Source: Bacteroidales bacterium
GTDB lineage: Bacteria; Bacteroidota; Bacteroidia; Bacteroidales; Bacteroidaceae
Direction of reading: 5' to 3'
Assembly: GCA_022772475.1 (NCBI GenBank)
Contig: JALEZQ010000014.1
Coordinates: 72,004 to 104,586, forward strand
DNA: 32,583 bases
Below, in pieces: positions 1 through 32,583 of this stretch (position 1 is the stretch's first letter; each line of letters begins with the position of its first letter). The notes below the pieces were generated by a model that was given only the letters and a program-made list of their open reading frames with translations, ran no database searches and was not told the origin of the DNA. Made by a program: the position numbers and the translations under genes.

Positions 1-677
1 CCCGCTTCGCAGAGGTCGATGGTCGCCGCCGCATGCAGGTCGATGTGCCAGCGCTCGCCGTCGCGGGCGGGGAAGCGGCGGCCGATGTCCGTCAGACGGA
101 AACCCGCTGCCGCGAAGGCCTCCGCCACCTCATCGCCCACCTCGAACGACGGCAGCGTGATGGCCGGGCCGAGGACAGCCCGGACATCCTCCGGCCGTGT
201 GCCGAAGGCCGCCGTCATGGCGCGCAGCGTGCGGCTGCCGATGCGCCCCACCATGCCACGCCATCCCGCATGGGCCGCCGCCGCACAGTGGTGCGCCGCG
301 TCGTAGAGCAGGATGGGCAGACAGTCGGCCGTCGAGACGCCGATGCAGCAGTCCGTTGCCGCCGTCATCACCGCGTCGATGCCGTCGAGCGCCGCCGCGC
401 GCTCCTCGTCCGTTAGGGCGAAGAAGGCGTCGTCGATGAGGCGGATGGCCGTGCCGTGCGTCTGGCGCGGCAGCACGAGGCGGTTCGGCGCGACGTGGAG
501 TGCGGCGCAAAGGCGCGAGCGGCAAGCCGCCACGTGGGCGGGTTGGTCGCCGCAGTAGTGCGTGATGTTGAAGCCGTCGTAGGGCGCAGAGGTATTATAC
601 GCCTCGCGCGTGGTGGAGAAGGCCATCACGCGCGAGTCAATAGAGTAGGCAATATGTGGGAATGTTGCGTCTGTCAT
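1..677 (-). CDS. pgeF: PgeF/YfiH-type laccase-domain protein (C-terminus cut by window edge)
   Basis: The reading frame starts at ATG 677 and runs off the window after about 225 codons, so only the C-terminal end is missing (the family is usually 240-280 residues). It has the family motifs STADCLPILLYD and HAGWRG, followed by a GPAI segment, and conserved Cys/His residues that bind the metal. Family members were called polyphenol oxidases; work on relatives shows purine nucleoside phosphorylase/adenosine deaminase activity or editing of peptidoglycan precursors (PgeF). Which of these applies here cannot be read from the sequence. It lies 23 bp after obgE on the same strand and is probably the last visible gene of the hpt-adk-obgE-pgeF run. 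Confidence 0.9.
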   Translation of the reverse strand, partial: MTDATFPHIAYSIDSRVMAFSTTREAYNTSAPYDGFNITHYCGDQPAHVAACRSRLCAALHVAPNRLVLPRQTHGTAIRLIDDAFFALTDEERAAALDGIDAVMTAATDCCIGVSTADCLPILLYDAAHHCAAAAHAGWRGMVGRIGSRTLRAMTAAFGTRPEDVRAVLGPAITLPSFEVGDEVAEAFAAAGFRLTDIGRRFPARDGERWHIDLHAAATIDLCEA

Positions 678-700
678 ATAGAAAGCGTAGGGGGAGAAAG

Positions 701-1870
701 TTATTCGTCGTCGTCGGCCAGCATGTCCAGGTCGTATTCCTCCATGTCGTCCTCGTCGGCGTTGGCATCGTCGAGGTCGTCGTCCGTCCAGTCGGCGAAG
801 TCGGCGTCCAGCACCTGCACCTCGCGGTGGCGGTGCACCAGCGTGTCTTCCGCGCCGATGGCCCGAATCTTGTTGCTTTCGCTGTTCAGTTCGGCCCAGA
901 GGATGTCCTTCAGTTCCTGTATGCCCTGTCCCGTCACCGCCGATATGAAGACCACCTGCACGTCCTCCGGCAGTTCAGCGCGGAGCATGTCTATCAGTTC
1001 GTCGTCCAGCAGGTCGCACTTCGTCACCGCCAGCACGCGGTGCTTGTCGAGCATGGCGGGGTTGAAGCGGCGCAGTTCGTCCAGCAGGATGTGGTATTCG
1101 CGACTGATGTGCTCTGTGTCGCCCGGCACCATGAAGAGCAGCAGCGAGTTGCGCTCGATGTGTCGGAGGAAGCGCAGCCCCAGTCCGCGGCCTTCCGCCG
1201 CCCCCTCGATGATGCCCGGGATGTCCGCCATGACGAACGAGTGGCCGTCGCGGTGCGCCACGATGCCCAGCGAGGGCTCAAGCGTGGTGAAGGGATAGTT
1301 GGCAATCTTCGGGCGTGCCGACGACAGCGCCGAGAGCAGCGTGCTCTTTCCCGCGTTGGGGAAGCCCACGAGGCCCACGTCAGCCAGCAGCTTGAGTTCG
1401 AGGATGACCATCATCTCCTGCATGGGCTCACCCGGCTGTGCATAGCGCGGCGTCTGGTTGGTGGCCGTGCAGAACTGCTTGTTTCCCAGTCCGCCGCGTC
1501 CGCCCTTGAGAAGCATCACCACCTGTCCGTCCTCCTTGACGTCGCAGAGGTATTCGCCCGTCTCGGCATTGTAGGCCACGGTGCCCGGCGGCACGTCGAT
1601 GTAGCGGTCCTCGCCGTCGGCGCCGTGCGAGCAGCACTTGCCGCCGTTGCCGCCGTGCCCGGCGAAGACGTGGCGTTCGAAGCGGAGGTGCAGCAGCGTC
1701 CAGTAGTTGTGGTTGCCGCGCAGGTAGATGTGTCCGCCGCGTCCGCCGTCGCCGCCGTCAGGTCCGCCGTTGGGCATGTATTTGGCGCGGTGCAGGTGCA
1801 TCGAGCCGCGTCCGCCTTTGCCGGAGCGGCAGTAAATCTTTACGTAGTCAACGAAATTGCTTTCAGCCAT
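701..1870 (-). CDS. obgE: Obg-family ribosome-assembly GTPase
   Basis: A 389-residue essential-type GTPase that acts in late 50S ribosome assembly and stress control. The glycine-rich Obg fold fills about residues 1-158 ([28 protein letters not shown]). The G domain follows with P-loop GFPNAGKST, switch [11 protein letters not shown] and a TKCD guanine motif. The last ~35 residues are strongly acidic (Asp/Glu-rich), typical of Bacteroidetes Obg tails. The ATG at 1870 gives the canonical [12 protein letters not shown] start. It sits 36 bp after adk and 23 bp before pgeF, as in other Bacteroidales. Confidence 0.97.
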
Positions 1871-1906
1871 GTCAGGTTGGGGCAGGGGAGAGAAGAGGTT
1901 GTAGAA

Positions 1907-2476
1907 TTATTCCGCGTCGATGACGGCGCAGAGGGCGTCGTTGATTTCCTGAATGTCGCCGTAGCCTTTGATGGCGTGGCGTTTGCCTTCGCCCTCGTAC
2001 CATGCCGCCAGCGGCGATGTCTGGGCGTGATAGACGTCGAGGCGCTTGCGAATGGTCTCCTCGTTGTCATCGGCGCGTCCCGAGGTCTTGCCGCGGAGCA
2101 GCAGGCGCTCCATCAGCATGTCGTCGGGCACGTCCAGTTCGAGCATGCACGTCACCTCCGTGCCGCGTTCGGCCAGCATGGCCTTGAGCGCTTCTGCCTG
2201 CGGGATGGTGCGGGGGAAGCCGTCGAAGATGACCCCTTCGCAGGGCATGAGGCCGTCATACACCTTGGCCAGGATGTCGATCATGAGCGAGTCGGGGATG
2301 AGCTGGCCGTTGTTGATGAAGCCCTGGGCCGTCTTGCCCAGTTCGGTGCCGCCTTTGATTTCGGCGCGTAGCACGTCGCCGGTAGAGATGTGGCGGAAGC
2401 CGTATTTAGCGACGAGCAGGTCGCTTTGGGTGCCTTTGCCCGAGCCGGGGGCACCGAAGATAACGATGTTCTTCAT
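1907..2476 (-). CDS. adk: Adenylate kinase
   Basis: A 189-residue cytoplasmic kinase that interconverts ATP+AMP and 2 ADP. The P-loop GAPGSGKGT is at residues 8-16, followed by the AMP-site segment STGDVLRAEI and the FDGFPRT motif. The LID is the short form (GKTSGRADDN), without the four-Cys zinc site. Length matches short-type bacterial Adk. It lies 127 bp after hpt and 36 bp before obgE. No TAnnTTTG box is seen directly upstream, so it is probably read from the hpt promoter. Pairing with Hpt places nucleotide salvage and adenylate balance in one transcript. Confidence 0.97.
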   Translation of the reverse strand: MKNIVIFGAPGSGKGTQSDLLVAKYGFRHISTGDVLRAEIKGGTELGKTAQGFINNGQLIPDSLMIDILAKVYDGLMPCEGVIFDGFPRTIPQAEALKAMLAERGTEVTCMLELDVPDDMLMERLLLRGKTSGRADDNEETIRKRLDVYHAQTSPLAAWYEGEGKRHAIKGYGDIQEINDALCAVIDAE

Positions 2477-2540
2477 GGGGAGTGTGTTGGTTTATATACG
2501 TTCTGTAAGTATTCAGAGAATGGCGTAGGCCGCGGAACGG

Positions 2541-2572
2541 TGTGCGCCGCGCGGGCAGATGTGCGCCGCGCG
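2541..2572. repeat. 13-bp direct repeat in the hpt-adk gap
   Basis: TGTGCGCCGCGCG occurs at 2541-2553 and again at 2560-2572. Next to it (2581-2618) the end of hpt is also partly duplicated: GTTATyCGTCGATGG occurs twice, once holding the hpt stop codon. The 127-bp gap holds no gene that I can see. Confidence 0.6.
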
Positions 2573-2603
2573 TGGCTTGCGTTATCCGTCGATGGCGTAC
2601 GCG

Positions 2604-3140
2604 TTATTCGTCGATGGTGTAGATGTGCTTGAGGTTGCGTCCCTCGCCGTCGTAGTCGAGGCCGTAGCCCACGATGAAGTCGTTGGGAATCTCGAAGCAG
2701 CAGTAGGGCACGTCCAGGCTGACCTTGAGGTTGCCCGGCTTGACCAGGAGGGAGGCCACGCGCACCTCTTTGGGATGCTTCTCGGCGAGGATGCCGAGCA
2801 GTTCCTTCATCGTCAGTCCCGAGTCGATGATGTCCTCGACGACGACCACCGTGCGTCCCTCGATGTCCTCGTTCAGGCCGATCAGTTCTTTGACATGCCC
2901 TGTGGACTTGGTGCCCACATAGGAGGCCATGCGCACAAAACTGATTTCGCAGGGAGTGTCGATGCCGCGGATGAGGTCTGCGGCAAACATGAACGAGCCG
3001 TTGAGCACCGCCAGCAGGAGCGGCTTCTGCCCCTCCAGGTCGCGGCTAATCTGTGCGGCCACTTCGGCTACGCGCTGCTTTATCTGCTCTTCGGTGAGGA
3101 ATATCTTGAAGTGCTTGTCTTTTACTTGTACGTGATTCAT
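2604..3140 (-). CDS. hpt: Hypoxanthine phosphoribosyltransferase
   Basis: A 178-residue purine salvage enzyme that joins hypoxanthine/guanine to PRPP. The PRPP motif VVVVEDIIDSGLT is at about residues 93-105, and the base-binding end DFIVGYGLDYDGEGRN is intact. The frame is open 19 codons further upstream, but that stretch contains the promoter -7 box, so the ATG at 3140 (MNHVQVKDKHF) is chosen as start. It is first gene of the run hpt, adk, obgE, pgeF. Confidence 0.95.
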   Translation of the reverse strand: MNHVQVKDKHFKIFLTEEQIKQRVAEVAAQISRDLEGQKPLLLAVLNGSFMFAADLIRGIDTPCEISFVRMASYVGTKSTGHVKELIGLNEDIEGRTVVVVEDIIDSGLTMKELLGILAEKHPKEVRVASLLVKPGNLKVSLDVPYCCFEIPNDFIVGYGLDYDGEGRNLKHIYTIDE

Positions 3141-3167
3141 GGGGCGTGCGTTCTTTCGTTTTGTTTG

Positions 3168-3198
3168 CAAAGGTACTTTAAGGCGAGCGAAGTGCAAA
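3168..3198 (-). promoter_or_regulatory. Bacteroidetes-type promoter of hpt
   Basis: On the minus strand TTTG (3195-3198) is separated by exactly 19 bp from TACCTTTG (3168-3175). This matches the primary-sigma consensus TTTG-N19-21-TAnnTTTG. The -7 box is 27 bp upstream of the chosen hpt ATG. Confidence 0.85.
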
Positions 3199-3229
3199 GA
3201 AAATGCAACAACTATTTTTAAGTGCCGCG

Positions 3230-3286
3230 CGCTATCGTCACGCTATCGCCACGCTAACGCCGCACGCTAACGCCATGCTGTCGCCG
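3230..3286. repeat. Five imperfect 11-13-bp tandem units
   Basis: Units of the form CGCTAwCGCCA begin at 3230, 3241, 3252, 3265 and 3276, with a period of 11 bp (13 bp once). They lie between the hpt promoter and the end of lrgB. No function is visible. Confidence 0.6.
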
Positions 3287-3309
3287 CCCTTCTCTATGTG
3301 CACGTCCTT

Positions 3310-4002
3310 TTATAGGATGCACTCCAGCACCGTCGGCGTGAGCAGGGCGGTGAGGATGCCGTTGAGCGTGAGGCCCAGGCTGGCGTAGGCGCCGACGAAG
3401 GCGTCGTGCTCCATCGCCGCCGAGGTGCCAAGGGCGTGCGAGGCCGCCCCCATCGACAGTCCGCGTGCCGTCGGCGCCTTGATATGGCTGGCGTTCATCA
3501 CCTGAAAGCCCGCCACGGCGCCCAGCAGACCCGTGATGACCACGATGGCCGCTGTGAGCGACGGTATGCCGCCCACCGCCTTCGTCACCTCCATGGCGAT
3601 GGGCGTCGTCACCGACTTCGATGCCAGCGACATCACCACCATCGGCGTGGCGCCCAGCAGTTTGGCCGTTAGCACCACGCTCACGATGCCCACCACGCAG
3701 CCGATGAACTGCGACATGAGGATGGGGATGAGCTGCTTGCGGATGGACGAGAGCTGGAGGTAGAGCGGTACGCCCAGTGCCACCACTGCCGGCTTGAGCC
3801 AGAAGTCGATGAGGCCGGCGCTCTGCTGGTACGTCTCGTAGGGGATGTCGCAGAGCATGAGGAAGGCGATGATGGCCGCGATAGCCAGCAGGATGGGGTT
3901 GAGCAGAATCCACCCCGTGCGCTTCTGCAGGAGTTTGGCGCCGAAGAAGGCGCCGAAGGTCAGCGTCAGCAGGACGTATTGGTTGGTGAGAAAGTCTCTC
4001 AT
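3310..4002 (-). CDS. lrgB: LrgB/CidB-family membrane protein
   Basis: A 230-residue polytopic inner-membrane protein with about six to seven hydrophobic segments. The family signature is clear: SVTTPIAMEVTKAVGG, PSLTAAIVVITGLLGA and GLSMGAASHALGTSAAME. LrgB works with LrgA; members of the family act in murein-hydrolase control or as pyruvate/glycolate transporters, and the substrate here is unknown. Its ATG overlaps the lrgA stop by 4 bp (ATGA), so translation is probably coupled. Confidence 0.93.
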   Translation of the reverse strand: MRDFLTNQYVLLTLTFGAFFGAKLLQKRTGWILLNPILLAIAAIIAFLMLCDIPYETYQQSAGLIDFWLKPAVVALGVPLYLQLSSIRKQLIPILMSQFIGCVVGIVSVVLTAKLLGATPMVVMSLASKSVTTPIAMEVTKAVGGIPSLTAAIVVITGLLGAVAGFQVMNASHIKAPTARGLSMGAASHALGTSAAMEHDAFVGAYASLGLTLNGILTALLTPTVLECIL

Positions 4003-4382
4003 GACTTTTTGGATTTATGCTTTTTCATTTTGCGCGACAGGCGCTTTTCGCCGCTGGCCACCATCTGGTGCGTATGGCCTGTGCAGACCAGCACCAGCAT
4101 GGTGCTCACCACAGTGGCCGCCAGGATGGGAAACCACTCGGCGCGGATGAGGTCGAAGTAGCACATCAGGGCTACGCCCGGCGGTACGAAGAAGAAGCCC
4201 AGGTTGGCGATGAGGAAGTCCGTCAGGCCGCGCACCCATTCCAGTTTGACCCATCCCAACTGGAGCAGGAGCGTCAGCAGCAGCATACCGATGATGCTCG
4301 ACGGCAGCTGGATGCCTGTCAGCATGACCACCAGTTCGCCGGCCGCCAAGCAGCCGAAGAGTATGAGGCATTGACGTATCAT
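3999..4382 (-). CDS. lrgA: LrgA/CidA-family holin-like membrane protein
   Basis: A 127-residue small membrane protein with four hydrophobic segments. The LrgA signature is present: GELVVMLTGIQLPSSIIGMLL near residues 15-35 and LGFFFVPPGVALM near 61-73. It ends in a basic tail rich in Lys. It starts at ATG 4382 and overlaps lrgB by 4 bp. A weak -7-like box, TACTTCTG, lies about 40 bp upstream, just beyond the terminator of the preceding gene; no convincing -33 was found. Confidence 0.92.
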   Translation of the reverse strand: MIRQCLILFGCLAAGELVVMLTGIQLPSSIIGMLLLTLLLQLGWVKLEWVRGLTDFLIANLGFFFVPPGVALMCYFDLIRAEWFPILAATVVSTMLVLVCTGHTHQMVASGEKRLSRKMKKHKSKKS

Positions 4383-4432
4383 AATGCGGGGGTTGAGGCG
4401 TGAAATGACAATAAAGGCAGAAGTATCTGTTA

Positions 4433-4466
4433 TATAAAAGACAGGAGCGCGGTGTTGCTCCTGTCT
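4433..4466 (-). terminator. Intrinsic terminator after the OmpH-like gene
   Basis: A perfect 10-bp inverted repeat (4439-4448 with 4457-4466, stem AGACAGGAGC) with an 8-nt loop. On the minus strand it is followed by CTTTTATATA. It separates the OmpH-like gene from lrgA. Confidence 0.85.
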
Positions 4467-4503
4467 GTAGAATACGAATGTGCCGCTGTTGTCGGCTACG
4501 CTT

Positions 4504-5064
4504 TTACTTCTTGTAGCGCTTGTTCAGACCGGCCACCACCTCGTTGGTGATGTCGTAGGCCTTGTCGATATAGATGGTTGTGGCCTTGTTGAGGATGACG
4601 TTATACTTCTTCGTCTTGTTGTAGTCGGCCAGGAAATTGTTGATGCTGTCCATAAGGGACTGGTTGAAGGCGTTCTGCTCCTGAGCCATCTCCGCTTCGG
4701 CCTGCTGGGCATACTGGGCATAGGCCTGCTGTTGCTGCTGATACTTGCGCATCTCGGCCTCATACTGCTGCTGTGAGTTGATCTGGCCGTTCTGCATACG
4801 CTGCTGGATGCTGTTCTGCATGCTCTGCAGGGCCTGCTCCTTCTGCTGCAGAACCGTGTGGTGCTGCTGCATCTTCTGGTCAAACTGCACCTTGGCCTCT
4901 TGGAAATAGAAGTATTTGTTTTGGAGCGAATCGACGTCAATATAGGCAATGCGCACGGCGCCCTCTGTGGCAGACTGTGCGGCAGGCAGGGGCTTGGCCT
5001 CGTCGTTGCTGCCGCAGGCGGCCAGCGTGATGGCGGCCAGCGCCATCAAGGCAATTTTCTTCAT
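4504..5064 (-). CDS. OmpH/Skp-family periplasmic chaperone-like lipoprotein
   Basis: A 186-residue protein. A signal peptide ends in a lipobox TLAAC with Cys17 as predicted lipidation site, followed by SNDEAK. The mature part opens with the Skp-type strand IAYIDVDSL and continues as a long Gln-rich coiled coil (about residues 55-140), then a C-terminal segment KKYNVILNKATTIYIDKAYDITNEVV typical of OmpH. Skp-type proteins hold outer-membrane proteins in the periplasm. Being a lipoprotein is a Bacteroidetes variation. It lies 77 bp after a small membrane-protein gene on the same strand and ends at a strong terminator. Confidence 0.9.
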   Translation of the reverse strand: MKKIALMALAAITLAACGSNDEAKPLPAAQSATEGAVRIAYIDVDSLQNKYFYFQEAKVQFDQKMQQHHTVLQQKEQALQSMQNSIQQRMQNGQINSQQQYEAEMRKYQQQQQAYAQYAQQAEAEMAQEQNAFNQSLMDSINNFLADYNKTKKYNVILNKATTIYIDKAYDITNEVVAGLNKRYKK

Positions 5065-5141
5065 AGGGATAGGAGTGTGTATGGGGATTGAAACTGTGAT
5101 AAATCTCTTCTGTGGCGTGTGCTCTCACTCAGTGTCGTTGC

Positions 5142-5360
5142 TCACCGCGGGCTGTCCTTTCGGCGCTCCGCCACGCGGTGTGGCGATGGGGTGCGCGCCT
5201 CGCGGTCTTGCGTGCGTGCACAGTGGATGCCGCGACGTGCCAGATGCGGACTGCTATCGACGTGTGTCTTGGGGAAACGCTTCCCCCAAAACAGCCGCAC
5301 GCATAAAAACAGCAGCGCGATAGCAATAATTAAGAGTGCGGGCAGCAGCGATTCAAGCAT
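5142..5360 (-). CDS. Small single-pass membrane protein (72 aa)
   Basis: The frame is open from 5456, but the likely start is ATG 5360, giving MLESLLPALLIIAIALLFLC: one hydrophobic helix at residues 3-22 followed by a soluble tail. The tail contains RFPKTHV, then RRGIHCARTQDREAR. From memory this F-P-x-T-H and R-G-I-x-C-x-x-x-Q-D pattern recurs in small Bacteroidetes membrane proteins of unknown role; no search was made. It has its own TACCTTTG box upstream and is followed after 77 bp by the OmpH-like lipoprotein gene, suggesting shared transcription. Function unknown. Confidence 0.65.
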   Translation of the reverse strand: MLESLLPALLIIAIALLFLCVRLFWGKRFPKTHVDSSPHLARRGIHCARTQDREARTPSPHRVAERRKDSPR

Positions 5361-5382
5361 AATGCGTAAATTTGTAGATGAA

Positions 5383-5442
5383 ACCGCAACCGGACGGCGG
5401 CAACCCCTTTGGGGCAATCCGGCCAATTGCGGTGCAAAGGTA
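5383..5442 (-). promoter_or_regulatory. -7 box plus leader hairpin of the small membrane-protein gene
   Basis: On the minus strand TACCTTTG is at 5435-5442 with a weak TTTC at a 20-bp spacing. Just downstream, the presumed leader folds: ACCGCAA (5383-5389) pairs with TTGCGGT (5427-5433), CCGGA with TCCGG, and CCCC with GGGG around a TTT loop. The hairpin fills nearly the whole leader. Confidence 0.55.
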
Positions 5443-5465
5443 ACAATTCCACACAAGATAAAGAA

Positions 5466-6914
5466 ATGACTGAAATGATTTTACAGCCCAAGGCTGTCTT
5501 CGACTGCTTTGCAGAAGTCAACCGCGTGCCGCGCCCCTCGAAGCGCGAAGAGAAAATGATAGCCTTCCTCAAGGCCTTTGGCGAGGACCTCGGCTTGGAG
5601 ACCGTCGTCGATGAGACGGGCAACGTCATCATTCGCAAGCCCGCCACCCCCGGCTACGAGAAGCGCCGGACGCTCATCCTCCAGAGCCACATGGATATGG
5701 TCTGCGAGCCCAGCGACGGCTCGTTCGACTTTGACAACAACCCCATCGAGACCTACGTCGATGGCGAGTGGCTCCGCGCCCGCGGCACCACCCTCGGCGC
5801 CGACGACGGCATCGGCGTGGCCATGCAGATGGCCGTGCTCCGTGCCACCGACATTCCCCACGGCCCGCTGGAGTGCGTCTTCACCCGCGACGAAGAGACC
5901 GGCCTGACCGGCGCCATGGGCATGAAGCCCGGCTTTATGACCGGCACCATGCTCGTAAACCTCGACTCGGAAGACGAAGGCCAGATCTTCGTCAGCTGTG
6001 CCGGCGGCGTGCGCACCACAGCCACCTATCCCTTCCCCACGGCAGCCATCCCCGAGGGCTACTACTGCTGCACCATCGGCGTGCGCAAGTTCACCGGCGG
6101 CCACTCCGGCGATGATATCAACAAGATGCGCGCCAATGCCAACAAGGTGCTCGTCCGCTTCCTCTGCGACGAGATGGAGAAGACCGACCTGCGCCTCATC
6201 GACATCCAGAGCGGCGGCCTGCACAACGCCATCCCCCGCGACGGCGTCGTCACCATCGCCGTGCCTTTTGAATATAAGGAAACGCTGCGCATCGACCTCA
6301 ACCACTACGAGGCTGACCTGCGCGAAGAGTTTTCCGCCACCGAGCCCAACTTCGAGGTGTCGCTCGACAGCGTCCGGCCTGCCGCCGAAGCCATGGAGCC
6401 CACCGCCGCCCGTGCCATGCTGCTGTCGCTGCGCGCCGTACACAACGGCATTCTGGCCATGAGTCAGGACATGCCCGGTCTGGTCGAGACCTCCAGCAAC
6501 CTGGCCTCCATCCGTAAGGACGGCGGTAAGGTTGTCGTCACCACGAGCCAGCGCAGCAGCGTCAAGAGTCAGATTCCCAACGTCGCCGCCACGGTACGTG
6601 CCGCCCTGTCGCTCGGCGGTGCCGACTGCCTCACCACCGAGGGCTACCCCGGCTGGAAGATGAACCCCAAGAGCGAGATGCTCCGCATTGCCCGCGAGAG
6701 CTACGTCCGCGTCTTCGGCAAGGAGCCCGAAATCAAGGCCATCCACGCCGGTCTGGAGTGCGGCCTCTTCAGCGAGAAGTACCCCGGTCTCGATATGGTC
6801 AGCTTCGGCCCGACGCTGCGCGGCGTCCACTCGCCCGACGAGAAACTCCTCATCCCCACCGTACAGATGGTATGGGATCACCTGCTCGACATCATGGTGA
6901 ACATTCCCGAGTAA
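5466..6914 (+). CDS. pepD: Aminoacyl-histidine dipeptidase (M20 family)
   Basis: A 482-residue cytosolic zinc dipeptidase. All five metal ligands can be placed: H75 in SHMDMV, D113 in ADDGIG, E144 in RDEETG (E143 being the general base), D167 in NLDSEDEG and H455 in RGVHSPDE. Spacing matches characterised PepD enzymes. The frame is open 19 codons upstream of the chosen ATG at 5466, but that stretch lies across the divergent leader region; MTEMILQPKAVF is the natural family start. The plus strand has a TAAATTTG box at 5367-5374 without a good -33, so the promoter is uncertain. It stands alone and ends in a hairpin. Confidence 0.95.
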   Translation: MTEMILQPKAVFDCFAEVNRVPRPSKREEKMIAFLKAFGEDLGLETVVDETGNVIIRKPATPGYEKRRTLILQSHMDMVCEPSDGSFDFDNNPIETYVDGEWLRARGTTLGADDGIGVAMQMAVLRATDIPHGPLECVFTRDEETGLTGAMGMKPGFMTGTMLVNLDSEDEGQIFVSCAGGVRTTATYPFPTAAIPEGYYCCTIGVRKFTGGHSGDDINKMRANANKVLVRFLCDEMEKTDLRLIDIQSGGLHNAIPRDGVVTIAVPFEYKETLRIDLNHYEADLREEFSATEPNFEVSLDSVRPAAEAMEPTAARAMLLSLRAVHNGILAMSQDMPGLVETSSNLASIRKDGGKVVVTTSQRSSVKSQIPNVAATVRAALSLGGADCLTTEGYPGWKMNPKSEMLRIARESYVRVFGKEPEIKAIHAGLECGLFSEKYPGLDMVSFGPTLRGVHSPDEKLLIPTVQMVWDHLLDIMVNIPE

Positions 6915-6921
6915 GCGATAA

Positions 6922-6968
6922 TGAGGGCGTGTCAGGAAGCTATCCTCGACACGCCCTCAACGCTTCTT
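6922..6968 (+). terminator. Hairpin terminator after pepD
   Basis: TGAGGGCGTGTC (6922-6933) pairs perfectly with GACACGCCCTCA (6948-6959); an inner AGGA/TCCT stem extends it. A T-rich stretch (CTTCTTT) follows, so termination is likely. Confidence 0.75.
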
Positions 6969-7230
6969 TATGTCCCCCCAAACATCGGTTGTAAAGTTTG
7001 GATTTTTACACCGTGTGCAATGCGGCCTTTTACATTTGTTAACCTCGAGAATGGCCGCGAAATCCACCAACCGCCTCGCGGTCGGAAATAACGCCAACAT
7101 GACGCACTTCGTTTTAGTCGTGTTTTGTCAAAATCAAAGGCGCGCACCGCTATTTAGTTAATTCTATTGAAATTTCGGCCGTCCTTACCCGAAAACCGGC
7201 CTCGCCGACGCGCCGGAGGGCATGTGTTAC

Positions 7231-7289
7231 GGGCGACACTGTAAGCGTTACAGGATTTTCTGTAAGCGTTACAGGATTTTCTGTCGCCC
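7231..7289. repeat. Inverted repeat enclosing two 21-bp palindromic units
   Basis: GGGCGACA (7231-7238) and TGTCGCCC (7282-7289) are perfect inverted repeats. Between them are two identical 21-bp units (7239-7259, 7260-7280), each containing the palindrome CTGTAAGCGTTACAG followed by GATTTT. Confidence 0.85.
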
Positions 7290-7316
7290 AAAGTGTGGCG
7301 GACGAATGCCGTTTCA

Positions 7317-7335
7317 GCCTGACGGCAGGCTTTTT
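7317..7335 (+). terminator. Orphan terminator-like hairpin
   Basis: GCCTG (7317-7321), loop ACGG, CAGGC (7326-7330), then five T. The stem is short. No gene on the plus strand precedes it, so it may end an unannotated RNA or be chance. Confidence 0.4.
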
Positions 7336-7524
7336 CGCTTCTATTTGCGCCGCCGCGGCCGTTCACGTTGTTGGCCAAAAAACTCACGTTTTGCGCACCG
7401 TGTGCAATGCTTGGCGTGGTACGCCGTGCGCCTTCGCCACCGCGCTTTGCCATGACTTTTTATGTAACGAGCCGAGCCATGGTTTGCTGTGGTGATGCGT
7501 CGCAACGAAAGCCCTGTGGTGTCG

Positions 7525-7830
7525 TTACGTCCAGAGCGAGGTGATGAACATCGGCGTCTCGTTATCGGCCTTCGTGAAGCCGCAGCGCTCGTAGAAGGCG
7601 CACTCCTTATTATACGCCATGAGGGCGATGCGCAGGTAGTCTTTGTATTTCTCCTTGACCTTTTCGAGCAACTGCCGGCCGATGCCACGGCCCTGACAGT
7701 CGGGCCGCACCAGCAGATAGTGGATATAGGCCGTCATGACGCCGTCGTCCATGGCGCTGATGAGGCCGCGTAGTAGTGCCATGTCCATTGACGTGGCACT
7801 CAGCACGCGTCGCGGCGTCGGCCGCGACAC
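7525..7830 (-). pseudogene. GNAT acetyltransferase remnant, N-terminus replaced by repeats
   Basis: The C-terminal part of a GNAT N-acetyltransferase is clear: MTAYIHYLLVRPDCQGRGIG carries the acetyl-CoA loop (Q/R-x-x-G-x-G), followed by AYNKECAFYERCGF and the end PMFITSLWT. The first 50-60 residues of the fold (strands 1-3) are missing. Upstream of LISAMDDG the frame enters a repeat unit (7761 onward) that is duplicated in tandem, so the N-terminal residues are translated repeat. An ATG in the palindrome at 7788 would give 87 residues; without the missing strands a working enzyme is unlikely. Probably a gene broken by the repeat array. Confidence 0.7.
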
Positions 7831-8006
7831 CTATTCTTTGCCGCAAAAAAACGCGGCTACGCCGCAAGTGGAACGTCAATGGGTGAGGCCGCGTAGTAGT
7901 GCCATGTCCATTGACGTGGCACTCAGCATGCGTCGCGGCGTCGGCCGCGACACCTATTCTTTGCCGCAAAAAAACGCGGCTACGCCGCAAGTGGCACGTC
8001 AATGGA
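7761..8006. repeat. 123-bp unit in tandem (two copies)
   Basis: The unit at 7761-7883 is repeated at 7884-8006 with very few differences. Each holds a palindrome (7776-7799 and 7899-7922) with arms GTGCCA/TGGCAC around the core GTCcATtGAC, then a GCCGCGACACCTATTC segment and a GC-rich stretch. The unit length is three times the 41-bp period of the adjoining array. Confidence 0.9.
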
Positions 8007-8160
8007 CATGGTACGACTAAGCTGCGCCCCCGGTGGCACGTCAATGGACATGCCACTACTAAGCTGCGCCCCGGTGGCACGTCAATGGACATGCCACTAC
8101 TAAGCTGCGCCCCGGTGCCATGTCAATGGACATGGCTCTACTAAGCTGCGCTCCCGGTGC
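7991..8160. repeat. 41/42-bp palindrome array
   Basis: Units begin at 7991, 8033, 8074, 8115 and 8157 (the last decays). Each has the core GTCaATgGAC with outer arms, then CTACTAAGCTGCGC and a CCCGG joint. The arms change as pairs: GTGGCA with TGCCAC at 8033 and 8074, but GTGCCA with TGGCtC at 8115. Confidence 0.9.
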
Positions 8161-8318
8161 CATGTCTACAGATTTCGTTTTTGTAACGTGGATACATTCT
8201 CGCTGCGAAGAGGCTACAACGCGTTTTGATGCGCGAGGGAAGCGCGAGGTGCGCGCGAGGAAAATCACGAAAGATGCGCAAAGAGGCTGTGTATGCTATG
8301 CTTATAAAGAAAAATTGC

Positions 8319-8326
8319 TAAATTTG
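8319..8326 (+). promoter_or_regulatory. -7 box upstream of the DUF4861 gene
   Basis: TAAATTTG, 72 bp before ATG 8399, in a locally AT-rich stretch. No good TTTG lies 19-21 bp upstream, so this is a partial match. Confidence 0.5.
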
Positions 8327-8398
8327 CGGCATGTTGTGAGGCGAAGCCTTTGTACGCTTCAGTCCCCGGCACTTTTCCAACGACACAAAACACTCCCG

Positions 8399-9601
8399 AT
8401 GTTAAGGCACATACTCAGACTTACCTTTCTTTCGGCCCTCGCTCTGTGGCCGTTCATGACTGCGTCGGCCGACGACGCCACAGTTGCCATCACCATCACT
8501 AACCCCACCGACTTTCAGCGACAAGAACTCGTTGAAATCGATGCCGACAAGGTGTTGCGCCTGCTTGGCGTCAAGGCCGACACGGCCATGGTGCTACAGA
8601 ACGACCTGGGGCAGGAACTGGCATATCAGATCACTTACGACCGCCGTCTGCTGGTCGATGCCGCCGTGCGTCCCAAGGGGCGTTGGGTCATCTATGCGCG
8701 GCGCGGCCGCCGTTGTGCGGTGCCTTCGGCCGTCTATGGTGCGCAGTATAAACAGCGTATGGACGACATGGCGTGGGAGAACGACCGCTGCGCCTACCGC
8801 GTCTATGGGCCGGCACTGCAGAAGAGCGGCGAGAAGTCGTTCGGCATCGACGTGTGGGTGAAGAATACCCCCGACCTCGTCGTCGATCAGCGCTACAAGG
8901 GCGAGTTTGAAGCCGTGGCCGACGCCCGGCGCTGCCGGCAGGCCGGCGACAACGACGGCGCGCGCCGTGCCCTCATTGCCAAGTCCATCCACTACGACCA
9001 CGGCAACGGCATGGATGGCTATAGCGTTGGTCCGACGCTGGGATGCGGCGCACCCGCCCTTATCGACGGCGACACGATACTCATGCCCTATTGCTATACC
9101 TCCTATCAGATACTCGACAACGGGCCGCTGCGCTTCAGCGTCCGTCTGGACTACGGCGCCAACAGCCGCGGCATCGTGGAGCACCGCATCATCAGTTTGG
9201 ACAAAGGCAGCCACTTCAACCGCATCCGCGTGTGGTACGACAACGTCCGCACGCCGCTCACCCTCTGTGCCGGCATCGTGAAGAACGGGCAGGGCACGCT
9301 CAAGACCGAAGGCCACGTCGTGGCCTATGAAGACCCCACCGACCGCCCCAAAGTGCATGGCTCGTCCGTCTATACCGCGGTATTCTTTCCCCATCATCCT
9401 CAAGCCGCTGCGGCGCTGACGCCCGACAAGCGCAACGCCGTCTGCACCATCGGCGGCTACCGCGGAGAGAAAGTGACCTACTATGCCGGTGCCGCCTGGA
9501 GCCGCTACGACGTGCCCGACTTCACCGTCTGGCAGCACGTTATCCGGCACGAGATGACCGCCATACAGCAGCCCCTCCGCGTGACCATCAGCAGGAAATA
9601 A
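8399..9601 (+). CDS. DUF4861 secreted protein
   Basis: About 400 residues. A signal peptide (LRLTFLSALALWPFMTASA) precedes the mature protein at about residue 24. The DUF4861 pattern is visible: YRVYGPAL, GIDVWVKNTPDLVV, HGNGMDGYSVGPTLGCGAP, then SYQILDNGPLRFSVRLDYG. The family is found in gut and marine Bacteroidetes beside pectin, ulvan or glycosaminoglycan enzymes; its activity is not firmly established to my knowledge. The frame is open 93 codons upstream, but these run through the repeat array and the -7 box, so ATG 8399 is chosen. It ends 38 bp before the GH88 gene, likely the same transcript. Confidence 0.82.
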   Translation: MLRHILRLTFLSALALWPFMTASADDATVAITITNPTDFQRQELVEIDADKVLRLLGVKADTAMVLQNDLGQELAYQITYDRRLLVDAAVRPKGRWVIYARRGRRCAVPSAVYGAQYKQRMDDMAWENDRCAYRVYGPALQKSGEKSFGIDVWVKNTPDLVVDQRYKGEFEAVADARRCRQAGDNDGARRALIAKSIHYDHGNGMDGYSVGPTLGCGAPALIDGDTILMPYCYTSYQILDNGPLRFSVRLDYGANSRGIVEHRIISLDKGSHFNRIRVWYDNVRTPLTLCAGIVKNGQGTLKTEGHVVAYEDPTDRPKVHGSSVYTAVFFPHHPQAAAALTPDKRNAVCTIGGYRGEKVTYYAGAAWSRYDVPDFTVWQHVIRHEMTAIQQPLRVTISRK

Positions 9602-9639
9602 TGCTTTTCTAACCATACAACACAAAACCCCAAAACACA

Positions 9640-10911
9640 ATGAAGAACAAACTCAAACTGATGCTTCTCGGCCTGGCCTTCTCCCTTACGGCAGGCGCAC
9701 AGGATGTGGCCAAGGAGAAGGCGTTTATCAAAGACAACATGACGTTTGCTGCACAGCAGTACGCCATGATGATGAAGACCCCCGCGCAGGGCAAGGACGG
9801 CAAGGCTGTGATGCCCCACACGATGCGCAAGGACGGCAAAGTGTCGAAAGGCAGCATCTACCTCTGGACCGCCGGCTTCTTCCCCGGTTCGCTGTGGTAT
9901 CTGGCCGACTATACGGGCGACAAGGCTCTGAAAGACTCGGCCCTGGTCTATACCACCTACATGGAGCCCGCCAAGACTTTCACCAGCAACCACGACATTG
10001 GTTTCATGATGTACTGCAGTTATGGCAACGCCAACCGTTTCGCTCCACAGCCCGCATACGAAGATATCCTGACCCAGTCGGCCCGCTCGCTCTGCACCCG
10101 TTTCCATGCCAATACCGGCGTCATCCAGTCGTGGAACGGTTTCCGCAGTTGGCATGGCGACAAGGTGTACAACTATCCTGTCATCATCGACAACATGATG
10201 AACCTCGAGTTGCTCTTCCATGTGGCCAAGGTCACGGGCGACGACAGCTTCCGCAAGGTGGCCGTATCGCACGCCGAGACCACGATGAAGAACCAGATCC
10301 GCAAGGACTACAGCCACTTCCACGTCGTGTACTATGACAAGGAGACCGGCGCCCCCATCAAGGGCGAGACCTCGCAGGGCTATGCGGACAACTCGTGCTG
10401 GTCGCGCGGCCAGTCGTGGGGCATCTACGGCTTCACCATGTGCTACCGCGAGACGGGCGACAAGCGCTTCCTCAAGACGGCACAGGGCATGGCCGACTTC
10501 TACCTCGACCACCCCAACCTGCCCAGCGACAAGGTGGCCCTCTGGGACTTCAACGCTTGGGAAGAAGGCTATGTGCCCGGCGTACGTTCGCGTGCAAGCA
10601 TCACGCCCATCCTTTACCGCGATGCCTCGGCAGCCGCCTGTACGGCTTCGGCCCTGCTCGAACTGAGTACCTACGTGAAGGGCAGCAAGAGCAAGAAGTA
10701 CTTTGACGGTGCCGTTCAGATTCTCCACTCGCTGGGTAGCCCTGCCTACCGCGCCAAGCTCGGCGAAAATGCCAACTTCATCCTGATGCACTCCGTTGGA
10801 GCCATCCCCCACGGCTCGGAGATTGACGTGCCTCTGACCTATGCCGACTACTACTTCATCGAAGCCCTCCACCGCTACAACCGCCTGCTTGACGGCAAAC
10901 CGCTGTTCTGA
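9640..10911 (+). CDS. GH88 unsaturated glucuronyl hydrolase
   Basis: A 423-residue secreted (alpha/alpha)6-barrel enzyme. A signal peptide ends near residue 20 (SLTAGA-QDV). The two acidic residues of the GH88 active site fit D119 in SNHDIGFMMYCSYGN and D184 in PVIIDNMMNLELL. Other GH88 landmarks are LWTAGFFPGSLWYLA, GYADNSCWSRGQSWGIYGF and DASAAACTASALLEL. GH88 hydrates the 4,5-unsaturated uronate left by polysaccharide lyases. With DUF4861 it forms a short uronate-oligosaccharide unit; no SusC/SusD or lyase is present in the window. GH105 is the alternative, but the SNHDIGF region favours GH88. Confidence 0.92.
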   Translation: MKNKLKLMLLGLAFSLTAGAQDVAKEKAFIKDNMTFAAQQYAMMMKTPAQGKDGKAVMPHTMRKDGKVSKGSIYLWTAGFFPGSLWYLADYTGDKALKDSALVYTTYMEPAKTFTSNHDIGFMMYCSYGNANRFAPQPAYEDILTQSARSLCTRFHANTGVIQSWNGFRSWHGDKVYNYPVIIDNMMNLELLFHVAKVTGDDSFRKVAVSHAETTMKNQIRKDYSHFHVVYYDKETGAPIKGETSQGYADNSCWSRGQSWGIYGFTMCYRETGDKRFLKTAQGMADFYLDHPNLPSDKVALWDFNAWEEGYVPGVRSRASITPILYRDASAAACTASALLELSTYVKGSKSKKYFDGAVQILHSLGSPAYRAKLGENANFILMHSVGAIPHGSEIDVPLTYADYYFIEALHRYNRLLDGKPLF

Positions 10912-10937
10912 CAGTAAGAAGAAGGATAAACTAAAAG

Positions 10938-10976
10938 GCCGGGGCCGGCTGCGCTATCGTCGCAGCCGGCCCCGGC
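10938..10976. terminator. Strong hairpin between convergent genes
   Basis: A perfect 16-bp inverted repeat (10938-10953 with 10961-10976, GC-only but two pairs) with a 7-nt loop. On the minus strand it is followed by CTTTTAGTTTATCC, so it best serves the minus-strand operon; it may also stop transcription from the GH88 gene. Confidence 0.85.
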
Positions 10977-11010
10977 ATCGTTGTGTAGAGGCTGTGTCAG
11001 GCGTGCCGGA

Positions 11011-11706
11011 TTATCGGCCGCGCTGGTAACTGATTTCGTAGAAGCAGGGGTAGATGTTGTAGCCCGCGTCGCTCTGTCCCTGTGCTGCCGGCACGATGAG
11101 GCGCACCAGGGCGGTGCCGCCCTCGGGTGTGTCCTGACGGCCCAGGTTGATGAAGGGCAGGGGGATGAGCCAGCCCGAGGGAACCGTAGAGGTGCCGTAG
11201 AGCGTGTACATCAGGCCCGACGTGAAGCGGCCCGACATCAGGCCCGACGTGTTCGTGCACGTCATGACCTCGGGGTAGGGCGCGTAGTAGGTACTCTTGT
11301 TCGAACTTTGGATGGTGTCGTTGGCGATGTTAAACTCCACGTAGCGGCTCAGCACCGTAGCGCTCTCGCCATCGGCCAGCGGGCTGCCGCTGCCCTTGCG
11401 GACAATCTGCATATAGACGCCCGAGCCCTCGAAGAGGACGAACTCGTTGCGGCTGACATCCGTCGTGCTGTCGTTGGCATAAAACTGATCCTCCGAGATA
11501 ACGTTGATGGGGCCCGGCACGTTAAGGATGTAACTCAGCGAATCGTCCGCCATCACCTGTACGCCCGTTTGCAGAAAGCCCTGTATCTGTTTGCGTTCGC
11601 GCTTCAGGCGGTCGGCATAGGTATCTTCGTCGTCGCAGGCGCAGAAACTGACGGCGCAGAGAAGGAGTAGGGGGAGAGCGAGAAGAGTGGTCTTGAGAGT
11701 CTTCAT
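11011..11706 (-). CDS. DUF4827-like lipoprotein
   Basis: A 231-residue lipoprotein. The signal peptide LLALPLLLLCAVSFCAC puts the lipidated Cys at about residue 24, followed by DDEDTYADRLKRERKQIQGFL. The pattern C-(D/E)-TYAD-K-E-x-x-I resembles the Bacteroidetes DUF4827 family (distantly FKBP-like), including the closing stretch LPFINLGRQDTPEGGTALVRLIVPAAQG. The role is unknown. The frame is open 43 codons upstream into lemA, but MKTLKTTLL at 11706 is the natural signal-peptide start. It is last in the ubiE-aroE-TPM-lemA run. Confidence 0.82.
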   Translation of the reverse strand: MKTLKTTLLALPLLLLCAVSFCACDDEDTYADRLKRERKQIQGFLQTGVQVMADDSLSYILNVPGPINVISEDQFYANDSTTDVSRNEFVLFEGSGVYMQIVRKGSGSPLADGESATVLSRYVEFNIANDTIQSSNKSTYYAPYPEVMTCTNTSGLMSGRFTSGLMYTLYGTSTVPSGWLIPLPFINLGRQDTPEGGTALVRLIVPAAQGQSDAGYNIYPCFYEISYQRGR

Positions 11707-11743
11707 GAAATGTGTGTGAGGTGAAGAGAGAGTGGTGAGGGCC

Positions 11744-12340
11744 TTAGTCGAACGATACTTCCGGCGCCTTGTCGGCACCCGCCTGTGCTTCAAAGTTGGG
11801 CAGGGCCTCGTAGCCCAGCATACCGGCAAAAACATTGGTGGGGAACATGCGGCGCGCCTTGTTGTAGTTGCGCACGGCCTCGTTATACTTGCGCAGGCTT
11901 TCGGCGATGCGGTTTTCCGTACCCTCCAGCTGGGCCTGCAGTTCGGAGAAGTTTTGCGAAGCCTTCAGGTCGGGATAAGCCTCGGTGATGGCGATGAGGC
12001 GACCGAGCGCCTGCGAGAGTTCGCCCTGTGCTTCCTGAAAGCGGCGCATGTCGGCTTCGCTCAGGTTGTCGGCATCGACGCGGATTTGCGTGGCCTTGGT
12101 GCGGGCCTCTGTCAGACCCTCGAGCGTCTGCTTCTCGTGCGAGGCATAGCCCTTGACCGTGTTGACCAGCTGCGGCACCAGGTTGGCGCGGCGCTGATAC
12201 TGTGCCTGCACGTCGGCCCAGCACTGCTTGGCCGTTTCGTCCTTGCCCGCCAGACTGTTCTGCGTGGAGATGAAGGTGATGAGGATGAGCGCCACCAGTC
12301 CGCCGATGACACCCAAGGTGATTTTAGATTTCTTGGTCAT
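11744..12340 (-). CDS. lemA: LemA-family protein
   Basis: A 198-residue protein anchored by one N-terminal helix (residues 7-25, ITLGVIGGLVALILITFIS). The rest is the LemA helical bundle, with the family stretch WADVQAQYQRRANLVPQLVN, then KGYASHEKQTLEGLTEAR and EGTENRIAESLRKYNEAVRNYN and the end YEALPNF. LemA proteins commonly sit next to TPM-domain proteins, as here (70 bp after the TPM gene). The molecular function is not settled. Confidence 0.93.
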   Translation of the reverse strand: MTKKSKITLGVIGGLVALILITFISTQNSLAGKDETAKQCWADVQAQYQRRANLVPQLVNTVKGYASHEKQTLEGLTEARTKATQIRVDADNLSEADMRRFQEAQGELSQALGRLIAITEAYPDLKASQNFSELQAQLEGTENRIAESLRKYNEAVRNYNKARRMFPTNVFAGMLGYEALPNFEAQAGADKAPEVSFD

Positions 12341-12410
12341 GATGTTGAGATTGTTTCTTGGTTAAGTATAGGGTACGTATGAGTCTGTGGGCCGTCTGAG
12401 GCCCGTGAGG

Positions 12411-13334
12411 TTAGAAGCGTCCGCTGCTGCCACCGCCGCCGAACAGGCCGCCGCCGAAACTGCCTCCGCTGAAGCCTCCGCCGCGTCCGCCGCCGAAGCC
12501 CCCGATGGGGATGATGGGCGGCACGGCACCGCCGCCGGCGCCGCTGTTGTTGATGGGGTCGTCTTGCGTGATGGTGTGTCCGCAGGTCTGGCATGTCAGC
12601 GTTTTGCGGGCATAGGGCCGTTTGTTTTTCAGAATGGCTTTCGTGCCCGTCACGTGCATTGTCTTTTTTCCGCCACACTGCGGGCAGTCGCGGCGCTGCT
12701 TCTTGTCCGCCTGAATGATGACGATGACGGTAAAGAGGACGAAGATGGCTGCCACCGACAAGCCAGCCAGTGCGCCCCAGTCGTCGTCCTCTTCGATGTC
12801 GGCCTTGATGGTCTCGTCGCCACGGATATAGCCGTCGAGGCTCTTCAGCGTCTCAAAGATGGCCCGGCTCCATTCCCGCTTCTTGAGCAGCGGCACCATG
12901 ACGCGGTTTTGTATGCGCCGGCAGATGGCATCGGGCAGAGTGCCCTCCAGTCCGGTGCCCGTCAGAATGGTATAAGAGCGGTCCTTGGTGGCCAGCACCA
13001 CGATGAGGCCCGTGTTGCTCTGCTTGCTGCCGATGCCATGTAGGCGGCCCAGGTTCATGCCGAAGGTGTAGGGGTCGTCCGGGTCCAAATGCTCCACCAC
13101 GACGACGACCGTCTGCACCCCCTTGTCGCGCTCCAGAGCCGCCAACACACTGTCGGCCGCCGCTACGGTGGCGGCGTCGATGATGCCTTCGGGGTTGCAC
13201 ACATAGCGTCGGGCGTCCTTGAGGTGGACCATTTCTATGTCTTCTGCGCGCCACCGCTTCTCCGCCTGTACTCCGCCCGCGAAGGGCAGCGTCAGGAGAA
13301 GGAAGGTGAGCAGCAGGATGATTCTTGTCTTCAT
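12411..13334 (-). CDS. TPM-domain (YgcG-type) membrane protein with zinc ribbon
   Basis: A 307-residue protein. A signal peptide (about residues 1-24) precedes a TPM phosphatase-like domain (about 40-170) with QTVVVVVEHLDPDDPYTFGMN, SNTGLIVVLATKDRSY and the LEGTLPDA motif. A transmembrane helix follows near 188-208, then a Cys pair CPQC and a second pair CQTC that look like a zinc ribbon, and a Gly/Ser/Phe-rich tail. This layout is typical of LemA-linked TPM proteins. A role in membrane-protein upkeep has been suggested for the family. The gene starts 12 bp after aroE. Confidence 0.9.
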   Translation of the reverse strand: MKTRIILLLTFLLLTLPFAGGVQAEKRWRAEDIEMVHLKDARRYVCNPEGIIDAATVAAADSVLAALERDKGVQTVVVVVEHLDPDDPYTFGMNLGRLHGIGSKQSNTGLIVVLATKDRSYTILTGTGLEGTLPDAICRRIQNRVMVPLLKKREWSRAIFETLKSLDGYIRGDETIKADIEEDDDWGALAGLSVAAIFVLFTVIVIIQADKKQRRDCPQCGGKKTMHVTGTKAILKNKRPYARKTLTCQTCGHTITQDDPINNSGAGGGAVPPIIPIGGFGGGRGGGFSGGSFGGGLFGGGGSSGRF

Positions 13335-13346
13335 GAGCGAGGATTT

Positions 13347-14117
13347 TCAGAGAGGTTGGTCGGTGTCGTCCATCTGCCAGATACGCCAGCTTTCCAGCGC
13401 CTGGAGGTGCAGCATCTCCAGGCCGTTCTTGACCTGTGCGCCCTGTGCGGCGCCGCGTCGGAGAAAGAGCGTCTCCAGCGGGTTATAGACCAGGTCGAAG
13501 AGCAGGTGGCGCTCCGTCAGTTCGTCGTAGGGGATGGGGGGACAGGCCTCCGTCTTGGGGTACATGCCCAGCGGGGTACAGTTGACCACGACGGTATGGT
13601 CCGCCATTACCTCGGGCGTGAGGTCGGCGTAGCCCAGGCGCCCGTTGCCCGCCGTGCGGCTGACGTACTGCGGCGCGATGTGCAGTTGGCGCAACGCCGC
13701 CACTACCGCCAGCGAGGCACCGCCCGTTCCCAGAACCAAGGCCCGCGTGTGATGCGGGCGCAGCAGCGGGCGCAGACTTTCGCGGAAGCCCACGATGTCG
13801 GCATTGTGCCCCACCAGACGCGTGCTGCCGTCCGGACGTCGCACGATGCGGATGACGTTGACCGCACCCACCTGGCGCGCCTCGTCGCTGAGGGTGTCCA
13901 GCAGCGGCAGTACTGCCAGCTTGTGGGGAATGGTCACGTTCAGACCCCGCAGCGTCGGTTCGCGGCGCACCAGATCGGGCACGAAGGCCGCCACCTCCGG
14001 CGTCTCGAAATTGCGGTATTCGGCGTCGATGCCTTCGGCGGCAAATTTATCAGCGAAGAAGCGTGCCGAGAACGAGTGGCCCAAAGGGTAGCCCAGCAGG
14101 CCGTATAGGGTGGACAT
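13347..14117 (-). CDS. aroE: Shikimate dehydrogenase
   Basis: A 256-residue NADPH-dependent enzyme of the shikimate pathway that reduces 3-dehydroshikimate. Motifs are GYPLGHSFS (shikimate site), NVTIPHK with the catalytic Lys, GHNADIVGF with the catalytic Asp, GTGGAS (nucleotide loop), NCTPLGMYP and DLVYNPLETLFL. The usual NTD triplet reads NAD here, a small deviation that keeps the Asp. It is 82 bp after ubiE and 12 bp before the TPM gene; menaquinone and aromatic synthesis share chorismate, which fits the pairing. Confidence 0.95.
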   Translation of the reverse strand: MSTLYGLLGYPLGHSFSARFFADKFAAEGIDAEYRNFETPEVAAFVPDLVRREPTLRGLNVTIPHKLAVLPLLDTLSDEARQVGAVNVIRIVRRPDGSTRLVGHNADIVGFRESLRPLLRPHHTRALVLGTGGASLAVVAALRQLHIAPQYVSRTAGNGRLGYADLTPEVMADHTVVVNCTPLGMYPKTEACPPIPYDELTERHLLFDLVYNPLETLFLRRGAAQGAQVKNGLEMLHLQALESWRIWQMDDTDQPL

Positions 14118-14199
14118 GGTCAGACGTGTGTTGGAAGATTGGGGGAATAAAGGAGAGAGGAGGTCCTGCCGCCCGCATGTTGCGCGGCGATGTAGGGTG

Positions 14200-14937
14200 C
14201 TATTTCGTGGCGATGTAGAGGGTGGACAGGCCGAAGGTAAAGCGGCGGAAGCTCACTGCGCTGAAGCCCGCCTTCTTGAGGATGTCCCTCATCTTCTCGC
14301 CCTGCGGAAATACCGCCATTGTGGCGGGCAGATAGGAATAGGCCCGCGCGTCGTGGGCCACCAAACGGCCGGCCGCCGGCATCAGTCCGCGCGAATAGAC
14401 CTTGAACAGCTGTTTCATGGGGAAGCGCTGTGGCGTGGTCAGTTCGAGGATGACGAGGGTGCCGCCGCGGCGCATGACGCGGCACATCTCGCGCAGTCCG
14501 GCGTCAAGGTCCTCGAAGTTGCGAATGCCGTAAGCCACCGTCACGGCGTCGAACACCTCGTCGGCGTACGAGAGGTGCAGGCAGTCCTCCTTGGCAAACG
14601 TCACGCGGTCGGCCACGCCCGCCTTTTCAATCTTGCGTCGGGCCACGTTGAGCATCCCCTCCGACAGGTCGATGCCCTCCACCGTGCATCCGGCGATGTG
14701 GCGGGCAAAGAGCAGGGCAAAGTCGCCCGTACCCGTCGCCACGTCCAGGATGCGGCGTGGGGCGTGGGGCTGCAGCGCCTTGAGGGCGGCGCGTCGCCAT
14801 CGGCGGTCGATGCCAAGCGACAGCGTGTGGTTGAGCAGGTCGTAGGTAGGGGCGATGCTGTCGAACATCTGTTCCACCTGCTGCCCTTTGGCGCCTTCTT
14901 GGCTATAAGGTTTTATCTGTTCCTGTTGGTAGGTCAT
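14200..14937 (-). CDS. ubiE: Demethylmenaquinone methyltransferase (UbiE/MenG)
   Basis: A 245-residue SAM-dependent C-methyltransferase for the last step of menaquinone synthesis. Motifs are [19 protein letters not shown], the SAM motif [25 protein letters not shown] and [14 protein letters not shown]. As Bacteroidales use menaquinone, the MenG reaction is the likely one. It is first in a five-gene minus-strand run (ubiE, aroE, TPM, lemA, DUF4827) with gaps of 12-82 bp. Confidence 0.95.
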
Positions 14938-15031
14938 GAGGAGGTGTGTGGCGTTTGTCAGTAGGCGGGCGTCGGACTTCGCAGCTGCCGCTGAGAGACA
15001 TGTCGCCCCGCCCCACCGGCTAAATTCTCTG

Positions 15032-15062
15032 CAAAAATACAGTAATTGTGCGAGATGGGAAA
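15032..15062 (-). promoter_or_regulatory. Promoter of the ubiE-aroE-TPM-lemA operon
   Basis: Minus strand: TTTC (15059-15062), 19 bp, TATTTTTG (15032-15039). The -7 fits TAnnTTTG and the spacing is exact; the leader is about 90 nt. Confidence 0.75.
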
Positions 15063-15215
15063 GCCGGTGGCCCTTTTTGCTTCACCCCCGCCACGGTGTT
15101 AAGGAGATTTAACCCCGCAGGCGGCATGGCTGATGCCCCGTAGAAGATGGACCATAAGTTGCCCCTTGTAAAGGCAATAGGGCGCTGTGGCTGCAGCCCA
15201 TTGGAAAAAAAATAC

Positions 15216-15223
15216 TAAATTTG
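15216..15223 (+). promoter_or_regulatory. -7 box for the Sua5-ClC-fmt run
   Basis: TAAATTTG on the plus strand, 63 bp before ATG 15287, preceded by an A-tract (eight A at 15205-15212). No good -33 TTTG is present. Confidence 0.55.
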
Positions 15224-15286
15224 CAGCAACGAAGGTGGGGCCGCCGTGCCGCCCCGCTGTAATCCGGTCCGAAGAGACCATGACCC

Positions 15287-15931
15287 ATGTATAGAAAAGA
15301 TAAGCAAGACAAGCAAATAGAGGAACGTGCCACCAGCCGCCCCCAGCGGCCGGCGCCCATGCCGCGCGAGTGGCAGGACGATATACGTCAGGCCGTCGAG
15401 GTGATGAACCGCGGCGGCATCATTCTTTATCCCACAGATACGGTGTGGGGACTGGGCTGCGATGCCACCAACGACGATGCCGTGCGCCGCATCTTTGCCC
15501 TCAAGCAGCGCGCCGAGGCCAAGGCCATGATTAGCCTTGTGGACAGCGAGGCCAAGGTGGCCTTTTATGTGCGCGAGGTGCCCGACCCCGCCTGGGACCT
15601 CATCGCCCTGAGCGAGCGCCCGCTGACCATCGTCTATGACGGAGCCCGCAACCTCGCCCCCTCGCTCATCGCCGACGACGGCAGCGTGGCCCTGCGCGTC
15701 ACCCGCGAGCGCTTCAGCAACCATCTGTGCATGCGTATGCGGCGCGCCGTGGTGTCCACCTCGGCCAACATCAGCGGACAGCCGTCGCCGCGCTGCTTCT
15801 CTGAGATTGCCCCCGAGGTCATCGCCGGCGTCGATTACGTCTGCACCTCGCGGCGTGACGAGAAAAATCCGGCGGCGTCGAGCATCATCAAACTGGGTGC
15901 CGGCTGCGAGGTCAAGATTATCCGTGAATAA
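15287..15931 (+). CDS. Sua5/YciO/YrdC-family protein (probable threonylcarbamoyl-AMP synthase)
   Basis: A 214-residue cytosolic protein. The YrdC fold is shown by GGIILYPTDTVWGLGCDATN, RIFALKQRAEAKAMISLV (the K-x-R motif), PLTIVYDGARNLAPSLIADDGSVALRV and VSTSANISGQPSP. TsaC/Sua5 enzymes make the threonylcarbamoyl-AMP used for t6A on tRNA; YciO paralogues are the alternative and cannot be excluded. The first 25 residues are basic and poorly conserved, and M25 could be an alternative start. It is followed after 88 bp by the ClC gene. Confidence 0.88.
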   Translation: MYRKDKQDKQIEERATSRPQRPAPMPREWQDDIRQAVEVMNRGGIILYPTDTVWGLGCDATNDDAVRRIFALKQRAEAKAMISLVDSEAKVAFYVREVPDPAWDLIALSERPLTIVYDGARNLAPSLIADDGSVALRVTRERFSNHLCMRMRRAVVSTSANISGQPSPRCFSEIAPEVIAGVDYVCTSRRDEKNPAASSIIKLGAGCEVKIIRE

Positions 15932-16019
15932 GTATGCCGCCGCGCATGGCCCGTGCCGCCCGGTCGCTTTGCCACGTCCTCTCCACTGTATATACCATAA
16001 CGCAAGAGAAAGCCAATCC

Positions 16020-17861
16020 ATGTCAACCGACTATCATATCCCCTCTGCCGACTTCGACGAGAGCCGGACCACACCGCCGTCGCGCGGACTGGCGGGCCGT
16101 CTGTTCGACCTGCTGCACGAGCGCCTCACCGACAGACAGTTTATCCTGGTGCTCAGTTTTTTGGTCGGTGTGCTCACCGCCATCGCCGCCTACGTGCTGA
16201 AGTGGCTCATCCATACCATCGAGACGGTGCTCACCTCCGGTTTCGACATGACGGGCAGCAACTGGCTGTTCCTGGTCTATCCCGTGGTGGGCATCCTGCT
16301 GACGGCCCTCTTCATCCGCTACGTCGTGCGCGACGACATCGGCCACGGTGTGACCAAGATACTCTATGCCATCTCGCGGCGTCAGGGACATATCCGCCCC
16401 CACAACCGCTGGTCGAGCGTCATCGCTTCGGCCCTTACCATCGGCTGTGGCGGTTCGGTGGGAGCCGAATCGCCCATCGTGCTCACCGGCTCAGCCATCG
16501 GCTCGCATCTGGGGTCGATATGCCGCCTGGACCACAAGACGCTCATGCTGCTCATCGGCTGCGGCGCCTCGGGTGCCGTGGCCGGCATCTTCAAGGCCCC
16601 CATCGCCGGACTGGTGTTCACCCTCGAAGTGCTCATGATCGACCTGACGATGGCCTCGCTGCTGCCCCTGCTGGTATCGTGCCTGACGGCCACCTGCCTG
16701 ACCTACGCCCTGACCGGTCCGGAGGCCATGTTTTCGTTCTCGCTGGTTGACCCCTTCACCGTCGAGCGCGTGCCGACAGCCATCCTGCTGGGCATCTTCT
16801 GCGGCCTGATGTCGCTCTACTTCACGCGGATGATGAACGCCTTCGAGCAAGTGTTCGGCCGGCTGGGCAACATGTATGCCAAACTCGCCCTTGGCGGCAG
16901 TGTGCTGGCCGTGCTCATCTATTTCTTCCCGCCCCTCTATGGTGAAGGCTACACCACCATCTCCCAACTGCTCAATGCCGGGCAGGGCGCCGATGCGCAG
17001 GAGGTGCTCAGCGGCTCCTTCTTCTACGGCCACGCCGACAGTCTGCTGCTCTTCCTCGGTCTCATCATGCTCTTCAAGGTCTTCGCCACGACGGCTACCA
17101 ATGGCGGTGGCGGCTGTGGTGGTACCTTTGCCCCCAGCCTGTTTCTGGGCTGTATCGCGGGCTTCGTGTTCTCACAGGTGTGGAACATTTACCAGCCTTT
17201 CGGCCTCCATGTGCCCGAGACGAACTACGCCCTGCTGGGCATGGCCGGCGTGATGAGCGGTGTATTCCATGCCCCGCTGACGGGCGTCTTCCTCATCGCC
17301 GAACTGACGGGCGGCTACGCCCTGTTCATTCCGCTGATGATTGTCTCCGTGGCCTCGTATCTGACCATCCATGCCTTCGAGCCCCACAGCATCTACTCCA
17401 TGCGTCTGGCACGCAAGGGCGAGCTCATCACGCACCACAAGGACCGCGCCATCCTCACCCTCATGACCCTCGACGCCATCATCGACAAGGAGCGGCCACG
17501 CCTCAAGCCCGATATGTATCTGGGACAGGTGGTGCAGGCCGTATCGTCCAGCAAGTCGCTCCACTTTGCTGTGGTCGATGAAGGGGGCAAACTGCTCGGC
17601 GTCATCAATCTCAACAAGATACGCAAGGTCTTGTTCCGCAGCGAGCTCTACCGCATGTACCGCGCCGAGCAACTGATGCTCAAGCCCACCATGACGCTCT
17701 CGACCAACGACTCGATGTCCGTCGTGATGGACAAGTTTCAAGACTGCGACGCCGGCACCCTGCCCGTGCTGCGCCCCGATGGGCAGTTTGTTGGCTTCGT
17801 GTCGCGCACCCGCCTCTATGCCTCGTACCGGCAGATTATGAAAGACTATTCGGAAGAGTAG
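16020..17861 (+). CDS. ClC-family chloride channel/transporter with CBS domains
   Basis: A 613-residue inner-membrane protein. The ClC core (about residues 40-440) has GGSVGAESPIV with the gating Glu at E150, FKAPIAGLVFTLEV, and GGGGCGGTFAPSLFLG (the G-x-F-x-P anion motif). Two CBS domains fill about 485-610 (DMYLGQVVQAVSSSKSLHFAVVD... GTLPVLRPDGQFVGFVS). Aligned by eye with E. coli ClC-ec1, the internal proton Glu (E203 there) is Val204 here, as in channel-type ClCs. The gene lies between the Sua5-like gene and fmt, 49 bp before the latter. Confidence 0.93.
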   Translation: MSTDYHIPSADFDESRTTPPSRGLAGRLFDLLHERLTDRQFILVLSFLVGVLTAIAAYVLKWLIHTIETVLTSGFDMTGSNWLFLVYPVVGILLTALFIRYVVRDDIGHGVTKILYAISRRQGHIRPHNRWSSVIASALTIGCGGSVGAESPIVLTGSAIGSHLGSICRLDHKTLMLLIGCGASGAVAGIFKAPIAGLVFTLEVLMIDLTMASLLPLLVSCLTATCLTYALTGPEAMFSFSLVDPFTVERVPTAILLGIFCGLMSLYFTRMMNAFEQVFGRLGNMYAKLALGGSVLAVLIYFFPPLYGEGYTTISQLLNAGQGADAQEVLSGSFFYGHADSLLLFLGLIMLFKVFATTATNGGGGCGGTFAPSLFLGCIAGFVFSQVWNIYQPFGLHVPETNYALLGMAGVMSGVFHAPLTGVFLIAELTGGYALFIPLMIVSVASYLTIHAFEPHSIYSMRLARKGELITHHKDRAILTLMTLDAIIDKERPRLKPDMYLGQVVQAVSSSKSLHFAVVDEGGKLLGVINLNKIRKVLFRSELYRMYRAEQLMLKPTMTLSTNDSMSVVMDKFQDCDAGTLPVLRPDGQFVGFVSRTRLYASYRQIMKDYSEE

Positions 17862-17910
17862 AGCGCGCCGCTATGCTCCTCCATCCACACCTTATTATAT
17901 ATAAAGCACT

Positions 17911-18879
17911 ATGACGAAAGAATCGCTGAGAATAGTATATATGGGTACGCCCGACTTTGCCGTCGAAACCCTTGACCGCTTGGTCAGCGGCGGCTATAAC
18001 GTGGTCGGCGTCGTCACCATGCCCGACAAACCCGTGGGCCGTCACCAGACCACACTGCAGGCATCGCCCGTCAAGCGCTACGCCCTCGAGCACGGTCTGC
18101 CCCTGCTCCAGCCCGAACGTCTGCGCGACGAAGCCTTCCTGCAAGCCCTCGCCGACATGCGCCCCGACCTGGGCGTAGTGGTGGCCTTCCGTATGCTCCC
18201 CGAAGTGGTATGGGCCATGCCCCGCCTCGGCACCTTCAACCTCCACGCCGCCCTCCTGCCCCAATATCGCGGCGCCGCCCCCATCAACTGGGCCATCATC
18301 AACGGCGACACCGAGACCGGCGTCACCACCTTCTTCCTTGACCACGACATCGACACCGGCCGCGTCATCCACCGTCGCAGCGTGCCCATCGCCGATACCG
18401 ACACCGCCGAGGACGTTCACGACCGCCTGATGCACCTCGGCGCCGACCTGGTCTGCGCCACCATCGACGACATCATCGCCGACCGCGTCACGCCCATCCC
18501 GCAGGACCAGCTCACCACCGACGGCCCCCTGCGCCCTGCGCCAAAACTCTTCAAGGACAACTGCCGCATCACATGGACCGACGGTACCAAGCGTTGCTAC
18601 GACTTCATCCGCGGCCTCTCGCCATATCCTGCCGCATGGACCACCCTCGTCGATGAGGGCGGCAAGGCCGTGGTGATGAAGATATACGTTGCACACAAGG
18701 ACTTCAGTCCCGTCGCCGAAGCGCCCGGCACCGTCCTTGTGGCCGACGGCGAGATGCGCATAGTCCTGGCCGATGGCACGCTGGTCATCGACAGCTTGCA
18801 GATGGCCGGCAAGAAACGTATGGCCACCGCCGACTTCCTGCGCGGCTTTCATCCGCAGGGCCTTCTGCACGTAGAATAG
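17911..18879 (+). CDS. fmt: Methionyl-tRNA formyltransferase
   Basis: A 322-residue enzyme that formylates initiator Met-tRNA using 10-formyl-THF. The start RIVYMGTPDFAVETL is typical; the active-site block FNLHAALLPQYRGAAPINWA, then NGDTETGVTTFFLDHDIDTG supplies the Asn/His/Asp residues. The C-terminal OB-type domain carries FIRGLSPYPAAWT. It follows the ClC gene after 49 bp and is closed by a terminator at 18995-19026. Confidence 0.96.
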   Translation: MTKESLRIVYMGTPDFAVETLDRLVSGGYNVVGVVTMPDKPVGRHQTTLQASPVKRYALEHGLPLLQPERLRDEAFLQALADMRPDLGVVVAFRMLPEVVWAMPRLGTFNLHAALLPQYRGAAPINWAIINGDTETGVTTFFLDHDIDTGRVIHRRSVPIADTDTAEDVHDRLMHLGADLVCATIDDIIADRVTPIPQDQLTTDGPLRPAPKLFKDNCRITWTDGTKRCYDFIRGLSPYPAAWTTLVDEGGKAVVMKIYVAHKDFSPVAEAPGTVLVADGEMRIVLADGTLVIDSLQMAGKKRMATADFLRGFHPQGLLHVE

Positions 18880-18994
18880 CACGTGGAATAGCGCGTAGGA
18901 TAGGGTAGGACGCTCGTTCAAACGTCGCTGTGTGAGCACAAGCGTATAGAGCGAGTGCCTCAAAATAGAGGTTAAAACGCTCTATGGTTGTTAA

Positions 18995-19026
18995 AAACGG
19001 GAGGATTTCTTAAAATCTTCCCGTTT
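18995..19026 (+). terminator. Terminator after fmt
   Basis: A 14-bp stem: AAACGGGAGGATTT (18995-19008) with AAATCTTCCCGTTT (19013-19026), one G.U pair, 4-nt loop. The downstream T-run is weak. It abuts the promoter of the kinase gene. Confidence 0.75.
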
Positions 19027-19028
19027 GC

Positions 19029-19062
19029 TTTGCACCCCATTTCTTACTTCCTTCTACATTTG
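19029..19062 (+). promoter_or_regulatory. Promoter of the two-component operon
   Basis: TTTG (19029-19032), 22 bp, TACATTTG (19055-19062), 31 bp before ATG 19094. Good match except for a spacing one base above the usual range. Confidence 0.65.
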
Positions 19063-19093
19063 CACCATCACCATTCCTCCAGTCAACAACGCC

Positions 19094-20500
19094 ATGAAGA
19101 AATCAACGATATGGATAATCACCGGCGTGATGGGCGCCTCGCTGCTCACGCTGCTCTATCTGCAGTTCAGCTACTTCAGAAGCGTCTATGACATGCGCAA
19201 GGAGCAGTTTGACCAAGCCGTGGTGCGCAGTCTGGCCCAGACGGCACAGGACCTCGAGGTCTATGAAACGCAGTTGCGCCTGGACAACGCCCTGGGCTAT
19301 GCCGACAGCACCGGTGAGGACACCATCATGCGCAGCGCCCATCCCATTCTGCCACCCAAGGGCAGCACCCTGCGCGATACCATCAAGCACTACCTGCACC
19401 GCCAGGAAATCATCGACCAGATGCTCAGCGTGCTCTATCGCCCCTCCGACGTCCCCCTGGACCAGCGCATCGACTACAAGCGCATGGACCGCACGCTCAA
19501 GGCCCAGCTCGACCGCAACGGCATCAACCTGGTCTATCATATCCGCGTCACCACCTCTGACGGGCGCGAGATATTCCGCTGCCGCGACTATGACGAACGG
19601 GGCGAGAGCGATGCCTACAGTCAGGAACTGTTCTGCAACGACCCCCAGCCGCAGGTGGGCCTGCTCTACATCCATTTCCCCGACCAGAAGCAGTATCTCT
19701 TCTACGGCGTGCGCTTCATGATCCCCGCCATCATCTTCACGCTCGTCGTGATCATGCTCTTCTCCATAACTATCTACACCATCTTCCGCCAAAAGCGTCT
19801 GTCCGAGATTAAGAACGACTTTATCAACAACATGACGCACGAGTTCAAAACCCCCATCTCCACCATCTCGCTGGCGGCGCAGATGCTGTCGGACCCCTCG
19901 GTGGGCAAGAGCGAGGCCATGTTCAAGCACCTCAGCGGCGTCATCAGCGACGAGACCAAGCGCCTGCGCTTTCAGGTGGAGAAGGTCCTGCAGATGAGTA
20001 TGTTCGACAAGCGTGCAGCCACCTTCAAGAAGACCGAAGTGGCCATCAATGCCCTCGTGGCCGACGTGGTCAACACCTTCCGCCTCAAGGTGGAGAGCAG
20101 CGGCGGCAGCATCCGGTTCGCCCCCGATGCCGAGGACGACCAGGTCTTCGTCGATGAGATGCACTTCACCAACGTCATCTTCAACCTCATGGACAATGCC
20201 GTCAAGTACAAGCGCGACGACACGCCCCTGAGCCTGACCCTCACGACGGCCAACAAGGCCGGCAACTTCGTCCTCACCATCGCCGACAACGGCATCGGCA
20301 TACGCCGCGAGGACCTCAAGAAAATCTTTGAGCGCTTCTACCGCGTCCACACCGGCAACCGTCACGACGTCAAGGGCTTCGGTCTCGGCCTGGCCTACGT
20401 CAAGAACGTCGTCACCAATCTGGGCGGAACCATACACGCCGAGAGCGAGTATGGCAAGGGCACCACCTTTATCATCAGTTTACCCACCATTAAACGATAA
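19094..20500 (+). CDS. rprX: Sensor histidine kinase (RprX-like)
   Basis: A 468-residue inner-membrane kinase. Transmembrane helices lie at about 7-26 and 215-237, enclosing a periplasmic sensor region of about 185 residues. The phosphoacceptor is H249 in NNMTHEFKTPISTISLA. The ATPase domain has the N box (NLMDNAVKYK), DNGIGI, a FERFYRVHTGN F box and GFGLGLAYVK. The organisation and partner match the Bacteroides RprX/RprY pair. The upstream open frame covers the promoter, so MKKSTIW at 19094 is chosen. The response regulator starts 5 bp after the stop. Confidence 0.92.
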   Translation: MKKSTIWIITGVMGASLLTLLYLQFSYFRSVYDMRKEQFDQAVVRSLAQTAQDLEVYETQLRLDNALGYADSTGEDTIMRSAHPILPPKGSTLRDTIKHYLHRQEIIDQMLSVLYRPSDVPLDQRIDYKRMDRTLKAQLDRNGINLVYHIRVTTSDGREIFRCRDYDERGESDAYSQELFCNDPQPQVGLLYIHFPDQKQYLFYGVRFMIPAIIFTLVVIMLFSITIYTIFRQKRLSEIKNDFINNMTHEFKTPISTISLAAQMLSDPSVGKSEAMFKHLSGVISDETKRLRFQVEKVLQMSMFDKRAATFKKTEVAINALVADVVNTFRLKVESSGGSIRFAPDAEDDQVFVDEMHFTNVIFNLMDNAVKYKRDDTPLSLTLTTANKAGNFVLTIADNGIGIRREDLKKIFERFYRVHTGNRHDVKGFGLGLAYVKNVVTNLGGTIHAESEYGKGTTFIISLPTIKR

Positions 20501-20505
20501 CGACC

Positions 20506-21342
20506 ATGAAATTCGACAACATGAAAATCCTCCTCTGCGAAGACGACGAGAACCTCGGTATGCTGCTTCGCGAATATCTCCAGGCCAAAGGCTTTGGCAC
20601 CGTACTCTGCACCGACGGCGACGCCGGCTACCGCGCCTTCGTCAAGGAGAAGTTCGACCTCTGCGTCTTCGACGTCATGATGCCCAAGAAGGACGGCTTC
20701 AGCCTGGCCCGCGACATCCGTCAAATCAACCTCGACGTGCCTATCATCTTCCTCACCGCCAAGGTCCTGAAGGAGGACGTCCTCGAAGGCTTCAAAATTG
20801 GTGCCGACGACTACCTGACCAAGCCCTTCTCCATGGAGGAACTCACCTTCCGCATCGAGGCCATCCTGCGTCGCGTCAAGGGGAAGAAAAACCGCCTGCG
20901 CACCTTCTACCATCTCGGCATCTACACCTTCGACACGCAGAAGCAACTCCTCACCCACGGCGACGTGGCCACCAAACTGACCACCAAAGAGTGTGAACTG
21001 CTCAACCTGCTCTGCTCGCACGCCAACGAAATCCTCCAGCGCGACTACGCCCTCAAGACCATCTGGATTGACGACAACTACTTCAACGCCCGCTCGATGG
21101 ACGTCTATATCACCAAACTGCGCAAGCACCTCAAGGACGACCCCACCGTCGAGATTATCAACATCCACGGCAAGGGCTACAAACTGGTTGTGCCCAATGC
21201 CGACGAGGATGACGAGGAAGAAACCGACGCCATCGTCATCGACGGCATGCCCGAAGACGGTATGGTCGGCGGATCTGCCGCTCAAGGCGCTGTAGAGACG
21301 GCATCGCTCGTCGGCTCCGCCCCCCTGCCCGGCGAGAAGTAA
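20506..21342 (+). CDS. rprY: OmpR-type response regulator (RprY-like)
   Basis: A 278-residue cytosolic regulator. The receiver domain (about 6-120) has acidic residues EDDEN, phosphoacceptor D56 in CVFDVMMPKKDGF and K106 in YLTKPFS. A winged-helix DNA-binding domain follows (about 140-235) with KLTTKECELLNLLC, SMDVYITKLRKHL and GKGYKLVV. After the usual end, about 45 more residues form an acidic then low-complexity tail (EDDEEETD). The start at 20506 has an alternative Met at 20521. It is co-transcribed with the kinase; targets cannot be read from the sequence. Confidence 0.93.
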   Translation: MKFDNMKILLCEDDENLGMLLREYLQAKGFGTVLCTDGDAGYRAFVKEKFDLCVFDVMMPKKDGFSLARDIRQINLDVPIIFLTAKVLKEDVLEGFKIGADDYLTKPFSMEELTFRIEAILRRVKGKKNRLRTFYHLGIYTFDTQKQLLTHGDVATKLTTKECELLNLLCSHANEILQRDYALKTIWIDDNYFNARSMDVYITKLRKHLKDDPTVEIINIHGKGYKLVVPNADEDDEEETDAIVIDGMPEDGMVGGSAAQGAVETASLVGSAPLPGEK

Positions 21343-21360
21343 CACACTGCCATCGCAGAC

Positions 21361-21423
21361 ACAATGCGGCGCAGCCCCGATACCTATTCTCGGAATAAGG
21401 TGTCGCGGCTGCGCCGCATTGTC
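21361..21423. terminator. Long palindrome / bidirectional terminator after rprY
   Basis: Arms of about 28 bp, opening with ACAATGCGGCGCAGCC and closing with GGCTGCGCCGCATTGT, differ at only a few positions. It lies 18 bp after rprY and may end transcription in either direction. Its inner sequence, CGAtACCTATTC, recurs in the repeat zones near 7.8, 28.8 and 29.4 kb. Confidence 0.75.
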
Positions 21424-21558
21424 TTTCTGTCACATTTTTCTTCTGTCAGGCGCCGCAGTGTCTGCCTGTAAAGTGTGCCATGAGGCGGATGTTGTTGACC
21501 AACGTGCGGTTTCGGGCAGAAAACGTCAGCCGTTAGAAGACGAATGGGCGAAATTGCG

Positions 21559-21566
21559 TATCTTTG
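21559..21566 (+). promoter_or_regulatory. -7 box almost touching the start codon
   Basis: TATCTTTG ends 4 bp before ATG 21571. A weak TTAG lies 22 bp upstream. If functional, the mRNA would be leaderless or nearly so. Confidence 0.6.
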
Positions 21567-21570
21567 CCCC

Positions 21571-22620
21571 ATGATTCCTTCACAGAACGCGCGTTCGGAC
21601 CTGCGGACTTTTTGGCAGGCCATCCTTATATTCTTGATGCTGAGTATCGTCGTCGGCTGTTCCGACGATGATGAAGCCCCCGTGACAGCCGTTCTACGCC
21701 CGCAGGTGACGGTGCTTTTCTCGCCCAATGCGCTTGGCGACAACGGCTATAACGACCGCATATATACGGGTCTGGTGCGAGCCCGTGTCTCGCGCGACCT
21801 CAACCTCGAAATCCTCGTCCCCAACAGCAATGCCGAGGCCGACAGTATGCTCGTCGAGTGGCTCGACGCCTATACCGCCGGCACGACGCCGCGCCTTCTC
21901 GTCTTCGCCTCAGACGAATATGAGGCGCTGGCCCGCCGCTATGCCGCGCGCCTGCCGCAGACGGCGAAGGACCGCACCCTGCTCTTCGAGAGCACTGCCA
22001 CAGACCTGCCCGTCGCCACCTTTGCCATGCCCGCCTATGGCGCCTGCTACCGCGCGGGCCTCCTCACCGCGATATGGGACGAGCAGCCCCGCTGCATCAT
22101 CGTCAGTGCCAACGACTACAGCCTCTTCCTGCGCGAGGCGCGGCAGGCCTTTGCCGACGGTTTCGAGAAGGTCTGGGGCTTGCGTCCCGACAGTTGTGCG
22201 CTGGCCGACGACTTCTCTGGCTACTATATGGCCGACAGTCTGCAACGCATGGCTGAAGGGTGGAACGGCCGCTACAACCTTGTCTTCCCCATCGTCGGCG
22301 GCAGCGTCAGCGGACTGAGCAACTACCTGCTCACCAACTTCACCATCGACCTGAAGGTGGTGGGCATGGACAATTATGAAACCTACTACTCCACGCCCTT
22401 CTATGTGGTAAAGCACATCGACGACGTCGTCCGGCAATGTGTCGAGCAGTGGGCCGACGGCGCCGAACTGCCGCGCGGCGCCCGCTACGGTCTGGCCTCG
22501 GGACGTACCGAGGTGGTGGTTGAAGAACTGTGGCTCACCGACGAGCAGCGCGCCCTGGTCGGGCCTACCCTTACCGAGGCTTTACAGAAAGAAAGCGAAT
22601 ATGAACAGACTGCTCCATAA
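21571..22620 (+). CDS. BMP-like periplasmic binding lipoprotein
   Basis: A 349-residue predicted lipoprotein: signal helix AILIFLMLSIVVGC with the lipidated Cys near residue 30, then SDDDEAP. The mature part resembles the BMP/Med family of type 1 periplasmic binding proteins: VTVLFSPNALGDNGYNDRIY near the start, then FTIDLKVVGMDNY late in the fold. BMP relatives bind nucleosides; the ligand here is unknown, and no ABC permease or ATPase is adjacent, so uptake is doubtful. The frame is open nine codons upstream, but that part overlaps the -7 box. It overlaps the next gene by 20 bp, indicating translational coupling. Confidence 0.8.
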   Translation: MIPSQNARSDLRTFWQAILIFLMLSIVVGCSDDDEAPVTAVLRPQVTVLFSPNALGDNGYNDRIYTGLVRARVSRDLNLEILVPNSNAEADSMLVEWLDAYTAGTTPRLLVFASDEYEALARRYAARLPQTAKDRTLLFESTATDLPVATFAMPAYGACYRAGLLTAIWDEQPRCIIVSANDYSLFLREARQAFADGFEKVWGLRPDSCALADDFSGYYMADSLQRMAEGWNGRYNLVFPIVGGSVSGLSNYLLTNFTIDLKVVGMDNYETYYSTPFYVVKHIDDVVRQCVEQWADGAELPRGARYGLASGRTEVVVEELWLTDEQRALVGPTLTEALQKESEYEQTAP

Positions 22621-24778
22621 CCTCCTCCATATTCTCTGCGCCATCGTGGCTGCCGTGACCACCCTCGTCGCCATGGCCGCCTGTAGCGACGATGCCGCTC
22701 CTACCGCCCCCGAGGCCGACGTCCTCGAAGTCAAGGTGGCCGTGGTGCTGCCCCTGTCTGATGAGACGGGAGCACGCTGGCGCCGCGTGGCCGACCTCGT
22801 GCAGGACCACTTGGCACGCGCCCAGCAGGGGCGTGAGCGTCAGGTGCGCCTCAGTATAGAGTGGTACGACGAGACGACGAACAGCATGGCCACCCTCGGT
22901 CCGCAACTGGCCGATCGCGACGACATCGCCGCCGTCATCGGGCCGCGCTCTGCCAGCCGTGCCGACACCCTGGCCTACGCCTGCATGGTGGGCCACGTGC
23001 CCCTCTTCTTCCCTGCCATCACGTCTGAGGAGGTGGTGCGCCGCTATGCGTCCTACGGCTTCCTATGGTCCCTCACCGAGACGGACGTCACGCAGTGCGA
23101 ACTCCTCCTGCTCAAGGCTCAGGCCTCAGACCTCAAAAACATCGCCCTCTTGGCACCCGACGACCTCTACGGACGCACGTTCTACAACTGGTTCGCCTTC
23201 CAGGCCACCGAACTGGGCCTCAACCCCGTAGATGTCAAGATATACACCCCCGACAACCGCGACGCCACCATTGCCGATTTTATGCAGACCAACTGTGACG
23301 TCATGATTTGTGCCCCCGAGAGCCGGAGCGACCTTGAGGCCGTACTCCGCGCCTATAACCGGCGCTACGGCGACGAACTCTTACCGCCCGCGCTCTTTCT
23401 CACGGACGCCGCGCTGACGGCAGGCCTCCTACATATAGATAATTCAGACGTCCTCATCGAGGGACTGGCAGCCTGCCCCGATCCCACCACGGGTTTCTCC
23501 ATCTACTACGCGCAACGCTTCGACGGCGATTCGCCGCTGCCCGGCGAGGCACAGCTTTACGACGCCCTGATGCTCACCACTCTGGCGGCTGCCGACTGCC
23601 GCGCACGCGACGAAAACCCCTACAGCGGCGACTACCTCACCGCCGCCCTGCGCCGCCTCACCGTCCCCGAAAGCAATCGCGCAGCCTCCTTGACATGGAC
23701 CGAGGCGGGCATGGCGGCGGCCCTCGACCGCATCGAGCGCGCCGACTACCGTCCGCTGACGGGCGCATCGGGAAGCCTCGCCTTTGATGAGGACAACTAC
23801 ACCAGCATCCTCCAGACCATCTACACCGAATGGTTCCAAGTTGGTGGTAAACTCTATACCACGGGCTATCGCAGCAGTGCGGGCAACCACCGCGTGTCAT
23901 CGTCCGTGGCAGCATGGAACTGGAAGAAGACCATCGAGCAGAGCATTGAAGACAAGCCCACGGGCATCGTCTATCCCGCCCGCCAAACCACGTGGGCCGT
24001 CCTCGTCGCCCCGGCCACGGGGTGGGAAAACTACCGCTTCCAGGCCAACGTCCTCGACATGTACCAACTGCTCCGCAGCCGGGGCTTTGACGACGACCAC
24101 ATCATCCTCATCGCCGAGGACGACCTGGCCAACAACCCGCGTAATCCCAACCCCGGCACCGTCTATACCGAAGCATGGGGGCAGGACGTGTACGCCGACG
24201 TCCACATCGACTATGCCCCCACCTCCCTCACACCCGACGATTTGGCCGACATCCTCACGGGTCAGGCCGGCTTCCGCCTGCCCGAGGTGGTGCATGCCGG
24301 CCCGCAGGACAACGTCCTCGTCTTCTGGTGCGGCCATGGCGTCGAGGGGCGGCTCGTTTGGACCGACGACAGCGGATCGCAGGGCTCACGCGGCCTCACC
24401 CCGCAGCGTCTGCGTGCCGCGCTCGACCGCATGGCCAAGGCCAACGCCTACCGCAAGATGCTCTGGATTGTCGAAGCCTGCCATGCCGGCAGCGTCACCG
24501 AGGCCGTCGAGGGCTATCCCGGCGTGATGGCCATCGCCTCGTCCGGTGCCCAAGAGTCGTCCAAGGCCACCGGGTGGGACAAGACCTACGGCACCTACAT
24601 GAGCAACGTCTTCGTCCGCACCCTCATGCGTGAACTCCGCCGCAGTCCCGCCATCGACTTCCGCACGCTCTACTACGACCTGAGCCGCGGCACCATGGCC
24701 TCGCACATTCAGATGAACAATGCCGCCCTCTTCGACAACCTCTACCTCAGCACCATCGAAGAGTTCATCACGCCGTAG
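22601..24778 (+). CDS. Lipoprotein fusing a type 1 periplasmic binding domain to a C13 (legumain-like) cysteine peptidase
   Basis: A 725-residue predicted lipoprotein (MAAC, Cys28, then SDD). Residues about 45-420 look like a branched-chain amino-acid-type binding protein: VAVVLPLSDETGARW, DDIAAVIGPRSAS, NIALLAPDDLYGRTFYNW. Residues about 460-700 match peptidase family C13: GWENYRFQAN (N477, R479), DDLANNPRNPNPGTVY, GPQDNVLVFWCGHG with H579, and AYRKMLWIVEACHAGSV with E625 and catalytic C627. These residues match the active site and S1 pocket of legumain. The activity could be Asn/Asp-specific cleavage or transpeptidation; the sequence does not say which. The start at 22601 overlaps the BMP-like gene by 20 bp. 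No permease is adjacent, so the binding domain is likely a sensor or substrate module. Confidence 0.85.
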   Translation: MNRLLHNLLHILCAIVAAVTTLVAMAACSDDAAPTAPEADVLEVKVAVVLPLSDETGARWRRVADLVQDHLARAQQGRERQVRLSIEWYDETTNSMATLGPQLADRDDIAAVIGPRSASRADTLAYACMVGHVPLFFPAITSEEVVRRYASYGFLWSLTETDVTQCELLLLKAQASDLKNIALLAPDDLYGRTFYNWFAFQATELGLNPVDVKIYTPDNRDATIADFMQTNCDVMICAPESRSDLEAVLRAYNRRYGDELLPPALFLTDAALTAGLLHIDNSDVLIEGLAACPDPTTGFSIYYAQRFDGDSPLPGEAQLYDALMLTTLAAADCRARDENPYSGDYLTAALRRLTVPESNRAASLTWTEAGMAAALDRIERADYRPLTGASGSLAFDEDNYTSILQTIYTEWFQVGGKLYTTGYRSSAGNHRVSSSVAAWNWKKTIEQSIEDKPTGIVYPARQTTWAVLVAPATGWENYRFQANVLDMYQLLRSRGFDDDHIILIAEDDLANNPRNPNPGTVYTEAWGQDVYADVHIDYAPTSLTPDDLADILTGQAGFRLPEVVHAGPQDNVLVFWCGHGVEGRLVWTDDSGSQGSRGLTPQRLRAALDRMAKANAYRKMLWIVEACHAGSVTEAVEGYPGVMAIASSGAQESSKATGWDKTYGTYMSNVFVRTLMRELRRSPAIDFRTLYYDLSRGTMASHIQMNNAALFDNLYLSTIEEFITP

Positions 24779-24786
24779 GCGCCGGT

Positions 24787-24906
24787 GCCCGCCGGGAGGC
24801 GCCGGCCATTGACGGCGCCCCGCCGCAGCTTCAATGCTATTATGCTGATTCTCGTCTTTCAAGGTTCGCCTCAGGTGCCGTCAATGGATGGAACCTCATA
24901 GCGGGC
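24787..24906 (-). repeat. Inverted-repeat-bounded element, copy 1
   Basis: Read on the minus strand, this stretch aligns with 29227-29324: CGCTATGAGG start, palindrome core GTCaATgGAt, GAATCAGcaTAATAGC, then GTTGAAGCTGCGGCGGGG-like sequence (here aTTGAAGCTGCGGCGGGG) and a CCTCC end. It is about 20 bp longer owing to an added half palindrome at 24798-24819. Confidence 0.7.
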
Positions 24907-24914
24907 CTTTTTTT
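24874..24914 (+). terminator. Possible terminator after the C13 gene
   Basis: An imperfect hairpin (GGTgCc...ggaACC, 24874-24895) is followed by GCGGGCC and seven T (24908-24914). It is part of a repeat element, so a terminator role is tentative. Confidence 0.4.
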
Positions 24915-24920
24915 CGCGAA

Positions 24921-24943
24921 AATCTTTCTCAATCTAACAAAAT
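24921..24943 (+). promoter_or_regulatory. AT-rich motif shared with the 29.7-kb promoter
   Basis: AATCTTTCTCAAT followed by CTAACAAAAT lies about 70 bp upstream of a -7 box. Nearly the same sequence occurs twice at 29695-29738 upstream of the GLUG-type gene. Confidence 0.5.
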
Positions 24944-24987
24944 TTTGTGTCACTGCGTAAAAATCTGCGTTTCGTGGGGAAAACGCT

Positions 24988-25019
24988 CTTGTGCTATAAA
25001 AAATTAGAATGTACCTTTG
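24988..25019 (+). promoter_or_regulatory. Promoter of the two-lipoprotein unit
   Basis: CTTG (24988-24991), 20 bp, TACCTTTG (25012-25019); 32 bp before ATG 25052. The -7 is a perfect consensus match, the -33 is one base off. Confidence 0.7.
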
Positions 25020-25051
25020 TCAGACGAAACAAACATTAATACAATATATAT

Positions 25052-27511
25052 ATGAGCAGTTCCTTTCAAAAACTCCTGGCCTTCGCGCCGGCGTTGTGCA
25101 TGTTGCTGTGCGGCTGCCACGACGACGACGTGACGGCTTCAGGCGAAGGTGGCGGGGGCGGCACAGCCCTCCACACCTATGTCTATGATGTGCATGTGCC
25201 CAACGCCGACGGCACCCGCACGGTATATATCGACAGCGTCAGCGGCAATCTCACTTCCACCTCGCCCCTGCCCGCATGGTGCAAGGTGGAGCAGACCGGC
25301 ACGTACAACGGCCGGCCCGTCATCAGCCTGTCCTACACCGGCAGCAAGCCCGAAGAGATACGCAAGGGCACGAATGTCACCCTCTATTTCTCCGACCGGA
25401 ATGCCGCCGTGCTCTCCCTCTATCAGGCCTATCTCTATGTGGCGTCCGACAACGCCGGCGAAGGCAACGAAGCCTTCCTCACCGACTGGGAAAACTGCCA
25501 GAGCGTCCAAATTCTCTCGGGCGTACAGGGCGTCCTGCCCGTGAGCAAGGAAGTGCCCACGCCCTGGGCCACGGCCGGCAGCATCAGTTCGATACCCTCG
25601 GCCATCGCCTACGATGTGAAGAAAGCAGACGGCTGGGAAATGGCCTTCTCCCTGCTCAACACCCGTCCCTACGAGAGTGCCAACTACTTCGGTCTGTACA
25701 ACCGCAACCTGGGCATACTCCGCGTCTTCTACTACGTGGAGAACGCCTCCGGCACCGGCTCGCACAACTGCTTTGAGGTTATCATGGGTTCGGAAGAGCA
25801 GAGCGACGACCACCATCCCTACTACAACGCCCTGCAGTATGGCATACCCCTTAGCCACAAGGATATAGAGCCCGACTGCGGCAACATCACCATCACCGAC
25901 GTGCCAAACCCGTCGAAGCCCGGCACCTTCACCCTCTACTGCACGCCCCACAGCAACTCCACCTCCACCACGCTCAAGGTGGGCTGGACGGCCTTCGACA
26001 TCGACATGTCGGCCTACCACCCCGATGGCGGCATGACACAGGGCGTGAGCAACAACGGCCTCAGCATCAACTGCTACGCCTGGAAGAACGACGCCGTCAG
26101 CCTCACGGGCAGCATCAAGGCCACCATTGCCGGCGAGTATGACGAGCCCTATTCCACCACCACCACCGCCAATGGCATCGGCACCGTGGTCAACGTGCTC
26201 AAGAAGAGCGGCGGCCTGTTCAGCGCCCTCCAGACCGTAGCCAAGAAGGTGGACGGCTATCTCAAGGATGCCAAGGAGGACGACGGCAAGGCCGCCGACA
26301 AGAAGGGAGACGAGAAGTCCGACAGCGCCGGTGGCACGAAAGCCGCCACCAAGGACATGAGCGTACCGCCCCTGCTGCGCCGCAATACACGTTCGCTGGC
26401 CGCTGCCGTGACCTGCGTGCAGACCGCCATCAACTTCGGCACGATGATCTACGACAAGTTCTTCGACGAGAGCACCACCGAATATACGCGCGGCAAGATA
26501 GACATGTCGCTCACGGGCACCCTGTCGCTTCACGGCAGCATCACGTCCGCCGCCGCCACCAATATCCCCAGCGTGCAGATAGGCAAGTCCACCATGCTCC
26601 AGGCCTCGAAGAACATGGGCAAGGGCGTCTGGGCCCTGACCGACGACCCCGTGGTCTATATCGTCGGCGACCACTGCCTGACCACGACCGATTGGGACAT
26701 CAACCTCGTCCGCGAGCAAAACCACACCTACAATGCCGGTGCCGATGCCGCCGACTATGGCCTGCGCATGATCGCCTTCCTCGACCCCACGTCGCTCGGC
26801 GTCAGCATCAACAAGGACATCTTCCCCGACGTCAAGGAGGTGCACCTCAGCGCCTACTGCGGCATTTACCCCAAGAAGGCGCCGGGCCATACCGCCACCT
26901 TCCGCCGCGCCCTGAGCCTGCCCATACCCGAGGCCGTGGACATTGCCGACGCCTCCAGATTGCCCGTGGGCGAGGAGACGTCCGTGACCGATGGCACCAT
27001 GGCCATGACTGCCCACTATGCCGAGACCGACGCCTTTGCCTCGTCCCTCTATGACGAAAACAGGGGTTCGGCCACGATGGTCGAGGTCAAGGACAACGGC
27101 CGCGCCTATGCCTACTACGGCTACTGCGACAACGCCGCCTCCGAGAGCGCCTTCATGCCCGATCCTCAGATTTTCTTCCCCGTGAGCCAGGACAACGTGC
27201 GCCTCTATGACGACTATGTGCCCGACTTCGTGGTCTGCGTCACCCTCTCGTTCCGCTCCGGCAACCGCGACTACCTGTTCAGCCGCCGCTTCGTGCCCGC
27301 CGTGCGCGTCATCAAGGGCAGTGAGGTAGTGGATGCCCGCCAGCGTCTGACCTCCTTCGCCCGGCGCTGCACCAACAGCCTGCCCTATGCCCGCATGAGC
27401 AACGATGCCGCCGTGCCCGTCTATGACCTCGAGGGCGCTGCACAAGTGGAGAAGTCGCTCCAGATACTCAACTTCATCCTTTCCGACCCCGGACTGGGCA
27501 ATGAAGACTGA
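25052..27511 (+). CDS. Large lipoprotein of unknown function
   Basis: 819 residues. Signal peptide with lipobox LLCGC (Cys22), then HDDDV and a Gly-rich linker. Residues about 45-130 have a BACON-like feel (SPLPAWCKVEQTG around W76, then ISLSYTG and NVTLYFSDRNAAVLSLYQ), which is tentative. A charged Lys/Asp-rich low-complexity linker lies at about 400-445. The rest is rich in beta strands with no family I recognise. The gene has its own promoter and is followed after 72 bp by another lipoprotein. It comes straight after the C13 peptidase gene, so a shared envelope role is possible but unproven. Confidence 0.85.
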   Translation: MSSSFQKLLAFAPALCMLLCGCHDDDVTASGEGGGGGTALHTYVYDVHVPNADGTRTVYIDSVSGNLTSTSPLPAWCKVEQTGTYNGRPVISLSYTGSKPEEIRKGTNVTLYFSDRNAAVLSLYQAYLYVASDNAGEGNEAFLTDWENCQSVQILSGVQGVLPVSKEVPTPWATAGSISSIPSAIAYDVKKADGWEMAFSLLNTRPYESANYFGLYNRNLGILRVFYYVENASGTGSHNCFEVIMGSEEQSDDHHPYYNALQYGIPLSHKDIEPDCGNITITDVPNPSKPGTFTLYCTPHSNSTSTTLKVGWTAFDIDMSAYHPDGGMTQGVSNNGLSINCYAWKNDAVSLTGSIKATIAGEYDEPYSTTTTANGIGTVVNVLKKSGGLFSALQTVAKKVDGYLKDAKEDDGKAADKKGDEKSDSAGGTKAATKDMSVPPLLRRNTRSLAAAVTCVQTAINFGTMIYDKFFDESTTEYTRGKIDMSLTGTLSLHGSITSAAATNIPSVQIGKSTMLQASKNMGKGVWALTDDPVVYIVGDHCLTTTDWDINLVREQNHTYNAGADAADYGLRMIAFLDPTSLGVSINKDIFPDVKEVHLSAYCGIYPKKAPGHTATFRRALSLPIPEAVDIADASRLPVGEETSVTDGTMAMTAHYAETDAFASSLYDENRGSATMVEVKDNGRAYAYYGYCDNAASESAFMPDPQIFFPVSQDNVRLYDDYVPDFVVCVTLSFRSGNRDYLFSRRFVPAVRVIKGSEVVDARQRLTSFARRCTNSLPYARMSNDAAVPVYDLEGAAQVEKSLQILNFILSDPGLGNED

Positions 27512-27583
27512 GCCGCGATGACGCCACAGCCCATCCGTCCATAATTATTCCCCGAGCATAACACATTCACAATCCATACTTTC

Positions 27584-28534
27584 ATGAAACGATTCCTCCA
27601 TTACCTTCCCGCCGCCGCCACCCTGTGTGCCATGCTGGCCGCCATGCCCCTCTTCACCGCGTGCGACGATGACGACGACCCCGCACCGCTGCCCGAGCAG
27701 CCTCAGGTCCACGCTGACCAACTGGCCGACTTCGCCGAAAACATCTACCGCACCGACGCCGAAGGCTTGCTCACCGAGCGCATCAACGGTCTGCCTCTGC
27801 CCGAACTCGAGGCCGACACCACCGTGCTCTACATCGGCATCACCACCGCCGACACCGCCAAGACCATCTTCAAAAACTGGCTGCCACAGGACGGCAACAT
27901 CGTCGAAAACGGCATGACCGTCATCTTCACCCCCACCGACACCCTGGGCAACGCCTGCGGCACCATCACCTTCACCCCCGCCACTGATGCCGAAGGCCGG
28001 CTGCTGGCCCGCGTCACCTTCGCCGGCGGCGCTGCCCTGAAGTACGCCCGCGAGATACGCTTCATCACCGCCGAAGCCTTCCCCCGCAACGACGAATCGG
28101 CCTATAAGGTAGGCGATGTCGTTGTCGATGAGACGCGCACCAACCTTGCAGGCCATACCGAAGACATACGTTATCTATGTGTGCGCAAGGCGCAGAGCGG
28201 GCAGAGCGGTCTGCTCATCGGCTTCAGCGGCAAGAAAGAAACAACGGCCTTGGCCTGCCTCGAGTATGCCGCCAATAAGGCCGATGCACGCGAAGCCGCC
28301 AAAATTATCAGCGCCAATTACGACTACTTCGCTTCGGCCTTCAGCAAACGCGGAGATAACCGCCTCAAGGACGAGCCCGGAAACTACTACTACTTCGACC
28401 ACTATGTCTATGCCTTGTTCTACTTTGGCGCCTATGCCATCAACTTCAAGGACAAAAGCGAGAAGTACTATAACTACGGCAGTACAGCACTCTATCACGT
28501 CTATTCCAAAACCTTCGGCATGCGCGTGCGCTGA
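27584..28534 (+). CDS. Lipoprotein of unknown function
   Basis: 316 residues. Signal peptide ends LFTAC (Cys27) followed by five Asp, an acidic sequence often seen after the lipidated Cys in exported Bacteroidetes lipoproteins. I recognise no domain. The N-terminal half contains regular beta-like stretches (DTTVLYIGITTADTAKTIF); the C-terminal half is richer in helix and aromatic residues (NYYYFDHYVYALFYFGAYAI). It shares a transcript with the 819-residue lipoprotein and ends at a strong terminator. Confidence 0.85.
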   Translation: MKRFLHYLPAAATLCAMLAAMPLFTACDDDDDPAPLPEQPQVHADQLADFAENIYRTDAEGLLTERINGLPLPELEADTTVLYIGITTADTAKTIFKNWLPQDGNIVENGMTVIFTPTDTLGNACGTITFTPATDAEGRLLARVTFAGGAALKYAREIRFITAEAFPRNDESAYKVGDVVVDETRTNLAGHTEDIRYLCVRKAQSGQSGLLIGFSGKKETTALACLEYAANKADAREAAKIISANYDYFASAFSKRGDNRLKDEPGNYYYFDHYVYALFYFGAYAINFKDKSEKYYNYGSTALYHVYSKTFGMRVR

Positions 28535-28557
28535 CCCGTTGCTGACCTGCCCTCCCC

Positions 28558-28602
28558 ATCCCCCGTGCCTGAGCTCTCAACCTCAGCACGGGGGATTTTT
28601 TT
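28558..28602 (+). terminator. Intrinsic terminator of the two-lipoprotein unit
   Basis: ATCCCCCGTGC...GCACGGGGGAT stem, extended by TGAG/CTCA after a one-base bulge, followed directly by seven T (28596-28602). Confidence 0.93.
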
Positions 28603-28755
28603 CAGACCTTTCATACCTCTGCGCAAGTGCGGGCAGCATGTCCGGCCAGCAACGGCATCCAGTCCGGCGGCCAGACACAGTCCGGCCAGACCTATACGCC
28701 CCGTTCCGCCCGCGAAAGCCGGATTTGGGGCAAAGAGGACAGGTGGTAAATTAGT

Positions 28756-28782
28756 AGCCCCACGTCCATTGACGTGGGGGCT
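28756..28782. repeat. Core palindrome copy (GCCCCA/TGGGGC arms)
   Basis: AGCCCCAcGTC, loop CATT, GACgTGGGGGCT: a nearly perfect hairpin with one extra G. It is followed by CAGCACGCAGCG and a GCCGCGATACCTTAT segment, as in the copies near 7.8 kb. Confidence 0.85.
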
Positions 28783-28826
28783 CAGCACGCAGCGCGGCGC
28801 AGCCGCGATACCTTATATATAATAAT

Positions 28827-29018
28827 GTAGTCCGGTAAAAATTCTGCGGCGATGAGGAAGGCTGAAGGCCTTCCCTCGACCTCCGCAGGAGGGAGAGTTC
28901 ATAGCCCAGGGCGCCGCTCCCTTCGGTCGCTTGCCCGTGGGCTATGGACAAACCCGCCTACGTCGGGTTTGGGATGGCCTTCAGCCATCCTCCGCCCCGC
29001 AGAACTTTGCCCGACAGC
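28827..29018. repeat. Long inverted repeat with a cloverleaf-like fold
   Basis: Outer arms of about 48 bp (28827-28875 with 28971-29018), including TTCTGCGG/CCGCAGAA and GGCTGAAGGCC/GGCCTTCAGCC, enclose three further helices: CTCC-gca-GGAG (28881-28891), CATAGCCCAGGGC with GCCCGTGGGCTATG (28900-28946), and AAACCCG with CGGGTTT (28950-28970). Confidence 0.8.
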
Positions 29019-29051
29019 AATAAATACGTACAAAAAATTCAAGGCCCTTGG

Positions 29052-29183
29052 CAATACGATTGCCAGCCGCGGGTAATACGATTGCCAGCCGCGGGTAATG
29101 CGATTGCCAGCCGCGGGCAATGCGATTGCCAGCCGCAGGTAATAAAAGTGCCAGCCGCAGGTACTCAAAGTGCCAGCCGCGGG
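29052..29183. repeat. Six 22-bp tandem units
   Basis: Exact 22-bp period, units starting at 29052, 29074, 29096, 29118, 29140 and 29162. The constant part is GCCAGCCGCrGG; the variable part reads AATaCGAT, AATgCGAT, AATAAAAG or ACTCAAAG. Several junctions form perfect hairpins such as GGCAATgCGATTGCC. Confidence 0.92.
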
Positions 29184-29226
29184 GTGTGTCAAAATGCTCA
29201 CAAGCGTTGAAATTGCGGCGGTGCGC

Positions 29227-29324
29227 CGCTAGGAGGTGCTGTCCATTGACGGCACCAGGGGCGAAGTCTGGACGGTAAGAATCAGTGCAATAGCGTTGAA
29301 GCTGCGGCGGGGTGCCTCCTAGCG
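29227..29324 (+). repeat. Inverted-repeat-bounded element, copy 2
   Basis: Bounded by CGCTAGGAGGtgC and gtGCCTCCTAGCG. Inside are a palindrome with core GTCcATtGAC and arms GGTGC/GCACC (29235-29256), then GAATCAGTGCAATAGC and TTGAAGCTGCGGCGGGG. It aligns with the minus strand of 24787-24906. Confidence 0.8.
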
Positions 29325-29346
29325 GGCACTGCGGCGCAGCTTAGTA

Positions 29347-29370
29347 GTGCCATGTCCATTGACGTGGCAC
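29347..29370. repeat. Core palindrome copy (GTGCCA/TGGCAC arms)
   Basis: Identical over 24 bp to the copies at 7776-7799 and 7899-7922. Confidence 0.9.
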
Positions 29371-29437
29371 TCGCGGCGAAGCCGCGATTACTGCGGCCAA
29401 GAATAGGCGTCGCGGCCGGCGCCGCGACAAGTGCTGA

Positions 29438-29461
29438 GTCCCACGTCAATGGACATGGGAC
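29438..29461. repeat. Core palindrome copy (GTCCCA/TGGGAC arms)
   Basis: Core GTCaATgGAC with both outer arms changed so that they still pair. It follows a GCCGCGAC-type segment (AAGAATAGGCGTCGCGGC at about 29399-29416) in inverted order relative to the 7.8-kb units. Confidence 0.9.
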
Positions 29462-29521
29462 TACTAGCGGGGCACTGCGGCAGATTTGTGTTGATACTGC
29501 GGCGGTGCGCCCAGCAGCGGG

Positions 29522-29611
29522 GAATCAAATTCCCAGCCGCTGGGAATCGAATTCCCAGCCCTTGGGAATCGTGTTCCCAGCCGCTGGGAATCGGTGTCCC
29601 AAGGGCTGTGG
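29522..29611. repeat. Four 22-bp tandem units, related to the array at 29052
   Basis: Units begin at 29522, 29544, 29566 and 29588 (the last is degenerate). The constant part is TCCCAGCCgcTGGGAATC. Aligned base by base with the first array, 16 of 22 positions agree. Hairpins GGGAATcgaATTCCC and CCCAGCcGCTGGG are mutually exclusive pairings of the same strand. Confidence 0.9.
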
Positions 29612-29694
29612 GAATTTCATTCGAGGCGAGGAGCGGTTTTCCCCCTCCTCAAAAGCACGTCGCACGACCCTCATCGCCGGCGGCGAAAGGGCGC

Positions 29695-29738
29695 AATCTT
29701 TCTCAATTTCACAAAAATCTTTCTCAATTTCACAAAAT
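29695..29738 (+). promoter_or_regulatory. Tandem AT-rich motif upstream of the GLUG-type gene
   Basis: AATCTTTCTCAATTTCACAA occurs twice with a 21-bp period, ending about 50 bp upstream of the -7 box. A single related copy is at 24921-24943. Confidence 0.6.
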
Positions 29739-29784
29739 CTTACGCCGGCGGGGCATTTGATGATAAAATAAGCGAAAAAACGCG

Positions 29785-29792
29785 TAACTTTG
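29785..29792 (+). promoter_or_regulatory. -7 box of the GLUG-type surface gene
   Basis: TAACTTTG, 120 bp before ATG 29913. No -33 at the usual spacing was found. The leader contains two small hairpins (GGCGGtgcgCCGCC at 29811-29824 and GCTCggctacgctGAGC just after). Confidence 0.6.
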
Positions 29793-29912
29793 CAGGCAAT
29801 TCCTTTATATGGCGGTGCGCCGCCACGATGCTCGGCTACGCTGAGCCCCTTGCCAACGCTTCTTGCTCTACGCTTAGATACAATATACTCAACATACAAT
29901 CAACGTAACACT

Positions 29913-32583
29913 ATGCATCGTATCTTACATCGGGTCGCTAAACTGTGCTTAGCGCTGATTTGCGCTGTGCTTTCTATGAGCACAATAACTGCCACTGCGC
30001 AGACGCAGACCGTCAAGGACAAATACTGGTCCTATCCCACTGAAAAACCCGCCAACCCCTTCGACGGCGGTGACGGCACGGAAAGCAATCCCTACCGCAT
30101 ACGCACCGCTCAGCAGCTGATGAACTTCGCCTGGATGGTCAACGATGGCGAGGAGTATGAGGGCAAGTACTTCCTCATGACGGACGACATCGTGCTTAAC
30201 GAGAACGTCATCAACGCCGACGGCACGTTCAACAGCACCGGCTCGTTCAAAGACTGCATCGGCATAGGCCACTACAACACTTTCGTCGATGACGATTTCG
30301 GCGGCATCTTCGATGGCGGCGGCCACACCATCTACGGCTTCTACAGAAATATCAAAAAGGATGAAAAAGAGCACTACACAGCGGCGCTTTTCTATAGTTT
30401 GGACAACGCCATCGTGCAGAATCTCAACATAAGCCACAGCTTTATCTACAATTACCAAGCCAACATAGCCGATGGCACGGGCTACATCGCAGGCTCGGCC
30501 TACAAGTCCACCATTGCCAACTGTCATGTCACGAAGAGCATTATTGAATCGTGTGGATACGGTACAAGAGGTCATGGGAAATATAATAGATTTTTCAGTG
30601 TAGGTGGTATTGCCGGAATTATTGAAAAGAGTACCGTCAAAGATTGCTCGTTTTCGGGCAATATCAATGTCGGCCCCAGTAGTATCATAGAGAAAACTTA
30701 TGTCAGTGCAGGCGGTATCGTAGGCTCCATGGAAGACAATTATGACAACACCATAGCCAACTGTCTCACCGAAGGGAACATCAAATATAGTTGTACATAC
30801 CAGGTAAATCAAGAGTCTATCGGTGGCATTGTCGGTTTTGCCGATAAGAACTTTCGCATCTCCGGCTGTTGCAATAAGATGAACCTTTACTCAGTTGAGG
30901 CGGAAGGAGGACATCTCTGTATGGGAGGCATATTGGGTTTACTCGAATGTGACGGCCACAGCTATATTATCGAGCGCTGCGTAAACTTTGGCGACATCTA
31001 TTGGGGAACCAAGGGAAAAGACTACACCACTCATTGGACTAAACTTTTCGGTGGAATAGGAACACTAAGACCCAACTCCATGACGACCGCTGGCGACCTC
31101 TGTCTTACAGACTGTGCCAACTATGGCAGCATCCATGTGCTGTACGATAAGGTTACCATTAGTAATGTAAAGGACAATGACGAGAAAGCGCTCGATGACC
31201 ATACATTGACAGCGGGCTGCATAGCCATACACGGAACTTTTGGCATGCACACGCGTACTTATTTCACACGCTGCATCTCCGTAGCCGACAAACATGAACT
31301 GAATACAGATACGGACCTTAAACTCCGCTTCGCGCCCATCATGGGTTATCTCCTCCGCGACCGCTTAGAAGACGACGAGCCGGACATCCAGACCATCGAC
31401 GACTGCTACTACTATACCGACGAATCGACGTGCCGACTGCATCAGCCCACCCATCTGAAGGACGATGTGGTTGCGCCCCATTCCCGTGACAAGAGTGACT
31501 TCTGCAGAACCCAGCCGTGGTTGGCATCGCCATTTAATGCGTGGCGGCCGTTGGCTGAGGGCGAGAGCGACACATGGACAGGCTACAGCGTGCCCCTCAT
31601 CAGGGGGCTGCGCGTGCAGGGCTACGAAGGCCATGGTAAACCTGAAGAACCCTACCTTATCTATACGGAGGACGATCTGGCCAACCTCTCCCAGTTCTTA
31701 GAGAGCAACCTCAACGCCGATTTCCGCCTGATGAACGACCTCTACATGGCCGACAAACCGGCGGTAGTAAGCATCAAGGAACTACCGTTGAGTTACAGGG
31801 GCACCTTCGACGGCAACGGCCACTGCATCGACGGCCTGCGCGTGACGGGACATGCCCTCTTCGAAAAACTCTGCGGCACGGTCAAAAACCTTACGCTCAC
31901 CAACTTCCGCGGCAACGAGACGGCCAACTACAATACGTCTATTGCCTCATCCCTCTACGGCACGATAGAAAACTGCGCCGTTTATGGCACAATCTCCGCC
32001 TGCGGGGATATTGATGATGAAAAAGTGGAGGTTTCGGGCATTGCCGGCCTCGTGAGCAACGACGGTTTGACCTTTGTGGGACACATCAAGAACTGTGTGT
32101 TCAAGGGCACGTTCAAGGTGTCGCCGCTCCTAAACGGCAAAACGGTGGGAAACGTCACCAAAAGGTTGCGCTACGACGGCATCTCCAACTACCTCAACTG
32201 TGCCAAAGGCTCCGGCAGCAGCGTCACGGGCTGCTACGCCTCCTATACGGTAGAAGGGGTCGATGACGCCGGTTTCACAAGTGTCTCCACAGCCGGTGTG
32301 AGCGACAATACCAACTACTATGGCGTGATGGAAAACAACTACTTCGTCTGCCCGCAGACTCCCGAAGCATACATAAAGAATCCCGGCGTGTTCAGAGCCG
32401 AGAGCGAAGCCGCCATCACCCCCGCCATGCTCGGCGATACCAAAGGCACGGTGTGGATAAAGGGCGCCTATCGCCTCATCAACAAAAACAACCGCTACCT
32501 CACCGTCACCGACCCCGCCGGACAGACCACCTACCTCGACCTCTGCCCCGACGATGCCTGGACGCCGAACAAGGTCTATAACC
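29913..32583 (+). CDS. Large secreted GLUG-type surface protein (C-terminus beyond window)
   Basis: An open frame of 890 codons from ATG 29913 to the window end. A Sec signal peptide (ALICAVLSMSTITATAQ, cut near residue 31) starts it. The mature part begins with the pattern NPFDGGDGTESNPYRIRTAQ, usual in Bacteroidetes GLUG/beta-helix surface proteins. Two similar modules (about 55-150 and 588-680) contain F-G-G-x-F-D-G-x-G-H-x-I-x-G. Glycine motifs of GLUG type recur: VGGIAG (~230), AGGIVG (~266), IGGIVG (~303), MGGILG (~337). Probably an adhesin or surface-exposed protein; the C-terminus, which would show the anchoring or secretion signal, is missing. The middle (30540-31330) uses more A/T-ending codons than its surroundings. 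Confidence 0.85.
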   Translation, partial: MHRILHRVAKLCLALICAVLSMSTITATAQTQTVKDKYWSYPTEKPANPFDGGDGTESNPYRIRTAQQLMNFAWMVNDGEEYEGKYFLMTDDIVLNENVINADGTFNSTGSFKDCIGIGHYNTFVDDDFGGIFDGGGHTIYGFYRNIKKDEKEHYTAALFYSLDNAIVQNLNISHSFIYNYQANIADGTGYIAGSAYKSTIANCHVTKSIIESCGYGTRGHGKYNRFFSVGGIAGIIEKSTVKDCSFSGNINVGPSSIIEKTYVSAGGIVGSMEDNYDNTIANCLTEGNIKYSCTYQVNQESIGGIVGFADKNFRISGCCNKMNLYSVEAEGGHLCMGGILGLLECDGHSYIIERCVNFGDIYWGTKGKDYTTHWTKLFGGIGTLRPNSMTTAGDLCLTDCANYGSIHVLYDKVTISNVKDNDEKALDDHTLTAGCIAIHGTFGMHTRTYFTRCISVADKHELNTDTDLKLRFAPIMGYLLRDRLEDDEPDIQTIDDCYYYTDESTCRLHQPTHLKDDVVAPHSRDKSDFCRTQPWLASPFNAWRPLAEGESDTWTGYSVPLIRGLRVQGYEGHGKPEEPYLIYTEDDLANLSQFLESNLNADFRLMNDLYMADKPAVVSIKELPLSYRGTFDGNGHCIDGLRVTGHALFEKLCGTVKNLTLTNFRGNETANYNTSIASSLYGTIENCAVYGTISACGDIDDEKVEVSGIAGLVSNDGLTFVGHIKNCVFKGTFKVSPLLNGKTVGNVTKRLRYDGISNYLNCAKGSGSSVTGCYASYTVEGVDDAGFTSVSTAGVSDNTNYYGVMENNYFVCPQTPEAYIKNPGVFRAESEAAITPAMLGDTKGTVWIKGAYRLINKNNRYLTVTDPAGQTTYLDLCPDDAWTPNKVYN

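What the first reader, a model, noticed from the sequence alone, without database searches (positions are those of the whole stretch)
22601..24778. Legumain/GPI8-type C13 peptidase fused to a periplasmic ligand-binding domain on a lipoprotein
Seen: a lipobox, a branched-chain amino-acid-type binding domain, then a C13 domain with N477, R479, H579, E625 and C627 in the positions expected for legumain (GPQDNVLVFWCGHG and IVEACHAGSV). Known: legumain cleaves after Asn/Asp and can ligate peptides; GPI8 is a transamidase. Inference: ligand binding in the envelope may gate proteolysis or attachment of a protein. I do not know of a described bacterial system of this design.
Basis: partly seen in the sequence, partly recalled or inferred. 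Interest (0 to 1): 0.82.

Follow-up and report, generated by a model that had tools for sequence, protein, structure and literature searches.

The report
Surface sensor-protease beside perforin-like proteins
A gut bacterium carries a predicted cell-surface protein that joins a small-molecule sensor to a legumain-type protein-cutting enzyme; related operons often also encode perforin-like or other surface proteins that bear a conserved candidate cutting site, which suggests a signal-controlled switch for surface proteins, still untested at the bench.

Summary
Window 22601-24778 (+) encodes a 725-aa lipoprotein with a binding domain (PF13458, 32.9 bits, just over cut-off) and a C13 peptidase domain (PF01650, 163.7 bits). 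The AlphaFold2 model (pLDDT 88.7) matches human legumain at TMt 0.92. It is a conserved family: C13 above 100 bits in 63 of 399 family genomes, 73 of 76 matches in frames of 682-851 aa; His and Cys kept in 40 of 41 and 82 of 82. A PnrA/BMP-type lipoprotein gene sits directly upstream in 73 of 80 named loci. In fusion-bearing genomes 41 of 51 MACPF (perforin) matches lie within 15 kb. The window's partner (25052-27511) belongs to a family whose 11 full-length copies all lie beside a fusion. Large MACPFs (17 of 19) and this family (9 of 11) carry Asn exactly nine residues after a BACON Gln; 0 of 20 other BACON proteins do. Best reading: a surface, probably ligand-gated, legumain-type protease cutting co-encoded lipoproteins after that Asn. 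Cutting, gating and outcome are inferred. Many operons (91 of 124) show neither partner type.

The parts
22601..24778 (+). Fusion lipoprotein, 725 aa: signal peptide and lipobox, binding domain, C13 peptidase domain
   Evidence: AlphaFold2 pLDDT 88.7, pTM 0.82
22730..23665 (+). Binding domain, residues 44-355 (PF13458; LIV/branched-chain amino-acid binding protein type)
   Evidence: profile of 17 relatives hits 3td9 and 4gnr in the PDB
23990..24709 (+). C13 peptidase domain, residues 464-703
   Evidence: PF01650 7.7e-48; human legumain 7fqh_A TMt 0.92, rmsd 1.8
24335..24337 (+). Codon of catalytic His579
   Evidence: kept in 40 of 41 and 82 of 82 aligned
24479..24481 (+). Codon of catalytic Cys627
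   Evidence: kept in 40 of 41 and 82 of 82 aligned
21544..22620 (+). BMP/PnrA-type binding lipoprotein, 358 aa, gene overlaps the fusion gene by 20 nt
   Evidence: the window protein itself has no Pfam match, but its family of 21 does in 12 members (PF02608) and the family profile hits Lbp 7x0r at 5.7e-19
25052..27511 (+). Partner lipoprotein c5, 819 aa: BACON-like N-terminal part, then a core of unknown fold
   Evidence: model pLDDT only 64.8; no Pfam, NCBIfam or PDB sequence match
25451..25453 (+). Codon of Asn134 of c5, candidate cleavage site (Asn134-Ala135), nine residues after Gln125
   Evidence: inferred, not tested
27584..28534 (+). Partner lipoprotein c3, 316 aa, family recurrent in these operons
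   Evidence: no Pfam, NCBIfam or PDB match

Best explanation
A surface sensor-protease made of two proteins. The BMP-type lipoprotein and the binding domain of the fusion are displayed on the outer membrane and sense small ligands; the ligand state controls the fused legumain-type peptidase; the peptidase cuts co-encoded surface lipoproteins after an Asn in the linker behind their membrane-proximal BACON domain. That frees or arms the distal part: a MACPF pore-former in about a fifth to a quarter of loci, the c5 protein in others, including this window. Shown by computation: the fusion, the complete active site, the overlapping gene pair, the co-localisation and the Asn at fixed spacing. Inferred: surface exposure, the cut and its specificity, gating by ligand, and the outcome (killing, shedding or other).
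For: Active site conserved; legumain fold. BMP-type gene directly upstream in 21 of 26, 34 of 45 and 73 of 80 (these sets overlap in part), 30 of 34 overlaps being 11-50 nt. MACPF: 41 of 51 matches in fusion-bearing genomes within 15 kb; genome table 24/39/14/322. c5: the 11 copies with the BACON-like part lie 0.09-4.3 kb from a fusion, while core relatives in 11 further genomes have main matches that start at profile position 120 or later, and 8 of 8 fetched ones have no match to the BACON region. Asn at Gln+9: MACPF 17 of 19, c5 9 of 11, control 0 of 20; fresh MACPFs 7 of 9 in the column, 6 of 9 at exactly +9. Next residue Gly/Ala/Ser in 16 of 17. Precedent: Bacteroidales surface C11 proteases activate CDCL and BcpT toxins (PMC11169675, PMC9308784, passages).
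Against: No assay. 64 of 124 operons have other partners and 27 hold only one or two genes, so MACPF or c5 cannot be the only substrates. By a looser rule the control is weaker: 11 of 21 control BACON proteins have some Asn within 12 residues after BACON, against 19 of 19 and 11 of 11 within 14. Smaller MACPFs of the same loci lack the site or carry an Arg motif instead. S1 residue Asp231 of legumain is mostly Asn here (34 of 41), so strict Asn preference is not assured. 14 fusion-negative genomes also have MACPF. Relatives are not independent, so p-values are guides.
Confidence: 0.5

Rival explanations
1. Nutrient helper: the two binding lipoproteins capture peptides, nucleosides or similar at the surface and the peptidase trims host or dietary proteins; neighbours are ordinary surface lipoproteins that happen to be co-expressed.
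For: Both binding families are known mostly as transport-linked proteins (general knowledge; PDB names). Most operons lack MACPF and c5 (91 of 124).
Against: No named neighbour cluster looks like a transporter, though most are unnamed and no dedicated search was made. The Asn at fixed spacing in two partner families and the exclusive placement of BACON-bearing c5 beside fusions are unexplained by it.
Confidence: 0.2
2. The linker Asn is structural, for example part of an acidic metal-binding or capping turn after BACON, and the protease has other substrates.
For: The linker is acid-rich and 4 of 17 fit D-x-[DN]-x-N. Another Asn inside BACON is equally conserved, 18 of 19, so conservation alone does not prove a cut site.
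Against: Acidic positions vary while this Asn does not; both payload families share the spacing and 0 of 20 controls do.
Confidence: 0.2
3. Transamidase: the C13 domain joins the new C-terminus of a partner to an acceptor, like GPI8 or plant asparaginyl ligases, rather than hydrolysing.
For: GPI8 and peptide ligases are among the PDB matches; partners are many lipoproteins.
Against: Mammalian legumain scores best; the candidate site lies near the N-terminal anchor, so the N-terminal BACON stub, not the distal part, would be joined; no acceptor is known.
Confidence: 0.08

Closest known systems
Legumain / asparaginyl endopeptidase (MEROPS C13, PF01650)
   Same: Fold, catalytic His and Cys, S1 arginine (R479), best PDB matches
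   Different: Fused to an N-terminal binding domain on a lipoprotein; ends about 20 residues after the C13 match, so no room for the C-terminal LSAM regulatory domain of legumain (PMC4357240, passages)
GPI8/PIG-K transamidase subunit
   Same: Same C13 fold; 7wld_K TMt 0.70
   Different: Lower score than legumain; no GPI system is known in bacteria (general knowledge)
Fragipain and doripain C11 surface proteases that activate BFT, BcpT and CDCL
   Same: Clan CD cysteine proteases on surface lipoproteins that act on co-resident toxins (PMC11169675, PMC9308784, passages)
   Different: The fusion has no C11 match; predicted Asn instead of Arg at the cut; carries a binding domain and overlaps a binding-protein gene
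BSAP and other Bacteroidales MACPF lipoproteins
   Same: Partners in many fusion loci are MACPF lipoproteins, some with BACON (PMC12853789 passages)
   Different: The listings give no occurrence of legumain in PMC12853789 or PMC4999547; the window's own genome has no MACPF match

Membership tests
Peptidase C13 (PF01650) | Profile match over the curated cut-off | tested here: met
   163.7 bits against 22.8
Peptidase C13 (PF01650) | Catalytic His and Cys | tested here: met
   H579 and C627 in place, kept in 40 of 41 and 82 of 82 aligned copies
Peptidase C13 (PF01650) | Legumain catalytic fold | tested here: met
   Predicted model, Foldseek TMt 0.92 to 7fqh_A; prediction, not a solved structure
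Legumain proper | S1 pocket Arg44, His45, Ser216, Asp231 | tested here: inconclusive
   Equivalents by the alignment: R479 41 of 41; H45 position is Phe in the window and His in 35 of 41; S654 41 of 41; Asp231 position is Asn in 34 and Asp in 4 of 41
Legumain proper | C-terminal activation peptide and LSAM domain | tested here: not met
   Protein ends at 725, 22 residues after the C13 match
Legumain proper | Cleavage after Asn | not testable with these tools
   Needs an assay
GPI8 transamidase | Partner subunits and GPI acceptor | not tested
   No search for them was made
Peptidase C11 (fragipain type) | PF03415 match | tested here: not met
   Not among Pfam matches of the fusion up to E 1; the genome has a separate C11 gene
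Periplasmic binding protein PF13458 | Profile match over the curated cut-off | tested here: met
   32.9 against 31.7 bits, marginal in the window; 31 of 41 relatives at 1e-3, most of them cut to a partial stretch
BSAP-type MACPF toxin locus | MACPF gene in the locus | tested here: not met
   None in the window genome; met in other fusion loci, 21 of 76 within 15 kb

The most novel reading that the evidence does not exclude
A new class of bacterial surface switch: two extracellular ligand sensors drive a legumain-type protease that releases or arms several co-encoded pore-forming or other lipoproteins at a fixed Asn site, with different payload families plugged in behind the same BACON-plus-Asn cassette. 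This would be like caspase-gasdermin or complement logic, but outside the cell and gated by a small molecule.
Probability: 0.35. Interest if true: 0.92.

Novelty: new variant of a known kind. Interest (0 to 1): 0.78.

Why it matters
If true, gut Bacteroidales decide when to deploy pore-forming and other surface proteins by sensing chemicals outside the cell and cutting with a legumain-type enzyme. That would give bacterial C13 peptidases a job, suggest what several families of unnamed surface lipoproteins are for, and offer an Asn-directed surface protease. Named carriers include Paraprevotella xylaniphila YIT 11841 and Phocaeicola sartorii JCM 17136, so it can be tested; of these two my profiles found MACPF genes near the fusion only in the first.

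Tried and rejected
The first scan of genome contigs with the single protein found nothing; the scan with the alignment found 373 relatives, of which the best 80 were kept, so the 80 are the closest, not a random sample. Weaker C13 matches (below 100 bits) were left out of fusion counts; only one of them, L030, was looked at. The c5 model was too uncertain (pLDDT 64.8) and its PDB search had no match at 1e-3. c3 and c5 got no name from Pfam, NCBIfam or the PDB. A metal-binding reading of the Asn was considered and kept as a rival. Origin of the C13 domain by transfer from eukaryotes was not tested.

Rows dropped before counts: control BACON set 10 of 30 loci (9 proteins end right after BACON, 1 has no Gln); large MACPFs 5 of 24 as over 70% identical to another; A4 held 20 of the 21 proteins of its two clusters; L125 gave no fusion under my gene caller. 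The 19 large MACPFs include some from fusion-bearing genomes where MACPF and fusion lie on different contigs (L143, L147). MACPF in 19 of 80 named loci includes 4 loci that also have c5 and may be BACON-only matches. The c5 profile search looked only at fusion-bearing genomes; one search repeated it on all 399.

Full report
Observation. The ORF 22601-24778 (+) is 725 aa with all five named residues in place. Pfam finds C13 over residues 464-703 (7.7e-48) and a binding domain over 44-355, the latter only just over its cut-off. phmmer against the PDB gives mammalian legumain first (2e-32), then plant legumains and GPI8. The AlphaFold2 model from 41 sequences has pLDDT 88.7 and pTM 0.82; Foldseek matches its C13 half to human legumain at TMt 0.92, rmsd 1.8. 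A profile of the binding half hits branched-chain amino-acid binding proteins (best 4.2e-8). The His-Cys distance was not measured.

Conservation. Among 399 genomes of the family 71 have a C13 match at 1e-10; 76 matches in 63 genomes exceed 100 bits and 73 of the 76 lie in open frames of 682-851 aa. I checked the fused architecture by alignment for 41 proteins, not for all 76. In the order 9 of 393 genomes match, the window's included, two of them weakly. All 41 aligned proteins carry C13 and 31 of 41 reach 1e-3 for PF13458, although most were cut to a partial stretch. R479 is kept in 41 of 41, H579 and C627 in 40 of 41; the exception, L069, has both changed. In 80 named loci 83 fusion genes were found and 82 of 82 that could be aligned there keep His and Cys. 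The C13 half is more like the window (mean 42.5% identity) than the binding half (31.1%). Carriers include Paraprevotella, Phocaeicola, Prevotella and many Bacteroidales MAGs; some MAGs are labelled Treponema, Fibrobacter or Oscillospiraceae, where binning errors are not excluded.

Operon. The gene before the fusion encodes a BMP/PnrA-type lipoprotein. It is directly upstream on the same strand in 21 of 26, 34 of 45 with two at contig edges and 73 of 80 cases; these sets overlap. In 30 of 34 cases the genes overlap by 11-50 nt, which suggests coupled translation; in the window it is 20 nt. The window protein itself has no Pfam match; 12 of 21 family members match PF02608 and the family profile hits Lbp and TmpC. 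After the lipobox Cys, 62 of the 80 fusions (of 83) in which I could place it have at least two acidic residues within six, like the export signal SDDDD proposed for Bacteroides fragilis (PMC5080379, passages). Surface exposure is likely but inferred.

Partners. One neighbour family is MACPF: 19 of 20 members match PF01823 and 10 of 20 BACON; PDB matches include bacterial MACPF proteins, complement and perforin. In the 399 genomes 66 MACPF matches occur in 38 genomes; of the 51 in fusion-bearing genomes 41 lie within 15 kb of a fusion, 8 on other contigs and 2 far away; 15 lie in 14 fusion-negative genomes. Twenty-one of 76 fusion matches have a MACPF within 15 kb. Co-occurrence by genome is 24, 39, 14, 322 (p 1.6e-12, not corrected for kinship). 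The window genome has no MACPF match. Its partner is c5: in fusion-bearing genomes the 11 full-length copies sit 0.09-4.3 kb from a fusion, and none of these 11 loci has MACPF; one of the 11, G163, has a stop in its frame. To remove the sampling bias I searched all 399 genomes: only the same 11 cover the BACON-like N-terminus, while core relatives in 11 further genomes have main matches starting at position 120 or later; one of these, G398, has a fusion on another contig. Eight of these were fetched and 8 of 8 have no match to the BACON region. So the same core exists elsewhere without this N-terminal cassette.

Candidate site. Nineteen non-redundant large MACPFs (690-870 aa) share an Asn in the linker between BACON and MACPF in 18 of 19 by alignment, the other having Asp; 17 of 19 have it exactly nine residues after the last BACON Gln. 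c5 has the same spacing in 9 of 11, N134-A135 in the window. In 20 usable BACON proteins from a 41-genome survey the count is 0. Against this: by a loose rule 11 of 21 controls have some Asn within 12 residues, compared with 19 of 19 and 11 of 11 within 14, and another Asn inside BACON is equally conserved. In nine fresh large MACPFs the Asn is in the column in 7 of 9, exactly at +9 in 6 of 9, and a few residues off in the other two. The linker is otherwise variable and acidic, and the next residue is Gly, Ala or Ser in 16 of 17. This fits a legumain P1 site (Asn specificity: PMC4357240, passages). Sequences are related, so p-values (3e-9 and 3e-6) are guides.

Mechanism. The best reading is a surface sensor-protease that cuts its co-encoded lipoproteins at this Asn. 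Bacteroidales use surface clan CD proteases in this way: C11 enzymes activate CDCL pore-formers after TR and BcpT after LTR (PMC11169675, PMC9308784, passages). The smaller MACPFs (520-690 aa or about 1180) of these loci mostly carry a [TS]R motif near the N-terminus (13 of 17), as do 6 of 13 control MACPFs, 2 of 19 large ones in their linker, 0 of 9 and 0 of 7 in two other size classes; the window genome has a C11 protease. A second protease may thus act on a second subunit; that is speculation.

Limits. No assay exists. Of 124 operons, 23 have MACPF, 10 c5, 64 other partners and 27 only one or two genes (duplicates included); the shared function may be broader than pore-formers. Ligands are unknown. 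Seven paper searches gave no description of a bacterial legumain with a binding domain or beside MACPF genes; papers under subscription are not held.

Verdict. The finding is real, conserved and wider than first noticed. I rate it a new variant of a known kind: the enzyme family and the use of surface proteases on toxins are known; the sensor fusion, the overlapping gene pair and the Asn cassette were, as far as searched, not described.

Noticed in passing
MACPF genes of fusion loci (L074-L160) and controls L129, L131, L132, L134, L135, L142: A [TS]R[ASTGN] motif near the N-terminus in 13 of 17 smaller MACPFs of fusion loci and 6 of 13 control MACPFs, resembling the TR sites cut by C11 proteases in CDCLs; possible general activation site of Bacteroidales MACPF proteins.
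   Followed up: partly
L069 (same gene as in L084), genome G675: A fusion copy with both catalytic residues changed (His to Asn, Cys to Ser) in a genome that also has an intact copy (L062): a likely inactive paralogue.
   Followed up: no
L030:7372-10077: A 901-aa protein in G053 with a weaker C13 match (66.6 bits) beside a row of leucine-rich-looking repeat proteins; a different architecture, not counted as fusion.
   Followed up: no
19025-21342: Histidine kinase and response regulator genes just before the BMP-type gene on the same strand; not a recurrent neighbour in the other loci that I listed.
   Followed up: no
29028-29203 and 29498-29607: Tandem repeats of a 22-nt unit (spacing 22) in the gap after the operon, followed by other short repeats.
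   Followed up: no
29913-32583: Large secreted protein with a GLUG motif that runs off the window.
   Followed up: no
8120-10911: DUF4861 protein followed by a GH88-family protein, a possible polysaccharide-use pair.
   Followed up: no
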